From positions 868,001 to 932,000 of the forward strand of contig NZ_CP108109.1 in NCBI RefSeq assembly GCF_036199905.1: a stretch of DNA of 64,000 nucleotides. Direction: 5' to 3'. Source of the DNA: Streptomyces sp. NBC_00223. GTDB taxonomy: Bacteria > Actinomycetota > Actinomycetes > Streptomycetales > Streptomycetaceae. Of this stretch, positions 1 to 64,000 are shown piece after piece (position 1 is the first letter of the stretch; each line of letters begins with the position of its first letter). The notes under the pieces are model-generated. The model worked only from the letters and a program-made list of their open reading frames with translations. It had not been told where the DNA came from and did not search any database. The position numbers and the translations under genes are program-made.

Positions 1-645
1 CCGTTCGGTCACCAGCGCGCCGGCCGACTCCGCCTGCGCCAGGGCCTGGGCACGTACCCGGGGATCGAGCCCGTAGCCGGGCGGGGTGCGCAGGTCGAGC
101 AGCACCCCGCGGAAGCGGCTCAGGCCGAGCGCGAGCGCCACCGCGGTGTTGTTGCCCTCGCCGACGTACAGGACGCGCAGCCCCTCCACCTCGCCGAAGT
201 GCAGGGCGAGCGTGGTGAGGTCGGCGAGCGCCTGCGTCGGGTGTTCGTCCGCGCTCATCGCGTTGACCACGGCCATCCGCCGCTGCCCGGACGCCCATGC
301 CCGCATCTCCGCGGGATCGTCGGCGGTCCGTGCGACGAGGACGTCGAGCATGCCGGCCATCACCCGGCCGGTGTCCTCGCTGGTCTCCCCGGTGTTGGTC
401 TGCAGATCCCCCGGACCGTACGCGACGACGCCGGCGCCGAGCCTGAGGGCGCCGGCGGAGAACGCGGTGCGGGTACGGGTCGACGTCCGCCGGAAGTACA
501 CGCCGACCACGGCCCCGGCCAGGGTGGGGTCGGCCGGCCGGCCTGCGGCCGCGCGCCGCGCGTGGTCGGCGGCCCGGGCCACCACACCGCGCAGCGCGTC
601 GTCCGGCAGGTCGGACAGCGAGATGAGATGCCGCGCCTGCCTCAC
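1..645 (-). CDS. Ornithine/aspartate carbamoyltransferase-family protein (C-terminus outside window)
   Basis: Transfers a carbamoyl group from carbamoyl phosphate to an amino group, by family. The 215 visible residues contain the carbamoyl-phosphate loop STRTR (residues 55-59) and the HPTQ motif (135-138), both diagnostic of the OTC/ATC fold. The rest of the substrate domain lies beyond the left edge. The GTG start overlaps the TGA of the upstream sbnB-like gene (GTGA), so the two are translationally coupled; a second GTG lies 3 bases upstream. Because it sits in a diaminopropionate operon rather than with arginine genes, I infer that the acceptor is 2,3-diaminopropionate or a peptide bearing it, as for the carbamoyltransferases of tuberactinomycin (viomycin) pathways. 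A plain ornithine transcarbamylase cannot be excluded without the C-terminus. Confidence 0.85.
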   Translation of the reverse strand, partial: MRQARHLISLSDLPDDALRGVVARAADHARRAAAGRPADPTLAGAVVGVYFRRTSTRTRTAFSAGALRLGAGVVAYGPGDLQTNTGETSEDTGRVMAGMLDVLVARTADDPAEMRAWASGQRRMAVVNAMSADEHPTQALADLTTLALHFGEVEGLRVLYVGEGNNTAVALALGLSRFRGVLLDLRTPPGYGLDPRVRAQALAQAESAGALVTER

Positions 646-1646
646 CACCGTGACTCCTCGGCGAAGAACTCCTCGAACGCGTGGGCCGTGCCGTCCGCGC
701 GGCCCGCCGCCAGCACCTCCACACCGACCGCGATGTCGAGCACCCCCAGTCCGAAGGGGGAGAAGATCAGCGGCTTGTCGCGGGTGACCGTGAACTCGCC
801 CAGCACCAGGCCGGCGATCGTGCCGTCGATGAACTCACGGGTGCCGAACTTCTCCACCGCCAGATGCGGGGAGGTGCCCGCGTGCAGACAGTGCTCGATG
901 TCGTCGAGGACGTTGTGCGCGTCCGCCACCAGCTCCGGTCCGATGTCCCGCAGCGAGATGTTCAGCACCGTCTGGCCGGCCGCGAAGAACCCCGGCTCCG
1001 TGATGTACGGCGCCGGCGCCGTGGTGGCCAGGACGACCACGTCGGCGTCCGTGACCGATGCGCGCAGCGTGGCCCCGGTACGGGCGGAGAACCCCAGCGA
1101 ACGCGCGTACCGCGCGGACTTCTCCGCGTATTCGGGGACGGTGTCGTGCACGACCACTTCACCGACCGTCCAGTCGAGGTCGTGCAGGAACTCCAGTACG
1201 TTGCGCGAGATGACGCCGGCCCCGACCACCGTCACCCGGTCGGCCCGGCGCGACCCGTGCAGGTGTTCGGCGCCGAGTGCCGCGGAGGCCGCCGTCCGGG
1301 CCGCGCTGATCTGCGAGGCCTCCAGACAGGCGAAGGGGTACCCGGTGTCGAAGTCGTTGAGGATCAGCACCGCCGAGGCACGCGGGAGGTTGCGCGCCAG
1401 ATTGCCCGGGAAGCTGCCGATCCACTTCAGCCCCGCGACCGGTGGTGTGCCGCGCAGCAGGGCGGGCAGGGCGATGATGCGTGCCTCCGGCTTGTCCGGG
1501 AAACGCAGGAAGTAGCTGTCCGGGTTGACGGTGTCACCCCGGTGGTGTGCGCGGTAGGCGTCGTCGATCCGGGCGTGGATCCGGGTCCGTGACCGCTCGA
1601 CGACCGCGCGCACTGCCTTTCCGCCCATGACGTGGAAGGGCAGCAT
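642..1646 (-). CDS. sbnB: SbnB-type N-((2S)-2-amino-2-carboxyethyl)-L-glutamate dehydrogenase
   Basis: Member of the ornithine cyclodeaminase/mu-crystallin family. SbnB oxidatively cleaves the SbnA product (ACEGA) with NAD to give L-2,3-diaminopropionate and 2-oxoglutarate. The 334-residue length is normal for SbnB. The Rossmann loop GAGVIS is at residues 142-147, and the substrate-domain segments around KWIGSFPGN (74-82) and LNDFDTGYP (about 96-104) fit the family. An almost ideal Shine-Dalgarno AAGGAGGTGA ends 3 bases before the ATG, which fixes the start. It lies 3 bases downstream of the sbnA-like stop and overlaps the carbamoyltransferase start by 4 bases, so sbnA, sbnB and the carbamoyltransferase form one operon. 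VioK of viomycin biosynthesis is a functional equivalent. Confidence 0.9.
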   Translation of the reverse strand: MLPFHVMGGKAVRAVVERSRTRIHARIDDAYRAHHRGDTVNPDSYFLRFPDKPEARIIALPALLRGTPPVAGLKWIGSFPGNLARNLPRASAVLILNDFDTGYPFACLEASQISAARTAASAALGAEHLHGSRRADRVTVVGAGVISRNVLEFLHDLDWTVGEVVVHDTVPEYAEKSARYARSLGFSARTGATLRASVTDADVVVLATTAPAPYITEPGFFAAGQTVLNISLRDIGPELVADAHNVLDDIEHCLHAGTSPHLAVEKFGTREFIDGTIAGLVLGEFTVTRDKPLIFSPFGLGVLDIAVGVEVLAAGRADGTAHAFEEFFAEESRW

Positions 1647-1649
1647 GTG

Positions 1650-2681
1650 TCACCTCCTTGTCGTGGTCAGGCCGGGTGTGCCGGCGGCCTCGGCGGTCAG
1701 CGTCTGCGGCCCGAAGGTCTGCGCGACCCAGGCGTCCTCGTAGACCGTCCTCGCGTAGCGGTCGCCGAGATCCGGTGAGATCGCCACGATCCGCGAGCCC
1801 GCGGGCAGGGCCGGTGCCCGCTGGATCACCGCGGCCATCACCGCACCGGTCGACCCGCCGGCGAACAGGCCGCGGGTGCGGGCCATCCACCGGCAGGTGC
1901 GTACCGCGTCAGCCTCCGCGACCTGCACCATCTCGTCGACCAGTTCGGGCAGAAACAGTTCGGGCCGTCGGCTGGCGCCGATCCCGGGGATGAACCGCGG
2001 ACCGGCCGACGTCCCGAAGCTGACCGAGCCGACCGAGTCGACCGCGACGATCCGGGTCGCGGGCGACATCCGGCGGAAGTGGCTGACGCAGCCCATGATC
2101 GTTCCCGCCGAACCGATGCCGACGAACAGGTAGTCGGCGGCCGGCACCTCCGCGGTGATCGCGGCCGCGGTGCACCGGTCGTGCACGTTGCGGTTCGCGG
2201 GATTGGCGTACTGGTTGAGCCACACCAGGTCCGGATCGGCGGCGACGCGCTCCTCGATGTACGAGATGCGGCTGCCGAGGAAGCCGCCGCTGGCGTCCCG
2301 CTGATCGACCCGTACCGTCTCGGCGCCCAGCGCCCGCATCACGTCCAGGCTGTGCGGCGAGATGTTGGGATCGGTGACGCACGTGAAGAGGTAGCCCTTC
2401 GCCGCCGCCACCATCGCCAGCGCGATGCCGAGGCTGCCGGACGAGGACTCGATCAGACGGCTTCCCTTGTGCAGCAGACCTCGTTGCTCGGCGTCCTCGA
2501 CCATGGCGACGGCCGTCTTGAGCTTGACCGAGCCCGCGGGGTTGAGCCCCTCCATCTTGAGATAGACATCGACGTTCTCGACGGTGTCCCCCAGGTGGAG
2601 GAAGACATTGTCCAGAACCATTTCGTAGGCGTGCTCGAATATCACCGTCGCAACCCCAGGTGAGTGCCAGTGCAACCCCAT
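1650..2681 (-). CDS. sbnA: SbnA-type 2,3-diaminopropionate biosynthesis enzyme (PLP, cysteine-synthase fold)
   Basis: PLP-dependent beta-replacement enzyme of the cysteine synthase family. SbnA joins O-phospho-L-serine and L-glutamate to form ACEGA, the precursor of 2,3-diaminopropionate. The PLP lysine is K53 in NPAGSVK. The phosphate-binding serine/glycine loop ESSSGSLG is near residues 78-85, and a GSAGT loop follows about 100 residues later. Start chosen at ATG 2681 because GGAGG lies 5 bases upstream; longer in-frame extensions have no family similarity. Length is 343 residues, as expected. It is the first gene of the minus-strand operon and diverges from the condensation-domain gene across about 255 bp that must hold both promoters. 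Pairing with the SbnB-type gene is what distinguishes it from ordinary cysteine synthase. Confidence 0.9.
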   Translation of the reverse strand: MGLHWHSPGVATVIFEHAYEMVLDNVFLHLGDTVENVDVYLKMEGLNPAGSVKLKTAVAMVEDAEQRGLLHKGSRLIESSSGSLGIALAMVAAAKGYLFTCVTDPNISPHSLDVMRALGAETVRVDQRDASGGFLGSRISYIEERVAADPDLVWLNQYANPANRNVHDRCTAAAITAEVPAADYLFVGIGSAGTIMGCVSHFRRMSPATRIVAVDSVGSVSFGTSAGPRFIPGIGASRRPELFLPELVDEMVQVAEADAVRTCRWMARTRGLFAGGSTGAVMAAVIQRAPALPAGSRIVAISPDLGDRYARTVYEDAWVAQTFGPQTLTAEAAGTPGLTTTRR

Positions 2682-2936
2682 CCGTGCCTCCACGGGCTGA
2701 GGCGCCTCGGCGGCCGACGAGTACAGAGCGTAAGCAGCACCGGACCGCCGCAACAGGCAAATCGGCGGCAGTTTGCGGCCCCGCGCCGGACTCGGCAACT
2801 GCCCCGGGACCGGCCTTGAAGCGGCAGAAAGCAGGCAGCCGAGTTGCCGCCGCGCTGCCTGGCCCGCCCGGCACCGCCGTGCCCTACTGGGGCGGAGAAA
2901 TCCGCCGAGGCGCGCAAGTTCCAGGATCGGGAGCGC

Positions 2937-4400
2937 ATGTCCCTGATGGCCAGCAGCACGGTGCCGACCGGAGTCGGCTGCGCCCTGAGCATCGGGCAGG
3001 AGGCGCTGTGGTTCCTGCACGCCCTGGCACCCGACAGCAGCGCCTACAACACCGCCGCGGCCATGACGCTGGACTTCGACGTGGACGTCGCGGCGCTCAG
3101 GTCGGCCGTCCTCGCCACCGTCGCCGGCAACAGCATGCTCAACTGCCTGTTCCGGTCGACGCGCACGGGTCCTCTCCGGCTCCCGGACGCCGCCGCCCCC
3201 TACCCGTCGGTGTTCGAGGTGCGCCGCGTCGACGGCCCCACCGCCGGGGACCCGCTGTACGCGGCGGCGGTGGAGGCGTCCCGGCGCCCGTTCCGGCTGG
3301 ACCGCGAGGCGCCCGTGCGGGTCTCACTGCTGCGTCCGGACACCGGCGGTGACGTGCTCGTGGTCACCGCCCACCACATCGCGCTGGACAACGTCTCGCA
3401 CCTCAGGCTGTTCTCCGACCTCCTGACGGCCTACGGGCGCGTCGTCGGTGGCACCGCGCGGACCCGACCGGAGCGGGACGGCGACCCGGCGGACGGTGAC
3501 ACGGCGGACGGTGACACGGACTCCGGCGGCCCCGGGGGCACGGCCGCCGACGGGCCGGACCCGGGCGCCGACTATCCCGCCTTCGTGCGGCGGGAGCAGG
3601 ACTTCCTGGCCTCACCGCGCGGCGAGTCGGCGCGCCGGCACTGGCAGCGTGTCCTCCAGGCCGTCCCCCGCGACCCGTTGCTCGTCGGCGACCTGCCGAG
3701 GCCGGGCGTCTACGAGTTCACCGGCGACCAGACCGAACTCCTGGTCCCGGCCGGTCTCACCGCCCGCACCGCGGAGCTGGCGGCCGAGGCGAACACGACC
3801 CCGTTCGCCGTCCTGTTCGCCGTGTTCCAGCTGCTCCTGTACAGCCTGACCGGGGAGCGGCTGCGGCTGGTGGGCTATCCCGCGGCGGTACGTCCCGGTG
3901 CCCGGTTCCGGTCGGCGACCGGCTACTACGTCAACACGCTGCCGTTCCCTGCGCACGTCGAACCCGACGATTCGTTCGCCGGCCTGCTGCGGCGGACCGC
4001 CGCCGAACTGTGGTCCGGGCTCGTCCACCGCGCGTACCCGTTCGCGCTGATGTCGCGGCTGGCCGACCGGCCCCGTACGGCGGACCGGGCGGGCCTGGTC
4101 GGGGTGCTCTTCGTGGTGACCGAGGAGGACCCGTCGCAGGTGGCCGACCTGAGTGTCCTGCCGCCGGACCACCGCTTCCACGTGTATCCGCTGCCGCAGC
4201 AGCAGGGGCAGTTCGACCTGACGCTCCAGCTGTCCCGGCGCGGAGCGGAGACCGCCGTCGTCCTGAAGTACAACACCTCGCTGTTCACCGCCGGCGCGGC
4301 CCGCGCCGTCGCAGAACGCTATCTCGGCCTGCTCACCGCGGCGGCCGAGGGCACTCTGCCGGGCAGGCTGGGCGACCTCGCGCCGGCCGCGGCCCGGTGA
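2937..4400 (+). CDS. Stand-alone NRPS condensation-domain protein
   Basis: A single condensation (C) domain of 487 residues without attached adenylation or carrier domains. The family forms amide or ester bonds between carrier-bound acyl groups and an amine. The active-site motif appears as HHIALDN (residues 146-152): the second, catalytic histidine and the aspartate of HHxxxDG are kept, while the final glycine is asparagine. The C-terminal half (from about residue 250) is the acceptor subdomain with the expected GYYVNTLP segment. A disordered Asp/Gly-rich insert occupies about residues 178-205. Start at ATG 2937 after GGGAG; an ATG nine bases later is possible. It is followed 77 bp downstream by the aaRS-like ligase, which suggests that the pair loads and condenses an amino acid without a classical NRPS. 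Confidence 0.85.
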   Translation: MSLMASSTVPTGVGCALSIGQEALWFLHALAPDSSAYNTAAAMTLDFDVDVAALRSAVLATVAGNSMLNCLFRSTRTGPLRLPDAAAPYPSVFEVRRVDGPTAGDPLYAAAVEASRRPFRLDREAPVRVSLLRPDTGGDVLVVTAHHIALDNVSHLRLFSDLLTAYGRVVGGTARTRPERDGDPADGDTADGDTDSGGPGGTAADGPDPGADYPAFVRREQDFLASPRGESARRHWQRVLQAVPRDPLLVGDLPRPGVYEFTGDQTELLVPAGLTARTAELAAEANTTPFAVLFAVFQLLLYSLTGERLRLVGYPAAVRPGARFRSATGYYVNTLPFPAHVEPDDSFAGLLRRTAAELWSGLVHRAYPFALMSRLADRPRTADRAGLVGVLFVVTEEDPSQVADLSVLPPDHRFHVYPLPQQQGQFDLTLQLSRRGAETAVVLKYNTSLFTAGAARAVAERYLGLLTAAAEGTLPGRLGDLAPAAAR

Positions 4401-4477
4401 GGCGCCGCGGACTCCCCCACCCACCCGACGGCCGGGCGCGCCGCGCCGCGACGGCCTGTTGAAGGAGCTGATGAGTT

Positions 4478-5395
4478 GTGACCGTGCACACCACGGCGAA
4501 CGCGCCGACCGGCGACGCGGGTCCCGGAACCGGCGGCGGGCCCGGCACCGACCGGTCCCTCGACCGGCTCGTCTCCACCGGCTGGCTGCTGCCCACCGGC
4601 GTCGCCGGGGTGCTCGGCTTCACCGCGCGGTTCGAGTCGGCGCTGGCCACCGTGCACCGGGCCCTCACCCGTGCGCATCCGGACGGCACACCAGGGCCGT
4701 CCTGGCACGCCCCCGTGGTCCCGCGCGGCCAGATCGAGCGCGCCGAGTACAGCGAATCCTTCCCCCATCTCCTCGGCTCCGTCCACGCCCTGGACCAGGG
4801 CACCGCCGAGGACGCCGGGCTCGGCGAGGACGCGCGGGTGCCCACCGACACCGTGCTCGCCCCGGCCGCGTGCTACAGCGTCTATCCCGCCCTCGCCGAC
4901 AACACGCTGAGCGGGGCCCGGTACTTCGATGTCGCCGGATCCTGCTACCGGCACGAGGCGACCAGCGAGGTCGGCCGGTTCCGCTCGTTCCGTATGCGCG
5001 AGTTCGTCGCCGTGGGCGCCGAGGACACCGCGCTCGCCTGGCAGGAGGACTGGCTCGACCGCTGCCGCGCCCTGTTCGCCGGCCTCGGGGTCGCGGTCGA
5101 GGTGCAGACGGCGAGCGACCCGTTCTTCGGACCCGGCGCCCGCTTCATGCGCTCCAGCCAGTTGCAGCAGAACCTGAAGTACGAGTTCGTGGCCCCGGTG
5201 TACCCCGGGGACCCGGGCACGGCGATCGCCTCGGTCAATCTGCACAGGGACCACCTGGGACAGCGCTTCCGCATCGGCTCGCCGGAGGGCGGGTGGGCGC
5301 ACAGCAGTTGCGCGGCCTTCGGCCTGGAACGCGTCGTCCTCGCGCTGGTGCGGGCGCACGGCGACACCCCGGCCGACTGGCCCGCGCTCGGCTGA
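4478..5395 (+). CDS. Class-II aaRS-like amino acid:[carrier protein] ligase
   Basis: Resembles the truncated atypical seryl-tRNA synthetase homologues that activate a small amino acid with ATP and transfer it to the phosphopantetheine arm of a carrier protein instead of tRNA. It has 305 residues and no N-terminal tRNA-binding arm. Motif 2 is seen as CYRHEATSEVGRFRSFR (156-172) and motif 3 as FGLERVVLAL (281-290, with R285). Cys132, Glu160 and Cys278 match the Cys-Glu-Cys zinc site of this group. GTG start, with AAGGAG about 10 bases upstream. Next to a free condensation domain and diaminopropionate genes it probably supplies an aminoacyl building block. No carrier protein is encoded in the window, so its partner must lie to the left or elsewhere. 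Substrate specificity cannot be read from sequence. Confidence 0.82.
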   Translation: MTVHTTANAPTGDAGPGTGGGPGTDRSLDRLVSTGWLLPTGVAGVLGFTARFESALATVHRALTRAHPDGTPGPSWHAPVVPRGQIERAEYSESFPHLLGSVHALDQGTAEDAGLGEDARVPTDTVLAPAACYSVYPALADNTLSGARYFDVAGSCYRHEATSEVGRFRSFRMREFVAVGAEDTALAWQEDWLDRCRALFAGLGVAVEVQTASDPFFGPGARFMRSSQLQQNLKYEFVAPVYPGDPGTAIASVNLHRDHLGQRFRIGSPEGGWAHSSCAAFGLERVVLALVRAHGDTPADWPALG

Positions 5396-5438
5396 CGTCC
5401 GCGCGAGGGCGGCCGGGTGCCGCCCCGCGCGGGACCGC

Positions 5439-6737
5439 TCAGTGGGCGCCCGCGGCCTCCCGCAGGACGTCGGCCACATACGGCGCCAGCCGGTACCGGT
5501 ACCGGTGGTGGGGATCGGAGACCACCAGCGAGGTCTCCAGCAGGTCGGGGAACGGCAGCAGCGGGTTCACCGCCGAGGGGAACCCGGCCTCGCCGTGCGC
5601 CGCCACGTCGTCGAGAGTGAACCAGCGCCGTGCCACGGCCGCGGCGATCCACGTCAGCACCGAACGGTGGTCCTCGGTCAGGAGGTCCAGGGTCCACCGG
5701 ATGCCTTCTGCCACCGACCTCTGATGGCGCAGCAGCGCGTGGTCGTTGGACCGCAGGAGGTCCACGCTCGGGCCGTCGGCGAGGAGCACGCGCACCGGGA
5801 TGGTGCGCAGCCGCTCCGCCGCGAACTCCAGATAGCGCGGCAGGCCGCCGAGCCGGCGGCATAACTCGGTGACCGAGGCGAGGTCGTGGTCCGTCTCGGC
5901 GTGCGCCCCGACGTGCCGCAGCAGCAGTTCCACCGCCGGCGCCGGCGTGTCCGGGCCGTCGTCGTCCACCGACAGCGGCTTGATCTCGTGGTTGATGCCG
6001 AGCCGTTCGGTGAGCCGTCTGCGCGCGGTGATCACGATGTGCATTCCGGGGTGGGCGGCAAGGAGGTAACGGGAGGCCCTGACGGTGGTCTCCGGCACGT
6101 GTTCGGCGTTGTCGAGGACCACCAGGACGCGGAGGTCCCGGCCGTATCCGCCATCGGGCCCGGCACCGTGGGCACTGTGCGCGCCCTTCGTGCCGCCCCT
6201 GTCCAGGTGCCGCAGCACCCGCCGCAGGACGACGGCGGTCTGGTCGCCGTGCGGTACCCGTTCCGGCGGCAGGTCGCCGAGTTCGACGACCACGACCCCG
6301 TCGGGGAAGTGCCTGGACACGCGGGCGGTGGTGTCGAGCGCGAGCCTGGTCTTGCCCACCCCGCCGGGGCCCAGAAAGGTCGTGAGCCGGTCGATCCGCA
6401 CCGCGTGCGCGAGTCGCTCGCGCTCCGCGCGGTCGCCCACGACGGTGCCGCCCGGAGGGCGGGGACCGTGCCAGGGCACACCCGCGTCGGGCGTGTCGCC
6501 CTCCGGCGGTTCCTGGGCGCTGTCGAGGTCCAGGGCCTGCGCCAGCAGGTCCATCGACGAGCGGCGGGGGTTGAGGACCCGGCCGAGTTCGAGGTTGCGG
6601 ATGGTGCGGACGCTCAGCCCGGAGTGCTCGGCGAGCTGCTCCTGTGTCCAGCCGCGCAGGTACCGTAGCTCGGCCAGCCGGCGGGCCGTCAGCGAGTGCG
6701 GGATCTCGGTCCGTACGGAGGACCGGTCCGCGCTCAC
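5439..6737 (-). CDS. XRE-type HTH / NB-ARC ATPase transcriptional regulator
   Basis: Predicted cytoplasmic pathway-specific regulator of 432 residues. It has an N-terminal XRE-type helix-turn-helix (about residues 28-55, GWTQEQLAEHSG then LSVRTIRNLE) followed by an NB-ARC-like P-loop ATPase domain with Walker A GPGGVGKT (123-130). No C-terminal TPR or WD array follows, so it is shorter than typical SARP or STAND regulators. The GTG start overlaps the stop of the upstream ABC exporter gene (GTGA), which places it last in the minus-strand exporter operon; an in-frame extension upstream is merely the antisense of that gene. It converges with the aaRS-like gene, 43 bp apart. I infer control of this cluster; the effector is unknown. 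Confidence 0.8.
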   Translation of the reverse strand: MSADRSSVRTEIPHSLTARRLAELRYLRGWTQEQLAEHSGLSVRTIRNLELGRVLNPRRSSMDLLAQALDLDSAQEPPEGDTPDAGVPWHGPRPPGGTVVGDRAERERLAHAVRIDRLTTFLGPGGVGKTRLALDTTARVSRHFPDGVVVVELGDLPPERVPHGDQTAVVLRRVLRHLDRGGTKGAHSAHGAGPDGGYGRDLRVLVVLDNAEHVPETTVRASRYLLAAHPGMHIVITARRRLTERLGINHEIKPLSVDDDGPDTPAPAVELLLRHVGAHAETDHDLASVTELCRRLGGLPRYLEFAAERLRTIPVRVLLADGPSVDLLRSNDHALLRHQRSVAEGIRWTLDLLTEDHRSVLTWIAAAVARRWFTLDDVAAHGEAGFPSAVNPLLPFPDLLETSLVVSDPHHRYRYRLAPYVADVLREAAGAH

Positions 6738-8563
6738 CGGTAGCCCCTGGACTGGAGTCCATACAGCTCGGCGTAGGTTCCCCCCAGTGCCACGAGCTCG
6801 CGGTGGGTGCCGGTCTCGGTGACCTGTCCGCCGTCGAGGACGACGATCAGGTCGGCCATGCTGACGGTGGAGAACCGGTGGGACACCAGAACGGTGATGC
6901 CGCCCGAGTCGCGTGCCTCGCGGGCGGCGGCCGCGAACCCTTCGAACAGGGCGTGCTCGGTGTGCGCGTCGAGTGCCGCGGTGGGTTCGTCGAACACGCG
7001 GAGCAGGGGCGTGTCGCGCATGAGACCGCGGGCGAGCGCGAGCTTCTGCCACTGTCCTCCGGACAGCTCCACGCCGTTCGGCCACCGCGTGCCGAGCCGG
7101 GTGTCCTGTCCGTCGGGAAGGGCGGCGACCGCGCCGGCCGCGCCGCCGCGCTCGAGTGCCGCGCCCACGGCGGCGCGGTCGTCGATCATGGGCAGATCGC
7201 CCACGCCGACGTTCTCCCGCACGGTGAACTCCAGCCGGGCGTAGTCCTGGAACGCGCCCGCGCACCGGCCGCGCCAGGCCGCCGGGGGAAACGCGGCCAG
7301 GTCGACCCCGTCGACCAGGATCGCCCCAGAGTCGGGCCGGTAGAACCCGCACAACATCTTGACCAGCGTCGACTTCCCGGCGCCGTTGTCACCGACGAGG
7401 GCGACCACGGAGCCGGGGGGCAGGCGCAGGCTCACACCGCGCAGCACCTCGCGGGTCCGGCCGCCGCCGGTGTAGCGGAAGTGCACGTCACGCAGTTCGA
7501 TGCCGTCGCGCAGCCGCGCGGGCACCTCGGCCGGCGCTCCCCCGCCGCCGGGCCGGGCGGCGTTCGCCCGTGCGGTCGCGGTCGCCCGCCGCTCGTCGGC
7601 GGCGTACCGGCGCAGCCAGGTGAACCGGCGTCCGACGGTGATGACTTGGAGGAAGTACGTGCCGTAGCCGACGGCGGTGCCCACGGTGGCGCTCATCTGT
7701 CCGGCGAGGCCGACGACGAGTACGACGTCCCCCGCGGTCGCCTCCTTGCGGACGACCATCAGCAGCACGAGCGTGATCGCGCCGATGTAGCCGAGCGCGT
7801 TGATGCCGCCGTCGAGCGCGGCGAGTCCCGAGGCCCGCCAGTCGGCCCGGTTGCGCCGCTCGGCGACCTCCGAGGCGACCGCGTGGTGCCGTTTCCCGAG
7901 CACGTCGGTGAGGCCGAAGACGCGCAGCTCCGCCCCGTAGGCGGGTGAGGTTCCCAGCTCGAACAGGTGTCTTCTCAGGCGCTCGGACTCACTCGTCGCC
8001 TCGTCCGCCCGTCTGCGCAGGTCGCGGCGGACCTTGCCGAGCCAGAGCGAGGGCAGCGCGAGCAGGGGGAGGAACAGCAGCCAGGGATCGATGCCGACGA
8101 GCAGGACGGCGGTCATGGCGAGGGTGACGCCCACCCGGAGCAGGCCCGCGGTCGCGTTCACCATGCCGGACAGCTGGCCCTGCTCCTCGCGGATGCGCTG
8201 GACCTGGTCGAGGTAGTCGGGGTTCTCGTGGTGGGCGAGGCCGGGGGTTCCGCCGACGAGACCCATGAGTTCGCGGGTGGCGACGGCTCCGGCGCGCTCC
8301 TGCACGGTGAACAGGCAGTGCACGTAGTAGAAGACGGAGGCGAGCGCGCCGGCGCAGGTGGCGCCGAGCAGCAGCGCGGCGATCAGGGCGCCGTGCAGGT
8401 CACCGGAGCGTGACGCGTCGACGATGATCTTGGCACCGAGCGCGCCGATCGGGAACGACACCGCGGTCACGATGCCGGTGAGGAGTTGGCAGGTCGCGTG
8501 CCAGGGTGCGGCGCGGAAGCCGATCCCCATGAGCGCGCCGTAGGACCGCAGGGAGTCACGCAC
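6734..8563 (-). CDS. ABC exporter (TMD-NBD half transporter) 1
   Basis: Half-size ABC exporter of 609 residues with an N-terminal six-helix membrane domain and a C-terminal ATPase domain. Walker A is GDNGAGKST, the signature LSGGQWQ, Walker B LLRVFDEPTAALD and the H-loop VLVSHRFST, all intact. It overlaps the preceding exporter gene by 8 bases and the following regulator by 4, so the three are co-transcribed. Close similarity to its neighbour in motif spelling (GDNGAGKS, LSGGQWQ) suggests a heterodimer with two competent ATP sites. Location in the diaminopropionate cluster suggests product export or self-resistance. The substrate cannot be deduced. Confidence 0.88.
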   Translation of the reverse strand: MRDSLRSYGALMGIGFRAAPWHATCQLLTGIVTAVSFPIGALGAKIIVDASRSGDLHGALIAALLLGATCAGALASVFYYVHCLFTVQERAGAVATRELMGLVGGTPGLAHHENPDYLDQVQRIREEQGQLSGMVNATAGLLRVGVTLAMTAVLLVGIDPWLLFLPLLALPSLWLGKVRRDLRRRADEATSESERLRRHLFELGTSPAYGAELRVFGLTDVLGKRHHAVASEVAERRNRADWRASGLAALDGGINALGYIGAITLVLLMVVRKEATAGDVVLVVGLAGQMSATVGTAVGYGTYFLQVITVGRRFTWLRRYAADERRATATARANAARPGGGGAPAEVPARLRDGIELRDVHFRYTGGGRTREVLRGVSLRLPPGSVVALVGDNGAGKSTLVKMLCGFYRPDSGAILVDGVDLAAFPPAAWRGRCAGAFQDYARLEFTVRENVGVGDLPMIDDRAAVGAALERGGAAGAVAALPDGQDTRLGTRWPNGVELSGGQWQKLALARGLMRDTPLLRVFDEPTAALDAHTEHALFEGFAAAAREARDSGGITVLVSHRFSTVSMADLIVVLDGGQVTETGTHRELVALGGTYAELYGLQSRGYR

Positions 8564-10613
8564 GTCGGGCCTCCGCGTCCATCGAGTCCACGGTGTTCAT
8601 CGCGTCCGCCGTGTTCCTCGCGTCCGCCGTGTTCCTCGCGTCCGCCGTGTTCCTCGCGTCCGCCGTGCTTATCGCGTCCACGGTGTTCATCGCGTCCGTC
8701 GCGTCCACGGCGTCCGTCGCGTCCACGGCGTCCGGCACCGTCAACGGGGTGCCGTCGAGTCCGCCGCCGTCGGCGAACCGTTCCGCCTGGATGCTGAACA
8801 TCCGGGCGTACCTGCCGCCGAGCAGCATGAGTTCGTCATGGCTTCCCTCTTCGACGACCTCACCGTGGTCCAGCACCACGATCCGGTCCACCCGGCGCAC
8901 GGTGGAGAACCGGTGCGAGATCAGCACGGTGGTCAGACCGGCGGTGAGTTCGAGGAAGCGGTCGTAGATCTCGGCCTCGGCCCGGATGTCCAGGGCGGCG
9001 GTCGGTTCGTCCAGTACGAGGACCTGGGCCCCCGCCTGGACCGCGAACAGGGCGCGGGCAAGGGCGATGCGCTGCCACTGTCCGCCGGACAGGTCGGTGC
9101 CGCCGGTGTACTCGGGGGACAGCACGGTGTCCCAGCCGTGGGGGAACGACTCGATGAGCGGGAGGATCCCGGCGCGTTCGGCGGCCGTCCGCATCAGCTC
9201 CCGGTCGTCGGCGCGGTGGGGCGCGCCGAGCGTGATGTTGTCCGCGACGCTGAGGTGGTACCGGGCGAAGTCCTGGAACAGCACGCTGATCCGGCGGCGC
9301 CAGGCCGGCGGGTCCAGGTCGCCCAGGTCCCGGCCGTCCACCTCGATCCGGCCGGCGGTCGGGGCGTGCAGCCCGCACAGCAGCTTCACGAGGGAACTCT
9401 TGCCGGCGCCGTTGTCGCCGACGATCGCCAGCGACCGGCCGACGGGGATGGTGAGGTCGACGCGTCGCAGGGCGTTCCGTTCGGTGCCCGGATACCGCAG
9501 GGCGACCGCGCGGTAGCGGATGGCCTCGGCGGGCAGGGCGTCCGTCGTTCCCCCCGCCTCGGGCGCCGGTCCGGCTGCCGACCGCGGGCTGTCCGAGGTG
9601 CGCTCGCCGAGCGCCAGGACATGGGGGACCGCGGCTGACGCGAACGCGAGCTGGGCGTTCTGGTCGTCGAAGGCGGTGTAGTTGTTGGCGAGCGCGAGGG
9701 CCTGGGTGTAGACGGCGATGGCCGCCAGGCCGAGGTGATGGTGTGCGGCGGCCCACGCGAGCATCCCGTACGAGAGCAGGTTGACGGCGCCGAGCATGCC
9801 GGTGGTGGCGGCGATGAGCCGTGCGCGCGGCCGGCGTTTGCGCCACACCGGTTCCATGGCGGCCCGCCAGGTGCTCTCGAACCGGGACGTCAGCCAGTCG
9901 AGCATGCCCCAGAGCCGCAGCTCCTTCGCGGGTCCTGAGGTGACCGCGAGGTCGCGGAGGTATTCGGCCTCCTGAAGCGCCTTGCTCTGGCCGAACGCGA
10001 GCTCACCGACCCGGAAGTACTCGCGCTGCATGAAGTGCACCGCGAGCGGCCAGGCGATGAGCCACAACAGGCCGAGCCACCAGTGGAAGGTGAGCAGGAC
10101 GGCGGCGCCCATGAGCGCCCGCAGCCACGCGGGCAGCACATAGGCGAGGGCGGAGACGGCCTGGCCGGGCCGTCCGCTGTCGGAGACGCCGAGCCCGCGC
10201 ACGACCCGCAGGGCCGCGAGTACGTCGGGGTCCGAGAGATGGTCCACCCGGTCCGGACGGCCGACGGCCGCCAGCGCCTCCTGCTGGAGGAAGCGGTCGG
10301 TGTCGCGGCCGAGAGTGTCCGCCAGGGTGCTGACCAGCGGGGGCACGCTCTGCTGGAGCACCACGAGCGCGCCGGTGAAGCCGAGCAGGGTGAACAGGTG
10401 CCCGCCTGCGGGCGAGGACAGTCCGTCCCGCAGCGCATCCGGCACCGCCCCGATGAGCAGGCCGGTCGCCACCGCGACGGCGGTGGGAAGGGTCGAGACG
10501 ATCACCAGACCGGCCAGGCCCCAGGCGGTCCTGACTCGGCTGATCCGCGGAAGCAACCGCACCAGGGCGACCGTTCCGGCGAGTGCGGGTGGGATGCGCA
10601 ACCTAAATAACAC
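8556..10613 (-). CDS. ABC exporter (TMD-NBD) 2 with repetitive C-terminal tail and TTA codon 2
   Basis: Half-size ABC exporter of 685 residues and probable partner of the next gene. Membrane domain first, then the NBD with Walker A GDNGAGKSS, signature LSGGQWQ, Walker B VLVLDEPTAALD and H-loop ISHRFST. The last 60 residues or so are a low-complexity tail built from NTADARNTADAR-like units encoded by a minisatellite; this is absent from normal exporters. GTG start at 10613 is supported by AAGGGA seven bases upstream. The second codon is TTA (10608-10610), the rare leucine codon read by the bldA tRNA in Streptomyces, so translation of the exporter operon may be restricted to late growth. First gene of the operon, preceded by about 1 kb of non-coding DNA. 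Confidence 0.87.
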   Translation of the reverse strand: MLFRLRIPPALAGTVALVRLLPRISRVRTAWGLAGLVIVSTLPTAVAVATGLLIGAVPDALRDGLSSPAGGHLFTLLGFTGALVVLQQSVPPLVSTLADTLGRDTDRFLQQEALAAVGRPDRVDHLSDPDVLAALRVVRGLGVSDSGRPGQAVSALAYVLPAWLRALMGAAVLLTFHWWLGLLWLIAWPLAVHFMQREYFRVGELAFGQSKALQEAEYLRDLAVTSGPAKELRLWGMLDWLTSRFESTWRAAMEPVWRKRRPRARLIAATTGMLGAVNLLSYGMLAWAAAHHHLGLAAIAVYTQALALANNYTAFDDQNAQLAFASAAVPHVLALGERTSDSPRSAAGPAPEAGGTTDALPAEAIRYRAVALRYPGTERNALRRVDLTIPVGRSLAIVGDNGAGKSSLVKLLCGLHAPTAGRIEVDGRDLGDLDPPAWRRRISVLFQDFARYHLSVADNITLGAPHRADDRELMRTAAERAGILPLIESFPHGWDTVLSPEYTGGTDLSGGQWQRIALARALFAVQAGAQVLVLDEPTAALDIRAEAEIYDRFLELTAGLTTVLISHRFSTVRRVDRIVVLDHGEVVEEGSHDELMLLGGRYARMFSIQAERFADGGGLDGTPLTVPDAVDATDAVDATDAMNTVDAISTADARNTADARNTADARNTADAMNTVDSMDAEARRA
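8593..8730. repeat. 18-bp minisatellite in exporter C-terminal tail
   Basis: Four consecutive 18-bp units near GTGTTCCTCGCGTCCGCC (8593-8664), two diverged units (8665-8700) and then 9-bp half units to about 8730. All units are multiples of three, so copy-number change would lengthen or shorten the exporter tail without breaking the frame. Confidence 0.9.
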
Positions 10614-10723
10614 GGTGAAGTCCCTTGCGTGCGGTCGGGCAGCGTGGGGGGTGCGTACGGCCGTGCGCGAGATGCGTGGAGGTGCACATGCTCAAGACTC
10701 GGCAAGCCGGGGTATCCAGCCAG

Positions 10724-10747
10724 CCGAAACTTTCGGAATAATTCCGA
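10724..10747. promoter_or_regulatory. Overlapping palindromes, candidate operator 1
   Basis: CCGAAACTTTCGG (10724-10736) is a perfect 6-bp inverted repeat with one central base. It overlaps TCGGAATAATTCCGA (10733-10747), a perfect 7-bp inverted repeat. The CGAAA-N-TTTCG core resembles LacI-family operators described upstream of Streptomyces xylanase genes. It lies about 110-130 bp upstream of the exporter start. Confidence 0.5.
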
Positions 10748-10888
10748 CAGCGAGCGGCAACTTATGGGGATTCCCACAAAGTGTCAATACCCTCAAGGCA
10801 CGGGGAAATGCCGGTTCGTTGCACCGGAAGACCTTGCCACCGGCAGGTGTGCGGGCGTAACGCTCGAAGCGGTCATCTGATTCGACCC

Positions 10889-10917
10889 CGAAAGTTTCGA
10901 ATGGCATTCGTAATGCC
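10889..10917. promoter_or_regulatory. Adjacent palindromes, candidate operator 2
   Basis: CGAAAGTTTCG (10889-10899) repeats the core of the site 164 bp away. It is immediately followed by GGCATTCGTAATGCC (10903-10917), a 6-bp inverted repeat. Two copies of a CGAAA-N-TTTCG palindrome so close together suggest a DNA-looping or cooperative repressor arrangement. Confidence 0.45.
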
Positions 10918-11623
10918 TGAGCACTTCGACCCTCCCGGGCGGTCAGCACCGTGCGGGTCGGCGTGCTCCGTCGCCGCGCACCGGGCGGGACGTGAGGATC
11001 GGGCGCCTTGTCGGAAGTCGACAACACATCGACATTTCGGCCCGCACGGCAATGAGCCATGGCAGCACCGCCGCAGGCCACCCGCGTGTGCGGCCACCGG
11101 GCGCCCACCGGTCCCAACAGCCTCATGCGACCCATCGGCCCCAGGACTTTTCAGGTGCTTTCGACTCTGCCCGAGGGAGCGCCGGGGGACTTTCCACCGC
11201 CCAGGACAGCAAACCGCTCATGTTCTTCCGACGCAGGGCGGGGGGCGGTCCGCGCCGAGCAAATCGACGTGGTCATTCGCCGAACCCATCGGAGAACGAC
11301 TTGTCTTCGGGGTACAACCACTACCCCTCCAGACCTGCCGCCGCTCTGACCGCCGCACCGAACCGCTCACGCGGTTGATCGCCGTCAAACAGCTCACCCG
11401 TGGGGTCGGTCGGGGCTGTTGAATACGCCCACCCACGTCGTCGGGCCCCCCACGCCGACCGAGGTGCCATCAAGTGACGGGTGCGGAGCATCCGTTCAGG
11501 TCCGGCCACCGTAGTCGGACCGAACCCTGCGAACGGCTCGGATCGGCCCAGGCGCGATCTCGCCAAGCGGCCGCAGCGGAGGCGCGGCGGGCAACACCTC
11601 GCCGGCGCGAGCCCCGTGCTCTC

Positions 11624-12736
11624 TCAGCCGGTGTGGAGGATCCGGAAGCGGTCGGGTTCCGCCGGATCCCGGTCGACGACCTGGATCGGCGGCCACGCCC
11701 ATTGCCACACGCTGATGCCCGGCGTGCGGGAGAACCGGATCTGCCCGCGGGTGCCTTCGACTGCGACGCGCGGCCAGGATTCGGCGATGCGCGCCCGGTC
11801 GGTGCCGTGAGAACGCAGCACATCGGCGAGGACGGCGACCGCGTCGTAGCCCTCGAAGGCCACGAAGGAGGGCGCTTCGGCCAGCCGCTCGCGCAGGGCC
11901 GTCCCGACTCGTGCCCCGAGTGGGCCGAGGTGCTCGGGCAGGTAGCGCAGGAACGGGATCGCGGCGCCGTCGTCGCCCAGCAGCGTCACCCATTCGGCGA
12001 ACTCCGGTTGCCCGGCCGGAGCACCGATCGTGATCTCGGCGAGGCGCGGGTCGCGGCGGACGGACTTGACGATCGGCACGGCCGGCTCCGGGTTGCCGAC
12101 CAGAAGAAGGAGGGCTGTCGCACGGTTGTCGACGAGTTCGTCGCACAAGGCCGTGGGGGTGAGCGCGCGCGTGTCGAGTTCGATGACGGTGCCGCCGCGT
12201 GGAGCGAGGTGGTCCCGTAGAACGCGGGCCCCGGACGCCCAGTAGACACTCGGCTCGGCTGCTACGGCGATACGGCTGTGGCCCGCGCCGACGAGGAAGT
12301 CCGCGTAGATCCGCCAGCCGCGGGACTGCGCCGGGGCGAGGCGCGCGACCCATTCCGTCGGCTGTTCGGTGAGCGCGTCGAGCACCACCGACGAGCAGAG
12401 GAACGGCAGGCCGAGGGCATCGGCCCTGGCGGCAGCGGCGCGAGCGACGACACTGTGGTACTCCCCCGCCACGGCGGCCACGCCCAGGCGGGCCAATTCG
12501 TCCACGGCCGCCGCGGCCCTCCGCGGATCAGCCGCGGTGTCCCGGACCACCAGCTCCAACGGTCTTCCGCCGATCCCGCCGGCGTCGTTGACTTCGCCGA
12601 CGGCCAGTTCGAGTCCGGCGAGCAAGTGCCGGCCCGCCTCGACCCAGCCGGGCCGAGTCAGCGGAACGAGAGCGCCGATCCGGACGGACGGTCCGTCAGT
12701 CCGCGCCGCTTCAGGCGGCGATGGTGGCGTACTCAT
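11624..12736 (-). CDS. Periplasmic-binding-protein-like (Leu/Ile/Val type) protein without signal peptide
   Basis: A 370-residue type-I periplasmic binding fold of the branched-chain amino acid/amide receptor group: IGALVPLTRPGW near the N-terminus, LAVGEVNDAGGIGGRPLEL, and an AGEYHS hinge-like segment. No signal peptide or lipobox is visible, so it is probably cytoplasmic and a sensor rather than a transporter component, and no LIV permease genes are nearby. Start at ATG 12736 preceded by GGGAG about 10 bases upstream; the longer frame adds 17 residues of unlikely composition. It stands alone between the exporter upstream region and a 330-bp gap with no gene. Confidence 0.75.
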   Translation of the reverse strand: MSTPPSPPEAARTDGPSVRIGALVPLTRPGWVEAGRHLLAGLELAVGEVNDAGGIGGRPLELVVRDTAADPRRAAAAVDELARLGVAAVAGEYHSVVARAAAARADALGLPFLCSSVVLDALTEQPTEWVARLAPAQSRGWRIYADFLVGAGHSRIAVAAEPSVYWASGARVLRDHLAPRGGTVIELDTRALTPTALCDELVDNRATALLLLVGNPEPAVPIVKSVRRDPRLAEITIGAPAGQPEFAEWVTLLGDDGAAIPFLRYLPEHLGPLGARVGTALRERLAEAPSFVAFEGYDAVAVLADVLRSHGTDRARIAESWPRVAVEGTRGQIRFSRTPGISVWQWAWPPIQVVDRDPAEPDRFRILHTG

Positions 12737-13066
12737 GTGTTGGCGTCTCCCGTGTGACGATGCGGTCGCGGTCCGCCCGGATCGCAAAGCGGCAAGGCCC
12801 GGTGGTACGCGTGCGTCTCATCTCGCCGTGGCGGGCGCACCCGGGTGACCATGCCGGACATTGCATCCACCACGACGCCAACGGGCAACCGATTATCCGT
12901 TCGCCCCGAACCCGCGCGAGCCCCACGCCGCCCGCGTCCCGGCCCGACTCGAAGCGGCAGCGGGTAATCCCCGGCGTTTTCCGCCCCAAGGTCGGCGCCC
13001 TCCGCCACGGGGTCACAGGTGTGCGTCACCGGCAGCGGGTCAACGCCGAGGCCGGACGGCCAGGGA

Positions 13067-13384
13067 TCAGCGCCGGGTGAGGCGGTCGTAGAGGCCGGTC
13101 CAGGCGGAGTCCTGGGCGGTGGGCGGCTTGTGGTCGCAGAAGGGCAGGGCGCGCTGGGACGTGTAGTAGCGGAGCATGTCGAGGACGGCCCGTGGGGAGC
13201 TGTCCTTGCCGCCGGTGTAGTCGGAACCGGGCAGTACGTGCTGGTGCACCCGGCACGTGGGGTGGGCGTCGGGTGAGCCCTGGTCGAGGGCGCCGGTGCG
13301 GGGGCCCGAGGCACCGCAGGCCGTCAGCGCGACGGCGAGCAGCAGCAGGGCCGCGGTGCGGGCGGGGCGGGACGGGGACGACAT
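13067..13384 (-). CDS. Small lipoprotein, unknown function
   Basis: A 105-residue protein with a classic lipoprotein signal: basic N-terminus, hydrophobic stretch and lipobox LTAC with Cys about residue 23. The mature part is short and soluble and contains two further cysteines (TCRVHQHV and LPFCDHK), possibly a disulfide or metal pair. The ATG is preceded by GAGGAGGCC, a strong ribosome binding site. It lies 47 bp downstream of the NicO-type transporter in the same orientation, so it may belong to that metal-related operon. Family not recognised. Confidence 0.75.
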   Translation of the reverse strand: MSSPSRPARTAALLLLAVALTACGASGPRTGALDQGSPDAHPTCRVHQHVLPGSDYTGGKDSSPRAVLDMLRYYTSQRALPFCDHKPPTAQDSAWTGLYDRLTRR

Positions 13385-13431
13385 GGTGGCCTCCTCGGGG
13401 AACAGATGGTTACGCGTGGGCGCCGGCGCCG

Positions 13432-15189
13432 TCACATCGGCACGGCCCGCAGTGCGGTGCCGATTCCGACGGCCAGGATGAGCAGCGCGGTGCCCAGTGG
13501 GGTGAGCCTCGTGCCCCAGCCGGCCAGTGCGTGCCAGCGGCCCCCTTCGAGTGCCGGAAGCCGGTCGCGGAGCTTGAGCAGGACGAGTCCCGCGGCGGCG
13601 AGCGTGGCGGCCATGCCGAGGCCGTAGCAGACGACGAGCAGCACACCGAAGCCGGTGCGGCCCAGCGCGATGGAGCCGAGCAGCACCACGAGGGCGGACG
13701 GGCTGGGAACCAGGCCCCCCGCGATACCGATGCCGACCAGCCCGCCCCTCCCCCGACGGGGGCCGTGGCTGTGACGGTGCTGCCCGAGCCACCCGTGCCC
13801 GTGGCTGTGCTCATGTCCGTGCTCGTGCCGGTGCTCGTGCCCATGCCCATGGCTGTGCCCGTGTTCGTGCTCAGCCCCATGCCCGCGCCCGTGTTCATGC
13901 CCATGCCCGTGCTCATGCCCGCGCCCGCTCGCCGGCGCCTCGTCGTCCAGGACCGCCGTCGCCGTCGCCGACACCGCTACCGCCGCGGACCGGTGCGGCC
14001 GGTCGTGGACGTGCGGCGCCGGGCCGTGATCATGATCGTGATCGCGGTCGTGGTGCTCGTGGTGGTGAGCGGAGTGCCCGTGCTCCGGCGCCGGTTCCGC
14101 CGTACGGAAGGCGCGCAGCGCGGCCGGCAGCAGCCACAGCCCGGCCGCGGTGATGACGAGACCGCTGACCGTACCCAGCCAGGCCAGGACGTCCTCGCCG
14201 ACCAGCGCCGAGGAGACACTGAGCGCGACCCCGAGGGCGAGTACCGAGGCGGTGTGGGTGAGCGTGACCGTGCCGGCGACGGTGACCGCGTCACGCGGGC
14301 GGCCGTGACGGCCGGCCAGGTAGGCGGCCATGATGGTCTTGCCGTGGCCGGGAAGCGCGGCGTGGCCGGCCCCGAGCACCAGCGACATGAGGACCGCGAG
14401 CAGGCCCACGGGCAGGGTGAGCCTGCGTTGGTCCGTCAGGGCGCCGAGGTGCCGGTCGAGTGCCGCGTACCAGTCCGCCGCCCACCCGGCGCCCGGTGTG
14501 CCCGCGGCGGTGGCGGCGCCGCCGCCGGCGCCCAGCGCGATGTCGGCGGCACGCCTGTCGAGCGGGCTGGACAGCAGGTCCGCGGGATAGGCGTGCAGTT
14601 CGTGCGACACGGATCGCGCGGGTACGTCCGAGGTACCGATCCGGACGCCGTCGCCGCGTGCGGTGATCTCGTGCCAGCCGATACGGGAGTCGTCGACACC
14701 GGAGGTGAACCGCACGCGGTCGCCGCCGCCGAGGCCGGCGGGGGCGGTCAGCCGGCACTCCAGCCGCCCGGTGTCCAGCCCGGCCTGGCCGCGTACGAGG
14801 CGATAGGAACCGGTCGTGAGGCGGAACGCGAGTGTCCGCCGCGCGGGGTCCCCCTGCGCCGCCGAGGCGGTGGCGCGGACGTGTTCGGCCAGGGCCGAGC
14901 AGGCGCGCCGGGCCTCGGCGGCGGCTTCCGCCGGGCTGAGGGTGCCGTCGTGGTCGGTGTCCATGGCGGGCATGGCCTGGAGGGTGGGGATCTCGGCGGT
15001 GTCGACGACCGCGAGGTCGTCGACCCGGTCCGGGTGCAGGGTGAGGCCGTCATAGCGGTTGACGGTGAAGTTGCCGAGCGGGTGGGCGGCCGCCGGGACG
15101 CACGCCGCCCACAGCAGCGTGGGGACGGCGGCCAGCAGCAGGGCGGCGCGGTGGAGTCGGCGGATCGGGGCTCCCGTGGGGACGGTCAT
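13432..15189 (-). CDS. NicO/RcnA-type nickel/cobalt transporter with His-rich loop
   Basis: A 585-residue membrane protein. It has an N-terminal signal segment ending near AAAHPLGNF, then an extracytoplasmic domain of about 230 residues including an EF-hand-like DTDHDGTLSPAE loop. The NicO membrane domain begins with the hallmark GAGHAALPGHGKT. Between the membrane halves lies a histidine-rich loop (GHEHGHGHEHGRGHG and similar) of roughly 110 residues, typical of nickel/cobalt-binding transporters. HupE/RcnA-like proteins export or import Ni or Co; direction is not decided by sequence. The ATG overlaps the stop of the TPR gene (ATGA), so it is third in the DUF4331-TPR-NicO operon. Confidence 0.85.
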   Translation of the reverse strand: MTVPTGAPIRRLHRAALLLAAVPTLLWAACVPAAAHPLGNFTVNRYDGLTLHPDRVDDLAVVDTAEIPTLQAMPAMDTDHDGTLSPAEAAAEARRACSALAEHVRATASAAQGDPARRTLAFRLTTGSYRLVRGQAGLDTGRLECRLTAPAGLGGGDRVRFTSGVDDSRIGWHEITARGDGVRIGTSDVPARSVSHELHAYPADLLSSPLDRRAADIALGAGGGAATAAGTPGAGWAADWYAALDRHLGALTDQRRLTLPVGLLAVLMSLVLGAGHAALPGHGKTIMAAYLAGRHGRPRDAVTVAGTVTLTHTASVLALGVALSVSSALVGEDVLAWLGTVSGLVITAAGLWLLPAALRAFRTAEPAPEHGHSAHHHEHHDRDHDHDHGPAPHVHDRPHRSAAVAVSATATAVLDDEAPASGRGHEHGHGHEHGRGHGAEHEHGHSHGHGHEHRHEHGHEHSHGHGWLGQHRHSHGPRRGRGGLVGIGIAGGLVPSPSALVVLLGSIALGRTGFGVLLVVCYGLGMAATLAAAGLVLLKLRDRLPALEGGRWHALAGWGTRLTPLGTALLILAVGIGTALRAVPM

Positions 15190-16517
15190 CGCTGTCCTTG
15201 GAGACGGGCCAGACGCGTACGGGCGTCGGGCGCGCGGAGCGGGGAGAAGTACGGGTTGGCGGCGAGCGCGCCCGCGAGGTCGGTACGGGCCGAAGCGGTG
15301 TCACCGAGGGACTGCTCGATGACACCGCGGTGGTAGCGCAGCAGGGCGTCGCGCCAGCCGAGCCGGTCGGCCTGCCGGGCCAGCGGCAGTGCTTCGGCGT
15401 CCCGCCCGGCCCGGTGCAGTGCCCAGCCCAGAGCGTCGGCGACCAGGACGCTGTGCCGCCTGTTCCATTCGGCGGTCAGGAGGGTGACGGCGAGCTTCGG
15501 GTCGCCGTGGTCGGCCTGGTACTGGCCGAGATTGAGGTCGTCCACGACGCCGTTGGCGGCGAAGAGCTTCTGCTCGGCCTGGAGCACGCCGTACTCCGTA
15601 CGGGCCTCGCCGACCCTGCCGAGGGACTGGAGCAACTCGCCGTACTCCAGGACGTACTGCGGCTGCGGCACCCGCGCGATGGCGGTGCGGTAGTCGGTGA
15701 CGGCACGGTCGGTCCGTCCGAGCGCGGCCTCCGCGCGCGCCGACCCGGCGAGCGAGGCGGTGTACGTCGGGTCGGCGGCGAGTGCCCGCCGGTAGTGGTC
15801 GAGCGCCTGTTGCGGATGGCCGGTGTTGAAGGCCAGTTCCCCCAGGTAGTGCTGGCAGAAGGCCACGTCGGCGGGCGAGGAGGCGTCGTCCAGTGCGCGC
15901 TGGAGGGCTTGGGCGGCCTCGGTGGTGCGGCCGTGCAGCTCCAGGGTGTAGGAGGCGCGGGTGAAGGACTCGGTGGAAGGGTGAAGGTCGAGCATGTGCT
16001 GGACGGCGTCCTGCGCGGCCCGGTCGTCGCCGAGCTGGGTCAGCGCGTCGTTGAGGGCGCCGTAGGGCTGCCAGGCGTACGGGTCGTCGGCGACGGCCTT
16101 GTCGGCCCAGGTGCGCGCCTGGGCGAACCGGTGCCGGGCGTTGGCGAGTCCGGCCATGCCGGTGAGCGCCGCGGTGTTGTGCTGGGGTTGAAGTGCGAGG
16201 GAACGGCGCAGCGCCGACTCGGACTTGGGGTAGAGCGTCGGATCGACGGCGAGCCGGGCCTGTTCGACGTAGGCCGAGCCGAGCTGGGCCCAGCCGGGCG
16301 CGTCGACCGGCTGTCGGCGCAGCCCCGCCTGGAGCTCGGCGACCACCGCGTCGATGGTCCGCGCCCCGCCCCGGGCGCCGGAGCCGCTGTCGCCGCTGCC
16401 CGGCGCGGCCAGTGGGGCCGGCGGTCCTGGCGGGTCCGCCGTATGCTCCAGCACCGCGAAGCCGGTCAGGCCGGCACACAGCGCGGCGGCGGTGACGATC
16501 AGTGCGAGGCGGCGCAT
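15186..16517 (-). CDS. Exported TPR-repeat protein (paralogue of 21141-22490)
   Basis: A 443-residue protein with an N-terminal signal/anchor helix (RRLALIVTAAALC) followed by about nine tetratricopeptide repeats, for example ALRRSLALQPQHNTAALTGM and YLGELAFNTGHPQQALDHY. TPRs mediate protein-protein contact, so it is probably an extracytoplasmic scaffold. It is clearly homologous along its length to the TPR gene at 21141: both share YYPK/LYPK-S/AE, RVPQPxYVL and ANPYFSPL/INPHFSPL landmarks. It lies 79 bp downstream of the DUF4331 gene and overlaps the NicO gene. Start at ATG 16517, since the frame upstream has no signal-like character. Confidence 0.8.
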   Translation of the reverse strand: MRRLALIVTAAALCAGLTGFAVLEHTADPPGPPAPLAAPGSGDSGSGARGGARTIDAVVAELQAGLRRQPVDAPGWAQLGSAYVEQARLAVDPTLYPKSESALRRSLALQPQHNTAALTGMAGLANARHRFAQARTWADKAVADDPYAWQPYGALNDALTQLGDDRAAQDAVQHMLDLHPSTESFTRASYTLELHGRTTEAAQALQRALDDASSPADVAFCQHYLGELAFNTGHPQQALDHYRRALAADPTYTASLAGSARAEAALGRTDRAVTDYRTAIARVPQPQYVLEYGELLQSLGRVGEARTEYGVLQAEQKLFAANGVVDDLNLGQYQADHGDPKLAVTLLTAEWNRRHSVLVADALGWALHRAGRDAEALPLARQADRLGWRDALLRYHRGVIEQSLGDTASARTDLAGALAANPYFSPLRAPDARTRLARLQGQR

Positions 16518-16596
16518 GGAGGTCGTGTCCTCGGGCTCGAAGGTGGTGGGAGCGGGGTGCCCGTACGGCCGGCAGGTCCGTACGGGCACCCCGGGT

Positions 16597-18042
16597 TCAT
16601 CCGGCCTGGTTCACCGCGTTGGTGAAGGGCAGGGCGATGTACGGGAAGCCGCCCGTGAAGGGGCGGCCCGGTCCGTTCACGCCGTCACCGGCGGCCAGGG
16701 CCTGGACGAGGTGTCCGGGAGTGGCGCCTTCGAGGACCTGGATGGCGATGTCCACCACGTCGTCACCCAGTCGCCGCCCGTTGGGGAATCCCTGGAAGTC
16801 GCCGCTGAGCACGCCGAGCCGGTTCGGGCTCGCCGTCACCGGGGTCGACATGTTCAGCCGCAGTTCCTCCGCGGGGACGAAGCGCCGCTTGTCGATGTCC
16901 TTGTTCAGCAGCTGCGAGTTGAGGTCGACCGCCAGCGGGCCGCCCGCCGCCTTCGCGATGCCGGTCAGGAAGATCTCCTGAAGGTCCTTGCGCGGGGTGG
17001 CGGGGGCGGGGATGCCGTAGATCGACTGGATGAGCTTGGGCACCTCGGGGTCGAGAACCTTCGCGACGAGCTTGGGCTGGTCGTGGTCCGCCGACGGCGG
17101 CAGGGCGTTGAAGGCGTTCTTCAGGCCCGCCGGCACGATCGCCTCGTTGACGAGCGGGTTGCCCAGTCGGGAGACCTGCACGTACGGGCCGGTCGCGGTC
17201 GACTTGCCGGGGCTGAGCCGCATGGTGCGCCGCTCGGTCGAACTCCACACGCCGATCACCGGGTTGCGGCCGGCGTTGCCGCGGTAGGCCAGCGCGGACT
17301 TGGGCACCTGGATGGCCACGGTGTTGACGTTGTAGCCGTTGAGCGTGTTGTGGCCGGTCTCGCTCAGGTTCCCGCCGTAGAGCAGGTCGAAGATCCGCAG
17401 GTCGAGGAAGAACGGGTCGGCCGCCTGGCTCGCGACCGTCCGACCGCCGCCCGGCAGCTGGCGGGTCGCCTGGCTGCGCAGCCGCCCGTAGTCGGGCATG
17501 GACGCCTTGCCGACATTGGACGGGGCGGCGATGGCGTCCTCGACCAGCGTCACGGGGCGGTGGCCGGCCCGGATCTCCTGGAGCGTGTAGTGCTGGCGGA
17601 AGAGCAGGGTGGGATCGGTGAGGTTGTTGACGACCCCGTTGTTGTACAGGAATGTCTTGTCGTCCCGCCGGTCCTCGTTGCGGAACGTCCACCGGTAGGT
17701 CAGGTCCGGCTTGCCGGTGCCCTGGCTGTCGATGTTGATGTCGTAGTGGGCGTCCGTGGCGAACGGGTAGAAGTTCGGCCCGCCGTTCGGCTCCTGGAAC
17801 GGGTACCAGTTCGCGACCAGCGTCACCGTGTCGGACTTGTCGGGGCTGGAGAACGCGTACAGGTCGGTGTTGTCGACCTGCGGGTCCGAGGCGATCAGCG
17901 GTGCCTCGCGGTGGCTGGACGCCTGGCCGACGCCGGCGCCGGGACCGGCCAGCGCCGCGCCCGCGACGGCGGTGCTCAGCGCGAGCAGGAGGGCGGCCGA
18001 CTTCCACCGGCCGATGGCGGCCGGTTTTCTGCGAAGGGTCAT
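16597..18042 (-). CDS. DUF4331 exported protein (paralogue of 18728-20431)
   Basis: A 481-residue secreted protein of the DUF4331 family, function unknown. Signal peptide ending around residue 38 and then the diagnostic ASSHREAPLIASDP and NTDLYAFSSPD segments, EPNGGPNFYPF, and IYGIPAPATPR further on. Unlike its divergent paralogue it ends at AVNQAG with no C-terminal membrane anchor, so it should be released or bound by a partner. First gene of a minus-strand operon with the TPR and NicO genes, which suggests an extracytoplasmic role linked to metal handling. Start at ATG 18042; the longer frame adds 41 residues that do not look like a signal sequence. Confidence 0.85.
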   Translation of the reverse strand: MTLRRKPAAIGRWKSAALLLALSTAVAGAALAGPGAGVGQASSHREAPLIASDPQVDNTDLYAFSSPDKSDTVTLVANWYPFQEPNGGPNFYPFATDAHYDINIDSQGTGKPDLTYRWTFRNEDRRDDKTFLYNNGVVNNLTDPTLLFRQHYTLQEIRAGHRPVTLVEDAIAAPSNVGKASMPDYGRLRSQATRQLPGGGRTVASQAADPFFLDLRIFDLLYGGNLSETGHNTLNGYNVNTVAIQVPKSALAYRGNAGRNPVIGVWSSTERRTMRLSPGKSTATGPYVQVSRLGNPLVNEAIVPAGLKNAFNALPPSADHDQPKLVAKVLDPEVPKLIQSIYGIPAPATPRKDLQEIFLTGIAKAAGGPLAVDLNSQLLNKDIDKRRFVPAEELRLNMSTPVTASPNRLGVLSGDFQGFPNGRRLGDDVVDIAIQVLEGATPGHLVQALAAGDGVNGPGRPFTGGFPYIALPFTNAVNQAG

Positions 18043-18245
18043 GGAGGGGCTTTCTCTGGGGTGGAGGACGCGGCCCAGGGGGCGCATCACACGTTCCTGC
18101 GAGTTCGTCCCCGGAGGGCCGCCGGACTGGCCGGGCGGGTCGACTCCACCCGGGTGGCCCAGCAAATTCCCGCCCAGTGGCCGAAACAGGGGGTGTACGG
18201 CTGCCCCGGCATACGCGGCCCGCCCCCGCGCCCTGCGCTATCGCC

Positions 18246-18572
18246 ATGGTGAATCCCGCCGTACTGGCGGGCATCTTGAAGGTGCCGCGCACGATGCGCG
18301 CCGGACAGTTCGACGAGCAGGCGCCTCAGGAGCGGCTCGACCGGCGGGGCCTGTTGAACCGCCTGCTGCGGCGGCGGGTCATGCGGTCGATCGACAAGCC
18401 CTGGCGGATGTGTCCCGTCGGCCTTCTCCTCGGCCCCGGCTTCGACACGGCCACCGAGGTCGCGCCGATGGTCCTGGCCGGCCCGGGCGCCGCCACCCCT
18501 TCGGCCCCGCCTTCGGGCGCGGAAGGGCCCTTTCGGCGCAGCCGCGTTGCAGGCGGAAAGCGGTCATGGTGA
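18246..18572 (+). pseudogene. Remnant of NiCoT-family (HoxN/NixA) nickel permease
   Basis: A 108-codon open frame whose central part reads PVGLLLGPGFDTATEVAPMV, a near match to the hallmark GLGFDTATEV segment of HoxN/NixA nickel-cobalt permeases. The preceding basic RLLRRRVMRSIDKPWRM fits the cytoplasmic loop before that helix. All helices before and after are missing, two positions in the motif are changed to proline, and there is no ribosome binding site, so it is a decayed fragment. It lies between the two divergent DUF4331 operons, one of which carries a NicO nickel/cobalt transporter. Confidence 0.7.
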
Positions 18573-18727
18573 CTTGTTCGTAGCTTAGGTCACATTATGG
18601 ACACGCGGTTCGGGATGGCGGCGCCGACGACGGGCGCGCCCACCGGTTCGTATGGGGCTTCGAGCGTCCACCGCCAGCGGCCGTCACCTTCATGAGGGTG
18701 GCGGCTCATCCCGGAAACGGATGGCCC

Positions 18728-20431
18728 ATGCGACCCTTCCGCCTGTCACGCCGAAAGCCCTCGCTCCGCAAGCCCTCGCTCCGCTCGGCCGAGCGCACAC
18801 TCGCCGGCGCCGGCACTCTCGCGCTGCTGGGCGCCGCCGCCCTGACCGGTCTCGCGCCCGGTGTCAGCTCCGCCTCCAGCCACCGCGAGGCGCCGCTGAT
18901 CGCGGGTGACCCGAAGGCCGACAACACCGATGTCTACGCCTTCACCAGCCCGGACAACCCGGACACCGTGACGATGGTGGCCGACTGGATTCCGTTCGAG
19001 GAGCCCAACGGCGGCCCGAACTTCTACCCGTTCGCCAACGACGCCCACTACAACATCAAGATCGACAGCAACGGCGACGGCAGGGCCGACACGACCTACA
19101 CCTGGTCGTTCACCGACCATCTGCGCGACGGCCAGAACCAGTTCCTCTACAACACCGGCGTCGTCAACAACCTGAACGACCCGACCCTGAACTTCCGCCA
19201 GACCTACACCCTCACCCGGACCGACGCCCGCGGCGACGTCACGACGCTGCTCGACAACGCGGCCGCCGCTCCCTCGAACGTCGGCAAGGCGTCGATGCCC
19301 GACTACGCCTCGCTGCGCAAGCAGGCCATCACACCGCTGCCGGGCGGCGGCCAGACCCTCGCGGGGCAGACCTCCGACCCGTTCTTCGCCGACCTGCGGA
19401 TCTTCGACCTGCTCTACGGCGGCAACCTCAAGGAGACCGGCCACAACACACTCGCCGGCTACAACGTCAACACCATCGTCCTCCAGGTCCCCAAGAAGGA
19501 CCTCGCCCTGAACGGTGACGCCACCCGCAACCCCGTCGTCGGGATCTGGTCCACCACCGACCGCCAGGGCGCCGCGGTCACCGGAACCGTGAGCAAGGGC
19601 TCCGAGGGCGGGACGGCCTCACACGCCAGCAGCGGTGACACGCAGGGCAAGGACACCGCGCAGGCCCCGGGCAAGGACGGACAGAGCGGGTGGCACCAGG
19701 TCTCCCGGCTCGGCAATCCGCTGGTCAACGAGGTTGTCGTGCCGCTGAACTACAAGGACGCCTTCAACTCGATCAGCCCCGACGTGGACCACACCGTCAC
19801 CCCGGTCGTGAACGCGGTCAAGGACCCGATCGTGCCGAAGCTGATCCAGAGCATCTACGGGATCCCCGCGCCCGCGACCCCCCGCAACGACCTGGTGGAG
19901 ATCTTCCTCACCGGCATCTGCAAGGCCTGCGGACCCATCGACGCCGACCTCAACTCGCAACTGCTCAACGCCGACGTGAACAAGAACGGCTTCACCGCGT
20001 CCGAGGAACTGCGGCTCAACATGGGTGTCGCGCCCACCGCGAACCCCAACCGGCTCGGTGTGCTCGGCGGCGACCTCCAGGGCTTCCCCAACGGCCGCCG
20101 CCTCGACGACGATGTCGTCGACATCGAACTCCAGGCCCTCGAAGGCGCTGCCCAGACCGGCACGATCGTGCCCGCGCTCGCCGCGGGCGACGGCGTCAAC
20201 ACCCCGTACCGCCGGCCCGGCGCGACCTTCCCGTACGTGGCGCTGCCCAACACCGCCGCGGTCAACCAGGCCGACTCCCTCCAGCCCGGCGGCGGCGTCG
20301 GAGCCGGCTTCGGCGGCACCGCGTTCAAGGACGGCTTCCCCGTCGTGCCCGCGGTCGCGGCCGGTGGCGGCGCACTGCTGGCCTGCGCGGGCGTCATGGC
20401 CCTGCGCCGGCGTCGCGTGAGCCGGGTGTGA
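18728..20431 (+). CDS. DUF4331 exported protein with C-terminal membrane anchor
   Basis: A 567-residue DUF4331 protein homologous to the divergent one at 16597-18042, with SSASSHREAPLIAGDP, DNTDVYAFTSPD and IYGIPAPATPR. It differs by a Ser/Gly-rich insert at about residues 290-320 and by a C-terminal extension that ends in a hydrophobic helix and RRRRVSRV, the layout of a wall-anchor or membrane-anchor tail. I could not find an LPxTG-like pentapeptide before the helix. The next gene is a class-F sortase overlapping by 4 bases, yet the anchoring signal is not canonical. Start at ATG 18728 after GGAAACGG; an upstream ATG at 18692 has no ribosome binding site. Confidence 0.85.
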   Translation: MRPFRLSRRKPSLRKPSLRSAERTLAGAGTLALLGAAALTGLAPGVSSASSHREAPLIAGDPKADNTDVYAFTSPDNPDTVTMVADWIPFEEPNGGPNFYPFANDAHYNIKIDSNGDGRADTTYTWSFTDHLRDGQNQFLYNTGVVNNLNDPTLNFRQTYTLTRTDARGDVTTLLDNAAAAPSNVGKASMPDYASLRKQAITPLPGGGQTLAGQTSDPFFADLRIFDLLYGGNLKETGHNTLAGYNVNTIVLQVPKKDLALNGDATRNPVVGIWSTTDRQGAAVTGTVSKGSEGGTASHASSGDTQGKDTAQAPGKDGQSGWHQVSRLGNPLVNEVVVPLNYKDAFNSISPDVDHTVTPVVNAVKDPIVPKLIQSIYGIPAPATPRNDLVEIFLTGICKACGPIDADLNSQLLNADVNKNGFTASEELRLNMGVAPTANPNRLGVLGGDLQGFPNGRRLDDDVVDIELQALEGAAQTGTIVPALAAGDGVNTPYRRPGATFPYVALPNTAAVNQADSLQPGGGVGAGFGGTAFKDGFPVVPAVAAGGGALLACAGVMALRRRRVSRV

Positions 20432-21144
20432 CCGTCCCGGCAGACCCCGGCTGTCCGCCCTCCGCACCGGGGGGCGGACAGCCGGGGTCACCCCGGCGGC
20501 CGCCGAGGCGACCGGTCGCCTCGGCGGCCGTGGCCCTGGGCATGGCGCTGACGGCGGCCGGGAGCTGCGCGCTCGTCGTCCGGCCCGAGCCCCCCGCCGA
20601 GGCGGACATAGGGACGCTGCCCGTCGCCCGGCCCACCGGGTCCGTGCCCGCCCCCGCTCCCGCCGCGCCCCCGCCGACCCGGATACGCATCGCGCGGATC
20701 GCCCTCAGCGACCCGCTCGTCGGGCTCGATGTGCAGCAGGACGGCCACCTCGCCGCCCCGCAGGACCCCGACCAGGTCGGCTGGTGGAGCGACGGCCCCC
20801 GGCCGGGAGACCGGGGCGCGGCGATAGTCGTCGGCCACGTCGACTCTGTGACCGGTCCCGCCGCCTTCTACAACGTCTCGTCACTGCGCCCCGGTGACGG
20901 GATAACCATCGACCGCGCCGACCGTTCCCGCGTCACCTTCACCGTCAGAGCACTGCGCCAGTACGACAAGGACGCCTTCCCCGACAACGAGGTGTACGCG
21001 GCGACCGGCCCGCCCTCCCTGCGCCTGATCACCTGCGGGGGCCCCTACGACCGCGAGCACGGCGGTTACCGCGACAACCTCGTCGTCTACGCCACCCTCG
21101 CCTCGCCACACCCCCCGACCGTGCCCACCCGGAGCGGAAATTGA
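20428..21144 (+). CDS. Class F sortase
   Basis: Membrane-anchored transpeptidase of 238 residues. N-terminal Pro-rich cytoplasmic tail, one transmembrane helix (about 32-51), a Pro-rich linker, then the sortase barrel. Catalytic residues are visible as His137 (VVGHVDS), Cys203 (LITCGG) and Arg215 (GGYRDN), the class-F arrangement common in actinobacteria. GTG start overlapping the DUF4331 stop (GTGA), and its own stop overlaps the TPR start (TTGA), so the three genes are tightly coupled. The coupling suggests that the DUF4331 or another exported protein is its substrate, though no LPxTG motif is seen in the operon. Confidence 0.88.
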   Translation: MTVPADPGCPPSAPGGGQPGSPRRPPRRPVASAAVALGMALTAAGSCALVVRPEPPAEADIGTLPVARPTGSVPAPAPAAPPPTRIRIARIALSDPLVGLDVQQDGHLAAPQDPDQVGWWSDGPRPGDRGAAIVVGHVDSVTGPAAFYNVSSLRPGDGITIDRADRSRVTFTVRALRQYDKDAFPDNEVYAATGPPSLRLITCGGPYDREHGGYRDNLVVYATLASPHPPTVPTRSGN

Positions 21145-22490
21145 CCCTGCATCACCGCCGACGCCACTCGCGTCGACGCACCCTGCTGTCCGCCGGCGCC
21201 TCCACGGTCCTGGGCGTCGGGCTCTTCCTCGCCGGCGGTCTCGGCCTGGCATCCTGGCCGGCCGCACCGACCGGCACCGGTGCCGCCGCGGGCACCGAAG
21301 GCGGCGCCCCGGCCGCTGCGGCGGACCCGCTGGCCGCGGACATCAGGGCTGTACAGGCCCACCTGCGGCAGACCCCCGGCGACGCCGTCGCCCTCGGCAC
21401 CCTCGGCCTGGACTACGTCCAGCAGGCCAAGGCCACCGCGGACCCGACGTACTACCCCAAGGCCGAAGGCGTACTCACCCGCTCCCTGGCCCTCCAACCG
21501 GCGGGCAACTTCACCGCGATGGGCGGCATGGCCGCACTCGAAGCCGGTCGCCACCACTTCGCCCAGGCGCTGACCTGGGCGCAACGCGCCATCGCCGCCA
21601 ACCCCTACAACGCGTCCCTCTACGGCACCCTCGCCGACGCCCGCACCCAGCTCGGCCGCTACCCGGAAGCCGCGGAGGCCGTCCAGCACATGGTGGACCT
21701 GCGCCCCGGCTCGCCGTCGCTGTCCCGCGCCTCCTACGTGGCGGAACTGCGCGGCGACATCTCCACCGCCCGCACCGACATGCGGCGCGCGCTCAACGAC
21801 GCGGCCGGCCCCGCCGACCAGGCGTTCGCCTACTACTACCTCGGTGAACTCGCCTTCAACAACGGCGACCCCGCCACCGAACTGACCGAGGCGGACGCCG
21901 GCCTCCGGGCCGCCCCCACCTACACCGCCCTGCTCCAGGCCAGAGCGCACGCGGAAGCCGCCCTCGGGAAGACCGACGCCGCCGTCGCCGACCTCACCCG
22001 GGCCGTCCGGCGCGTCCCCCAGCCCGAATACGTCCTCCAGCTCGGCGAGTTGTACCAGTCGCTCGGCCGCACCAAGGAAGCCGACCAGCAGTACCAGGTC
22101 TTCCGCGCCGAACAGCGGCTCTTCGCCGCCAACGGTGTCGCCCTGGACTCGGACGCCGCACTCTTCGAAACCGACCACGGCAACGTCCAGCAGGCCCTGG
22201 CCATCGCCCGCAAGGGCCTCGCCACCCGCCCCTTCATGGACACCCACGACGCACTGGCCTGGGCACTCCATGCCAACGGCCAGGACCAGGAGGCCCTGGC
22301 GGAATCCGACCAGGCCCTCGCCCAGGGCACCCGCAACGCCCTCTTCCACTACCACCGGGCGATGATCCACCAAGCCCTCGGCGACACCTCCGCGGCCCGT
22401 ACCGACCTGACCCGGGCCCTCGCGATCAACCCCCACTTCAGCCCGCTGCAAGCACCCCGAGCGCGTGCGGCCCTCGCGGCGCTGCGGTAG
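21141..22490 (+). CDS. Exported TPR-repeat protein (paralogue of 15186-16517)
   Basis: A 449-residue protein starting at TTG 21141, supported by GGAG six bases upstream and a TTGA overlap with the sortase stop. An N-terminal Arg/His-rich segment and one hydrophobic helix (signal-anchor) precede about nine TPR units, for example LTRSLALQPAGNFTAMGGM and YLGELAFNNGDPATELTE. Colinear with the TPR protein of the divergent operon. Ends 127 bp before the convergent siderophore-interacting gene. Probably an extracytoplasmic scaffold working with DUF4331; no enzymatic motif. Confidence 0.8.
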   Translation: MTLHHRRRHSRRRTLLSAGASTVLGVGLFLAGGLGLASWPAAPTGTGAAAGTEGGAPAAAADPLAADIRAVQAHLRQTPGDAVALGTLGLDYVQQAKATADPTYYPKAEGVLTRSLALQPAGNFTAMGGMAALEAGRHHFAQALTWAQRAIAANPYNASLYGTLADARTQLGRYPEAAEAVQHMVDLRPGSPSLSRASYVAELRGDISTARTDMRRALNDAAGPADQAFAYYYLGELAFNNGDPATELTEADAGLRAAPTYTALLQARAHAEAALGKTDAAVADLTRAVRRVPQPEYVLQLGELYQSLGRTKEADQQYQVFRAEQRLFAANGVALDSDAALFETDHGNVQQALAIARKGLATRPFMDTHDALAWALHANGQDQEALAESDQALAQGTRNALFHYHRAMIHQALGDTSAARTDLTRALAINPHFSPLQAPRARAALAALR

Positions 22491-22617
22491 GGCACCCCTC
22501 GCCTTCAGGTCCGGCGGCTTCAGCGCTTCGCGGGTGCACACGATCGAGGTGCCGCCGGGGGCCGGGCGCGGGTCGAAAGGCGGGCCAACCGCACGGCGTG
22601 TCAGGCCCCTCCAGTGG

Positions 22618-23511
22618 TCACAGGCCGAGCTTGCTGAGGCGGTCCTCGTACTGGATGGTGAGGTCCTCGGGCTCGTCGGCCGGGTTGTGCCACATGCTGT
22701 CCAGTTCGGACCGTACGGCGGCGGGCAGTGCTTCGTAGCGTCGGGTCCAGGAGTCGCCGTCCGGCATCCAGTAGCCGACGACCTTGAAGCGCTCGGCGGG
22801 AAGCCGCAACTCCTTGCGCAGATAGCGGCGTACGGCGCGCAGGGCGTCGGTCTGACCGGCGACCCATACGTAGCCGCCGGTCAGGTCCGTGCCGGGCGGG
22901 ATCGCGGCGCCGACCAGTTCGGCCAGGCGGCTGGGGCCGTGGCCGTTGCCGCCGTAGGTCCAGGTCGCCCGGACGCCGTGCCGGTCCGGGAGCGGCTGGA
23001 CGCAGGAAGGGTCGGGGACTTCGAGGACGGCCCGGGTCGTGACGCGGTCCGGACTGTTCTCGATGAGGCGTCCGACGGCGGGCAGACCGCTCAGGTCGGA
23101 GACCAGGACCTGCCAGGCGAGGTCGGCCGGGGGACTGTAGAGGCCAGTGGGAGAGTTGAGGCCGATCACGTCGCCGGGGCGGGCGGCGGCGGCCCAGCCG
23201 GACGCCGTCCCGTGGCCGTGCAGCACGAAGTCGACGTCGATCTCGCCGGCCTCCGGGCGGGCGGACCGGATGGTGTACGTGCGTACGGGGGCTGTCGGCC
23301 GCCCTTCAGGGGTCCGCCAGCCGCCGTTGTCCGTCGGGTCGGGCAGGGAGACATCGGTGCGGTCGGGGCCGTGGGGGAAGAACAGTCGGACGTACTCGTC
23401 GCCGACGCCCGTGGACGTGAACGCGGCGAGGCCCTCGCCGTGGAACGTGACGCGGACCATGGTCGTGGTGAGCGGCCGGACGCGGGCCACCACGGCGCGG
23501 TGGATGGTCAT
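22618..23511 (-). CDS. Siderophore-interacting protein (FAD/NAD(P)H ferric-siderophore reductase)
   Basis: Cytoplasmic flavin reductase of the ViuB/SIP family, which releases iron from imported ferric siderophores. 297 residues. FAD-binding segment PVRTYTIRSA near residue 90, then VDFVLHGHGTASGWA and GDVIGLNSPTG, the SIP signature order. The C-terminal part GGYVWVAGQTDALRAVRRYL and GYWMPDGDS is the NAD(P)H/SIP domain. ATG 23511 is preceded by AAGGAG eight bases upstream. Last gene of the iron-box-controlled uptake operon (31372 to 22618), separated from the ABC gene by a 120-bp spacer filled with a GC-rich minisatellite. Confidence 0.9.
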   Translation of the reverse strand: MTIHRAVVARVRPLTTTMVRVTFHGEGLAAFTSTGVGDEYVRLFFPHGPDRTDVSLPDPTDNGGWRTPEGRPTAPVRTYTIRSARPEAGEIDVDFVLHGHGTASGWAAAARPGDVIGLNSPTGLYSPPADLAWQVLVSDLSGLPAVGRLIENSPDRVTTRAVLEVPDPSCVQPLPDRHGVRATWTYGGNGHGPSRLAELVGAAIPPGTDLTGGYVWVAGQTDALRAVRRYLRKELRLPAERFKVVGYWMPDGDSWTRRYEALPAAVRSELDSMWHNPADEPEDLTIQYEDRLSKLGL

Positions 23512-23526
23512 GGGTGCTGCTCCTTC

Positions 23527-23620
23527 GGGTACGGGCACGGGTGCGGGTTCGTGTGCGGGTGCGGGTACAGGTGCGGGTGCGGGTTCGGGTTCGTGTGCGG
23601 GTTCGTGTGCGGCAACGGGT
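23527..23620. repeat. GGGTGC/GGGTTC hexamer minisatellite
   Basis: About fifteen imperfect copies of GGGTGC, GGGTTC, GTGTGC and GGGTAC fill the spacer between the ABC gene stop and the siderophore-interacting gene start. It is open in the frame of the downstream gene (encoding a HEPAPxPAP-like string) but lies upstream of its ribosome binding site, so I read it as spacer. Confidence 0.75.
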
Positions 23621-23632
23621 CGGTGGTGGTCG

Positions 23633-25435
23633 TCACGGCTGCCGGGCGCCGCCGGTACCGGCGGCGGCGCCGGTGTACGCGTGCCAGAGGGCGGCGTACT
23701 CCCCCGCGGAGGCCAGCAGTTCGCCGTGTGTGCCCTGCTCGGCGACCTCGCCACGCCGGAGGATGAGGATGCGGTCCGCGTCGCGCGCCTGTTCCAGGCG
23801 GTGCGCCACGATCACGCTGGTGCGTCCGCGGATGACGCGTTCGAGAGCCGTCCGGAGCAGCACGCGGGTCTGCGGACCGGACTGTGCGGTGGCCTCGTCG
23901 AGGACGACGACGTCCGGGTCGGCGATCAGCACGCGGGCCAGCGCGAGGTGCTGGACCGATCCGTCGTCGAGAGGGGTGCCGCCGGCGCCGAGGACGGTGT
24001 CGAGCCCGCACTCCGGCCCCAGCGCCCAGCCGGCTCCGGTCTCGTGCAGGGCGCGGCGGAGTTCGTCGTCGGTGGCGGTGGGCCGGGCGATCCTCAGGTT
24101 GTCCGCCAGGGTGCCGCCGAACAGATGGATCTCCTGGGTGACCAGATACCGGGACGGGGTCCGGGCCGCCTCCCCTTCTCCGATGGTGATCTCTCCGCGG
24201 TCCGGTTCGCCCAGGCCCGCGATCAGATGGGCCAGCGTGCTCTTGCCGGAGCCGCTGGCGCCGACGAGCGCGAGGCTCGTACCGGGGGGTACGTGGAGCG
24301 AGACATCGCGCAGGGCGTGGCGTGTGCCGTCGTACGAGAACGAGACGCCCTTCACGTCGATCGCCGGGCGGTGGCGCGTACCCGCCGCGGCGGACCGCTG
24401 ACGGCCGCCGCCGGTGCTGTTGCCGCCGTCGCGGCCCAGGCCGGTGACGCCCAGGTCGGTGATACCGACGAGCCGTGACAGCCCGGCCGTCGCCCGCTGG
24501 ATGTCGTCCAGGCTCCCCAGCAGCGCCCCGACAGGGCCGAAGAGTCGGTGGAAGTAGAGGGCCGCCGCCGTGGCTGCGCCCACCGAGACGGCCCCGGAGC
24601 CGAGGAGCGCGAAGCCCGTGACGAGCAGGGCGGCGAGGCCGAAGAACTCCGCCGCGTTGAGCAGGCCCGTGAACCGGTTGCGCAGCCGTACACCGTCGCG
24701 CTGCCGTGCGATGGCCAGTTCGCTGTGTTCGGCCAGCTCGCCGAGGTGCCGGCCCTGGGTCCGGTACGTGCGGATCGTCTCGGCGCCGTGCACCGCCTCG
24801 ATGACGGACTGGCCGCGTGCGGACTCCAACCGGCGGATGTCCCCGTACACGAGGTGCGAGCGGGCCAGGAACTGGCGGGTGGCGAATATGTGGACGGGCA
24901 GGCAGATCAGGCCGGCGAGTGCCAGTCGGAAGTCGAGGGCCGCGAGGCCCACCAGGCTCAGGCCGATGGTGAAGCTCGCGTTGGTGACGTCGGGAAGCAC
25001 GTCGGAGGCCGCTTCGGAGATCGCTTCGACATCGCGTGTCACACGGGAGACGACATCGGAACTGTCCGAGGACTCCCGCGTGCTGGCCGGGAGGTGGACC
25101 GCGGTCTCGAACACGTCCTCGCGCAGGGCGGCGAGTACGCCCTGGACGAGGACGACCAGCATCCGGCCGCCTGCGTAGGCGAGTGCGGCTCCGGTGACGG
25201 CGACGAGCACGAGGACGACGCCGAGCGCCGTGATGCGGCCCTGCCCGCCCCTGTCCGCGACGGCGTCCACCATGCCGCCGAGGACCGCGGGGGTGGTGAG
25301 GGTGACGGCCGTACCGCCGAGCAGGGTGAGCAGCGAAACGGCGAGTCGGCCGCGGTGCGCGCCGAGCCGGCGGACCAGTTCCTCGCGGGTGCGGCGGGGA
25401 CCGGCGATGGGCAGGGTGCCTTGCGCGGGGGTCAC
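23633..25435 (-). CDS. ABC transporter half (TMD-NBD), catalytic Walker A subunit with degenerate signature
   Basis: Exporter-fold ABC half-transporter of 600 residues. The NBD has intact Walker A GASGSGKST, Walker B VVVLDEATA and H-loop VAHRLE, but the signature LSGGQ is replaced by DDGSV. The partner gene upstream is the reverse case (intact signature, no Walker A), so together they should make one working ATP site. In a siderophore locus such exporter-fold heterodimers can import ferric siderophores (IrtAB, YbtPQ) or export siderophore. The GTG start at 25435 overlaps the partner's stop (GTGA). Confidence 0.85.
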   Translation of the reverse strand: MTPAQGTLPIAGPRRTREELVRRLGAHRGRLAVSLLTLLGGTAVTLTTPAVLGGMVDAVADRGGQGRITALGVVLVLVAVTGAALAYAGGRMLVVLVQGVLAALREDVFETAVHLPASTRESSDSSDVVSRVTRDVEAISEAASDVLPDVTNASFTIGLSLVGLAALDFRLALAGLICLPVHIFATRQFLARSHLVYGDIRRLESARGQSVIEAVHGAETIRTYRTQGRHLGELAEHSELAIARQRDGVRLRNRFTGLLNAAEFFGLAALLVTGFALLGSGAVSVGAATAAALYFHRLFGPVGALLGSLDDIQRATAGLSRLVGITDLGVTGLGRDGGNSTGGGRQRSAAAGTRHRPAIDVKGVSFSYDGTRHALRDVSLHVPPGTSLALVGASGSGKSTLAHLIAGLGEPDRGEITIGEGEAARTPSRYLVTQEIHLFGGTLADNLRIARPTATDDELRRALHETGAGWALGPECGLDTVLGAGGTPLDDGSVQHLALARVLIADPDVVVLDEATAQSGPQTRVLLRTALERVIRGRTSVIVAHRLEQARDADRILILRRGEVAEQGTHGELLASAGEYAALWHAYTGAAAGTGGARQP

Positions 25436-27153
25436 CTGGTGGTTCCGTTCGGTTCGGGGTGGGCGCCGCCGAGGTCGACGACCCGGTCGCAGGCGGAGAG
25501 AAGGATCCGGCTGGTGGTGATCAGGAGCGTCGTGGCGGGCAGGCCGCGCAGCCCTTCGGCGATGCGCTGTTCGGTCACCGGGTCGACCGCGGTGGTGGGT
25601 TCGTCGAGGACGACGAGGTCGGCGTCGGTGTGCAGCGCGCGGGCGAGCAGCAGGCGCTGACGCTGGCCGCCGGAGAGCCTGCGGCCGTGCTCGCCGACCT
25701 CGGCCTGGTCGCCCCCGACCAGTTCGAGTACGTCGTCGAGCATCGCGGCTCTGAGCACGGCCGGGTCGCTCTCGCGCCCTGCGGGGGTGAGATTGGAGCG
25801 CAGGGTGCCGGAGAACACCGCGCCGTGGTGGGGCGGGGCCGCGATCCGGGCGCGCACCGGATCGGGGCCGAGGTCGACGGCGTCGACACCGCCGACCAGG
25901 AGTTCGCCGCGGCGGAGCGGGACGCGGTAGCCGAGCCGGTCGCTCAGCTCCCTCGCGTGCCCGGGATGGCGGGGGACGACGCCGAGGAGTTCGCCGGGCC
26001 GCAGATCGAGGGGCTCGCCGTGCTCGGGCGGATGCCACCGCACCGCGGGGGCGGAGGCGCAGGTGGCGGTGGCGGTGGCGCAGGCGGCGGTGGCTTCGGC
26101 TGCGGTCTCGGCGGGGCCGATCAGCGGCGGTTCGTCCAGCAGGTCGCCCAGCCGCCGGGCGGAGGCACGCTTGTGGATCCAGTTGGCGGCGAACGTACCG
26201 ACATGGGCCAGCGAGCCCTGGAGGAACTGGGCGAGTCCGAGGACGGTGACGAGCTGGCCGACGGTGATGCTGCCGTCGAGGGCGAGATACCCCGACGCCG
26301 TCGAGAGCACGGCGAGGAACACCCCCGACAGCAGCAGGCTGAGACTGCCGTACGCCAGGACCGAGCGCGAGGTGGCCACGGCGCCGCGCCGCGATTCCTC
26401 ACTCGCGGCGCGGTAGCGGCGGGCGGCCTCCGACCGGGCGTTCATGCCGATGACCACCCGGAGTCCGGTGATCATGTCGGTGGCCACCTCGCCGGCCCGT
26501 GCCGCCGCACTCTGCTCGGCCAGTCCCCGTGCCTCCAGCGGCATCGAGACCCGGCGCATCACGACGAGCACCAGGACCGTGCCGGCGATGACGCCCAGGC
26601 CCAGGGGCACGGAGATCACGAGCAGCGCCGTCGACGCCGTGAGGATCGCGGTGACGGTCGCGGCCTGCTGCACGACGCTCCAGGAGACCCCGGCGACCCG
26701 GTACGTGTCGGACGAGACCAGGGAGAGCGCTTCTCCCGGGCCGGGCCGGCGGCGCAGGGAGCGCGGGTCCAGCAGCCGGGCCATCACGCGCTGCCGCAGT
26801 TCGTGCTCGCCGTAGCCGTAGAGGCCCACCATGGCCGTCGACGCCCGCTGGTAGGACAGGGACAGGACGACGAAGACCGCCCCGAGCACGCCGAGCCACC
26901 AGAACAGGGCGGAGCGGTCCGAGGGAGTCAGTGCCCGGTCGATGACAACGCCGATCAGGATCGGCACCAGCGCCTCGCACAGCTGATGGACCATGAACGC
27001 GAGGGTGATGAGGGTGAGCCGGCGGCCGCGCCCGTCGCACAGGAGCGCGACCCGGAACAGTGCCGGGACGGAGTTCGGCCCGTGGACACCGCTGTGCGGA
27101 CCGCGCCCGCCGGTGCGGTCGACGCCGGTCCGGCCGATACCGGTCCGCTTCAC
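25432..27153 (-). CDS. ABC transporter half (TMD-NBD) with missing Walker A and H-loop
   Basis: A 573-residue exporter-fold ABC half-transporter. The membrane domain is normal, but in the NBD the expected Walker A is GVVPRHPGHARE, without the Gly-Lys-Ser/Thr that binds ATP phosphates. The H-loop histidine is also lost (LLITTSRILL). Signature LSGGQRQR and Walker B LVVLDEPTT remain. It can therefore contribute only the signature half of one composite site, complementing the downstream subunit. An Ala/Thr-rich linker (AAEATAACATATATCASA) precedes the NBD. GTG start 27153 overlaps the preceding ATPase stop (GTGA). Confidence 0.83.
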   Translation of the reverse strand: MKRTGIGRTGVDRTGGRGPHSGVHGPNSVPALFRVALLCDGRGRRLTLITLAFMVHQLCEALVPILIGVVIDRALTPSDRSALFWWLGVLGAVFVVLSLSYQRASTAMVGLYGYGEHELRQRVMARLLDPRSLRRRPGPGEALSLVSSDTYRVAGVSWSVVQQAATVTAILTASTALLVISVPLGLGVIAGTVLVLVVMRRVSMPLEARGLAEQSAAARAGEVATDMITGLRVVIGMNARSEAARRYRAASEESRRGAVATSRSVLAYGSLSLLLSGVFLAVLSTASGYLALDGSITVGQLVTVLGLAQFLQGSLAHVGTFAANWIHKRASARRLGDLLDEPPLIGPAETAAEATAACATATATCASAPAVRWHPPEHGEPLDLRPGELLGVVPRHPGHARELSDRLGYRVPLRRGELLVGGVDAVDLGPDPVRARIAAPPHHGAVFSGTLRSNLTPAGRESDPAVLRAAMLDDVLELVGGDQAEVGEHGRRLSGGQRQRLLLARALHTDADLVVLDEPTTAVDPVTEQRIAEGLRGLPATTLLITTSRILLSACDRVVDLGGAHPEPNGTTR

Positions 27154-27977
27154 CGGGCGTCCCGATTCCGGGCCAGGGGGATGACCATGGGCGTGCCGGT
27201 GACCGGGTCGGAGACGACCTGGCAGGGCAGATCGAACACTTCCTTCACGAGGGCGGCGGTCACGACCTCCCGCGGGGTGCCCTCGGCGACCACCCGGCCG
27301 TCGCGCATGGCGATGAGATGGGTCGCGTAGCGGGCCGCGTGGTTCAGGTCGTGGAGTACGGCGACGAGAGTGTGCCCGGCGCGGTGCAGATCGGTGAACA
27401 GCTCCAGCAGGTCGATCTGGTGGGCGATGTCGAGGAACGTGGTCGGTTCGTCCAGCAGCAGGATCGGGGTCTGCTGGGCGAGGACCATGGCCACCCAGAC
27501 GCGTTGGCGCTGGCCGCCGGAGAGTTCGTCCACCTGCCTGCCGGACAGCTCCGTGACGGAGGTGGCCGCCATGGCGGCCAGTACGGCCTCCTCGTCCTGC
27601 CCGGTCCACTGGCGCATCAGCTTCTGGTGCGGGTGGCGTCCCCGGGCGATCAGATCGGCGACGGTGATCCCGTCGGGCGCCAGCGAGGTCTGCGGCAGCA
27701 GTCCGAGCGTCCGTGCCACCTCCCTGGAGCCGTACTCCGCTATGGACCGGCCGTCCAGGACGACCTTTCCGGCGCTGGGCTTCAGCAGCCGGGACACGGC
27801 GCGCAACAGGGTCGACTTGCCGCAGGCGTTGGGGCCGATGACGACGGTGAACGACCGGTCCGGGATGCGCACGTCCAGGTGCTCCGAGACGGGCCGCCGA
27901 CCGTAGCCGATGGACGCGTCGAGCACCTCAAGACGTGCCGGGACCGGGGTCCGGGTGCGCTGCGTCGTGATGGTCAC
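27150..27977 (-). CDS. Ferric-siderophore ABC importer ATPase (FecE/FepC type)
   Basis: Cytoplasmic ATPase energising the two FecCD-type permeases. Walker A GPNACGKST, signature LSGGQRQR, Walker B LLLDEPTTFLD with the FLD..HQIDLLEL spelling typical of siderophore ATPases, and H-loop VLHDLN. Two starts compete. GTG 27977 has AGGAG five bases upstream and gives 275 residues. ATG 28073 overlaps the permease stop (ATGA) but adds a 32-residue Pro-rich leader and lacks a ribosome binding site. I chose the former. Third component of the importer, read through from the fecB promoter. Confidence 0.88.
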   Translation of the reverse strand: MTITTQRTRTPVPARLEVLDASIGYGRRPVSEHLDVRIPDRSFTVVIGPNACGKSTLLRAVSRLLKPSAGKVVLDGRSIAEYGSREVARTLGLLPQTSLAPDGITVADLIARGRHPHQKLMRQWTGQDEEAVLAAMAATSVTELSGRQVDELSGGQRQRVWVAMVLAQQTPILLLDEPTTFLDIAHQIDLLELFTDLHRAGHTLVAVLHDLNHAARYATHLIAMRDGRVVAEGTPREVVTAALVKEVFDLPCQVVSDPVTGTPMVIPLARNRDAR

Positions 27978-28069
27978 GGGTACTCCTCGCGGATGGGCGG
28001 CCGGAGCGGTGGGGGCCACCGGGCGGGCCTGGGGCGACGGGGCCGGCGGGGGCGGCGGGGCCGGTACGG

Positions 28070-29158
28070 TCATCCGCGCCGCCCCGCGTACTGGCGGGCG
28101 AGCAGCCAGGCCAGATAGGCCCCGCCGACGCACACCGTGACGACGCCCACGGGCAGGTCGACGCGCTGGGCGATGAAGTCGGCGCCCACCAGGACCGCGG
28201 CGCCGGTCAGCGCCGCCGGGACGATCCGCACCGTGGTGGAGCCGCGCGTCAGCCGCTGGGCGATCTGCGGCGCGGCGAGCGCGATGAACGAGATCGGGCC
28301 GACGGCCGCGGTCACGAGCGCGGTGAGCGCGACCCCGACGAAGGTGGCCGCGAGCCGTGCGCGCCGCACGTTGACCCCGAGGGCCACGGCCGCGTCGTCG
28401 CCCAGCTCCAGATGGATCAGGGGCCGCACCACGGCCGCCGAGCAGATCAGCAGGACGACGAAGACGGCCGCCGCCGACCGCAGTTGCTCGAAGCCGAGTC
28501 CGCTGAGGGAACCCGCTCCCCAGGTCGCCGCCATCATCGCCTGCTGCGGGTTGACGGAGAGGAGCAGCATCGAGGTCAGGGAGCTGAGGAACGCGCCGAC
28601 GGCGATCCCGACGATGATGAGACGAAAGGGGGCCAGCCCGTTGCGGTACGCCAGCAGATACACCAGGAGCGCGGTCAGCGCCCCGCCGATCAGTGAACCC
28701 GAGGCCACCGCGAGGTAGTCGGCGGTGCCGAGCAGAACCATCACGACGCTCGCGCCCGCGTACGAGCCGGAGGCGAAGCCGATCACGTCGGGCGAGCCCA
28801 GCGGGTTCTTGGTGAGCGACTGGAAGAGCGCGCCGCTGATGGCGAGCGCCGCGCCGCAGAGGATCGCGAACAGCAGCCGGGGCAGCCGCCAGGTCACGAC
28901 CACCAGCCGCGCACGGGAGTCGGCGTCCGGGTCGAACAGGGCGGACAGCACCTGCGCCGGGGTGAACGCGATGGACCCGGTGCCGAGGGTGAGGACGCCG
29001 AGGGCGGCCACGACGACTGCCAGGGCGGCGCAGACGAGGACGGACCGCCGCTCGATACGCAGGGCCATTCCGGTCCGCCGCCAGGTCCAGACGGTCCGTC
29101 CGAAGTCGACCCGGTCCGGTGCGGTCCGTCCCATGGTTCCCGTGGTTCCGGTGGTCAC
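28070..29158 (-). CDS. FecCD-family siderophore ABC permease (second)
   Basis: Integral membrane protein of 362 residues, about nine to ten helices, of the BtuC/FecCD family. Hallmarks include RLPRLLFAILCGAALAISGA, FQSLTKNPLGSPDVIGFASG and GPISFIALAAPQIAQRL. The GTG start overlaps the stop of the first permease (GTGA). Forms a heterodimeric channel with the preceding gene. Its stop is 93 bp from the preferred start of the ATPase gene. Confidence 0.9.
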   Translation of the reverse strand: MTTGTTGTMGRTAPDRVDFGRTVWTWRRTGMALRIERRSVLVCAALAVVVAALGVLTLGTGSIAFTPAQVLSALFDPDADSRARLVVVTWRLPRLLFAILCGAALAISGALFQSLTKNPLGSPDVIGFASGSYAGASVVMVLLGTADYLAVASGSLIGGALTALLVYLLAYRNGLAPFRLIIVGIAVGAFLSSLTSMLLLSVNPQQAMMAATWGAGSLSGLGFEQLRSAAAVFVVLLICSAAVVRPLIHLELGDDAAVALGVNVRRARLAATFVGVALTALVTAAVGPISFIALAAPQIAQRLTRGSTTVRIVPAALTGAAVLVGADFIAQRVDLPVGVVTVCVGGAYLAWLLARQYAGRRG

Positions 29159-30237
29159 AGGGTGCTCACCTTCCGGCGTCGGACGAGGACCACGAGGACG
29201 GGTGCGCCGACGAGCGCGGTGACGAGCCCGACCCGCATCTCCCCGGAGGGCAGGACCACGCGTCCGATGATGTCGGCGGCCAGCAGGAAGGCGGGCGCGG
29301 CGATGATCGTGACGGGCAGGATCCAGCGCTGGTCGGGTCCCACGAACCAGCGCACGATGTGGGGCACCATCAGCCCGACGAACGAGATCGGACCGGCGAC
29401 GGCGACGGAGGTCCCGGCCAGCAGGGTGACGGCGAGGACCAGGACCGCCCGGGTCAGGGCGAGACGGGTGCCCAGCGACCGGGCGAGGTCGTCGCCCAGC
29501 GCCAGGGCGTTGAGCGAGCCCGCGCTGCACAGCCCGAGTACGAGCCCGGCGCCGATCAGCGGCAGGGCGACGGGGAGGATGTCCAGCGACCGGCCGCCGA
29601 TGGAGCCGACGCCCCAGAACCGCATGACGTCGAACGTGGTCGTGTTCTTGAGCGCCATGGCGGAGGTGAAGCCGCCGCACACGGCGGTGAACGCGACGCC
29701 CGCGAGGGTGAGTTTCACCGGGCTGCCCCGGTCGCCGCCGATCGAGCCGAGCGTGTAGACGAGCACGGTGAGCCCGAAGGCCCCCGCCAGCGCGAACCAG
29801 ATGAACTGGCCGGCACTGGTGTACCCGAGTACGGCGACGGCGAACGTCACCGCGAGGCTCGCGCCCGCGTTCACCCCGAGGATGCCGGGATCGGCCAGGG
29901 GGTTGCGGGTGAACGCCTGGATCAGCGCGCCGCTGAGGCCGAGGGCCGCGCCGACGACCAGCCCGATCACGGTGCGCGGCACGCGCAGTTCGCGCACGAT
30001 CACCTGCTCGTCGGAGTTCTCGAAGTGGAACAGCGCGTCCCACACCGTGCCGGGAGCGATGGGTCGGGCGCCGACCATCACGCTGAGCACGGCGACGACG
30101 AACAGCAGCCCGATCGCGGTCAGCAGGATCAGCGGGCGGGACCGGTTGCGCCGGGCCGGGCCCACGCCGTGGCGCGGGACCGGCACATCGCGTTCCGTAC
30201 CGGTGGTGAGGTCACCCGTGGGTGAGGCGGTCGTCAT
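29155..30237 (-). CDS. FecCD-family siderophore ABC permease (first)
   Basis: A 360-residue FecCD permease with RVPRTVIGLVVGAALGLSGA, FTRNPLADPGILGVNAGAS and GPISFVGLMVPHIVRWF, all standard for ferric-siderophore permeases. Start at ATG 30237 because AAGGA lies five bases upstream; the in-frame ATG 24 bases earlier has none. It follows the binding-protein gene by 46 bp. Together with the next permease and ATPase it forms a complete importer. Confidence 0.9.
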   Translation of the reverse strand: MTTASPTGDLTTGTERDVPVPRHGVGPARRNRSRPLILLTAIGLLFVVAVLSVMVGARPIAPGTVWDALFHFENSDEQVIVRELRVPRTVIGLVVGAALGLSGALIQAFTRNPLADPGILGVNAGASLAVTFAVAVLGYTSAGQFIWFALAGAFGLTVLVYTLGSIGGDRGSPVKLTLAGVAFTAVCGGFTSAMALKNTTTFDVMRFWGVGSIGGRSLDILPVALPLIGAGLVLGLCSAGSLNALALGDDLARSLGTRLALTRAVLVLAVTLLAGTSVAVAGPISFVGLMVPHIVRWFVGPDQRWILPVTIIAAPAFLLAADIIGRVVLPSGEMRVGLVTALVGAPVLVVLVRRRKVSTL

Positions 30238-30283
30238 GGTTGTCCTTGGGGAGAGCGTCACCTGCGGAAACGGCGGACGGCGG

Positions 30284-31372
30284 TCAGGAGTCCGCGCCGG
30301 TGTTGCCCCTGCCCGCGACGGCGTCGGCGAGCATCGGGACGTAGCGCTTCATCGCCCAGGGGATGGAGAGCACCGACGGTCCGCTGGTGGCCATGCCCAG
30401 CGCCGGGTCCTGTACGAACGCGTAGTGCTTCGCGGCGATCGGCTTCCAGCGCGAGAACAGCGGGTCCTTGAGGGTGTAGGGGACCTCGTCGGGGCCGTTG
30501 GCCCAGGCGACGAAGATGTCCGCCTTGATCGTGTCGAGCTTCTCCAGGCTGACTCCGCCGTACCAGTTGGTGCCCTTCACGGTGGAAGCGATCGCGTCCA
30601 TCGACGGGGTGTTCTTGAAGCCCATCTCGGTCAGCAGCCGGACACGGGCGTCGTAGTCGAGATACAGACCGACGTCCGTCGACCCGGGGGTGAGGGCGAC
30701 TCCGTAGGTGAAGGTCTTGTCCTTGAACTCCGGATGTTCGTCGGTCACCGTGGCCAACCGGCCCTCGACGTCGCCGACAAGGCTCTCGGCCTTCTTCGTC
30801 TCGCCCAGCGCCTTGGCGATCGTCCGGGTCATCTCCTGCCAGGTCCCGCCGTCCCAGGGCTTGTTCAGGTACGGGATGGTGGGCGCGATCTGGGAAAGGC
30901 GCTTGTAGTCGACATCGGTGATGCCGGAGTACAGGCCGACGATGAGGTCCGGCTTCAGCGAGAGGATCTGCTCGAAGTCGATCTCGCCCGCGTCACCGTA
31001 GTTCAGCGTCTCGGGCAGCGGCCCGCCCAGCTTCTCGACCGCGCCGCGGAACCACGGGGTGTACCCCTGCTTGTCGCCGCCCCACTGCTTGTCGACGCCG
31101 ACCGGGACCGTGCCCAGCGCAGCGACCACGTCCAGCGACATCCAGCTGACCGCCACGACACGCTTGGGCTTCTTCTTGATCGTCGTGGTCCCGTGGCCGT
31201 GCTTGATGGTCACGGGGAATCCGTCCGCAACGGCCCCGGCCTTCGCCTTCGCGGTGTCCGGCTCCGACCCGCCGCTGCCGCAGCCCGCCAGCACGACGAC
31301 GGCCGCGATCACCAGCGCCATGAGGCGCGCCACGGCGCCCGGTCCGCGTCCTGCCGCGATGGATATGGACAT
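30284..31372 (-). CDS. Ferric-siderophore binding lipoprotein (FecB/FepB type)
   Basis: Surface-exposed substrate-binding lipoprotein of 362 residues that hands ferric siderophore to the FecCD permeases. Signal peptide with lipobox LAGC near residue 31, then KKKPKRVVAVSWMSLDVVAALG and LKPDLIVGLYSG, typical of the helical-backbone metal-receptor fold. It is first in an operon that continues through both permeases, the ATPase, the ABC pair and the siderophore-interacting reductase. A DmdR/IdeR-like iron box is centred about 113 bp upstream of the ATG, so the whole operon should be repressed when iron is sufficient. Similar to the coelichelin and desferrioxamine receptors; the siderophore is not predictable. 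Confidence 0.9.
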   Translation of the reverse strand: MSISIAAGRGPGAVARLMALVIAAVVVLAGCGSGGSEPDTAKAKAGAVADGFPVTIKHGHGTTTIKKKPKRVVAVSWMSLDVVAALGTVPVGVDKQWGGDKQGYTPWFRGAVEKLGGPLPETLNYGDAGEIDFEQILSLKPDLIVGLYSGITDVDYKRLSQIAPTIPYLNKPWDGGTWQEMTRTIAKALGETKKAESLVGDVEGRLATVTDEHPEFKDKTFTYGVALTPGSTDVGLYLDYDARVRLLTEMGFKNTPSMDAIASTVKGTNWYGGVSLEKLDTIKADIFVAWANGPDEVPYTLKDPLFSRWKPIAAKHYAFVQDPALGMATSGPSVLSIPWAMKRYVPMLADAVAGRGNTGADS

Positions 31373-31475
31373 GCTTCTCCTCGGATCTGTGCACGCCGCG
31401 GTGACGCGACGGCGGATGTAGGGGGGAGGCGACCGCAGCGGGGCGACACGCTTGCGTCCGAACCCACGCTTCAAC

Positions 31476-31494
31476 TGAGGTAACCCTTACCTAA
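31476..31494. promoter_or_regulatory. DmdR/IdeR iron box upstream of fecB operon
   Basis: The plus-strand 19-mer TGAGGTAACCCTTACCTAA is a near palindrome matching the actinobacterial iron-box consensus TTAGGTTAGGCTAACCTAA at most positions. On the minus strand it reads TTAGGTAAGGGTTACCTCA and faces the fecB operon. It implies Fe-dependent repression. Confidence 0.8.
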
Positions 31495-31631
31495 GTGAAC
31501 GCTAGGGAGCCGACCCGCCGGCAGGGGACGCGGACTGGCCATGGTGTGTCGAGATTCGGCCACGTATCGGATCGGCGGCATGCCGGGCGACGTGCTTCCG
31601 GCACACGAAGGGCCCCTCGAACGCGGCGGAT

Positions 31632-33114
31632 CTTGGGTTCTAACGGTCCTCGCAACACCTGCGATCTGTGGGAGTTGCGGGGACTGTGGGCGTTGAGCGT
31701 GGGGATCGTGTGGGGTTGCGGGAGCGTTTCCTTGCGCGGCTGGATGCTGTGGGGAACGTGACGGTGGTGGCCCGTGAGCTGGGGGTGAACCGGAACACTG
31801 CTTTCGGCTGGGCCCGGAAGGCCGGACAGGGCTCGGTGCGCCTGCCGCGGCGGCATCCCGGGCGGGATGAGTACGAGCGGCTTCGGGCCGCCGGTGTCGC
31901 ACGCCGGGTGGCGGCCCGGCAGGTCGGTGTGAACGAGCGCACGGCCAAGGACTGGGACTGGGGCGTCAAGAAGAGCGGCACCACACGCACCTATGCCGAC
32001 GGCCGCCGTGTCGACTACACCACCGGGACCGTCACGATGGGCGGTGTGACCACAGTACCGGTGGGCCTGCCAGCCCTGGAAAAGCAACTGCATCCGCGAT
32101 TTCTGACACTGGCCGAGCGCGAACAGATCCGCGATCTGCGTGCGCTGGGCTGGTCGCTGCGGGCGATCGGGCGTGCCCTGGGGCGGCCGGCGAGCACGGT
32201 CAAGCGGGAGATCGACACGAACTCCGGCACCGGGGGCTACCAGCCCTACGCCGCCCACCGCGCCGCTGCCGCGCGCAGGCCCCGGCCCAAGGACCGCAAA
32301 CTACTGCGCGAGGGACGGCTGCGCCGCTTCGTCCAGGACGGACTGCGCAGGCGGTGGTCACCGGAGCAGATCTGCCACGCTCTGTTCAAGGAGCATCCCG
32401 ACGACCGGAGCATGCGGGTGAGCGTGGAAACGATCTACCAGGCACTGTACTTCCAGGCCCGTGGCGGCCTGAGGCGGGAAGTGCAGGCCGCCGTCCGTTC
32501 CGGCCGGACCCGCCGCAAACCACGCCGCGACCCGCAGCGGCGCACACCACGGTTCACCGACCCGATGGTGATGATCAGCGACCGCCCCGCCGATATCGAG
32601 GACCGGGCGGTGCCCGGCCACTGGGAAGGCGATCTGATCATCGGCGCGGGCGGGCGCTCCGCGATCGCCACCCTGGTCGAGCGGACCACCCGCTACACCA
32701 TGCTGGTCCACCTGCCCGGCGCAGCCCACGACGCCGAAACCGTCCGCGACGGCCTCGTCGCCACGATCCAGACCCTGCCCGCCCACCTGCGCGGCTCCCT
32801 CACCTGGGACCAGGGCAGCGAGATGGCACGCCACCAGCAGTTCACCATGGCCACAGGCATGCCCGTCTACTTCTGCGACCCCGCCTCACCCTGGCAACGC
32901 GGCTCCAACGAAAACACCAACGGCCTGCTCCGCCAGTACTTCCCGAAGGGAACCGACCTCAGCATCCACAGCCCCGAAGACCTCGAACACGTCGCCCAGG
33001 AACTCAACGGCCGCCCACGCAAGACACTCGACTGGGATACCCCAGCCGAGCGCCTACGTGATCTACTCACCACCTGAAACCAGGCGGTGTTGCGACGACC
33101 CCATGAACCCAAGG
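31632..33114 (+). mobile_element. IS30-family insertion sequence, apparently intact
   Basis: Terminal inverted repeats of about 28 bp (31632-31659 and 33087-33114), sharing CTTGGGTTC and, inside, TCGCAACACC, enclose one transposase gene. A 3-bp direct repeat GAT flanks the element (31629-31631 and 33115-33117), the size expected for IS30-family insertion. The element occupies the loop of a long hairpin between araC and fecB. Confidence 0.8.
31668..33077 (+). CDS. IS30-family transposase
   Basis: A 469-residue DDE transposase. N-terminal HTH region with two DNA-binding segments (ARELGVNRNTAFGWARKAG and an IS30-type LRAIGRALGRPASTVKREI), then the DDE core: GHWEGDLIIG with the first Asp, LTWDQGSEMARH with the second, and SPWQRGSNENTNGLLRQYFP with the Glu, all typical of IS30. 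It is longer than the usual 340-400 residues because of the N-terminal extension. The GTG start lies 9 bases inside the left inverted repeat; the frame is uninterrupted, so the element may be active. Confidence 0.92.
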   Translation: MGVAGTVGVERGDRVGLRERFLARLDAVGNVTVVARELGVNRNTAFGWARKAGQGSVRLPRRHPGRDEYERLRAAGVARRVAARQVGVNERTAKDWDWGVKKSGTTRTYADGRRVDYTTGTVTMGGVTTVPVGLPALEKQLHPRFLTLAEREQIRDLRALGWSLRAIGRALGRPASTVKREIDTNSGTGGYQPYAAHRAAAARRPRPKDRKLLREGRLRRFVQDGLRRRWSPEQICHALFKEHPDDRSMRVSVETIYQALYFQARGGLRREVQAAVRSGRTRRKPRRDPQRRTPRFTDPMVMISDRPADIEDRAVPGHWEGDLIIGAGGRSAIATLVERTTRYTMLVHLPGAAHDAETVRDGLVATIQTLPAHLRGSLTWDQGSEMARHQQFTMATGMPVYFCDPASPWQRGSNENTNGLLRQYFPKGTDLSIHSPEDLEHVAQELNGRPRKTLDWDTPAERLRDLLTT

Positions 33115-33147
33115 ATTCGAGGGGCCCTTCGCGTGCCGGGGGCGCGC

Positions 33148-33999
33148 TCAGCGATCGGCTTGCACCGGCACCGTCTGCTCGCGCAGATACTCGGTCGGGC
33201 TGGCTCCGGTCACCCGGCGGAAGGCGGCGGAGAAGGCGCTCGTCGTGGAGTAGCCGCAGCGGTGCGCGACCAGGCTGACCGGACGGCCCTGCGCCAGCAG
33301 CGTCGTCGCCGCGGACATCCGTACCAGTGAACGCCACCGCGCGAAGGACATGCCGACATCGCGGCCGAACGCCCGGGTGACGGTACGTACGCTCAGCGCG
33401 TGCCGTGCCGCCCACGCCTCCAGTGAGAGGTCGCTCTCCGGATCGCGCATGACGTCGTCGGCCAGGGCGCGGATCCGCCCGTCCTCGGGGATGGGGACGT
33501 CGATGGCGGGATGCGGGTCGTCCTCCAGCAGATCGATGACGACGCGCTGGGTCCGCAGCCGGAGATCGTCGGGCATCGAGGTGGCGTCGAGGTGGAGCAG
33601 CATCTCCTGGAGGGCGCGCCGCACCCGCAGCGGGCGCAGAGCGGACCAGTGCGGCGGAATCGCCGCCCGGGTCACGTAGGTGTAGCAGCTCACGCCGCCC
33701 GGATCGAACGAGGAGTCGTGCGGGGTGCCGGGCGGCAGCCAGATCCCCTGACCGGGTACGAGCCGGCGCACGGTGTTACGGGTGTGCAGCGTCAGCGAAC
33801 CGTGGTGCGGCCAGACCAGGAGCCCGTCGGAGTGGGTGTGCACACCGCCGACTGCCGCCGGCGGGGATCCGTCGAGGACAGCGGTGGTGAGCAGATAGGG
33901 GGCCGGCACTTCGACGCCGCCCTCCGACGGCTCGGCCCATCGGAGGGCGGCCGCCGGGGGTGCCTCGCCGCGCTCGCAGCCCGGGACTGTAGCCAGCAT
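33148..33999 (-). CDS. AraC-family regulator, iron-box controlled
   Basis: A 283-residue transcription factor. The N-terminal cupin-like sensor domain (VGGVHTHSDGLLVWPHHG, GQGIWLPPGTPHDS) is followed by two AraC helix-turn-helix motifs: LSLEAWAARHALSVRTVTR and PVSLVAHRCGYSTTSAFS, ending in TGASPTEYLR. The ATG lies only 4 bases from an iron box, so the transcript is probably leaderless or nearly so and made only under iron limitation. Position next to the siderophore operon suggests it activates that operon, possibly with ferric siderophore as ligand, as in other siderophore AraC regulators; this is inferred. Confidence 0.85.
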   Translation of the reverse strand: MLATVPGCERGEAPPAAALRWAEPSEGGVEVPAPYLLTTAVLDGSPPAAVGGVHTHSDGLLVWPHHGSLTLHTRNTVRRLVPGQGIWLPPGTPHDSSFDPGGVSCYTYVTRAAIPPHWSALRPLRVRRALQEMLLHLDATSMPDDLRLRTQRVVIDLLEDDPHPAIDVPIPEDGRIRALADDVMRDPESDLSLEAWAARHALSVRTVTRAFGRDVGMSFARWRSLVRMSAATTLLAQGRPVSLVAHRCGYSTTSAFSAAFRRVTGASPTEYLREQTVPVQADR

Positions 34000-34003
34000 G
34001 AAC

Positions 34004-34022
34004 TTAGGTTACCCTAACCTGC
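34004..34022. promoter_or_regulatory. DmdR/IdeR iron box at the araC start
   Basis: TTAGGTTACCCTAACCTGC matches the iron-box consensus TTAGGTTAGGCTAACCTAA in both half sites. It sits 4 bases upstream of the araC ATG, where a bound repressor would cover the transcription start. Confidence 0.82.
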
Positions 34023-34071
34023 CGCTCGCCCCGGAGGTCCGAAGCGGCGCGAGGCGGCACCTCGTCACGTC

Positions 34072-34404
34072 CTACGCGTCCGGGTTCCATTCCAGGAGCA
34101 GGTCGAAGAGACGTCGGTCGCCGTCGACCTTCAGGGAGTCCACCGGGATACGGCCGTACCGGGCCAGGACCAGCTCACCGGCCGTACCCCGGAGGGAGGC
34201 GTCGGCCGCGTCCTCGCCGACAGCGGTGGCGGGCGTCGTGCCGGGCGTGGGGAGGCGGGTGGTCCGCGTGCCGTCGGCGGAAAGCCGGAGGCGCCAGGAG
34301 CGGCCCTCGCCGGCGTGGCAGTCGACGACAGCGGGCTCGTGCGGCCAGGCACCCGTTCCCGCGCAGCAGGTGGACAGGAACTCGTCGACACCGTCGAGTG
34401 CCAC
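34072..34404 (-). pseudogene. C-terminal fragment of mycothiol-dependent maleylpyruvate-isomerase-family protein
   Basis: The 110 codons correspond to the C-terminal (MDMPI_C) domain only: VALDGVDEFLSTC at the start, then LRLSADGTRTTRLP and ASLRGTAGELVLARYGR, ending LLLEWNPDA. The N-terminal DinB-like mycothiol-binding domain of about 130 residues is missing. An in-frame TGA stands just before PPQPLPDEVALDGV, so the upstream coding sequence has been lost. No recognisable N-terminal piece lies in the 200 bp upstream. Probably a non-functional remnant, though a GTG start could allow a small protein. Confidence 0.65.
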
Positions 34405-34620
34405 CTCGTCCGGCAGCGGCTGCGGCGGTCACCGCGGGGCTGACCGCGCGGTACCCACCGGTGATCTCCCTGGACGCGTTCGCCTTCCCACCAACGGAGC
34501 TGCCAGGGGCAACGTCGTCCGCGACGTACGGTGTTCGTATCGAACGGGGCAGCGCGGCGTTCCCTGTGCAGCGCACGGCAAGCACGGCCCCCACGGCCCC
34601 CGGTCAGATCGGAGCGAATG

Positions 34621-35523
34621 ATGAAGGCAGTCCGTTTCACCCGGTTCGGGGGTCCGGAGGTTCTTGAGATCGTGGATCTCCCCGATCCGCACCCGGGTCC
34701 CGGCCAGGTCCGTATCGCGGTGCGCGCGGCCGGCCTCAACCCGAGCGACTGGAAGAAGCGCAAGGGCCAGATGGACGAGGAACTTCCGCAGACCCTGGGC
34801 CACGAGGCAGCGGGCGTCGTCGACGAACTCGGCGAGGGAGTCGCGGACGTGGCCGTCGGCGACCGTGTGTTCGGCGCCTCCGCCGCGGGAGCGGCCCAGG
34901 CCGAACTGGCGGTGCTCGACCACTACGCGCCGATCCCGCCGTCCCTCGACTTCCCCGGAGCCGCCGCGCTGCCGGCCGCCGTCGAGACGGCCACGCGAGC
35001 GCTCGACCGGCTCGGCGTCGGGAGCAGCGGCACGGTGCTCATCAACGGCGCCTCCGGCAGCGTCGGCAGCGCCGCGGTGCAGCTCGCCGTGGTGCGCGGC
35101 GCGCGCGTGATCGGCACCGCCGGTCCGGCGAACCACGAGTACCTGCGCTCACTGGGCGCCGAGCCCGTCGCCTACGGCGAGGGCCTTGTCGAGCGGGTCC
35201 GCGCGCTCGCACCCGACGGCGTCGACTGGGCGCTGGACGTCGCCGGCAGCGGCGTCCTGCCCGAGCTCATCGCGCTCGCGGGCGCCCCGGAGAACGTCGT
35301 GACGATCGCCGACTTCGCCGGCGCGCGGCAGCACGGCGTGACGTTCAGCCGCGGGGACACCGGCCGCGCCGTCCACGCGCTCGCCGACATCGGCGGGCTG
35401 ATCGAGGCCGGACGCTTCTCGCTCCCGGTCGCGCGGACCTTCCCGCTCGCCGAGATCGCGCAGGCGCACCGCGTGAGCGAGGACGGCCATGTGCGCGGGA
35501 AGCTCGTCCTGCTGGTCGGCTGA
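34621..35523 (+). CDS. NADP-dependent zinc-free MDR oxidoreductase (quinone reductase-like)
   Basis: Medium-chain dehydrogenase/reductase of 300 residues in the quinone oxidoreductase branch without structural zinc. GroES-like N-terminal half (FGGPEVLEIVDLPDPHPGPG, AAGLNPSDWKKRKG), then a Rossmann domain with INGASGSVGSAAVQLA as the NADP-binding loop. Expected to reduce quinones or enones with NADPH. Of the adjacent ATGs at 34618 and 34621, the second has the better spacing from GGAG. It stands alone; no operon partners. Confidence 0.88.
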   Translation: MKAVRFTRFGGPEVLEIVDLPDPHPGPGQVRIAVRAAGLNPSDWKKRKGQMDEELPQTLGHEAAGVVDELGEGVADVAVGDRVFGASAAGAAQAELAVLDHYAPIPPSLDFPGAAALPAAVETATRALDRLGVGSSGTVLINGASGSVGSAAVQLAVVRGARVIGTAGPANHEYLRSLGAEPVAYGEGLVERVRALAPDGVDWALDVAGSGVLPELIALAGAPENVVTIADFAGARQHGVTFSRGDTGRAVHALADIGGLIEAGRFSLPVARTFPLAEIAQAHRVSEDGHVRGKLVLLVG

Positions 35524-35834
35524 TACCGCCGTGCCGGACCGGCGTCGGTGAGGTCCGGCCGAGGGTGCTGTGGCAGGCGGAGCGGGCCCGACCCGCTCCC
35601 CGCGCCCGGCTGTCCACCGGGCCACGCGGGGCCGGATCACCCGGTCCGGCCCCGCCCGCCCCACCCGTCGGGCACCTGCGCCACGGGGGCGGACGCGACC
35701 ACCTCCACGCCAGGCACAGCGGTCGTCACCGACCACTTCAGCAGGACGACGCCGCAGGTCGGGTTGCGCTTGCCGAGGGGCACGGCTCCTGCGGGGCGGC
35801 GCTTGTCCGCCGGACGGGTCCGGCCGTCGGGCCG
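35524..35834. other. Intergenic, no gene seen
   Basis: Between the convergent oxidoreductase and small zinc-motif genes. No coding frame with bias, RNA gene, repeat or clear terminator recognised. Confidence 0.4.
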
Positions 35835-36053
35835 TCACACTCCCGGCAACCCGTCCTGCTCGACCTCGAACCGCCCGGGCCGACGCACGGCCGCATCCCC
35901 GCCGAGCTTGTGTCTGCACCCGTCCCCGAGCCCTCGAAGACGTGCGTCCCGGCCGGTGAGGGGCCGCCCGCACATCCCGCAGCGGACGACACGACGCCCC
36001 GCCGCAAGTTCCTCGTCCGTGGCGAGACCGGGCAGCGGGGCGTCAGGGATCAT
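35835..36053 (-). CDS. Small Cys-rich protein (DUF6011-like zinc motif)
   Basis: A 72-residue protein with a compact metal-binding motif: CGMCGRPLTGRDARLRGLGD followed by GCRHKL. The C-x2-C ... G-x-G-x-C pattern resembles the DUF6011 zinc-ribbon-like family found widely in Streptomyces and phages, function unknown. ATG start at 36053. Convergent to the MDR gene, with about 200 bp separating it from the next minus-strand gene. Small size lowers confidence that it is expressed. Confidence 0.6.
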   Translation of the reverse strand: MIPDAPLPGLATDEELAAGRRVVRCGMCGRPLTGRDARLRGLGDGCRHKLGGDAAVRRPGRFEVEQDGLPGV

Positions 36054-36223
36054 GCGGTCAGTGTGTCAGCGGCGCTCCGGCCCGTTCGAATGCGCGGGCA
36101 CGGATGAGGGCGGGCGCCCCCGCGCTCCGCTCACTCGGCGGCCAGTCGCTCCTGTCGTGCCACCCGTGCCCCCCGCCACGATCCGAGCGCAGGTCTCGGC
36201 CGCGCCCAGGACACGGCCGACCG

Positions 36224-36268
36224 GCCGTGTCAGCCGTGTCAGCCGTGTCAGCCGTGTCAGCCGGCCGA
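36224..36268. repeat. 9-bp tandem repeat GCCGTGTCA
   Basis: Four perfect GCCGTGTCA units (36224-36259) and a degenerate continuation to about 36268. The stop codon of the membrane-protein gene lies within the fourth unit, so slippage by whole units would not change its coding region upstream. Confidence 0.85.
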
Positions 36269-36904
36269 GTCAGCCGCCGCCGCGTTCACGCCCGTCAACA
36301 GGCTCTGCGGACCCCAAGCCAGTGCGCGCTCGGCCGTCAGGCATTCCGACCGATCCGAGGGGGCCGTCGCGCACCCGTAGCTCGTGAACGCCAGTCTGGC
36401 GGCCTTCACCTTGGCTATGTATCCCGTCAGCTCGTCGAACTCCGGGCGATCGTCGATCTGCTCGGTCAGTCTGTCCGCCGCGCTCTCCAGCGTCGCGCTC
36501 ACCGTCTCGCAATCCGACATGGCGTTCGGCGGCAAGCAGCGCGACGCGGTGATCGGGCCCATCGTGTCGGACAGCTGGGTGAGGATCGGGGTCCACGTCT
36601 TCTGCATCTCGGCGGGCGTGAAATCCACCTCGACGGTTGTCACCGACGGGGATGCCACCGGATCGGCCGTCGCCGCCGCGGTCACTGTCGGCGACGGTTT
36701 CGCATCAGCCTTCGACGACGAACCGCCGGTCGATCCGATCAGACCCCACGCCAGGCCCACAGAGCCGGCACCTACCGCAAAACCGACAACGACAGCGAGC
36801 AACAGGCGCCTCCGCGCCGCTTTCCGTACGGGCTGCGGCGCGGTGGACGGTGACATATCGGGCATGGGCGGAACATCGGGGGTGACAGGCGATTCGTCGG
36901 ACAT
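36257..36904 (-). CDS. Single-pass membrane protein, unknown function
   Basis: A 215-residue protein with a Pro-rich N-terminal cytoplasmic segment (residues 1-26), basic RKAARRR, one transmembrane helix (about 34-56), a Ser/Thr/Ala-rich linker and an extracytoplasmic helical domain of about 125 residues. That domain has four cysteines (RCLPP, SDCETV, YGCATA, SECLTA) likely to form disulfides. ATG 36904. No family recognised. The 350 bp upstream separates it from the divergent ABC importer operon. Confidence 0.7.
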   Translation of the reverse strand: MSDESPVTPDVPPMPDMSPSTAPQPVRKAARRRLLLAVVVGFAVGAGSVGLAWGLIGSTGGSSSKADAKPSPTVTAAATADPVASPSVTTVEVDFTPAEMQKTWTPILTQLSDTMGPITASRCLPPNAMSDCETVSATLESAADRLTEQIDDRPEFDELTGYIAKVKAARLAFTSYGCATAPSDRSECLTAERALAWGPQSLLTGVNAAAADSAG

Positions 36905-37085
36905 GCCGCGCAGCATGACATCCGTGCGTGATCGCCGACCCGGTGCGGACCCCAACCGTGACCAGGAGGTGACCCGACGCCCCGCCGCGGACGCCTCCGT
37001 ACCCGCTCCGTACCCGGCCGCCCCACGTACACCGCGGGCGGGCGCCGCACGGCCACCGCCATCCGACGTCCGACGGCCAGGTCTC

Positions 37086-37100
37086 TGTCAAATTCTGACA
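37086..37100. promoter_or_regulatory. TGTCA-N5-TGACA palindrome upstream of the importer operon
   Basis: TGTCAAATTCTGACA is a perfect 5-bp inverted repeat around AATTC in the divergent promoter region, 155 bp upstream of the binding-protein gene. It is unusually AT-rich for this genome. Candidate repressor site; the regulator is not identified. Confidence 0.4.
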
Positions 37101-37254
37101 TTCCACCGCCATCACCCTGAAGTCGCCCGATTGTTCACCTGCTGGACGCAGGGGTGGGGCGTACTACTGAAAAGCCGTATGGCCAACCCCGGCACTTTGT
37201 CCGCGGTCGTCCGGCGGTCCGCCGCCCGCACGCCGCTTCTCCAGGAGATTTCCC

Positions 37255-38415
37255 TTGACAGTCCCCCGTGCCAAAGCCGCCGTCCTGGCCGCAGGGCTCA
37301 CCACCGTCGCGCTCGCCCTGACCGCCTGCGGCGGCTCCTCCTCCGCCGACAGTCCGTCGTCCGCCAAGGGCGACGGCAAGAACGCGGCGACGGCCACCTC
37401 CGCCGCGGACTTCGGCGGCATGGACGCCCTGATCGCCGCCGCCAAGAAGGAGGGAAAGCTCAACGCCATCGCGCTCCCCCCGGACTGGGCCAACTACGGT
37501 GCCATCATCGCCGCCTTCGAGAAGAAGTACGGGATCAAGGTCGCCGTCGAGAACCCGGACGGCTCCAGCCAGGACGAGATCACCGCGATCACCTCCCGCA
37601 AGGGTCAGAACCGCGCCCCCGACGTGGTCGACCTGGGCAACTCCTTCGCGCTGAGCGCCGCCTCGCAGGGCATCCTCGCCCCCTACAAGGTGGCCTCGTG
37701 GGACGACATTCCGGCGGCGCAGAAGGATGCGAACGGGCTGCGCTACGACGACTACGGCGGCTACGTCTCGATCGGGTGCGACGCCAAGGCCGTCAAGGAG
37801 TGCCCGACCACCTTCGCCGACCTGCTCAAGCCCCAGTACAAGGGCAAGGTCGCGCTGAACGGTGACCCGACCAAGGCCGGTTCGGCGTTCGGCGGCGTGT
37901 ACGCCGCCGCGCTGGCCAACGGCGGTTCGCTGGACGACATCCAGGCCGGTCTGGACTTCTTCCACAAGCTGAAGGCGAACGGCAACTTCAACCCCGTGGA
38001 GTCCACCCCGGCGACCGTCGAGAAGGGCGAGACGCCGATCAGCATCGACTGGGACTACCTCAACGCGGGCTACGCCAAGGAGTTCGCGAGCAAGGGCGTG
38101 GACTGGAAGGTCGCCGTCCCCGCCGACGGCCAGTACGCGTCGTACTACAGCCAGGCGATCAACAAGTACGCGCCGCATCCGGCCGCCGCCCGTCTGTGGG
38201 AGGAGTTCCTCTACAGCGCCGAGGGCCAGAACCTGTGGCTCCAGGGCTTCTCCCGTCCGGTGCAGCTGCCCGCCATGACGCAGAACGGCACCGTGGACAA
38301 GGCGGCCGCGGGGAACCTCCCGGCCGTCACCGGCAGCCCCGAGTTCCCGACCCCCGACCAGGTCAGCGCGGCACAGAAGACCGTGCTCGCCGGCTGGTCC
38401 AAGGCCGTCAGCTGA
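37255..38415 (+). CDS. ABC importer substrate-binding lipoprotein (Fe3+/polyamine/aminophosphonate type)
   Basis: Extracellular solute-binding protein of 386 residues, family 1. Lipoprotein signal with lipobox LTAC near residue 24. The mature fold is type II (AAKKEGKLNAIALPPDW, then IIAAFEKKYGIKVAVENPD). Such proteins bind ferric iron, spermidine/putrescine or 2-aminoethylphosphonate; the sequence does not decide. TTG start with AGGAG about seven bases upstream. First gene of a four-gene importer operon (37255-41367). No iron box is seen upstream, which argues mildly against iron. Confidence 0.85.
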   Translation: MTVPRAKAAVLAAGLTTVALALTACGGSSSADSPSSAKGDGKNAATATSAADFGGMDALIAAAKKEGKLNAIALPPDWANYGAIIAAFEKKYGIKVAVENPDGSSQDEITAITSRKGQNRAPDVVDLGNSFALSAASQGILAPYKVASWDDIPAAQKDANGLRYDDYGGYVSIGCDAKAVKECPTTFADLLKPQYKGKVALNGDPTKAGSAFGGVYAAALANGGSLDDIQAGLDFFHKLKANGNFNPVESTPATVEKGETPISIDWDYLNAGYAKEFASKGVDWKVAVPADGQYASYYSQAINKYAPHPAAARLWEEFLYSAEGQNLWLQGFSRPVQLPAMTQNGTVDKAAAGNLPAVTGSPEFPTPDQVSAAQKTVLAGWSKAVS

Positions 38416-38423
38416 CCGGCGAC

Positions 38424-39377
38424 ATGACCACGGCTCCCGCCGCGACACCGTCCCCCGCCGCCGGCCCCTCCTCGCAGGTGGCCGTCGGCGGCACCGCTGC
38501 CGCCCCCGATCCGCGCGGGGGCGCGTCCCGCCGCCGGCCGCGCGCCGCCGGATGGCTCGCCGTCCTGCCTTTGATCGTCTTCGTCCTGGTCGTCTTCGGG
38601 CTGCCCGCCTTCGCGATCCTCACCAACGCCTTCAAGACCTCGGCGGGTGATCCGGGCGGGCAGCGCTGGACCACGGACAACCTCAGCCAGTCGGTGCACG
38701 GCGCCTATCTCACCGCGCTGTGGGGCAGTGTCAAACTGTCCGCCCTCACCGCGGCGCTCGGCGTGCTGCTCGGGCTGCCGCTCGCCCACGCCGTGGTGAC
38801 CTCGCGCTTCCGGGCGCTGCGCGAAGGGGTGCTGGCCGCCTCCGGTGTGCTGGCCAACTTCGGCGGCGTGCCCCTCGCTTTCGCCTTCGTCGCCACCCTC
38901 GGCAACTCGGGCGAACTGACCCGCCTGCTGAACCTGGGCGCGCACGGCTGGAGCCTGTACTCCTTCACCGGGCTGACCCTCGTGTACCTGTACTTCCTGG
39001 TGCCGCTGATGGTGCTGGCCATCACTCCCGCGCTGGACGGCCTGCGGACGCAGTGGCGCGAGGCGGCGCAGAACAACGGCGCGACCACCCTCCAGTACTG
39101 GCTGCATGTCGCGCTGCCCGTCCTGGCCCCCTCGCTGCTGGGCGGCTTCGTGCTGCTCTTCGGCAGCGCCTTCGCCGCGTACGCCACCGCGGCCGCGATC
39201 GTCGGCAGTTCGGTACCGCTGATCACCCTCCAGATCGCCAACGCGCTGTCCGGCAATGTCCTGGTCGGGCAGGGCAATGTGGCCCTGGCGCTGAGCCTGG
39301 ACATGATCGTGATCGCGGGTGTCGTGATGGCCCTGTACATACCCCTTCAGCGCAGGAGCGCACGATGGCTGCACTGA
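38424..39377 (+). CDS. ABC importer permease 1
   Basis: A 317-residue inner-membrane permease of the binding-protein-dependent family. About six helices after an Ala/Pro/Arg-rich cytoplasmic N-terminus. The EAA loop is EAAQNNGATTLQYWLHVALP, the site that docks the ATPase. ATG 38424 lies 8 bases after the binding-protein stop. Overlaps the second permease by 13 bases. Confidence 0.88.
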   Translation: MTTAPAATPSPAAGPSSQVAVGGTAAAPDPRGGASRRRPRAAGWLAVLPLIVFVLVVFGLPAFAILTNAFKTSAGDPGGQRWTTDNLSQSVHGAYLTALWGSVKLSALTAALGVLLGLPLAHAVVTSRFRALREGVLAASGVLANFGGVPLAFAFVATLGNSGELTRLLNLGAHGWSLYSFTGLTLVYLYFLVPLMVLAITPALDGLRTQWREAAQNNGATTLQYWLHVALPVLAPSLLGGFVLLFGSAFAAYATAAAIVGSSVPLITLQIANALSGNVLVGQGNVALALSLDMIVIAGVVMALYIPLQRRSARWLH

Positions 39378-40282
39378 CCTCCCCCACCGCCGCCGGGCGG
39401 CCGCCGAAGCCCGCCGGGCGCCGGCGGCCGCGGGTGTGGCGCGGGATCGTCGGGATCGTGGCGGCGGTGTACTTCCTCGGCCCGATGGCCTTCTCGGTGC
39501 TCTTCACCGTCAACGTCCCCGGTGAGGGGCTGACGCTGAGTTCCTACCGGGGCATTTTCGGCGCCGAGGGCTTCGGGAGCAGCCTCCGGCTGACCCTCGA
39601 ACTCGCCGCCGCCACCATCGCGGTGACCATGCTGCTGCTGGTGCCCGCGCTGATCGCGGTACGCCTGAGCGCGCCCCGGCTGCGGGTGCTGGTGGAGGTG
39701 CTCTGCTCGCTGCCGCTGGTGGTGCCCGCGGTGGCACTGACCGCGGGTATCAGCTCGGTGCTCCAGTGGGGTCCGGACGACTTCGCGGACACCCCGCTCT
39801 TCGAGATCTTCAACTCCGCCCAGAACCCCGGCTTCCCGGTGGTCCTGCTGCTGGCGTACGTACTGATGGCCCTGCCGCTGGCGTACCGGACGCTGGACGC
39901 GGGGCTGCGCGCCCTCGACCTCACGACGCTGGTGGAGGCCGCCCGCAACTGCGGGGCGAACTGGCCGCGGACCGTGGTCCAGGTCATCCTGCCCAATCTG
40001 CGCGGCGCCCTGCTCAACACCGCGTTCCTCACCCTCGCCCTGGTGCTCGGGGAGTACACCGTCGCCTCGATCCTCGGTTACCGCCCGTTCGCGGTGTGGA
40101 TCGTCTCCATCGGCGGCAGCGACGCGCAGATGTCGGTCTCGGTCTCGGTGCTCAGCCTGGTTCTCACCTGGGCTCTGCTGGTGCTGCTCGCCACGGCCGG
40201 ACGCGGGCGCTCGGCCCGTCCCGCACGTAGAACCCGCGATAGCGCCGCGACCGCGCCGCACACAGTCCAGGAGACCTCATGA
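39365..40282 (+). CDS. ABC importer permease 2
   Basis: A 305-residue permease and partner of permease 1. The EAA loop is EAARNCGANWPRTVVQVILP. About six helices, with a disordered Arg/Ala-rich C-terminus. ATG 39365 has AGGAG seven bases upstream, inside the end of the preceding gene, and its stop overlaps the ATPase start (ATGA). Confidence 0.88.
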   Translation: MAALTSPTAAGRPPKPAGRRRPRVWRGIVGIVAAVYFLGPMAFSVLFTVNVPGEGLTLSSYRGIFGAEGFGSSLRLTLELAAATIAVTMLLLVPALIAVRLSAPRLRVLVEVLCSLPLVVPAVALTAGISSVLQWGPDDFADTPLFEIFNSAQNPGFPVVLLLAYVLMALPLAYRTLDAGLRALDLTTLVEAARNCGANWPRTVVQVILPNLRGALLNTAFLTLALVLGEYTVASILGYRPFAVWIVSIGGSDAQMSVSVSVLSLVLTWALLVLLATAGRGRSARPARRTRDSAATAPHTVQETS

Positions 40283-41367
40283 CCGCCACCGCCGTAGATA
40301 CGTCCGTGTCCGCCCGCGAGACCGGCGGGGCCAGGGTGGAATTCCGCGGGCTGCACAGGAGGTTCGGCGCCACCGTCGCGCTGGACGGCCTGGACCTGAC
40401 CGCCCACCCGGGTGAACTGCTGGCGCTGCTCGGGCCGTCCGGCTGCGGCAAGACCACCGCGTTGCGGGTGCTGGCCGGCTTCGAGTCCCCCGACGCGGGC
40501 GGGGTGCTGGTCGACGGCGAGGACGTCACGTCGGTACCCGCCCACCGTCGCGGCGCGGGAATGGTCTTCCAGTCCTACAGCCTCTTCCCGCATCTGACCG
40601 CCGCGGAGAACGTCGCCTTCGGCCTGCGGATGCGTGGCGCCGGCAGGGCCGAACGGCACGGCCGGGCAGGGGAGCTGCTGGAACTGGTGGGTCTGTCCCA
40701 ACTGGCCGACCGCTACCCCCACCAGATGTCCGGCGGCCAGCAGCAGCGGGTCGCGCTGGCCCGCGCGCTGGCGCTCCGGCCCCGTGTGCTGTTGCTGGAC
40801 GAACCGCTGTCCGCCCTGGACGCCAAGGTCCGGCTCACCCTGCGCGAGGAGATCCGCCGGCTCCAGCAGGACCTGGGGATCACCACCCTGTTCGTGACCC
40901 ACGACCAGGAGGAAGCGCTGTCGATGGCCGACCGGGTGGCGGTCCTGCGCGCCGGACGGCTGGAACAGGTCGCCGCCCCGGCGGAGTTGTACGCGCGGCC
41001 GGCCACCGCCTTCGTCGCCGAGTTCGTCGGCACCATGAGCCGTATCCCGGCCGTCAGGACCGGGAACGGCCCGCAGATCGAGGTGATGGGGGCCCGGCTG
41101 CCCGTGGACGGGCTCCTGCCCGCCGACGGCGAACTGGACGTTCTGGTACGGCCCGAGGCCGTCCGGGTCACCGCCGATCCGCTGGGCGGCGCCACGGTGG
41201 TGGCCGCCGCCTTCCTCGGCGCGATCACCCGGTTCACCGTGCGCCTGGCGGACGGCACCGAGGTCAAGGCCGACCTGCCCACCGAGACGGCCGGCCTGCC
41301 CGTGGGCTCCTCGGTCACGCTGACGTTGCCCGAACGCCCCGTTCTGGTGGACCGGCGGGCCGTCTGA
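40279..41367 (+). CDS. ABC importer ATPase (PotA/FbpC type)
   Basis: Cytoplasmic ATPase of 362 residues. Walker A GPSGCGKTT, signature MSGGQQQR, Walker B LLLDEPLSALD, H-loop FVTHDQEEA, and a C-terminal TOBE domain from about residue 270 (EVMGARLPVDG, LVRPEAVRV). This architecture is shared by spermidine, ferric-iron and 2-aminoethylphosphonate importers. The ATG overlaps the permease stop by 4 bases; it ends the operon, and a strong hairpin follows 55 bp downstream. Confidence 0.9.
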   Translation: MTATAVDTSVSARETGGARVEFRGLHRRFGATVALDGLDLTAHPGELLALLGPSGCGKTTALRVLAGFESPDAGGVLVDGEDVTSVPAHRRGAGMVFQSYSLFPHLTAAENVAFGLRMRGAGRAERHGRAGELLELVGLSQLADRYPHQMSGGQQQRVALARALALRPRVLLLDEPLSALDAKVRLTLREEIRRLQQDLGITTLFVTHDQEEALSMADRVAVLRAGRLEQVAAPAELYARPATAFVAEFVGTMSRIPAVRTGNGPQIEVMGARLPVDGLLPADGELDVLVRPEAVRVTADPLGGATVVAAAFLGAITRFTVRLADGTEVKADLPTETAGLPVGSSVTLTLPERPVLVDRRAV

Positions 41368-41421
41368 CCCGCCGCCCGGCCGTGGCGCCGGGTCCGCGCC
41401 GTGCCGTGCTGTAGGCACCCG

Positions 41422-41449
41422 CCGCCCGGCCGGGCGGCCGGCCGGGCGG
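41422..41449. terminator. GC-rich hairpin after the importer operon
   Basis: Perfect 10-bp arms CCGCCCGGCC and GGCCGGGCGG with an 8-base loop, between the convergent importer ATPase and RCC1 genes. No T-run, as is usual in Streptomyces; it may work in both directions. Confidence 0.65.
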
Positions 41450-41483
41450 GTCCACCCGCTGGACGCCGACCGCCACCGACCGG

Positions 41484-43277
41484 CTATTTCCTGACGGTCG
41501 CGGTCACCGCGGAGTGGGCGGTGGCGTGTCCGTCCGCGTTGGTGGCGGTGATGTTGAGGCGCAGGCGTTTGCCGGCGTCGGCCGTCGCGAGGCGGTAGGT
41601 GGTTTTGGAGGCCTTGGATATCGAGGTGCAGCCGGTTCCCTTGGGCATGCAGCGCTGCCACTGGTACGCGTAGCGGATCGGGGCGGCGCCGGTCCAGGTG
41701 CCGGGGTGGGCGGTGAGCAGCTTGCCCCGGGTCTTGGTGCCGGTGACGGTCGGGACTTTGGTGTTCACCGGTGGTGCCTTTTTGACGGTGGCGGTGACCT
41801 TGGAGGCGACCGGTCCGGTGGTGCCGCCGAGGTTGTCGGCGTAGACCCGGACGCGGATACGGCTGCCGATGTCCTTGTGCGTGAGGCGGTAGGTCGCCGA
41901 GGTCGCGCCGGTGAGGTTCACGCACGAGGTGGTGTCGGCATTGCAGCGCTGCCACTGGAAGGCGTAGCTGATCGGCCCGGTGCCGGTCCAGGCGCCGCGG
42001 GTGGCGGTCAGCAGGCGGCCGTCGGCCGCACTGCCGGTGACGGCGGGCAGCGCCTGGTTGACCGGCTTCAGGGCCTGGACCGCCAGGGTGTGGAACGTGC
42101 TGGCGACCACCTGGGTGATCCCGCCACCTGCGACGAGCACGGAGGTGTAGGAGGAGTTCGTGGTGCCGTCGCCCAACTGCCCGTATCCGTCGTACCCCCA
42201 GGCCCGGGCGGTGCCGTCCGACCGCACGGCCACGCTGTACAAGTAGCCGGCGGAGACCTGCACCGCCGCGGTCAGTCCGGCCACCCGTACCGGTGTGCTG
42301 CGGTTCGTGTCCGTGCCGTCGCCCAGTTGCCCGTACCCGTTGTATCCCCAGGCCCGGACGGTGCCGTCCGACCGCACGGCCGCGCTGTGGTAGGTGCCGG
42401 CGGAGACCTGCACCGCTTTGGTCAGCCCGGCCGTCCGCACGGGCGTGCTGCGGTCGGTGGTGGTGCCGTCACCCAGTTCCGAGTGGTCGTTGTACCCCCA
42501 CCCCCACACGGTGCCGTCCGACCGCAGGGCGAGCGTGAAGCCGTTGCCCGCCGACACCTGGACCACGCCCGTGAGTCCGGTCACCTGCACCGGCGTGGTG
42601 CGGGTCGTGGTCGTGCCGTCGCCCACCTGCCCGTACTTGTTGACTCCCCACCCCCATACGGTGCCGTCCGACCGCAGGGCCACGCTGTGCCCGTCGGCCA
42701 CGGACACCTGTGTCACCTGGGCCAGGTTGAGCACCTGCACCGGTGTGCTGCGGTCGGTGGTGGTGCCGTCGCCCAGTTGCCCGTGCCTGTTGGGTCCCCA
42801 CTCCCATACGGTGCCGTCCGACCGTACGGCCGCGCTCTGGTAGGCGCCCGCGGCGACCTGCACGATCCCGGACAGCCCGGCCACCGCCACCGGAGTGGAA
42901 CGGCTGGTCGTGGTCGCGTCGCCCAACTCGCCGTCCCCGTTGAAGCCCCAGGCCCGGACCTGGCCGTTCCACAACAGCGCGAGGCTGTGAGCCTCGCCCG
43001 CGGCCACCTGCACCACGCCGCCTCCGGACGTCACCGGCACCGGTGCGCTACGGCTGGTGACGGTGCCGTCGCCCAACTGCCCGTTCCCGTTGGAGCCCCA
43101 GGCCAGCGCGGCCGAGTCAGTGGCGACGGCGGCCTGCGCGGTCGACGGCACGACAGCCACGGCGGCGGTCACCGCCAGGGCCACCGAGACGACCGGCGCG
43201 AGCAGCCTCAGACCCGTACGTCTCCCGCCGCGCGGCAGGCCGGTTCCCGGCCGGCCACGGTCATGACGGTCGATCAT
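41484..43277 (-). CDS. Secreted RCC1-repeat (beta-propeller) protein with Ig-like C-terminal repeats
   Basis: A 597-residue exported protein. Signal peptide ending near STAQAAVA, then about seven RCC1 repeats of some 50 residues each, seen as AWGSNGNGQLGDGT, AWGFNGDGELGDAT, EWGPNRHGQLGDGT, GWGVNKYGQVGDGT and so on, which should close one seven-bladed propeller. Two C-terminal Ig-like repeats of about 90 residues follow, each with WTGxxPIxYxxQWQRC and a second cysteine, ending AVTATVRK. No enzymatic motif; binding of a surface or environmental ligand is likely. Start chosen at ATG 43277, with an alternative ATG 12 bases upstream. No anchor or sortase signal. Confidence 0.85.
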   Translation of the reverse strand: MIDRHDRGRPGTGLPRGGRRTGLRLLAPVVSVALAVTAAVAVVPSTAQAAVATDSAALAWGSNGNGQLGDGTVTSRSAPVPVTSGGGVVQVAAGEAHSLALLWNGQVRAWGFNGDGELGDATTTSRSTPVAVAGLSGIVQVAAGAYQSAAVRSDGTVWEWGPNRHGQLGDGTTTDRSTPVQVLNLAQVTQVSVADGHSVALRSDGTVWGWGVNKYGQVGDGTTTTRTTPVQVTGLTGVVQVSAGNGFTLALRSDGTVWGWGYNDHSELGDGTTTDRSTPVRTAGLTKAVQVSAGTYHSAAVRSDGTVRAWGYNGYGQLGDGTDTNRSTPVRVAGLTAAVQVSAGYLYSVAVRSDGTARAWGYDGYGQLGDGTTNSSYTSVLVAGGGITQVVASTFHTLAVQALKPVNQALPAVTGSAADGRLLTATRGAWTGTGPISYAFQWQRCNADTTSCVNLTGATSATYRLTHKDIGSRIRVRVYADNLGGTTGPVASKVTATVKKAPPVNTKVPTVTGTKTRGKLLTAHPGTWTGAAPIRYAYQWQRCMPKGTGCTSISKASKTTYRLATADAGKRLRLNITATNADGHATAHSAVTATVRK

Positions 43278-43719
43278 TGCGCCCCCCATATGGTGTTCCA
43301 CCCGTTCCTGCGGGTGGAACACATGAGAGCACCCGCCCCCGGCACGGGCGGCCCGTCCGGACGAAGACTAGGGAGAACCCTGGGAGCCCGCCCAAACCGG
43401 AGAGCATGTGCCGGCCGGCAGCCGCCTGACCGTAGTCAGTAGGGGACATGGCGGGCGGGTTCGGTCATGCCGACTTCCGGGGCTCCCGCCCGGCGCCTCG
43501 GCAGTTCCGGCCGCGCCGGGCGTCGTGCCGGTCGCTGATGCCGTTGCCGAGGTTCCGGATGGTCCCGTTCTTCCGCAGGCGCGGTCCGGCGCGCTCAGCC
43601 GGACGGTGACGGCCTCGACCTCAGCGGTGCCGGGCCGCAGCGGACGACGCGGACCTTGGATTCGACACCTGTCCAGGGCGGAGCTTGGCATCTGCTTCGA
43701 CAAGAGTCAACATAGAGGT
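43278..43719. other. Divergent intergenic region, RCC1 gene / arsR
   Basis: About 440 bp without a convincing gene. It contains TTCGACA at 43661-43667 and the arsR operator close to the right end; otherwise nothing recognised. Confidence 0.4.
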
Positions 43720-43727
43720 ATGTCGAA
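43696..43727. promoter_or_regulatory. Candidate ArsR operator over the first arsR start
   Basis: TTCGACA (43696-43702) and its exact complement TGTCGAA (43721-43727) form an inverted repeat that straddles the ATG at 43720. Another TTCGACA lies 35 bp upstream. Position and symmetry fit autorepression. Confidence 0.5.
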
Positions 43728-44085
43728 TCCTGAGGTCGTCCACGAGCAGCCGGCCCCGCCCGGGGGTCGGGACGTCGCCTGCTGCCCGCCACTGACCTCG
43801 GCGGCACTGTCGCAGCAGGACGCCGAGTCCGTGGCCGTGATGTTCAAGGCGCTCGCGGACCCCGTTCGGCTGCGCCTGTTCTCCCGGATCGCCGCGCACC
43901 CCGGCGGCGAGGCGTGCGTGTGCGACATTCAGGACGTGGGCGTCTCGCAGCCGACCGTCAGCCACCACCTCAGGAAGTTGCGGGAAGCGGGCCTGCTGAC
44001 CTCGGAGCGACGGGCCAGCTGGGTCTACTACAAGGTGGCACCCGACGTGCTCACGACCATGAGCCGCCTGCTCATCGGCTGCTGA
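43720..44085 (+). CDS. arsR: ArsR-family arsenic-responsive repressor 1
   Basis: A 121-residue winged-helix repressor. ALADPVRLRLFSRI starts the fold, the recognition region is GVSQPTVSHHLRKLREAGLL, and the wing is ERRASWVYYKV. The metalloid-binding CVCD is at residues 66-69, with an additional Cys pair at 21-22. This is the usual As(III)/Sb(III) sensor layout of actinobacteria. It differs from the two other ArsR proteins nearby, which lack this CVCD motif. A symmetric operator covers its start codon. Confidence 0.88.
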   Translation: MSNPEVVHEQPAPPGGRDVACCPPLTSAALSQQDAESVAVMFKALADPVRLRLFSRIAAHPGGEACVCDIQDVGVSQPTVSHHLRKLREAGLLTSERRASWVYYKVAPDVLTTMSRLLIGC

Positions 44086-44100
44086 ACCCGCGGACTCCGT

Positions 44101-44415
44101 TCAGGGGCAGGGTCGCCGCCGACCGCTCTCGGCCGTCTTACGGCCCGACTCCGCGATCCGGGCCATCCGATCCGCAAGGGCTTCAATGGCGGCCGGCAGG
44201 AGTTTGTAGTACACAAAGCGGCCGCAGGGTTCGGTCTCGACGAGCCCGACCTCGCGCAGAGCCTTCAGATGGTTCGAGAGGTTGGTCTGCTTCGCTCCCG
44301 TCTCCTCGACCAAGTGACAGACGCACAGGGCCTCTTCGGCGAGCAGCGCCACGATCCGACTGCGGAGCGGATCAGCGAGAACCCGCAGGACATCACTATC
44401 AGCTGAGGTCACCAT
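44101..44415 (-). CDS. ArsR-family repressor 2
   Basis: A 104-residue ArsR protein: VLADPLRSRIVALLAEEALC, recognition helix GAKQTNLSNHLKALREVGLV, wing EPCGRFVYYKLLP. Possible metalloid ligands are C and CH in ALCVCHLVEETG plus Cys in EPCGR and the C-terminal RRRPCP. Strongly similar to ArsR 3 at 45071. Start at ATG 44415; earlier in-frame ATGs are less likely because the ArsR fold begins directly after this one. Convergent with arsR 1 (15 bp apart). An ATCACT-N20-AGTGAT inverted repeat overlaps its start and could be its operator. Confidence 0.82.
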   Translation of the reverse strand: MVTSADSDVLRVLADPLRSRIVALLAEEALCVCHLVEETGAKQTNLSNHLKALREVGLVETEPCGRFVYYKLLPAAIEALADRMARIAESGRKTAESGRRRPCP

Positions 44416-44533
44416 GGAGTGATACGTTACCCGCGCCATGCCGTTCGCTCCCAGCGCGGCCTTTCCCACGCGCGTTTGCGGACAGGGAGTCGACGGCCGG
44501 TCCTCGCAGCCCGCTCGGCCGTCACGGCCCGGC

Positions 44534-44947
44534 TCATGCGGCGGACTCCGGAGCGATCTCGGCGATCAAGCCCTCGACCAGGATCTTGATCTGTTCGCGG
44601 ATCGGCCGCACGGCCTCCACACCCTGTCCGGCCGGGTCGTCGAGCTTCCAGTCCAGGTAGCGCTTACCGGGAAAGGCCGGGCAGGTGTCACCACAGCCCA
44701 TGGTGACGCACACGTCGGACTCGCGGACCGCGTCGACGGTGAGGACCTTCGGGATCTCGGCGGAAATGTCGATGCCGACCTCCCTCATGGCCTCAACGGC
44801 GGCCGGGTTGACGGCGTCGCCGGGCTGCGAGCCGGCCGAGCGGACCTCGACTCGGTCTCCGGCAAGGTGGGTCAGCCAGGCCGCGGCCATCTGCGAGCGA
44901 CCGGCGTTGTGGACGCAGACGAACAGTACGGACGGTTTGTCGGACAT
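44534..44947 (-). CDS. arsC: Arsenate reductase, LMW protein-tyrosine-phosphatase type
   Basis: Reduces arsenate to arsenite for export by Acr3. A 137-residue protein with the P-loop CVHNAGRS (Cys11-Ser18) and a redox cysteine region VCVTMGCGDTC (Cys80, Cys85, Cys89), as in thioredoxin-coupled ArsC enzymes of the pI258 type, followed by RYLDWKLDDPAGQ with the catalytic DP. Start at ATG 44947, where GGAG lies 11 bases upstream; two in-frame ATGs upstream would add 9 or 15 residues. Divergent from arsR 3-acr3 across a region full of operator-like repeats, so likely co-regulated. Confidence 0.9.
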   Translation of the reverse strand: MSDKPSVLFVCVHNAGRSQMAAAWLTHLAGDRVEVRSAGSQPGDAVNPAAVEAMREVGIDISAEIPKVLTVDAVRESDVCVTMGCGDTCPAFPGKRYLDWKLDDPAGQGVEAVRPIREQIKILVEGLIAEIAPESAA

Positions 44948-44985
44948 CTTCGGGATCTCTCCATCGAACGACATATCAGGCCCAG

Positions 44986-45055
44986 TTGACATCAGGGTCG
45001 GTTGACATCAGGGTCTGATGGCGCCAGGGTCTAATGACGTCAGCCATCACTGATG
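44986..45055. promoter_or_regulatory. ArsR operator cluster between arsC and arsR3-acr3
   Basis: TTGACATCAGGGTC occurs twice with a 16-bp period (44986-44999 and 45002-45015). CATCACTGATG (45045-45055) is a perfect 5-bp inverted repeat with one central base. GACATCAG recurs at the arsR3 start. The ATCAG/CTGAT core fits an ArsR-type operator controlling both directions. Confidence 0.6.
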
Positions 45056-45070
45056 TGAGAGTATCAGTCC

Positions 45071-45385
45071 ATGATGACATCAGTCGACACTGATCTGATC
45101 AGGATTCTCGCGGACCCGCTCAGGCTGCGGATCGTGACCCTGCTTTCCCGAGAAACGCTGTGCACCACACACCTGGTCGAGGAAACCGGCGCCCGCCAGA
45201 CCAACCTTTCCAACCACCTCAAGGTGCTGCGGGACGCCGCCGTGGTCGAGACCGAGCCGTGCGGACGCTATACGTACTACAAGCTCCGACCGGACGTCAT
45301 CGAGACCCTGGCCGGCCGGTTCGCCGACCTCGCCGCGGCCGCCCGCGCGACTGCCGCCGCCGACACGAAAAGGGCCTGCCCGTGA
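45071..45385 (+). CDS. arsR: ArsR-family repressor 3
   Basis: A 104-residue winged-helix repressor: ILADPLRLRIVTLLSRETLC, GARQTNLSNHLKVLRDAAVV, EPCGRYTYYKLRP, and a C-terminal RACP. It shares most of its sequence with ArsR 2 but has CTTH where that protein has CVCH, so the two may differ in ligand geometry. The stop overlaps the acr3 start (GTGA). Likely the direct repressor of the arsR-acr3 operon and of divergent arsC. Confidence 0.88.
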   Translation: MMTSVDTDLIRILADPLRLRIVTLLSRETLCTTHLVEETGARQTNLSNHLKVLRDAAVVETEPCGRYTYYKLRPDVIETLAGRFADLAAAARATAAADTKRACP

Positions 45386-46506
45386 CCCGCGCCGAACCGC
45401 CCGCGGCCGGCGTGGACCCCCGGGGGACCTCGATCGTCGCGAAGCTCTCCGCCCTGGACCGTTTCCTGGCGGTGTGGATCCTGGCCGCCATGGCCGTCGG
45501 CATCGGCCTGGGCCGCGCGATCCCCGGTCTCGACGGCGCGCTGGCGAAGGTCGAGATCGGCGGGGTCTCCCTGCCGATCGCCGTCGGCCTGCTGATCATG
45601 ATGTACCCGGTGCTCGCCAAGGTCCGCTACGACAGACTCGACACCGTCACCCGCGACCGCAGGCTCATGGCCTCATCGCTGGTCGTCAACTGGATCGTCG
45701 GACCGGCGGTCATGTTCGCGCTGGCCTGGATCTTCCTGTCCGACCTGCCGGAGTACCGCACCGGCCTGATCGTCGTCGGCCTCGCCCGCTGTATCGCCAT
45801 GGTCATCATCTGGAACGATCTGGCCTGCGGCGACCGCGAGGCCGCGGCCGTCCTGGTCGCGCTCAACTCCGTCTTCCAGGTCCTCGCCTTCGGCCTGCTC
45901 GGCTGGCTCTACCTCGATCTGCTCCCCCACTGGCTGCACCTCGGCAACGGTCAGCACCTGGACATCTCCCTGGGGAAGATCGCCCTGAACGTCGTCGTCT
46001 TCCTCGGCGTCCCCCTCATCGCCGGCTTCCTCACCCGGCGCCTCGGCGAGCGGAAGAGGGGCCGCGAGTGCTACGAGGCCGAGGTGCTGCCCAGGATCGG
46101 CCCGTGGGCGCTGTACGGGCTGCTGTTCACCATCGTGATCCTCTTCGCCCTTCAGGGGAGGACGATCACCCACCAGCCCGGCGATGTCGCCCGTATCGCT
46201 CTGCCGCTGCTGGTCTACTTCGCGGTCATGTGGTTCGGCGCCTTCGCCCTCGGCAGGGGTATCGGCCTGCCGTACGACCGCACCGCGACCCTCGCGTTCA
46301 CCGCCGCCGGCAACAACTTCGAGCTGGCGATCGCCGTCGCGGTCGCGACGTTCGGCGTCACCTCCGGCCAGGCTCTGGCCGGAGTCGTCGGCCCGTTGAT
46401 CGAAGTGCCGGTGCTCATCGGCCTGGTGTACGTATCCCTGGCCTGGCGCCGCGGGTTCAGCAGCCTCACACCGCACGCGCCGGAAACGGCGGAGTCCGCG
46501 TCGTGA
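45382..46506 (+). CDS. acr3: Arsenite efflux permease Acr3
   Basis: Membrane arsenite/proton antiporter of the ACR3 (BART superfamily) type, 374 residues, about ten helices. The conserved cysteine of helix 4 is Cys137 in GLARCIAMVIIWNDLACG, and the helix-9 glutamate lies in AAGNNFELAIAVAV. GTG start overlaps arsR3. Full length and apparently intact. It provides the export step for arsenite made by ArsC. Confidence 0.93.
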   Translation: MTRAEPPAAGVDPRGTSIVAKLSALDRFLAVWILAAMAVGIGLGRAIPGLDGALAKVEIGGVSLPIAVGLLIMMYPVLAKVRYDRLDTVTRDRRLMASSLVVNWIVGPAVMFALAWIFLSDLPEYRTGLIVVGLARCIAMVIIWNDLACGDREAAAVLVALNSVFQVLAFGLLGWLYLDLLPHWLHLGNGQHLDISLGKIALNVVVFLGVPLIAGFLTRRLGERKRGRECYEAEVLPRIGPWALYGLLFTIVILFALQGRTITHQPGDVARIALPLLVYFAVMWFGAFALGRGIGLPYDRTATLAFTAAGNNFELAIAVAVATFGVTSGQALAGVVGPLIEVPVLIGLVYVSLAWRRGFSSLTPHAPETAESAS

Positions 46507-46531
46507 TCTGACGCCGTGGACGCCTCACCCC

Positions 46532-47476
46532 TTGCCCCCCTTCGTCGTGACGCTGGTCGACGCGCTCGCGGTCGGCGGCGGCAGCTCCGCAATCGCCGTC
46601 GGCGAGGGCGCGGCAGCCGACCGCGTCACCTACGGCGTCCCCGACCTCAACGATCCGGCAGTGCGAGCCCGGTACCCGGGCAAGCGCACCGCGGTCATCG
46701 GCTCCGGCGCCTCCGCATTCACCGCCCTCGCTTCTCTCGCCGACCTGGCCAAGGCCGCCGACGGCACCGGGACCCACGCCGTGTGGATCCTGCGGCGCGG
46801 GATCTCCGGCGCCACCTTCGGCGGCGGCGAGGCCGACCGACTCCCCGCTCGCGGCGCCCCGGGGCTGGCGGCGAAGGCCGCCGTCGAGCAAGGGCACGCC
46901 GACGCCGTCACCGGCTTCCGCACCGGGGCGATCGAACGCGACACCGACGACCGCCTGGTCCTGGTCGGTGAGGACGGTCGGCGCCTGGACGCGGTGGACG
47001 AAGTCATCGTCGTGACCGGCTTCCGCCCCGACCTGTCCTTCCTGTCCGAGATCCGCCTCGGCCTGGACGAACGCCTCCAGGCGCCGGTCGCCCTGGCCCC
47101 GTTGATCGACCCCAACCAGCACTCCTGCGGCACCGTCCACCCCCACGGCCACCGCGAACTGACCCACCCCGAAGCGGGCGTCTACCTGGTGGGGATGAAG
47201 TCCTACGGCCGCGCCCCCACCTTCCTGGCCATGACCGGCTACGAGCAGGTCCGCTCGGTGGCCGCCGCCATCGCCGGCGACATCGAGTCCGCCGACCGTG
47301 TCGAACTCGCCCTGCCCGAGACCGGGGTGTGCGGCGGCGCGGGACTCTTCGACGACCCGGCCGCCGGACAGGCCGACGAACGCGGCTGCTGTGCCCCCGT
47401 GCTGGTGCAGATCGGCGCCGCCGCCCCGACGGACACCACGCTCCGGGACGATTCGGCGGGCGGCTGCTGCGACTGA
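46532..47476 (+). pseudogene. 5'-truncated FAD-dependent monooxygenase (ArsO-like)
   Basis: The 314-codon frame matches only the C-terminal two thirds of flavin-containing monooxygenases found in actinobacterial arsenic operons. It has the NADPH-binding segment YPGKRTAVIGSGASAFTAL and the EVIVVTGFRPDLSFLSE region. The N-terminal FAD-binding Rossmann domain (about 140 residues) is absent, replaced by some 35 residues without similarity. The only start is a weak TTG. The C-terminus is cysteine-rich (GVCGGAG, RGCCAPV, GGCCD), as in arsenic-linked homologues. Without the FAD domain it should be inactive. It follows acr3 by 25 bp. Confidence 0.7.
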
Positions 47477-47658
47477 GGGCGGCCGTGTCACCCGGCTCCG
47501 GTGGAGGAGTCGACAACCCGCCCACAGCCCACGCCCGGCTGCCCACGGGGCCACCCGGCGGACGGACCACGGCCGTACTGCGCGACAAATTGACGCACCG
47601 TCAGCGTAGGGGCCGCCACACCTGGCTCGTTCAAGTCCACGCACGCCGTGTGGTCCCA

Positions 47659-47739
47659 GAGGAACCAGAGGGCGTCGCCCTCCTCGGAGCGTCTGACGAA
47701 CGGTCGGTGTGTGGTCCACGGCGGTATCGGCCTCCTCAT
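47659..47739 (-). pseudogene. Cupin gene remnant (copy 1)
   Basis: Minus-strand frame containing RPFVRRSEEGDALWFLWD, nearly identical to RPFVRRPEEGDALWFL at the start of the intact cupin at 48751. The original ATG is now GTG, a 2-bp deletion shifts the frame, and similarity stops after about 28 codons. It is divergent from the intact tetR, the mirror image of the second copy. Confidence 0.75.
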
Positions 47740-47808
47740 TTCGATGGCCGACGCCTATCCAATATGCGCCTACTATGGCGATGCCATGGCAGACGTCAAG
47801 AAGAGCGC
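47659..47808. repeat. Inverted repeat, copy 1 (tetR/cupin divergent promoter)
   Basis: About 150 bp that matches 48653-48814 in inverted orientation with small gaps. It spans the first codons of the cupin, the promoter region (TATTGGATAGGCG against TATTGAATGGACG) and the first seven or so codons of tetR. Confidence 0.75.
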
Positions 47809-48445
47809 CCGGCGCTCCTACCACTCACCCGCGCGGCAGGACGGCGCCCGGCGCACCCGGCAGGCCGTACTCGCCGCCGCCGCCGACCTGTTCACGACGC
47901 GCGGGTACGCCGCCACATCGCTGGCCGACGTGGCGGCAGCGGCCGGCGTCGCCCGTCCCACGGTGTCCGCCGCCTTCGGCTCCAAGGCCGCGGTGCTGCG
48001 CCAGGTCCTCGACGTGGCGCTGGCAGGCGACGACGAGCCCGTCCCGGTCGCCAAACGCCCCTGGTTCGAGCCCGTGTGGCGGGCGGGCGACCCGGCCGGT
48101 GTCCTGGACGCCTACGCCGGGGTGTGCACGCTCATCGCGCACCGCGCCGCGAAGGTCTTCGAGACCGTACGGCGCGCGGCGGACGGCGGCCCCGAGGTCG
48201 CCGCCCTCTGGGACACCGTCCAACGCAACCGGCGCGCCGGCGCCCGCATGGTGGTCGACCATCTCCTCACCCTCGGCAGCCTGCGCGCGGACCTGAACGC
48301 CGACCGGGCCGTCGACGTGCTCTGGATCTTCAACGACCCCGCGATGTACGACCACCTCGTACACCACTGTCACTGGCCCCAGGACGCCTACCGCACCTGG
48401 CTGTCGGAGCAGACGCGCAACGCGCTTCTGCCGCCGACCGGCTGA
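47786..48445 (+). CDS. TetR-family repressor
   Basis: A 219-residue TetR regulator. N-terminal HTH: RRTRQAVLAAAADLFTTRGY, then SLADVAAAAGVARPTVSAAF and SKAAVLRQVLD. The ligand domain follows with a typical C-terminal helix pair. ATG 47786 chosen because ADVKKSAR begins here and the homologous remnant at 48663-48696 aligns from this codon. It is divergent from the dead cupin copy and upstream of the intact one; the shared promoter repeats suggest that it controls the cupin. Confidence 0.85.
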   Translation: MADVKKSARRSYHSPARQDGARRTRQAVLAAAADLFTTRGYAATSLADVAAAAGVARPTVSAAFGSKAAVLRQVLDVALAGDDEPVPVAKRPWFEPVWRAGDPAGVLDAYAGVCTLIAHRAAKVFETVRRAADGGPEVAALWDTVQRNRRAGARMVVDHLLTLGSLRADLNADRAVDVLWIFNDPAMYDHLVHHCHWPQDAYRTWLSEQTRNALLPPTG

Positions 48446-48652
48446 ACGCCGCTCCCGCGCCCGCATCGCGGTACGGCTCGTCCACCACAGCGCCTGGCCA
48501 GATCACCGTTCCGAGGCCACCGCCCGGCGGTACGCCGACGAGAACAGCGCCACCGCCGCCAAGCCGTCGGCCGGCCCGAGCACGGCTGGGGCTCAACCAG
48601 CCGTCTCCCCAACCGATATCGACGTCCGGGCCGTGAACGGAAGCGGCGTCAT

Positions 48653-48696
48653 GGGGTGCTCCCCTTGACGTCCGCCGTGACATCGGCATACTGGCC
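48653..48696 (-). pseudogene. tetR remnant (copy 2)
   Basis: The minus strand reads TADVKGSTP followed by a stop, matching MADVKKSAR at the start of the intact TetR at 47786; the start ATG has become ACG. Everything after codon 9 or so is gone. It lies divergently upstream of the intact cupin, where a full tetR would be expected. Confidence 0.65.
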
Positions 48697-48814
48697 GTGT
48701 ATTGAATGGACGCTGGTCATCGAATTTGAAACGGGGATGCCGATACCGCCATGGACCACACCACCCGACCGTTCGTCAGACGCCCCGAGGAGGGCGACGC
48801 CCTCTGGTTCCTCG
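48653..48814. repeat. Inverted repeat, copy 2 (tetR/cupin divergent promoter)
   Basis: Partner of 47659-47808. Contains GCCGATACCGCC directly before the cupin ATG, also present in copy 1, and the conserved TATTGAATGG core, which is a candidate TetR operator or promoter element. Confidence 0.75.
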
Positions 48815-49239
48815 GCAACCTCGTGACGGTGAAGGCGACCGGCGCCGACACCCACGGCGGCGTCACGGTCGTCGAGTTCCTCAACCCGCCCGGCTTCGCG
48901 CCGCCGGTGCACCGGCACCTGAAAGAGGACGAGATGTTCTACGTCCTCGACGGCACCGCCGAGTTCCTCTGCGACGGCGCGGTACTCACCGCGGGGCCGG
49001 GCGACTTCGTCCTGCTTCCGGCAGGGCTGGCGCACACCTTCGTGGTCGGCCCGGACCGTCCGCTGCGGACCCTGCAGATCACCACCCCGTCGGGCTTCGA
49101 GCAGTTCGCGGCTGCGGTGGGCGAGCCCGCCCATGAGCGTCGACTGCCCGACGGGGGGCCGGTCGACCCGGCCGCACTCGGCCACGCCTCCGCGCTCCAC
49201 GGCGTCGAACTGCTGGGTCCTCCGCCGACGGCCCGCTGA
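48751..49239 (+). CDS. Cupin-domain protein
   Basis: A 162-residue single-cupin protein of the quercetin-dioxygenase-like group. Motif 1 is PPVHRHLKEDEMFYVLDGTAEF, which supplies two His and a Glu for a metal; motif 2 is LLPAGLAHTFVV with the third His. Oxygenase, isomerase or small-molecule sensor functions are all possible in this fold. ATG 48751 is conserved with the start region of the dead copy. Likely controlled by the neighbouring TetR. Confidence 0.82.
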   Translation: MDHTTRPFVRRPEEGDALWFLGNLVTVKATGADTHGGVTVVEFLNPPGFAPPVHRHLKEDEMFYVLDGTAEFLCDGAVLTAGPGDFVLLPAGLAHTFVVGPDRPLRTLQITTPSGFEQFAAAVGEPAHERRLPDGGPVDPAALGHASALHGVELLGPPPTAR

Positions 49240-49690
49240 TCCGCACCGGCGCAGGCGCCGGCGCCGGGGACAGGGACGGCGACGGCGACGGCTCCGGGGA
49301 CGGGGACGGGGACGACTCGGGACGCCGACATCGGCGGCGAAACCGCGCCCCTCGCGGCCGACCGGTCGACGGCGGCTGCGACGTACCGCGGGCGCATCGG
49401 GGTGTCCTTGGGCCTGGCCCCGGCGAGGCGGCCCCGGCCGGCCCGCGCCCGCCGGTAGTGACCAGTCACCGTTGCCAAGGAGGGGCTGTCCGACCCCGAC
49501 ACCCCCTTCGACCGCATGACGGGGACAGCGACCGTACGGTCGATCGTCCCGAAGCCGTCACAACTGCCGTAGTGAATGGAGCACAGAGTCCGCTCCAGTA
49601 CCAATATCGAAGGTATGCGCCACCGAGACGCAGTCGCCGAGCAATGTCATCGGCGGCTGCGCCGAGTCGTTCTCAAGGGGGAACCGAACC
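49240..49690. other. Intergenic, GACGGG-rich
   Basis: About 450 bp without a supported gene. A short GACGGC/GACGGG hexamer array occupies about 49268-49315. No RNA gene or clear terminator. Confidence 0.45.
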
Positions 49691-50092
49691 ATGAAGTATG
49701 TCCCGGCTTGTGCCCTGATGTTGCTGGTCCTGACCGCGTGCGGGGGCGGAAAGAGCCCTCACGCCGCCAACTCGTCCGTGACGTCCTCACCGCCGGTCAG
49801 CTCTCCGACGGCCTCAGCCACCCATGCCTCGGCCGCGGCGGGGAATCCGGTCGACAGCGCGGCGTTCTGCGCCTTCCTCGCGAAGATGGCGCCCCGGCTC
49901 AAGTCGGACGGGTCCTCCGCCGGCGCGGAGGCCGACTTCGCGATCGAGTTCGCGAGCTGGATCGAGGACCAGCCGCAAAAGCCGCGGACGGCGTCGGATC
50001 TTGATGACGCTTCCCAGCAGACGTGCCCGCAGGCGCGCACGGACGTCGTGGCCGCCATGGGGGCCAACAGTTTCAGCGACGCCCTGGGCTGA
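49691..50092 (+). CDS. Small lipoprotein, unknown function
   Basis: A 133-residue lipoprotein: signal peptide PACALMLLVLTAC with lipidation Cys17, a Ser/Thr/Ala-rich linker to about residue 50, then a helical domain with two cysteines (AAFCAFLAKM and QQTCPQAR), probably disulfide-bonded. ATG 49691 is preceded by GGGGGAACCGAACC. Similar small Cys-paired lipoproteins are frequent in Streptomyces; function unknown. Confidence 0.75.
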   Translation: MKYVPACALMLLVLTACGGGKSPHAANSSVTSSPPVSSPTASATHASAAAGNPVDSAAFCAFLAKMAPRLKSDGSSAGAEADFAIEFASWIEDQPQKPRTASDLDDASQQTCPQARTDVVAAMGANSFSDALG

Positions 50093-50335
50093 GCCTTTGC
50101 CCTTGCCTGCCTTTGTCGCACGACAGCGGTCAGCGGCCCCGTCGCGGGCGAATCCGCGGGCAGCGCCGGACGAGTCGGGCCGCACGCCGGGGATTCCTCC
50201 GCCGTTGCGCCAGAGTGGCTTTGACCTGCGGTTTTGTGGGGCTTCCGGGCCCGGTTCGCGTCCCTGGGACTTCTCAGGGACTTCCAGCCGGGTCCGGCCC
50301 GTCAACCCTGGTCGAGGCCCGTCAACCACGCCCCG

Positions 50336-50581
50336 ATGGCGACCAGTCCGCGCGCGCCGGCTCGCGTCGCCGTCGCGACCGCCGTCGCATTGACCGCCGC
50401 ATGGGGGCTGACGGCCTGCGGCCCGGACGGAGGCGGTACGGCGGAGGACGGTCCCGGTCCGAAGGCGAGCGGTTCGTCCAGCCCGGCGGCCTCTTCCGCT
50501 TCTACGCCGATCGTGACTGCGGCCCGGGCCACTGAGATTGGGCCTGATACGGGAGCAGTGACGGATGGCTACCGACCCTGA
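50336..50581 (+). CDS. Putative small lipoprotein
   Basis: An 81-residue frame: Arg-containing N-terminus, hydrophobic VAVATAVALTAAWG, and lipobox LTACGPDGGG. The mature part is only about 55 residues of low-complexity Gly/Ser/Ala. No clear ribosome binding site. It overlaps the next small gene by 17 bases. Could be a real secreted peptide or chance; similarity searching would decide. Confidence 0.45.
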   Translation: MATSPRAPARVAVATAVALTAAWGLTACGPDGGGTAEDGPGPKASGSSSPAASSASTPIVTAARATEIGPDTGAVTDGYRP

Positions 50582-50762
50582 TGCCCTCCTGGCGATGGCC
50601 GATGGTGAGCGGCTCGCGGCTCTCCGGGCGATGTCCCCCGAGGACCGGGCGGCCCTGGACGAACGGCTCCGGGCCGGCCGCGTGGCTGCCTACGCCCGGT
50701 ACGGACCGACCGTGCTTGTGATGCCCTCCGATCAGGACCCGCCGGACATCGAGCTTCACTGA
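50565..50762 (+). CDS. Small hypothetical protein
   Basis: A 65-residue acidic, soluble, helical frame (DALLAMADGERLAALRAM, SPEDRAALDERLRAG) ending DPPDIELH. GGGAG lies about nine bases before the ATG. Composition and codon use look coding. No family recognised; possibly coupled to the preceding small lipoprotein. Confidence 0.55.
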   Translation: MATDPDALLAMADGERLAALRAMSPEDRAALDERLRAGRVAAYARYGPTVLVMPSDQDPPDIELH

Positions 50763-50814
50763 CCCGCAACGCCCTTGGGCCCCGCCGGTCGGCGGGGCCT
50801 TTCGCACGCCCGAC

Positions 50815-51061
50815 GCCGAGGCGCCCCACGCCGGAGCGAGCTTGCCGCGTTGCTCGGTTGGCACCGCGCACGCGTCTCCCACCAGCTCACCCGCATGGGC
50901 AAGCGCGGACTCGTCACCCGCGAACGCACCGGCGGTGTCACCGTCACCCTCACAGAGACCGGACGACAGGCCATCACCACCGTGCACCCCACCCTGGACG
51001 CGTCCTGCTCGCCTGCCGGCCCACCGCCCTCGACCTGTCCAACCACCTCGCCGAAGCCTGA
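50815..51061 (+). pseudogene. MarR-family regulator fragment
   Basis: The frame shows the MarR winged-helix core: LAALLGWHRARVSHQLTRM, KRGLVTRERTGGVTVTLTE and GRQAI, ending near HPTLDA. The N-terminal dimerisation helices are missing and no start is available. The sequence after HPTLDA leaves the frame. Short remnant only. Confidence 0.6.
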
Positions 51062-51099
51062 CCGTCACCACCGCAGAAGCCGCCCCTCGTCATTCCGGC

Positions 51100-51466
51100 G
51101 GGGCGGCTCCCGAAGGTCTGCGGGATCTGTACGGCGAACTGGACGAGGCGTTGACCGCGTAGGGCGAGGTGGAGGTGGCCCGGGGCTGCGTCACTACCTC
51201 GCCTACCGGCGGATGGTGAACCGTGCCTCGGTCCTCGTCCGTCCCTCGCACGGGGTGACCCTGGTCTGCCTCACCCTCGACCCGGACACGGTCGAGCTGG
51301 AGGAGGGCTTCACACGCGGCATGCGCGGCGGCATCGGGCACCTCGGGACCGGCGACCTGAACAAGGCGGAGCCGCTGATCCGGCGGGCGTTCGAAGCCGC
51401 CTGGCACGACGAGCAAGAGCGGCTGATCGAGGTCTGGGCACTGCTCGAAGAAGACATGAAGAAGGG
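51100..51466 (+). pseudogene. DUF5655-family pseudogene
   Basis: Pieces in two frames resemble the C-terminus of DUF5655 proteins: EGLRDLYGELDEALTA, an in-frame TAG, GEVEVARG, then a one-base shift to LRHYLAYRRMVNRASVLVRP and DPDTVELEEGFTRGMRGG. About ten residues normally following GHLGTGDL are deleted before KAEPLIRRAFEAA. At least one nonsense mutation, one frameshift and one deletion, so non-functional. Confidence 0.65.
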
Positions 51467-51467
51467 G

Positions 51468-52169
51468 TCAGGTGCGGGCGGGGGTGGTGAGGCGGCCGTC
51501 GTGGACTTCGGCGACCGCGTCGACGGCGGTGAGCAGGGAGGGGTCGTGGGTGACCAGGACGGTCGCGGTGGCCCTCCGGTGGGTCAGAGTGGTGATCAAG
51601 TCGAGGACAGCGGCGCCGCGTTCGTGGTCGAGGGCGCTGGTGGGCTCGTCGACCAGGAGGACGGCGGGGTCGTTCATGAAGGCGCGGGCGATATTGACGC
51701 GCTGGCGCTGGCCGCCGGAGAGCTGGTGGGGCCGGCGGTCGGCCTGGTCGGCGAGGCCGACCGCGTCGAGCATGTCCAGAGCGCGGCGGCGGGCCTTCCC
51801 GGGGCTGCGGCCGTCGATGTGCGCGATGACCTGGAGCTGTTCGGCGGCGGTGAGGGAGGGCAGCAGGTTGGGCTGCTGGAAGACGATGCCCATGGTGGTG
51901 CGGCGCAGGGTGGTCAACTCGTTGCGGCCCAGCCCGTGAGTGTCGGTGCCGGCGACGCTCACCCGCCCTGTGTCGGGGGTGATGAGCGTGGCGGCCACCG
52001 CGAGGAGGCTGGACTTGCCGGAGCCGGAGGGGCCGACCACCGCGGTGATCGTCCCGGCGGGCACGCTCAGGCTCACCCGGTCGAGGGCGGTCAGCCGGCC
52101 GGCGCCGTCGGGGTAGGTGAGGGTGATGTCGGTCAGCCGCAGACCGGTGGTGGCGGTTGCGCTGGTCAT
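51468..52169 (-). CDS. LolD/MacB-type ABC ATPase
   Basis: A 233-residue cytoplasmic ATPase of an FtsX-class transporter. Walker A GPSGSGKSS, Q-loop FQQPNLLPSLTA, signature LSGGQRQRVNIARA, Walker B VLLVDEPTSALD, H-loop VTHD. The ATG overlaps the stop of the permease gene (ATGA). Such pairs act as mechanotransmitters or small-molecule/peptide exporters; here they are divergent from a two-component system that may regulate them. Confidence 0.92.
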   Translation of the reverse strand: MTSATATTGLRLTDITLTYPDGAGRLTALDRVSLSVPAGTITAVVGPSGSGKSSLLAVAATLITPDTGRVSVAGTDTHGLGRNELTTLRRTTMGIVFQQPNLLPSLTAAEQLQVIAHIDGRSPGKARRRALDMLDAVGLADQADRRPHQLSGGQRQRVNIARAFMNDPAVLLVDEPTSALDHERGAAVLDLITTLTHRRATATVLVTHDPSLLTAVDAVAEVHDGRLTTPART

Positions 52170-53248
52170 CGGGCACTTCCCAGGGCGGTGAGGGGGTCGA
52201 CGGAGGTGATGCGCCTGATGGACAGGGCCGCCCCGAGCGCGCCGAGGGCGATCATGACGGCCATCGGGACCAGGACGGTGGCGGCGTCCAGGACGAAGGG
52301 GACCGAGCCGCCGCCGACGGCGGCTCCGATGCCTGCCGCCAGGACGGTGCCGATCCCGGTGCCGAGCACGAGGAGGATCACCGCTTGGCCCAGGGCGTCC
52401 TTGAGGAGATATCCGGTGGAGGCGCCCAGCGCCTTGAGGACGGCGACGTCGCCGCTGCGCTGAATGGTCCAGACGGTGAAGAACGCGCCGATGACCAGGG
52501 CCGAGATGGCGAACAGGAAGCCGCGCATCAGCCGCAGGGACCCGTTCTCCGCGGTGAAGGAGCCGATCGCCCCCAGCGCGTCGCCGCTGCTGACGGTCTT
52601 GGTGTTCAGCTTCCGGTCGGCCGCCGGGAGATCGGCTCCGGAGGTGGTGGACAGGGCCACGACGGTGGCCTGTTCGCCGCTGCCGCCGACGGCGCCGAGC
52701 CGCTGCCAGTCGCCGAGGGAGGTCCACACCACGGGGGTGTGGCTGTACATCGCCTCTCCGCCGACGGCGGCGACGGTGACCCGGTGCCCGCTCAGGGTGA
52801 GGGTGTCCCCGGCCCGCACACCCAGGTCGCCGGCCGCCTTGGCGGACATCACCACGGTACCGTCGCCGAGGTCGCCGGAGTCGGGGGCCAGGTCGGAGCC
52901 CGTGGGGACACCGAAGGCGGACAGGGAGGCGGTGGTGGCGCCGGCCTGGGCCCTGGTCATCGCGATGCCCAGCGGCTGCGCGGATTCCACGCCGGGCACC
53001 CCGGCCCACTGCTCCCAGGTTTTCCGGTCGATCCGGGAGTCGGTGAAGGAGGTGCCCTGGCCACTCGCGGGGGCGGAGAAGGCCAGGTGGTCGGCGGGCA
53101 GGCCGGTGATGGCGGAGGTGTTCTCCCGGCCCAGCCCGGCCGTGAGCCCGGACAGCAGCCCCACCAGCAGCGTGATCATCACGATCACGGTGCCCATGAG
53201 GGCGAAGCGGCCCTTGGCGAATCGGAGGTCTCTCCAGGCGACGAACAC
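52166..53248 (-). CDS. FtsX-like permease (MacB-type ABC)
   Basis: A 360-residue permease with one N-terminal helix (about residues 17-36), a large extracytoplasmic domain of about 210 residues, and three C-terminal helices with the FtsX pattern (FLFAISALVIGAFFTVWTI, DVAVLKALGASTGYLLKDAL). GTG 53248 chosen because VAWRDLRFAKGRFALMG is the canonical FtsX start and GAGGCAGG lies upstream. First gene of the operon with the ATPase. Confidence 0.88.
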   Translation of the reverse strand: MFVAWRDLRFAKGRFALMGTVIVMITLLVGLLSGLTAGLGRENTSAITGLPADHLAFSAPASGQGTSFTDSRIDRKTWEQWAGVPGVESAQPLGIAMTRAQAGATTASLSAFGVPTGSDLAPDSGDLGDGTVVMSAKAAGDLGVRAGDTLTLSGHRVTVAAVGGEAMYSHTPVVWTSLGDWQRLGAVGGSGEQATVVALSTTSGADLPAADRKLNTKTVSSGDALGAIGSFTAENGSLRLMRGFLFAISALVIGAFFTVWTIQRSGDVAVLKALGASTGYLLKDALGQAVILLVLGTGIGTVLAAGIGAAVGGGSVPFVLDAATVLVPMAVMIALGALGAALSIRRITSVDPLTALGSAR

Positions 53249-53466
53249 GGCCCTGCCTCTTTCGGTGCGGTGCGGAGGCCGGACCCGGTGCCCGGCGGCA
53301 GTCTCCACCGTCGCCTGCCGGACCCGGCCGCGGCATCGGGCCGAGGACTGCCCGATGACGGCCCAAGGGTTCACTCCCGCCTACACCTTTTGATCGATGC
53401 CGCCGCCGCGGGGCCTGCTTACGCTGGCCCGGGGGAAGTGCGCCGTGGACGGATGGTGAGCAGCCG

Positions 53467-54726
53467 ATGAGAGACGTGGTGGGCGATCCTTCCCCGACCC
53501 CGACCCCGACCCCGAACCCGACCCCGACCCCGACCCCGGCGTTGCGCGTGCTGCGGATCTGCCTGCACCTGATGGTCGCCGGCCTGCTGGCCCTGGCAGC
53601 TGTGCGGGCGGTCGTCGGCGGCGCCGCGAACGCCCCGGGGGTGGTCGCCGCGGCCTGCGCGCTCGCGGTGGTCTACGGCATCGGACCCCTGCTGTGGCCC
53701 GTACGGCCCCGGGCGGCGGCCGCGGCCTGGTGGCTGGCGGCCGTCACGGCCACCTGGGCGGTGCTGCTCGCGCTCACCTCTGACGGCGTCTGGCTGGCCT
53801 TCCCGCTGTTCTTCGTCCAACTGCACCTGCTGCCGCGGCGCTGGGCCCTGGCCGCCGTCGCGGTCACCACCGCGCTGGCGATCGCCGGGTTCGGCGGGCA
53901 CACCCGCACCTTCGACGTCGGCGCCGTGGTGGGCCCCGCGCTGGGCGCCGCTGTCGCCGTCGCGGTGGTGTTCGGCTACCAGGCCCTGTACCGGGAGAGC
54001 GAGCAGCGCCGGCGTCTCATCGAGGAGCTGACCGCGACACGCGGCGAGCTGGCCGCGGCCGAGCACGCCGCCGGGGTCCTGGCCGAGCGCGAACGCCTCG
54101 CACGCGAGATCCACGACACCCTCGCCCAGGGCCTGTCCTCCATCCAGCTGCTGCTGCGGGCCGCCGAACGCGCCCAGTTGTCCGGCCGGCCCGAGAGGGC
54201 GCTGGGCCATGTCCGCCAGGCCCGTCAGGCCGCCGTCGACAACCTCGCCGAGGCCAGGCGGTTCGTGCGGGCCCTGAGCCCGCCCGGTCTGGAGGCCGGA
54301 AGCCTGCCCGCCGCGCTGGAGCGGCTGTGCGCCACCCTCGCCCGTACCTCTTCCCTGACCGTCCGCTGCCGGATCTCCGGCACCCCCGTCGACCTGCCCA
54401 CCCCGTACGAGGTCGCGCTGCTGCGGGTGGCCCAGTCCGCGCTGGCCAACACGGTCCAGCACGCGCACGCCGGCCATGTCGAGACGACCCTGAGCTACAT
54501 GGACACCGAGATCGCCCTGGACGTCGTCGACGACGGACGCGGCTTCGACCCCGGCACTCTCCCTGTACCGGGGTCGAACGAGTCCGGCTCCGGCTTCGGG
54601 CTGGCCGCCATGCGCGCCCGCGCCCAGGCCCTGCACGGCGCCCTCACCCTGGAAACCGCCCCCGGCCAGGGCACCGCGCTGGCCGTCACCCTCCCGCTGC
54701 CCGCCCGCGAAGGAACCGACGCATGA
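53467..54726 (+). CDS. Sensor histidine kinase (NarX/DesK type)
   Basis: A 419-residue membrane kinase. N-terminal Pro-Thr repeat encoded by a hexamer array, five or six membrane helices (about 30-185), the dimerisation box AREIHDTLAQGLSSIQLLL containing the phospho-acceptor His, and an ATPase domain with N-box ANTVQHAHA and G-box DDGRGFDP then GFGLAAMRARA. Pairs with the response regulator whose ATG overlaps its stop. Divergent from the LolD/FtsX transporter, suggesting that it senses an envelope stress or compound handled by that transporter. Confidence 0.9.
   Translation: MRDVVGDPSPTPTPTPNPTPTPTPALRVLRICLHLMVAGLLALAAVRAVVGGAANAPGVVAAACALAVVYGIGPLLWPVRPRAAAAAWWLAAVTATWAVLLALTSDGVWLAFPLFFVQLHLLPRRWALAAVAVTTALAIAGFGGHTRTFDVGAVVGPALGAAVAVAVVFGYQALYRESEQRRRLIEELTATRGELAAAEHAAGVLAERERLAREIHDTLAQGLSSIQLLLRAAERAQLSGRPERALGHVRQARQAAVDNLAEARRFVRALSPPGLEAGSLPAALERLCATLARTSSLTVRCRISGTPVDLPTPYEVALLRVAQSALANTVQHAHAGHVETTLSYMDTEIALDVVDDGRGFDPGTLPVPGSNESGSGFGLAAMRARAQALHGALTLETAPGQGTALAVTLPLPAREGTDA
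53493..53537. repeat. CCCGAC hexamer array in the kinase N-terminus
   Basis: About seven tandem CCCGAC units with one CCCGAA variant, coding for a Pro-Thr string (PTPTPTPNPTPTPTP). Unit length is a multiple of three, so copy number may vary without frameshift. Confidence 0.85.
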
Positions 54727-55364
54727 CCGCCTCCCCCGTCCGGCTGCTGCTCGCCGACGACCACCCCGTGGTACGGGCCGGACTGCGCGCCGTGCTGGAG
54801 ACCGAACCCGGCTTCACCGTCGTGGCCGATGTGCCGACCGCCGAAGAGGCCGTCACCCTGGCCGCGGACCCCGGCCTCGCCGTCGACGTGGTGCTGATGG
54901 ACCTCCGGTTCGGCGGGCAGATGCTCGGCTCCCGGGCGACGGCCGCGATCACCGCCCGCGACGGCGCGCCGCGTGTGCTGATCCTGACCACCTACGACAC
55001 CGACGCCGACATCCTCGCCGGCATCGAAGCCGGAGCCGCCGGCTATCTCCTCAAGGACGCCCCGCCCGAGGAACTCGCCGCCGCCGTACGCACCGCGGCG
55101 GCCGGGAAATCCGCCCTCGCTCCGGCCGTCGCTCTGCGGCTGATGGACCGTATGCGCGAGCCCGCCACCACACTGACCCCGCGCGAAACCGAGATCCTCC
55201 AGCTGGTGGCCGACGGCCTGTCCAACGCCGCCATCAGCAGACAGCTCTTCCTCAGCCAGGCCACCGTCAAATCCCATCTGGCCCACATCTACACCAAGCT
55301 CGGCGCCGACTCCCGCACCTCCGCCGTCGCCACCGCGGCCGCCCAGGGCCTCATCCGCCGCTGA
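54723..55364 (+). CDS. NarL/FixJ-family response regulator
   Basis: A 213-residue regulator. Receiver domain with acidic pocket DD (residues 12-13), phospho-acceptor Asp60 (VVLMDLRF) and Lys in YLLKDA. LuxR-type HTH at about 150-205 (LTPRETEILQLVADGLSNAA, then ATVKSHLAHIYTKLG). ATGA overlap with the kinase gene. Likely regulates itself and the divergent transporter operon. Confidence 0.92.
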   Translation: MTASPVRLLLADDHPVVRAGLRAVLETEPGFTVVADVPTAEEAVTLAADPGLAVDVVLMDLRFGGQMLGSRATAAITARDGAPRVLILTTYDTDADILAGIEAGAAGYLLKDAPPEELAAAVRTAAAGKSALAPAVALRLMDRMREPATTLTPRETEILQLVADGLSNAAISRQLFLSQATVKSHLAHIYTKLGADSRTSAVATAAAQGLIRR

Positions 55365-55620
55365 CCCTTGCGGGGGCTCGGTTCACCCATCGCATGGCAT
55401 CGCGGCTCGGCCTCGGGGGCGGCGTTGGAGGTTGTCCCGCAACCGCTGGTCGCGGGACAGTTGGTCTTGGTACGGCTGGTGTGATCACGGCGTCGGGGCC
55501 GTCCTGAACAGCCCCGTTCACCGGGATTTTCGCGACGCGGGCAGCCGGAGGTGTCGCATTCCGAGACCGTCGATGTGAGGTGTGTATGACCTATGGTGTC
55601 GCGGGTCGGCATGCGCGATC

Positions 55621-56337
55621 ATGACCGGGATGGACGCTCGTTTCCTTGGCATCGCCGATCTGGTCGAAGCCCCGTCCGTGGCGGTCGTGGTCGACGTCAT
55701 GCGTGCTTTCACCGTGGCTGCCTGGGCCTTTGCCCGGGGGGCCGAAAAGATCGTTCTCGCCGAGTCGCTGGACGAGGCCCTGGCCCTCAAGGCTCGCCAC
55801 CCGGACTGGGTGACGCTCAAAGACGGTCCGCCCGCGCCCGGATTCGACGCCGTCAACTCACCGGGCCTGCTGCGGTCTGTTGACCTTGGCGGACGGACCG
55901 TTGTGCAGAAAACCACGGCAGGGACGGTCGGCGCCCTTGCGGTCAAGGAAGCGTCGCTGGTGCTGTGCGCGAGCTTCGTAGTGGCGGAGGCAACGGCCCG
56001 GCTCTTGCGGACGCGCGAGAGCGACAGCGTCACGTTCGTGGTCACCGGCGAGGACGGACAGGCCGATGAAGACGTGGCGTGCGCTCAATACATCGCTGGG
56101 CGCGCTTCCGGGGCCGGTACGGATGCTGCCGAGTTCCTCCACCGTGCTGCCGCGTCGCGCGCCGCCACCGAACTGGCGGAGGGTGTGCGTCAAGGAGTCC
56201 ATCCCGATGACGTCGCACTCTGTCTTGAGCTCGACCGGTTCCCCTTCGCCATGGTGGCGACCTTGGACTTGGAAAGTTCGCTCATGGTCCTGCGTCAGCG
56301 CCCGGTGCCCTCGCCGGCCGACGACGCCCCGATCTGA
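55621..56337 (+). CDS. 2-phosphosulfolactate phosphatase-like (ComB family)
   Basis: A 238-residue protein of the ComB fold, named for the phosphatase of archaeal coenzyme M synthesis. Its bacterial homologues are widespread and mostly uncharacterised. The N-terminal [19 protein letters not shown] carries the conserved Asp-x-x-Arg, and [17 protein letters not shown] is the second hallmark. Start uncertain: GTG 55582, ATG 55621 and ATG 55630 are in frame; none has a strong ribosome binding site. Actinobacteria lack coenzyme M, so the true substrate is probably another phosphoester. Confidence 0.78.
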
Positions 56338-56732
56338 TCGCCGGTGAGGCCCGACTCTCACCATGCGAGAACCGGCACGCAGTCGGGTATGCGGCATCAG
56401 CTGCATGGCCCGACGGAGGTGGTTCGAGGTGGCGGCAGGTGGCTGACCCGAGTGGCGCCGACACTGATCTCGTCCTGGCGACGGCTTCATCCCCCACGTA
56501 CACCGGGATGCTGGCCAGGTCCGGGGCTTCCCTTGGCGCTTGCCGGTGGGAATGTAGAGATCCGGCCGGACGCGTTGCCGGACGCCGGCGGTTCGGTTGG
56601 TCACCACCGCGATCGGCCCGTACGACGCTCAGTTCCCCCGTGGCGACTGGATCAGGTCCGTTAGAATCCGCCTGTGTCAGGACGCTTGCGAGATACCTCG
56701 GACTCCCTTCCCGGCGGTGGGCGGGCCACGCT

Positions 56733-57245
56733 GTGACGAGCGGTGGAACAACCGAGGCCGAAGGTCCGGTGAATCGTCCGACGGGCTTTTTCGAGCAGCC
56801 GATCTGGACCGGGCTCGGGCTTCTGGTCGTGTGTGCCGGTCCCCTGATCCTGCTGGCCGGTATCGGCGGGTACGTCCCCGACGACGACAGGCTGGGCATC
56901 GTTGTGACCGGCCTCGTCTGGACCCCTTTCACCGTGGTCGTCCTGGTCCTGGCCATCGTCGGCACCGCACGGGACCTGCGCGTGTGGCGCGACCTGGACA
57001 CGGCCGGCGTGCGCGTCACGGGCAAGGTCACGTCCGTACAGCGCGTGTGGTGCGGCGAGGACGACCGCTGCACCAGGGTCCGGATGCTGGTCACCGTACC
57101 GGGCCGGCCGCCGTTCACCACGAGCCACCTCGTCGCCGGGGAGGAGATCATCGAAGTCGGGACGGGCATCCCGGTCGACGTGCACCCGACGCACGACCTC
57201 TTCCGCCTGGTTGCCGACCCGTCCACGGGTGGGGCGTCCCGGTAG
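56733..57245 (+). CDS. Two-helix membrane protein, DUF3592-like
   Basis: A 170-residue protein with two transmembrane helices (about 28-48 and 60-82) and a soluble C-terminal beta domain (GVRVTGKVTSVQRVW, then TTSHLVAGEEIIEVG, VDVHPTHDLFRL), the arrangement of DUF3592 proteins. The start is not fixed: GTG 56733, or a later GTG with GAAGG upstream. Function unknown. Confidence 0.6.
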   Translation: MTSGGTTEAEGPVNRPTGFFEQPIWTGLGLLVVCAGPLILLAGIGGYVPDDDRLGIVVTGLVWTPFTVVVLVLAIVGTARDLRVWRDLDTAGVRVTGKVTSVQRVWCGEDDRCTRVRMLVTVPGRPPFTTSHLVAGEEIIEVGTGIPVDVHPTHDLFRLVADPSTGGASR

Positions 57246-57474
57246 TCCTCGCCCAGCGCCGGACTGCCGGCGCCGGAGCGGCTGATCAGCCTGGACGCCG
57301 CCGAACTCCTCACCGGTGAACGCGTCGTCGGGACGCTCCTGGCGGATCAAGGAGCGAGGGACGATTTCGATCTCCCCGTCGGCGTCAGCGACCGGGCTCC
57401 CCTGCTGTGATCACGGCGTCGGAGCCGTCCTGGATTTCACCGTTCACCGTTCACCGGACTGAACCCGCGCTGCT
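57246..57474. other. Intergenic/remnant DNA
   Basis: No intact gene. A short plus-strand frame (LISLDAAELLTGERVVGTLL) may be a coding remnant but matches no family I recognise. Contains the right copy of the 26-bp direct repeat. Confidence 0.35.
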
Positions 57475-57676
57475 TTGCCTGGCTGGCGGCCGCCCTACGC
57501 CGTGAGGGCGTCGACGGGGGCCGGACAGGCTGCCCGTGGAGCCTCGCTTGACGACCGCGTCGAGCACGTCTACGCCCGCATGAAGACCTGGAAAATCCTC
57601 CGCGACCGCCGCCTCCAGGGCGACGGAGAACACCACGCCATGCTCGGAATCGCCCGCCTGCCCAACCTCACCCTCA
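57475..57676 (+). pseudogene. IS5-family transposase C-terminal remnant
   Basis: The frame contains RVEHVYARMKTWKILRDRRL and HHAMLGIARLPNLTL, the characteristic C-terminal helix region of DDE-superfamily IS5 transposases. The N-terminal and catalytic parts are absent. Shortly after, the frame runs out near an IS-like end at 57735-57746. Confidence 0.8.
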
Positions 57677-57749
57677 CCGGACAGGGGAGAGCGGATCTCA
57701 TCCCCCCTGACCGCGCCCATCGACCTCAAGATCAGTTACGGGACAAGCC

Positions 57750-58045
57750 TTGGCCGCTGCCCGATTGATCCCCGAGGCCGGACAAGGGGGTGCGTGATAG
57801 AGGCACCCGCGCCCGCGGTGGGGCGGTGCCGGGATCCGCCAGAGGGAACCGTCTTATCCCTTCGCCGACGACGCGGCCCCTGCGGGCCGGGGCCGCGTCG
57901 CTTATGGCTGCTATCGCCGGCGGGTATAGGCGGACCGGAAGTCTGACGCGGGTGTCACCGCTGAGGGGGAGGCGAACGGCCGGAGCCACGATCCCGGGAC
58001 CGGTCGTGACAAGCGATCCACAGCGACAGAATCGAGAGATCAATC
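57750..58045. other. Upstream region of the MFS gene
   Basis: About 300 bp without a gene. GCGACGACGCGGCCCC...GGGGCCGCGTCGC near 57865-57902 makes a strong GC hairpin, possibly a terminator for upstream transcription. No operator recognised. Confidence 0.4.
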
Positions 58046-59386
58046 ATGGCGGCAGAGCTGTCGGAAACCTCACTGGGCAACGGCCCGGCGACCTCGCGGC
58101 ACGCCCCTTCCAAGCTCGCGCTCCCCGCCATCCTGCTGGCCGTGTTCGTGGTACCGATGGGCATCACAGGCACCGCCGTCGCCCTGCCGCGCATCGCCGA
58201 CGACCTCGGCTCCAGCCCCGCGCTGCTCCAGTGGGCCATCAACGGGTTCAACACCGCGTTCGCGATCTTCACCCTGATCTGGGGTGTGCTCTCGGACCGG
58301 GTGGGTTACAAACCGACCTTCGTGATCGGCGCCGCACTCTTGGTGGCCGCCTCCGTAGTGAGCACCGTGGCCGCCGGCCTGGTGATGCTGGACATTGCCC
58401 GGCTGCTGGCGGGCGTGGCCGGCGCGGCCATCTTCACCGGCTCAGCTGCCATCCTGTCCAACGCTTACGGTCCGCAGGCCAGAGCCCGTAACTTCGCGCT
58501 GTTCGGGGGTGTTCTGGGGCTCGGCGTGGCGCTGGGCCCGACCGTCTCAGGGCTGATCGTGGCCTGGACGGGTTGGCGGTCAATCTTCGTCGTCTTCGGG
58601 ATCTTCGCGGCGGTGGCTCTTCTGCTCAGCTGGATCATCCCGGACGTCCGGCACGAGCGTGACCCCGGTCGCAGACTGATCGACTTCTCGCTGTTGCGCA
58701 ACCGGCGTTTCCTGGCGATGAGCCTGGTGCCGGTGGCGGCGGCGTTCGGGTTCGTGACGCTGCTGACCTATCTGCCGGTGGCGCTCAGCGCCGTACGCGA
58801 CATGAGCGCCGGGGCCGCCGGCCTGTTCATGCTGCCGATGACGGTGCCCGTCCTGCTGGGGCCGATCACCAGCAGTCGGTTGATGGCGCGCTTCCCCCGG
58901 CTCACCGCGATGGCGGTGGTCTACGTCTCGCTGGTCCTCCTGGTGGTCGGCGACCTCGGGATGTTCCTGCTCAACTCCCACACACCACTCGGCCTGATCA
59001 TCGTGCCGATGATCCTGCTCGGCTTCTCCTTCGGGCTGCCGCTCGGGCTGGTGGACGGCGAGGCCATCGGTTCAGTGCCTGCGCGCAGCAGCGGAACCGC
59101 CGCCGGGGTGCTGAACTTCATGCGACTGGGCAGTGAAGCCGTGGTCATCGGCGCCTACTCCGGCGTGCTGGCCTGGCTGATCAGGGGATCCGTAGCCACC
59201 CCCGGCATCGCGGACAGGGTCGCCGCCGGAGCCACCGGGCACGCCGGCGCCTACGCCGACGCCTTCCACGTAGTGCTGTGGGCGATGATCGCGCTCAGCG
59301 CGGCCACCGGTGTCGCCATCGCCCTGCTGCACCGGGCCGAGCGACGCGCCGCCGCCGCCCTGACGCCGGGCAGGAGACGGTGCTGA
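58046..59386 (+). CDS. MFS transporter
   Basis: A 446-residue major facilitator protein with about twelve helices. First half: VVPMGITGTAVALPRIADDL and the loop motif GVLSDRVGYKPTFVIGA (motif A, drug:H+ antiporter type); helix 5 carries GGVLGLGVALGPTVSGLIV (motif C of exporters). Motif C indicates an efflux pump of the DHA group. The substrate is unknown. It is followed 109 bp later by a LysR regulator in the same orientation, which may control it. Confidence 0.88.
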   Translation: MAAELSETSLGNGPATSRHAPSKLALPAILLAVFVVPMGITGTAVALPRIADDLGSSPALLQWAINGFNTAFAIFTLIWGVLSDRVGYKPTFVIGAALLVAASVVSTVAAGLVMLDIARLLAGVAGAAIFTGSAAILSNAYGPQARARNFALFGGVLGLGVALGPTVSGLIVAWTGWRSIFVVFGIFAAVALLLSWIIPDVRHERDPGRRLIDFSLLRNRRFLAMSLVPVAAAFGFVTLLTYLPVALSAVRDMSAGAAGLFMLPMTVPVLLGPITSSRLMARFPRLTAMAVVYVSLVLLVVGDLGMFLLNSHTPLGLIIVPMILLGFSFGLPLGLVDGEAIGSVPARSSGTAAGVLNFMRLGSEAVVIGAYSGVLAWLIRGSVATPGIADRVAAGATGHAGAYADAFHVVLWAMIALSAATGVAIALLHRAERRAAAALTPGRRRC

Positions 59387-59495
59387 GGTCCCGCGGCTGA
59401 CCGTGCCCCCACTCCGGAGCCCGTGGTCCGGACGGCCGCGACCTGCGAACCTGGGCTCCGTGGCATGCCGCGGCCCGGTGTGATGCGATGGTGCC

Positions 59496-60395
59496 ATGGA
59501 GTTGCGCGAGCTGAGGGCGTTCGTAGCGGTGGTCGAGGAGGGCGGGATGTCGCCGGCGGCCCGCCGGCTGCACGTCAGCCAGCCTGGGCTGTCCAAGGCG
59601 ATGAACGGACTGGAGCGCGAGTTCGGGGTCAAGCTCCTGGTGCGCAGCAGCCGGGGGGTACAGGCAACGGAGGCGGGGCAGACGTTTCTGGGTGAGGCAC
59701 GGGCGGTGCTGGCCCGGTACGACCAGGCCGTACGGGTGATGGCGGAGTTCATGAACGTCGGCAGCGGTGTGCTGCGGGTGGGGATCCCGCTGGAGCTGCC
59801 GTCCGATCTGCTGGTTTCCGCGCTGGCCCGGTTCGCCGAGCAATGCCCGGACACCAGGGTGCAGGCGCGTCACCTGTCCACCGCCGGCCAGCTCGCCGCT
59901 CTGCGGGCCGGCGAGCTTGACCTCGGCCTGCTGCGGGAGCGGCCCACCGGCCAGGAGCTCGACACCATGCTCGTGGTCAAGGAGCACCTGGGGGTGATAC
60001 TGCCCGCCGACTGCGCCGTCGAGCTGAGCGGCCCGGACGGCATCCCGCTGGAGGCGCTTGACCGGCTGGAGTGGGTGGGGTTTCCCCGCTCGGGCAGTCC
60101 CGCCTGGTACGACGAGCTCACCTCGATCCTCCGCAGCCACGGCCTCGCTATCGGCGCACAGCCGCCGGACGGACACGATCTGACCTTGGAGGTCAAACTG
60201 GCCGCTGTGGGCACCCGCCGGGCCTTCGCCCTGGCGCCGAACGAGTGGGCGCGAACACTGCCGCCCGCGATCGCCTGGTCACCCCTGGCCGGTCATCCGA
60301 TCACCCGGCGCACCTGGGCGGTCTGGCCGGCCGGGTCACGGCGCCGCGACTTGGGCATGTTCATTGTGGCCCTGGACCGGCCCGTCCTCGACTGA
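59496..60395 (+). CDS. LysR-family regulator
   Basis: A 299-residue LysR regulator: N-terminal HTH LRELRAFVAVVEEGGMSPAA with HVSQPGLSKAMNGLEREFGV, then a periplasmic-binding-like effector domain (VLRVGIPLELPSDLLVSAL, LRAGELDLGLLRE). ATG 59496. Same strand as the MFS exporter upstream; the unusual tandem rather than divergent arrangement leaves its target uncertain. Confidence 0.9.
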   Translation: MELRELRAFVAVVEEGGMSPAARRLHVSQPGLSKAMNGLEREFGVKLLVRSSRGVQATEAGQTFLGEARAVLARYDQAVRVMAEFMNVGSGVLRVGIPLELPSDLLVSALARFAEQCPDTRVQARHLSTAGQLAALRAGELDLGLLRERPTGQELDTMLVVKEHLGVILPADCAVELSGPDGIPLEALDRLEWVGFPRSGSPAWYDELTSILRSHGLAIGAQPPDGHDLTLEVKLAAVGTRRAFALAPNEWARTLPPAIAWSPLAGHPITRRTWAVWPAGSRRRDLGMFIVALDRPVLD

Positions 60396-60885
60396 GCGGG
60401 GAAGCCGACCGGTGCGGCGGGCGCGGACAAGGTGGCCGCGGACCTCGGTGGCGGAGGGGAGGTGGACCTGTCCGTCGGGGAAATGGGTCTTCTTCCCGGT
60501 GCCGATGCACGCCGCCGAAGGTCCCTGGCGCATCATGGACGCCCACGACGCCCGGCTTGCCTCTCTCGGCGGACAGATCCTCAAGCCCGGCGTGCAGAGC
60601 AACGACCAGTGGCCAACTTGGCCTGGGCCACCCGTCCGCTTCCTCAGCGGCATTCACCCGCAAGAGACACCTGGCGGCCCGCCCCAAACCTACGGGGCCG
60701 CCCCGCCCATGGTCCGGCCCGGGCCCGACACCCGAGCGTCAGTGCGTGGGCCGACATTTCCCGACGGCCACCGACCACCGGCAGCGTTCGGCGACGGGCG
60801 GTCGGCTGGGCCATGCGGGTACAAACCGCTTGAAGGTTCGCCGTGCGGCCCGCTGCCCCGCTGCCGGGACAAGGAACATCAGCAC
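60396..60885. other. Gap between lysR and aminotransferase genes
   Basis: About 490 bp. A plus-strand frame around 60475-60640 (WVFFPVPMHAAEGPWRIMDA) has plausible composition but no start and no family I know, so it may be a remnant. Nothing else recognised. Confidence 0.4.
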
Positions 60886-62328
60886 ATGACGACGACCAAC
60901 GCTGTCTCCACCGGCCAGAACGCGTCCACCTCACCCGAGGAGGCCGCCGCCCTCCTCGCGCGGATGCCCGACCTGGAGCAGGCGCTCGCCTTCTACCACC
61001 AGCATCTGGCACCGGACACCGCGGTCGACCTGTCCGTGGCGGAGAACGTCCTCGTCTACGACGACTCGATGCAGAAGATGGTGTTCGCCGACACCGGCCT
61101 GCTGCCCGAGCAGTACATCCACTACTTCCCCCCGTACGGCACCCCGGTACTGCGTCAGCAGGTGGCCGCCCTGCTGACCGAGGCGTTCGGCCGCAGCGTG
61201 GAAGCGGAAAACGTCTTCGGCACGGCGGGTGTCGCCTCCGCGCTGGAGTGCCTGGCGTTCGCGCTCAAGGACAGTGTGCCCGGCGGGCCGCCGCCGCTGG
61301 TGGACGGCGACGCGGTGCTGATTCCGGCGCCGTACTGGCAGGGTTTCAACTGGTCGTTCGAACAGCGGCCCAAGCTGACCTGCGTCCCGGTGAATCTGCC
61401 CACCGAGGGCCCTGCGGCCTTCCACCTCACACTCGACCTCATCAAGAAGCAGTACGAGGAGCACAGGAAGCAGACCGGCAAGGCGCCCAGGCTGCTCGTC
61501 CTCACCAACCCGCACAACCCGCTGGGCGTCAACTACTCCAAGACGCTGCTGGAGGACATCTACACCTGGGCGCTCAGCGACACCGACCTGCACATCATCT
61601 CCGACGAGATCTACTGCCACTCCCAACTCCGGGACACCGCAACGCCGTTCACCAGCGCCGTCGCCCTGGACGCCTACACCGAGCACCCCAGCCGCATCCA
61701 CGTCGTCTGGGGCTTCGCCAAGGACTTCGGGCTCTCGGGCCTCCGCACCGGATTCGTCGTCTCCCAGAACACCGCGGTCCACAACGCCATGCTGGGCAGC
61801 ACAGACCCCGGCGCGGAAAAGCGGCACCCCATGTCCTGGTTCACCCCCTTCGACTCGCTCAAGCACTACGTCGTCGGCGCCGTCCTGTCCGCCGCCGTCA
61901 ACGGCCCCGGATCCGAGCTCTACACCGCCTACGCCATGCGGACCTACCGCGATCTCCTCAGCACCAGTTTCGACAAGGTCAAGGACCGTCTGAAGCACAA
62001 CGGCATCACATACACCCACCGCGACGGCGACAATGCGGCCCAGTTCTTCTGGCTCGACCTCAGGGACTACCTCGACCTGTGCGTACCGCCCACGGGCAAT
62101 GCCACGCCCCTCCCGCTCAACGCCGCCGACCTCGACCCGCGGGAGCAGTGCCTCTTCGACTACCTCCGCGCGGCGCCCACCGAGGTGTCGCTGCTCCCCG
62201 GCGGTGTGATGCACAGCCCCGCCCCCGGCTTCTTCCGCCTCTGCTACACCGCCCGCCAGCCCGCGGAGGTCTGCGAAGCAGTCGACAAGGTGGGCAAGGC
62301 CCTGAGCCTGCTGAAGTCCCGGGCGTAG
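60886..62328 (+). CDS. PLP-dependent class I/II aminotransferase (ACC-synthase-like)
   Basis: A 480-residue fold-type I PLP enzyme. DLSVAENVL (48-56) is the N-terminal substrate loop shared with ACC synthases; NPHNPLG (208-214), Asp240 in IISDEIYCHSQ, the Schiff-base Lys279 in WGFAKDFGLSGLRTGF with Arg287, and FRLCYT near the C-terminus complete the active site. It is longer than ordinary aspartate aminotransferases (about 400). ATG 60886 with AAGGA upstream. It is a monocistronic gene with no pathway neighbours, so the substrate is open: transamination or alpha,gamma-elimination of an S-adenosyl-like amino acid are both possible for this branch. Confidence 0.85.
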   Translation: MTTTNAVSTGQNASTSPEEAAALLARMPDLEQALAFYHQHLAPDTAVDLSVAENVLVYDDSMQKMVFADTGLLPEQYIHYFPPYGTPVLRQQVAALLTEAFGRSVEAENVFGTAGVASALECLAFALKDSVPGGPPPLVDGDAVLIPAPYWQGFNWSFEQRPKLTCVPVNLPTEGPAAFHLTLDLIKKQYEEHRKQTGKAPRLLVLTNPHNPLGVNYSKTLLEDIYTWALSDTDLHIISDEIYCHSQLRDTATPFTSAVALDAYTEHPSRIHVVWGFAKDFGLSGLRTGFVVSQNTAVHNAMLGSTDPGAEKRHPMSWFTPFDSLKHYVVGAVLSAAVNGPGSELYTAYAMRTYRDLLSTSFDKVKDRLKHNGITYTHRDGDNAAQFFWLDLRDYLDLCVPPTGNATPLPLNAADLDPREQCLFDYLRAAPTEVSLLPGGVMHSPAPGFFRLCYTARQPAEVCEAVDKVGKALSLLKSRA

Positions 62329-62542
62329 CCGCCTTCCAGACACTCCACCAGTCAACACCGCGTCTGGCACCTGCGCGATTCCCGCTGATGGCGCTGCTCC
62401 GGCCCGGCGCCGCTGCTCGTTGCGGAGCGTTTCGACGTTGCCGGTGAAGACCTTGACCGACTTGCCGCCATCGAGCGTGACACCAACGCAGCCTGCACGA
62501 CCGGGACTTCCTCATCGAGCCTGCCCTGAACCCGCCGGGTCC

Positions 62543-63040
62543 CTAACGCGTCCAGCGGGGCGGCAGAGCCGCTCGGTCCCGCCAGTAGTCCGCGTCATGC
62601 GGATCCATCAGCCGGCCGACCAGTCGCTCAGAGCCTGCCGCAAACGCATGGGCCAGTGACCTCCCCTCGTCAACAACCAGCGTGAGTTCGTCGATGTCAT
62701 GGGTGGCGTGGTCGGTCTCGCACCAGCAAGCCACGTTCACCGCCGCGTTCACAGCGAGCCGCCCTTGATCCGTCCAGAACACCTGCAGCCAGAACTCAAG
62801 CCGGTCGCCTCCGTCCGCATGCACGATGACGTCGGCCATGAGGACCACGGCCACACCGGGCTGCGGACCAGGAAACCGGGCATGCCCCGGTGCCCATTCC
62901 CACTGCGGTGCCTCCCCTTTGACGCGAGCCGCATCGACGGCGCCGGCCACGACACGCATGGCCTCCATGTCGGCGTGTGTCAGCTGTGGGAACAGTGCGG
63001 CCAGCGGAACATCATCGAAACTGCCTCGGCTCATGAGCAT
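62543..63040 (-). CDS. Hypothetical protein
   Basis: A 165-residue soluble protein: a helical N-terminus (SFDDVPLAALFPQLTHADM), a central beta-rich part (VAVVLMADVIVHADGGDRLE, then WLQVFWTDQGRLAVNAAVNV) and a C-terminal ADYWRDRAALPPRWTR. ATG choices at 63052, 63040 and 63034. Codon use looks coding. Not recognised. The same-strand frame upstream overlaps IS remnants. Confidence 0.6.
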   Translation of the reverse strand: MLMSRGSFDDVPLAALFPQLTHADMEAMRVVAGAVDAARVKGEAPQWEWAPGHARFPGPQPGVAVVLMADVIVHADGGDRLEFWLQVFWTDQGRLAVNAAVNVACWCETDHATHDIDELTLVVDEGRSLAHAFAAGSERLVGRLMDPHDADYWRDRAALPPRWTR

Positions 63041-63239
63041 GGACCTGATCATCCATACGAGACGGATGCCGGATCTCCATCGCGCTCTCGCCGCCCTCGC
63101 CGTCCAGGCCGTATCAAACGCCGACCGCCCGGATTCTCCCCATGGGAGCGATCGACCAGCGGCTGCGCCCGGCGTTCGACGCGGCTTCGCCGGTGGACAG
63201 GTCCTCGCCGACACGCATCGACATCAGCGGCACGCCGGG

Positions 63240-63480
63240 CGGCCCGCGCGCTCCGCCGGAAGCGTGCCGGGCGGGTAGCTCGTGGCCCGGCCACCCGCTA
63301 CGACAAGGCACCCGAGAGCTACGAAGCCGGACTCCACCTGAGGGGATCGACCATGTGGCTGACGCACGCGACTACGAACGCCTCATCCAGCACTCCGAAT
63401 CGCTCATCACCTGGGCAGCCATCACACTCATGACACTCATGACCAGGCGGATCACCCGCCGAAGCTCCCGCAGGAGCGGA
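63240..63480 (+). pseudogene. C-terminal remnants of two IS5-family transposases
   Basis: Two frames abut. One reads ARGPATRYDKAPESYEAGLH and LRGSTMWL. The next, shifted, reads RDYERLIQHSESLITWAAIT. Both are typical C-terminal ends of IS5-group transposases but of different subgroups, so this is debris of two insertions. A duplicated TLMTLMT string and frame changes show decay. Confidence 0.6.
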
Positions 63481-63513
63481 CAGACCGCCTCCCGCGAGGC
63501 CCAACGAGACTGA

Positions 63514-63852
63514 TCATCTCGGCCCCGGCCGGGGTCAGTCTCACCGAGAGGTCACCGAGCCCCCGCACCGGCCTGATTGTCGCACCACCATGACGGCTCC
63601 ATCGGGCAAATCCGCGACAGCGCGGGGCCGCCCCTCAACCGTCGACCAGCCGACCTCACCGCTCGCACCCTGCCGTTCGGATTCTGAGCTGGCCAAATAC
63701 CGAGACCCCACTGGCTATCACGCCATGGCCGGCTCAGAACAGGCATCTTCAGGGTCGACCCCTCATCCGGCCGCGTACGCCGACAGGGGGGGAGCCGCGG
63801 CCATGGGGCGTGTCCTGCCGCGGTGCCGGGGCGAGTCTCTACCTTTCGCGAT
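63514..63852. other. Upstream region of the right-edge secreted protein gene
   Basis: About 340 bp with open frames on both strands but no ribosome binding site, family or codon bias that I can support. No repeat or RNA seen. Confidence 0.4.
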
Positions 63853-64000
63853 ATGACTTCCAAACACCTGCGTTCCCCGGCGGTGAGGCACGGGCAGAGC
63901 CGGCTCGGGCGGTGGGCCGCCGGAGGGCTGGGTGTGCTGGGGCTGGTGGCGGCCTCGGTGGGGATGCCGGGCCAGATGGCCGCCGCGCAGCCCGTGGGCG
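63853..64000 (+). CDS. Secreted protein, N-terminus only
   Basis: The first 49 codons of a gene cut by the right edge. The protein starts with a twin-charged N-region and a hydrophobic stretch GGLGVLGLVAASVGM, ending in AAAQPVG, which looks like a Sec signal peptide with AAA-type cleavage. The mature protein is outside the window, so no function can be given. Confidence 0.65.
   Translation, partial: MTSKHLRSPAVRHGQSRLGRWAAGGLGVLGLVAASVGMPGQMAAAQPVG

What the first reader, a model, noticed from the sequence alone, without database searches (positions are those of the whole stretch)
1..10613. Minimal peptide-like pathway: diaminopropionate supply, carbamoyltransferase, free condensation domain and an aaRS-derived carrier-protein ligase
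Seen: SbnA/SbnB pair, coupled carbamoyltransferase, stand-alone C domain with HHIALDN, and a tRNA-arm-less class-II synthetase with the Cys-Glu-Cys zinc site, plus two exporters and a regulator. Known: SbnA/SbnB make L-2,3-diaminopropionate; tuberactinomycin pathways carbamoylate it; aaRS-like ligases charge carrier proteins. Inferred: a product containing ureido-alanine or diaminopropionate joined to an amino acid loaded by the aaRS-like enzyme, without adenylation domains. I do not recognise this combination as a described pathway.
Basis: partly seen in the sequence, partly recalled or inferred. Interest (0 to 1): 0.8.

Follow-up and report, generated by a model that had tools for sequence, protein, structure and literature searches.

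The report
Lipopeptide cluster with synthetase-like amino-acid loader
These genes are one end of a conserved streptomycete gene cluster that is predicted to make an unusual fatty-acid-capped peptide, likely using an enzyme derived from a tRNA synthetase, in place of one of the usual loading domains, to attach one of its amino acids.

Summary
The genes reported are real, but they are not a minimal pathway without adenylation domains. They are the right end of one ~33-kb cluster (genome 845.7-878.6 kb) found, partly rearranged, in 6 of 394 family genomes searched. To the left lie a free ACP, an ATP-grasp enzyme, a BtrK-type decarboxylase, a KASIII, an acyl-CoA dehydrogenase, an AsnO-like oxygenase and a three-protein NRPS with a T-thioesterase: five carrier domains but two adenylation domains with core motifs; a third is decayed in every copy read. 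The carbamoyltransferase carries published diaminopropionate-transcarbamylase motifs, so SbnA/SbnB/CTase is predicted to supply Dap and beta-ureidoalanine. The ACP cassette matches the route to N-acyl-dehydro-beta-alanine in bolagladins and AFC-BC11, a unit also found in enamidonins. A relative with the cassette plus SbnA/B has Dap-like, aromatic and Gly codes, the enamidonin composition. In 4 of 6 clusters a free carrier gene sits between the stand-alone C domain and the aaRS-like ligase, a split C/carrier/aaRS module. The window genome and A. epipremni lack it, so the ligase's partner there is open. Best reading: a new variant of the acyl-dehydro-beta-alanyl lipopeptides. The product and the ligase's amino acid are unknown.

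The parts
1..648 (-). 2,3-diaminopropionate-type transcarbamylase (cut by window edge; continues to genome 867704)
   Evidence: PF02729/PF00185; below the OTCase equivalog cut-off (206.9 vs 280.85 bits); HDLP and TRWxTTG motifs
642..1646 (-). SbnB (2,3-diaminopropionate biosynthesis)
   Evidence: TIGR03944 384.9 bits, cut-off 326.9
1650..2681 (-). SbnA (2,3-diaminopropionate biosynthesis); first gene of a 12-gene leftward run
   Evidence: TIGR03945 383.7 bits, cut-off 349.95; start chosen by hand
2937..4400 (+). stand-alone condensation domain, motif HHIALDN
   Evidence: PF00668 189.7 bits; motif HHxxxDN in 6 of 6
4478..5395 (+). aaRS-like amino acid--[carrier protein] ligase without tRNA-binding arm
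   Evidence: NF005479 261.1 bits (cut-off 357, so below it); PDB 4h2w/3mey E about 1e-50 with aligned Cys/Glu/Cys
5439..6737 (-). XRE-type regulator with ATPase-like domain
   Evidence: HTH_3; AAA_22 below its cut-off; found in 5 of 5 relatives
6734..8563 (-). ABC exporter 1
   Evidence: PF00005; found in 5 of 5 relatives
8556..10613 (-). ABC exporter 2; right edge of the conserved cluster
   Evidence: PF00005; found in 5 of 5 relatives

Best explanation
The finding is the right end of a conserved ~33-kb cluster that is predicted to make an N-acyl-dehydro-beta-alanyl lipopeptide containing diaminopropionate and/or beta-ureidoalanine, with one carrier likely charged by the aaRS-like ligase instead of an adenylation domain. 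Shown: gene content, motifs and conservation. Inferred: (1) SbnA/SbnB make Dap and the DPTCase-type enzyme makes beta-ureidoalanine. (2) The ATP-grasp enzyme loads aspartate on the free ACP; the BtrK-type enzyme decarboxylates it to beta-alanyl-ACP; KASIII, perhaps with its neighbour KAS2, N-acylates it with a fatty acyl group; the acyl-CoA dehydrogenase desaturates it to acyl-dehydro-beta-alanyl-ACP. (3) The NRPS (A1-MbtH / A2-T-C-T / C-T-C-A*-T / T-TE) adds residues from A1 (Asn-like code, probably 3-hydroxy-Asn made by the AsnO-like oxygenase) and A2 (unassigned). (4) The free C domain plus the aaRS-like ligase form a split module. In 4 of 6 clusters its carrier is the small free ACP encoded between them. 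In the window genome that carrier is gone, and the ligase would charge another one, perhaps the last carrier of the NRPS, whose own A domain has decayed.
For: Left-flank genes and families. BtrK is the top structure match of the decarboxylase, E 6e-90. Precedents: BtrK-like decarboxylase, free ACP, KASIII-like enzyme and acyl-CoA dehydrogenase in bolagladin (PMC7756342 section 7) and AFC-BC11 (PMC12186527 passages). Enamidonin-class peptides carry this unit plus two Dap (PMC11204786). Relative G293 has the same cassette plus SbnA/B and Dap-like, aromatic and Gly codes, read by hand. DPTCase motifs; zmaTUV makes beta-ureidoalanine (PMC9586298 passages). AsnO is the best match of the oxygenase, 262.7 bits, next 143.5, arginine hydroxylase type 137. 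A1 and A2 core motifs in 6 of 6; no A core motif in N3 copies and no AMP-binding hit in the own N3. Carrier gene between C and ligase in 4 of 6. Cluster unity: 6 of 394 genomes with KASIII at 50% identity or more, the set present in all six except the holo-ACP synthase, 5 of 6.
Against: No product is known. The amino acid loaded by the ligase is untested; Gly/Ala precedents are recalled. The window genome and G043 lack the small carrier, so the ligase's partner there is a guess. The last NRPS carrier joins only one aaRS-linked carrier with support (UFBoot 99; wider group 38), and its type is common, mostly without a ligase in view (111 of 394 genomes, the six included). The loader is ATP-grasp, not the VinN-like adenylation enzyme of bolagladin. 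The code of A2 is not the Dap-like code read in G293, so no A domain here is assigned to Dap. X and KAS2 could not be assigned with confidence. The holo-ACP synthase is missing in G043.
Confidence: 0.67

Rival explanations
1. A tuberactinomycin-like logic: the acyl-CoA dehydrogenase desaturates a Dap or ureidoalanine residue in the peptide to beta-ureidodehydroalanine, as proposed for VioJ/VioL.
For: SbnA/B, a Dap transcarbamylase and an acyl-CoA dehydrogenase occur together; VioJ/VioL proposal in PMC10880069 (passages).
Against: The dehydrogenase's relatives lie with the ACP/decarboxylase/KASIII cassette in G121, G091 and G109, where no CTase or SbnA/B hit was found in the roughly 58 kb read. 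The oxygenase is AsnO-like rather than arginine-hydroxylase-like.
Confidence: 0.1
2. A butirosin-like side arm: ATP-grasp loads glutamate, the BtrK-type enzyme makes GABA-ACP and the luciferase-like monooxygenase hydroxylates it, giving an aminohydroxybutyryl unit.
For: BtrK itself is the best structure match; a luciferase-like monooxygenase is in the same gene run.
Against: That monooxygenase belongs to the MupA/Atu3671 family (TIGR04020, 445.8 bits against a cut-off of 244.45). KASIII and acyl-CoA dehydrogenase fit the dehydro-beta-alanine route. BtrK-like BolN is assigned to an aspartate-based pathway and AfcP was shown to act on carrier-bound Asp.
Confidence: 0.15
3. The aaRS-like ligase charges the free starter-unit ACP (not an NRPS-type carrier), as may happen in the small KASIII-ACP-KAS2-ligase-C clusters of other streptomycetes.
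For: Such small clusters are in 6 of 12 ligase neighbourhoods fetched; the 12 were picked from 31 ligase hits outside the six clusters, partly because a KASIII hit lay near. Their ACPs were the best non-orthologous match of this cluster's ACP (61 bits) in a comparison that did not include the ACPs of G121/G091.
Against: In the tree the cluster's ACP sits with the ACPs of G121/G091, which have no ligase hit. Here the ACP has its own ATP-grasp/decarboxylase pair. The cassette occurs without a ligase hit in the stretches read from G121, G091, G109 and G293. 4 of 6 clusters have a separate carrier beside the ligase.
Confidence: 0.2
4. One reading: Dap/ureidoalanine joined by the free C domain to one ligase-loaded amino acid, with no adenylation domains.
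For: Holds for the genes inside the reported stretch taken alone.
Against: The NRPS with two A domains that keep their core motifs is in the same conserved cluster in 6 of 6 genomes.
Confidence: 0.04

Closest known systems
Bolagladin / AFC-BC11 dehydro-beta-alanine cassette (Burkholderia)
   Same: Free ACP, BtrK-like decarboxylase, KASIII-like enzymes, acyl-CoA/acyl-ACP dehydrogenase (section and passages read)
   Different: Loader here is an ATP-grasp enzyme instead of an adenylation enzyme; Dap and ureidoalanine genes added; citrate-primed fatty acid genes were neither noticed nor searched for. The bol and afc sequences were not compared directly
Enamidonin / autucedine / olenamidonin lipopeptides (Streptomyces)
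   Same: Acyl-dehydro-beta-alanine plus Dap in a short peptide; relative G293 shows the same cassette with SbnA/B
   Different: Here: transcarbamylase, AsnO-like oxygenase, free C domain, aaRS-like ligase and an NRPS with two live A domains; no Phe or Gly code. The aut cluster itself was not found among what I could fetch, so it is not compared
Zwittermicin A zmaTUV cassette
   Same: Genes for beta-ureidoalanine from Dap by a transcarbamylase (PMC9586298 and PMC4581275 passages)
   Different: Placed in an acyl-dehydro-beta-alanyl lipopeptide cluster; zma sequences were not compared directly
Amino acid:[carrier protein] ligase Bll0957 (Bradyrhizobium)
   Same: Class-II core without tRNA arm, aligned Cys/Glu/Cys, carrier partner in solved complexes
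   Different: Here in an NRPS cluster, paired with a free C domain; amino acid unknown; below the NF005479 cut-off

Membership tests
2,3-diaminopropionate transcarbamylase (DPTCase) | HDLP motif in place of the OTCase Cys form | tested here: met
   HDLP in 5 of 5 proteins aligned, own included (G182, with a frame break, left out); criterion from PMC4581275 passages
2,3-diaminopropionate transcarbamylase (DPTCase) | (T/S)RWQTTG loop (DBTCase has TRWQSMG) | tested here: met
   TRWQTTG in 4 of 5; the window protein has TRWETTG, one residue off. The paper itself calls the DPTCase/DBTCase difference unclear
SbnA/SbnB Dap synthesis | score above the curated equivalog cut-offs | tested here: met
   TIGR03945 and TIGR03944 both above cut-off
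aaRS-like amino acid:[carrier protein] ligase | class-II core without tRNA-binding arm, zinc site Cys/Glu/Cys | tested here: met
   305 aa, PF00587 core only, 26.3 bits against a cut-off of 29.3; the three residues align with Bll0957 and are kept in 6 of 6; that they bind zinc is recalled
aaRS-like amino acid:[carrier protein] ligase | NF005479 curated cut-off | tested here: not met
   261.1 bits against 357; filed as 'like', not as a member of that equivalog
aaRS-like amino acid:[carrier protein] ligase | charges a carrier protein | not testable with these tools
   needs an enzyme assay; indirect support from the adjacent carrier gene in 4 of 6 clusters
Bolagladin-type dehydro-beta-alanine cassette | BtrK-like decarboxylase + free ACP + KASIII-like + acyl-CoA dehydrogenase together | tested here: met
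Bolagladin-type dehydro-beta-alanine cassette | VinN-like aspartate adenylation enzyme as loader | tested here: not met
   no adenylation enzyme among the 12 genes of the run; an ATP-grasp enzyme (PF18604, PF02222) is there
Enamidonin/autucedine lipopeptide cluster | A-domain codes for Gly, Phe and Dap | tested here: not met
   own codes DLPGIAEVGK and DAWSCATIDK, read by hand with recalled pocket positions, final Lys assumed; Gly/aromatic/Dap-like codes are in G293
Tuberactinomycin (viomycin/capreomycin) cluster | VioC-type arginine hydroxylase for capreomycidine | tested here: not met
   oxygenase matches AsnO at 262.7 bits, arginine beta-hydroxylase at 137.4
Tuberactinomycin (viomycin/capreomycin) cluster | capreomycidine synthase VioD | not tested
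   not searched for

The most novel reading that the evidence does not exclude
An NRPS line has swapped a decayed adenylation domain for a dispersed module made of a free C domain, a small free carrier and a tRNA-synthetase-derived ligase. In the Actinacidiphila pair the small carrier is lost and the ligase charges the ACP-like last carrier of the NRPS directly. The line makes an acyl-dehydro-beta-alanyl lipopeptide with beta-ureidoalanine, a combination I did not meet in my literature searches.
Probability: 0.35. Interest if true: 0.75.

Novelty: new variant of a known kind. Interest (0 to 1): 0.58.

Why it matters
It would link two worlds of amino-acid activation in one assembly line: NRPS adenylation domains and tRNA-synthetase-derived carrier-protein ligases. 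It gives a testable role to an aaRS-like family seen in 35 of 394 family genomes at E 1e-40 or better. It also points to a hidden lipopeptide with beta-ureidoalanine; its enamidonin-type relatives inhibit enterococci (PMC11204786).

Tried and rejected
Structure models of X and KAS2 (from L048, single sequence) had mean pLDDT 41.5 and 33.0 and were not used for fold search. My by-eye reading of X as a degenerate acyl-CoA dehydrogenase subunit was not supported by profile comparison (probability 0.1%) or hmmsearch. KAS2 as a Cys-less KASIII partner is only weakly supported (probability 11%, E 0.0027; hmmsearch E 3e-4 at best).

The cispentacin lead from the ACP model AmcB (37.6 bits, cut-off 80) was dropped after passages of PMC10698177: I saw no counterpart of its adenylating loader AmcH in this gene run.

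I first took the last NRPS carrier for the ligase's specific partner because it resembles ligase-adjacent carriers. The larger search showed such carriers to be common, and a separate carrier was found beside the ligase in 4 clusters, so this is now only a candidate.

No aut (autucedine) or kutzneridine cluster was obtained; S. olivaceus was not among the 120 rows listed (2914 hits), and many rows bear no or cut names. The paper search for carrier-protein-ligase work listed nothing of use. Literature searches listed no paper whose title or abstract start describes this gene combination; lists were capped at 20 of 60 and 20 of 79, and papers outside the open-access library were not seen.
Full report
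What was checked. The window is bases 868001-932000 of a 7.96-Mb one-contig genome. Its same-genus relative G043 has a contig of 335362 bases carrying the cluster, the length of the Actinacidiphila epipremni PRB2-1 contig found with the ATP-grasp enzyme, so the host is probably an Actinacidiphila (inference). All genes named in the finding are present at the stated places.

Left flank. SbnA, SbnB and the transcarbamylase are the first of 12 leftward genes; neighbours overlap or lie at most 66 bases apart (starts chosen by hand): then KASIII, ATP-grasp, BtrK-type decarboxylase, ACP, KAS2 (no family), X (no family), acyl-CoA dehydrogenase, holo-ACP synthase, MupA-family luciferase-like monooxygenase. 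Converging on them is an NRPS: N1 (A1 and an MbtH-like tail, no carrier found), N2 (A2-T-C-T), N3 (C-T-C-remnant-T). Upstream of N1 lie a T-thioesterase and a type II thioesterase, then, on the other strand, an AsnO-like oxygenase and a second free C domain.

One cluster. KASIII at 50% identity or more was found in 6 of 394 family genomes: own, G043, G073, G090, G182, G071. All six carry the transcarbamylase, SbnA/B, ATP-grasp, decarboxylase, ACP, KAS2, X, dehydrogenase, monooxygenase, free C domain, ligase, regulator, both exporters, N1-N3, T-thioesterase, type II thioesterase and AsnO-like oxygenase. The holo-ACP synthase is in 5 of 6 (no hit and no such frame in G043). The second free C domain is in 2 of 6 (own, G043); its 32-34% hits elsewhere lie in other C domains. 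In four genomes the NRPS block lies on the other side, beyond exporter 2, so shared presence is not just shared flanks. G182 copies have several frame breaks, left as they are.

Precursors. A review defines 2,3-diaminopropionate transcarbamylase by HDLP and (T/S)RWQTTG (PMC4581275, passages). Here 5 of 5 aligned proteins have HDLP; four have TRWQTTG and the window protein TRWETTG. With SbnA/B above cut-off, Dap and beta-ureidoalanine supply is the best reading, as for zmaTUV in zwittermicin (PMC9586298, passages).

Starter unit. In bolagladin biosynthesis a BtrK-like enzyme, a free ACP, KASIII-like enzymes and an acyl-CoA dehydrogenase are proposed to make N-acyl-dehydro-beta-alanine; deleting the dehydrogenase gave the dihydro compounds (PMC7756342, section 7 and passages). 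AFC-BC11 uses a related set (PMC12186527, passages). The enamidonin class carries this unit and two Dap in a Phe-Dap-Dap-Gly peptide (PMC11204786, parts 1 and 2 of 3). Genome G293 holds the same cassette with SbnA/B and an NRPS whose three readable codes, read by hand with recalled pocket positions, are Dap-like, aromatic and Gly. This supports assigning the cassette to acyl-dehydro-beta-alanine. Against: the loader here is ATP-grasp, not a VinN-like enzyme, and the bol, afc and aut sequences were not compared. The cassette also occurs without SbnA/B or transcarbamylase hits in G121, G091 and G109.

NRPS. A1 (DLPGIAEVGK) and A2 (DAW[S/T]CATIDK) keep their motifs in 6 of 6 clusters (read by hand). 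The third A domain shows neither a GPTE-type nor a TSGTTG-type core in the N3 frames read (six; the G182 copy is interrupted), is almost gone in own and G043, and gives no AMP-binding hit in the own N3. The A1 type also occurs in the same 20-kb stretch as an AsnO-like oxygenase in G024 (L105), which fits (3-hydroxy-)Asn. The second C domain of N3 reads ECHPILEG in place of HHxxxDG in 6 of 6. Five carriers thus face two live A domains and the ligase.

The ligase and the free C domain. The ligase aligns with Bll0957, Cys/Glu/Cys included; it stays below the NF005479 cut-off. In G073, G090, G182 and G071 a small carrier gene (73-115 aa as read, mutual identity 62-77%) lies between the C domain and the ligase. 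It is absent from the window genome and G043: a whole-genome search gave only distant carriers (best E 4e-5 and 7e-7), none at this place. Elsewhere the ligase often has a carrier nearby: 25 of 47 short ligase loci, about 1.5 kb of flank on each side, at domain E 1e-4 or better. The last carrier of N3 is not of the usual peptidyl type. It matches stand-alone ACPs of known structure best (6m01_B E 2e-11, then 8k4r, 5czd; the ligase-partner ACP 4h2w_C at 4e-4). In a 68-sequence tree it joins the ligase-adjacent carrier of G100 (SH 0.96; UFBoot 99), but the wider ligase-adjacent group is poorly supported (SH 0.76; UFBoot 38). Such carriers are common (111 of 394 genomes, the six included). It is a candidate, not a shown partner.

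Conclusion. The cluster is a new variant of the acyl-dehydro-beta-alanyl lipopeptides with a beta-ureidoalanine cassette and a split, ligase-fed module. The product, the ligase's amino acid and, in this genome, its carrier remain open.

Noticed in passing
L098-L103 (G111, G156, G050, G174, G192, G041): Small clusters with KASIII, ACP, KAS2, aaRS-like ligase and a free C domain, with no hit to this NRPS's adenylation domains between them, near an ABC-type ATPase hit: 6 of the 12 ligase neighbourhoods fetched, which were partly picked for a nearby KASIII hit.
   Followed up: partly
L095 5307-11806 and L093 11567-17883: Gene runs carrier / acyl-CoA dehydrogenase-like / aaRS-like ligase (about 60% identical to the window's) / reductase-like / AMP-ligase-like protein in two family genomes; names from reading the sequences.
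   Followed up: partly
L051 and L036 (G293): A likely enamidonin-type cluster: dehydro-beta-alanine cassette, SbnA/B and NRPS codes for Dap-like, aromatic and Gly residues; its decarboxylase is 99% identical to one of Streptomyces parvus.
   Followed up: partly
own genome 7.908 Mb (L037): A second KASIII/KAS2-like pair next to a C domain in the same genome.
   Followed up: no
own genome about 795-814 kb (L013, L047): A very large NRPS (open frame 7386 aa) lies about 30 kb left of this cluster, outside the conserved block.
   Followed up: no
window 11624-12787 (-): A Peripla_BP_6 substrate-binding-type protein (112 bits) just right of the cluster edge; not looked for in the related clusters.
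   Followed up: no
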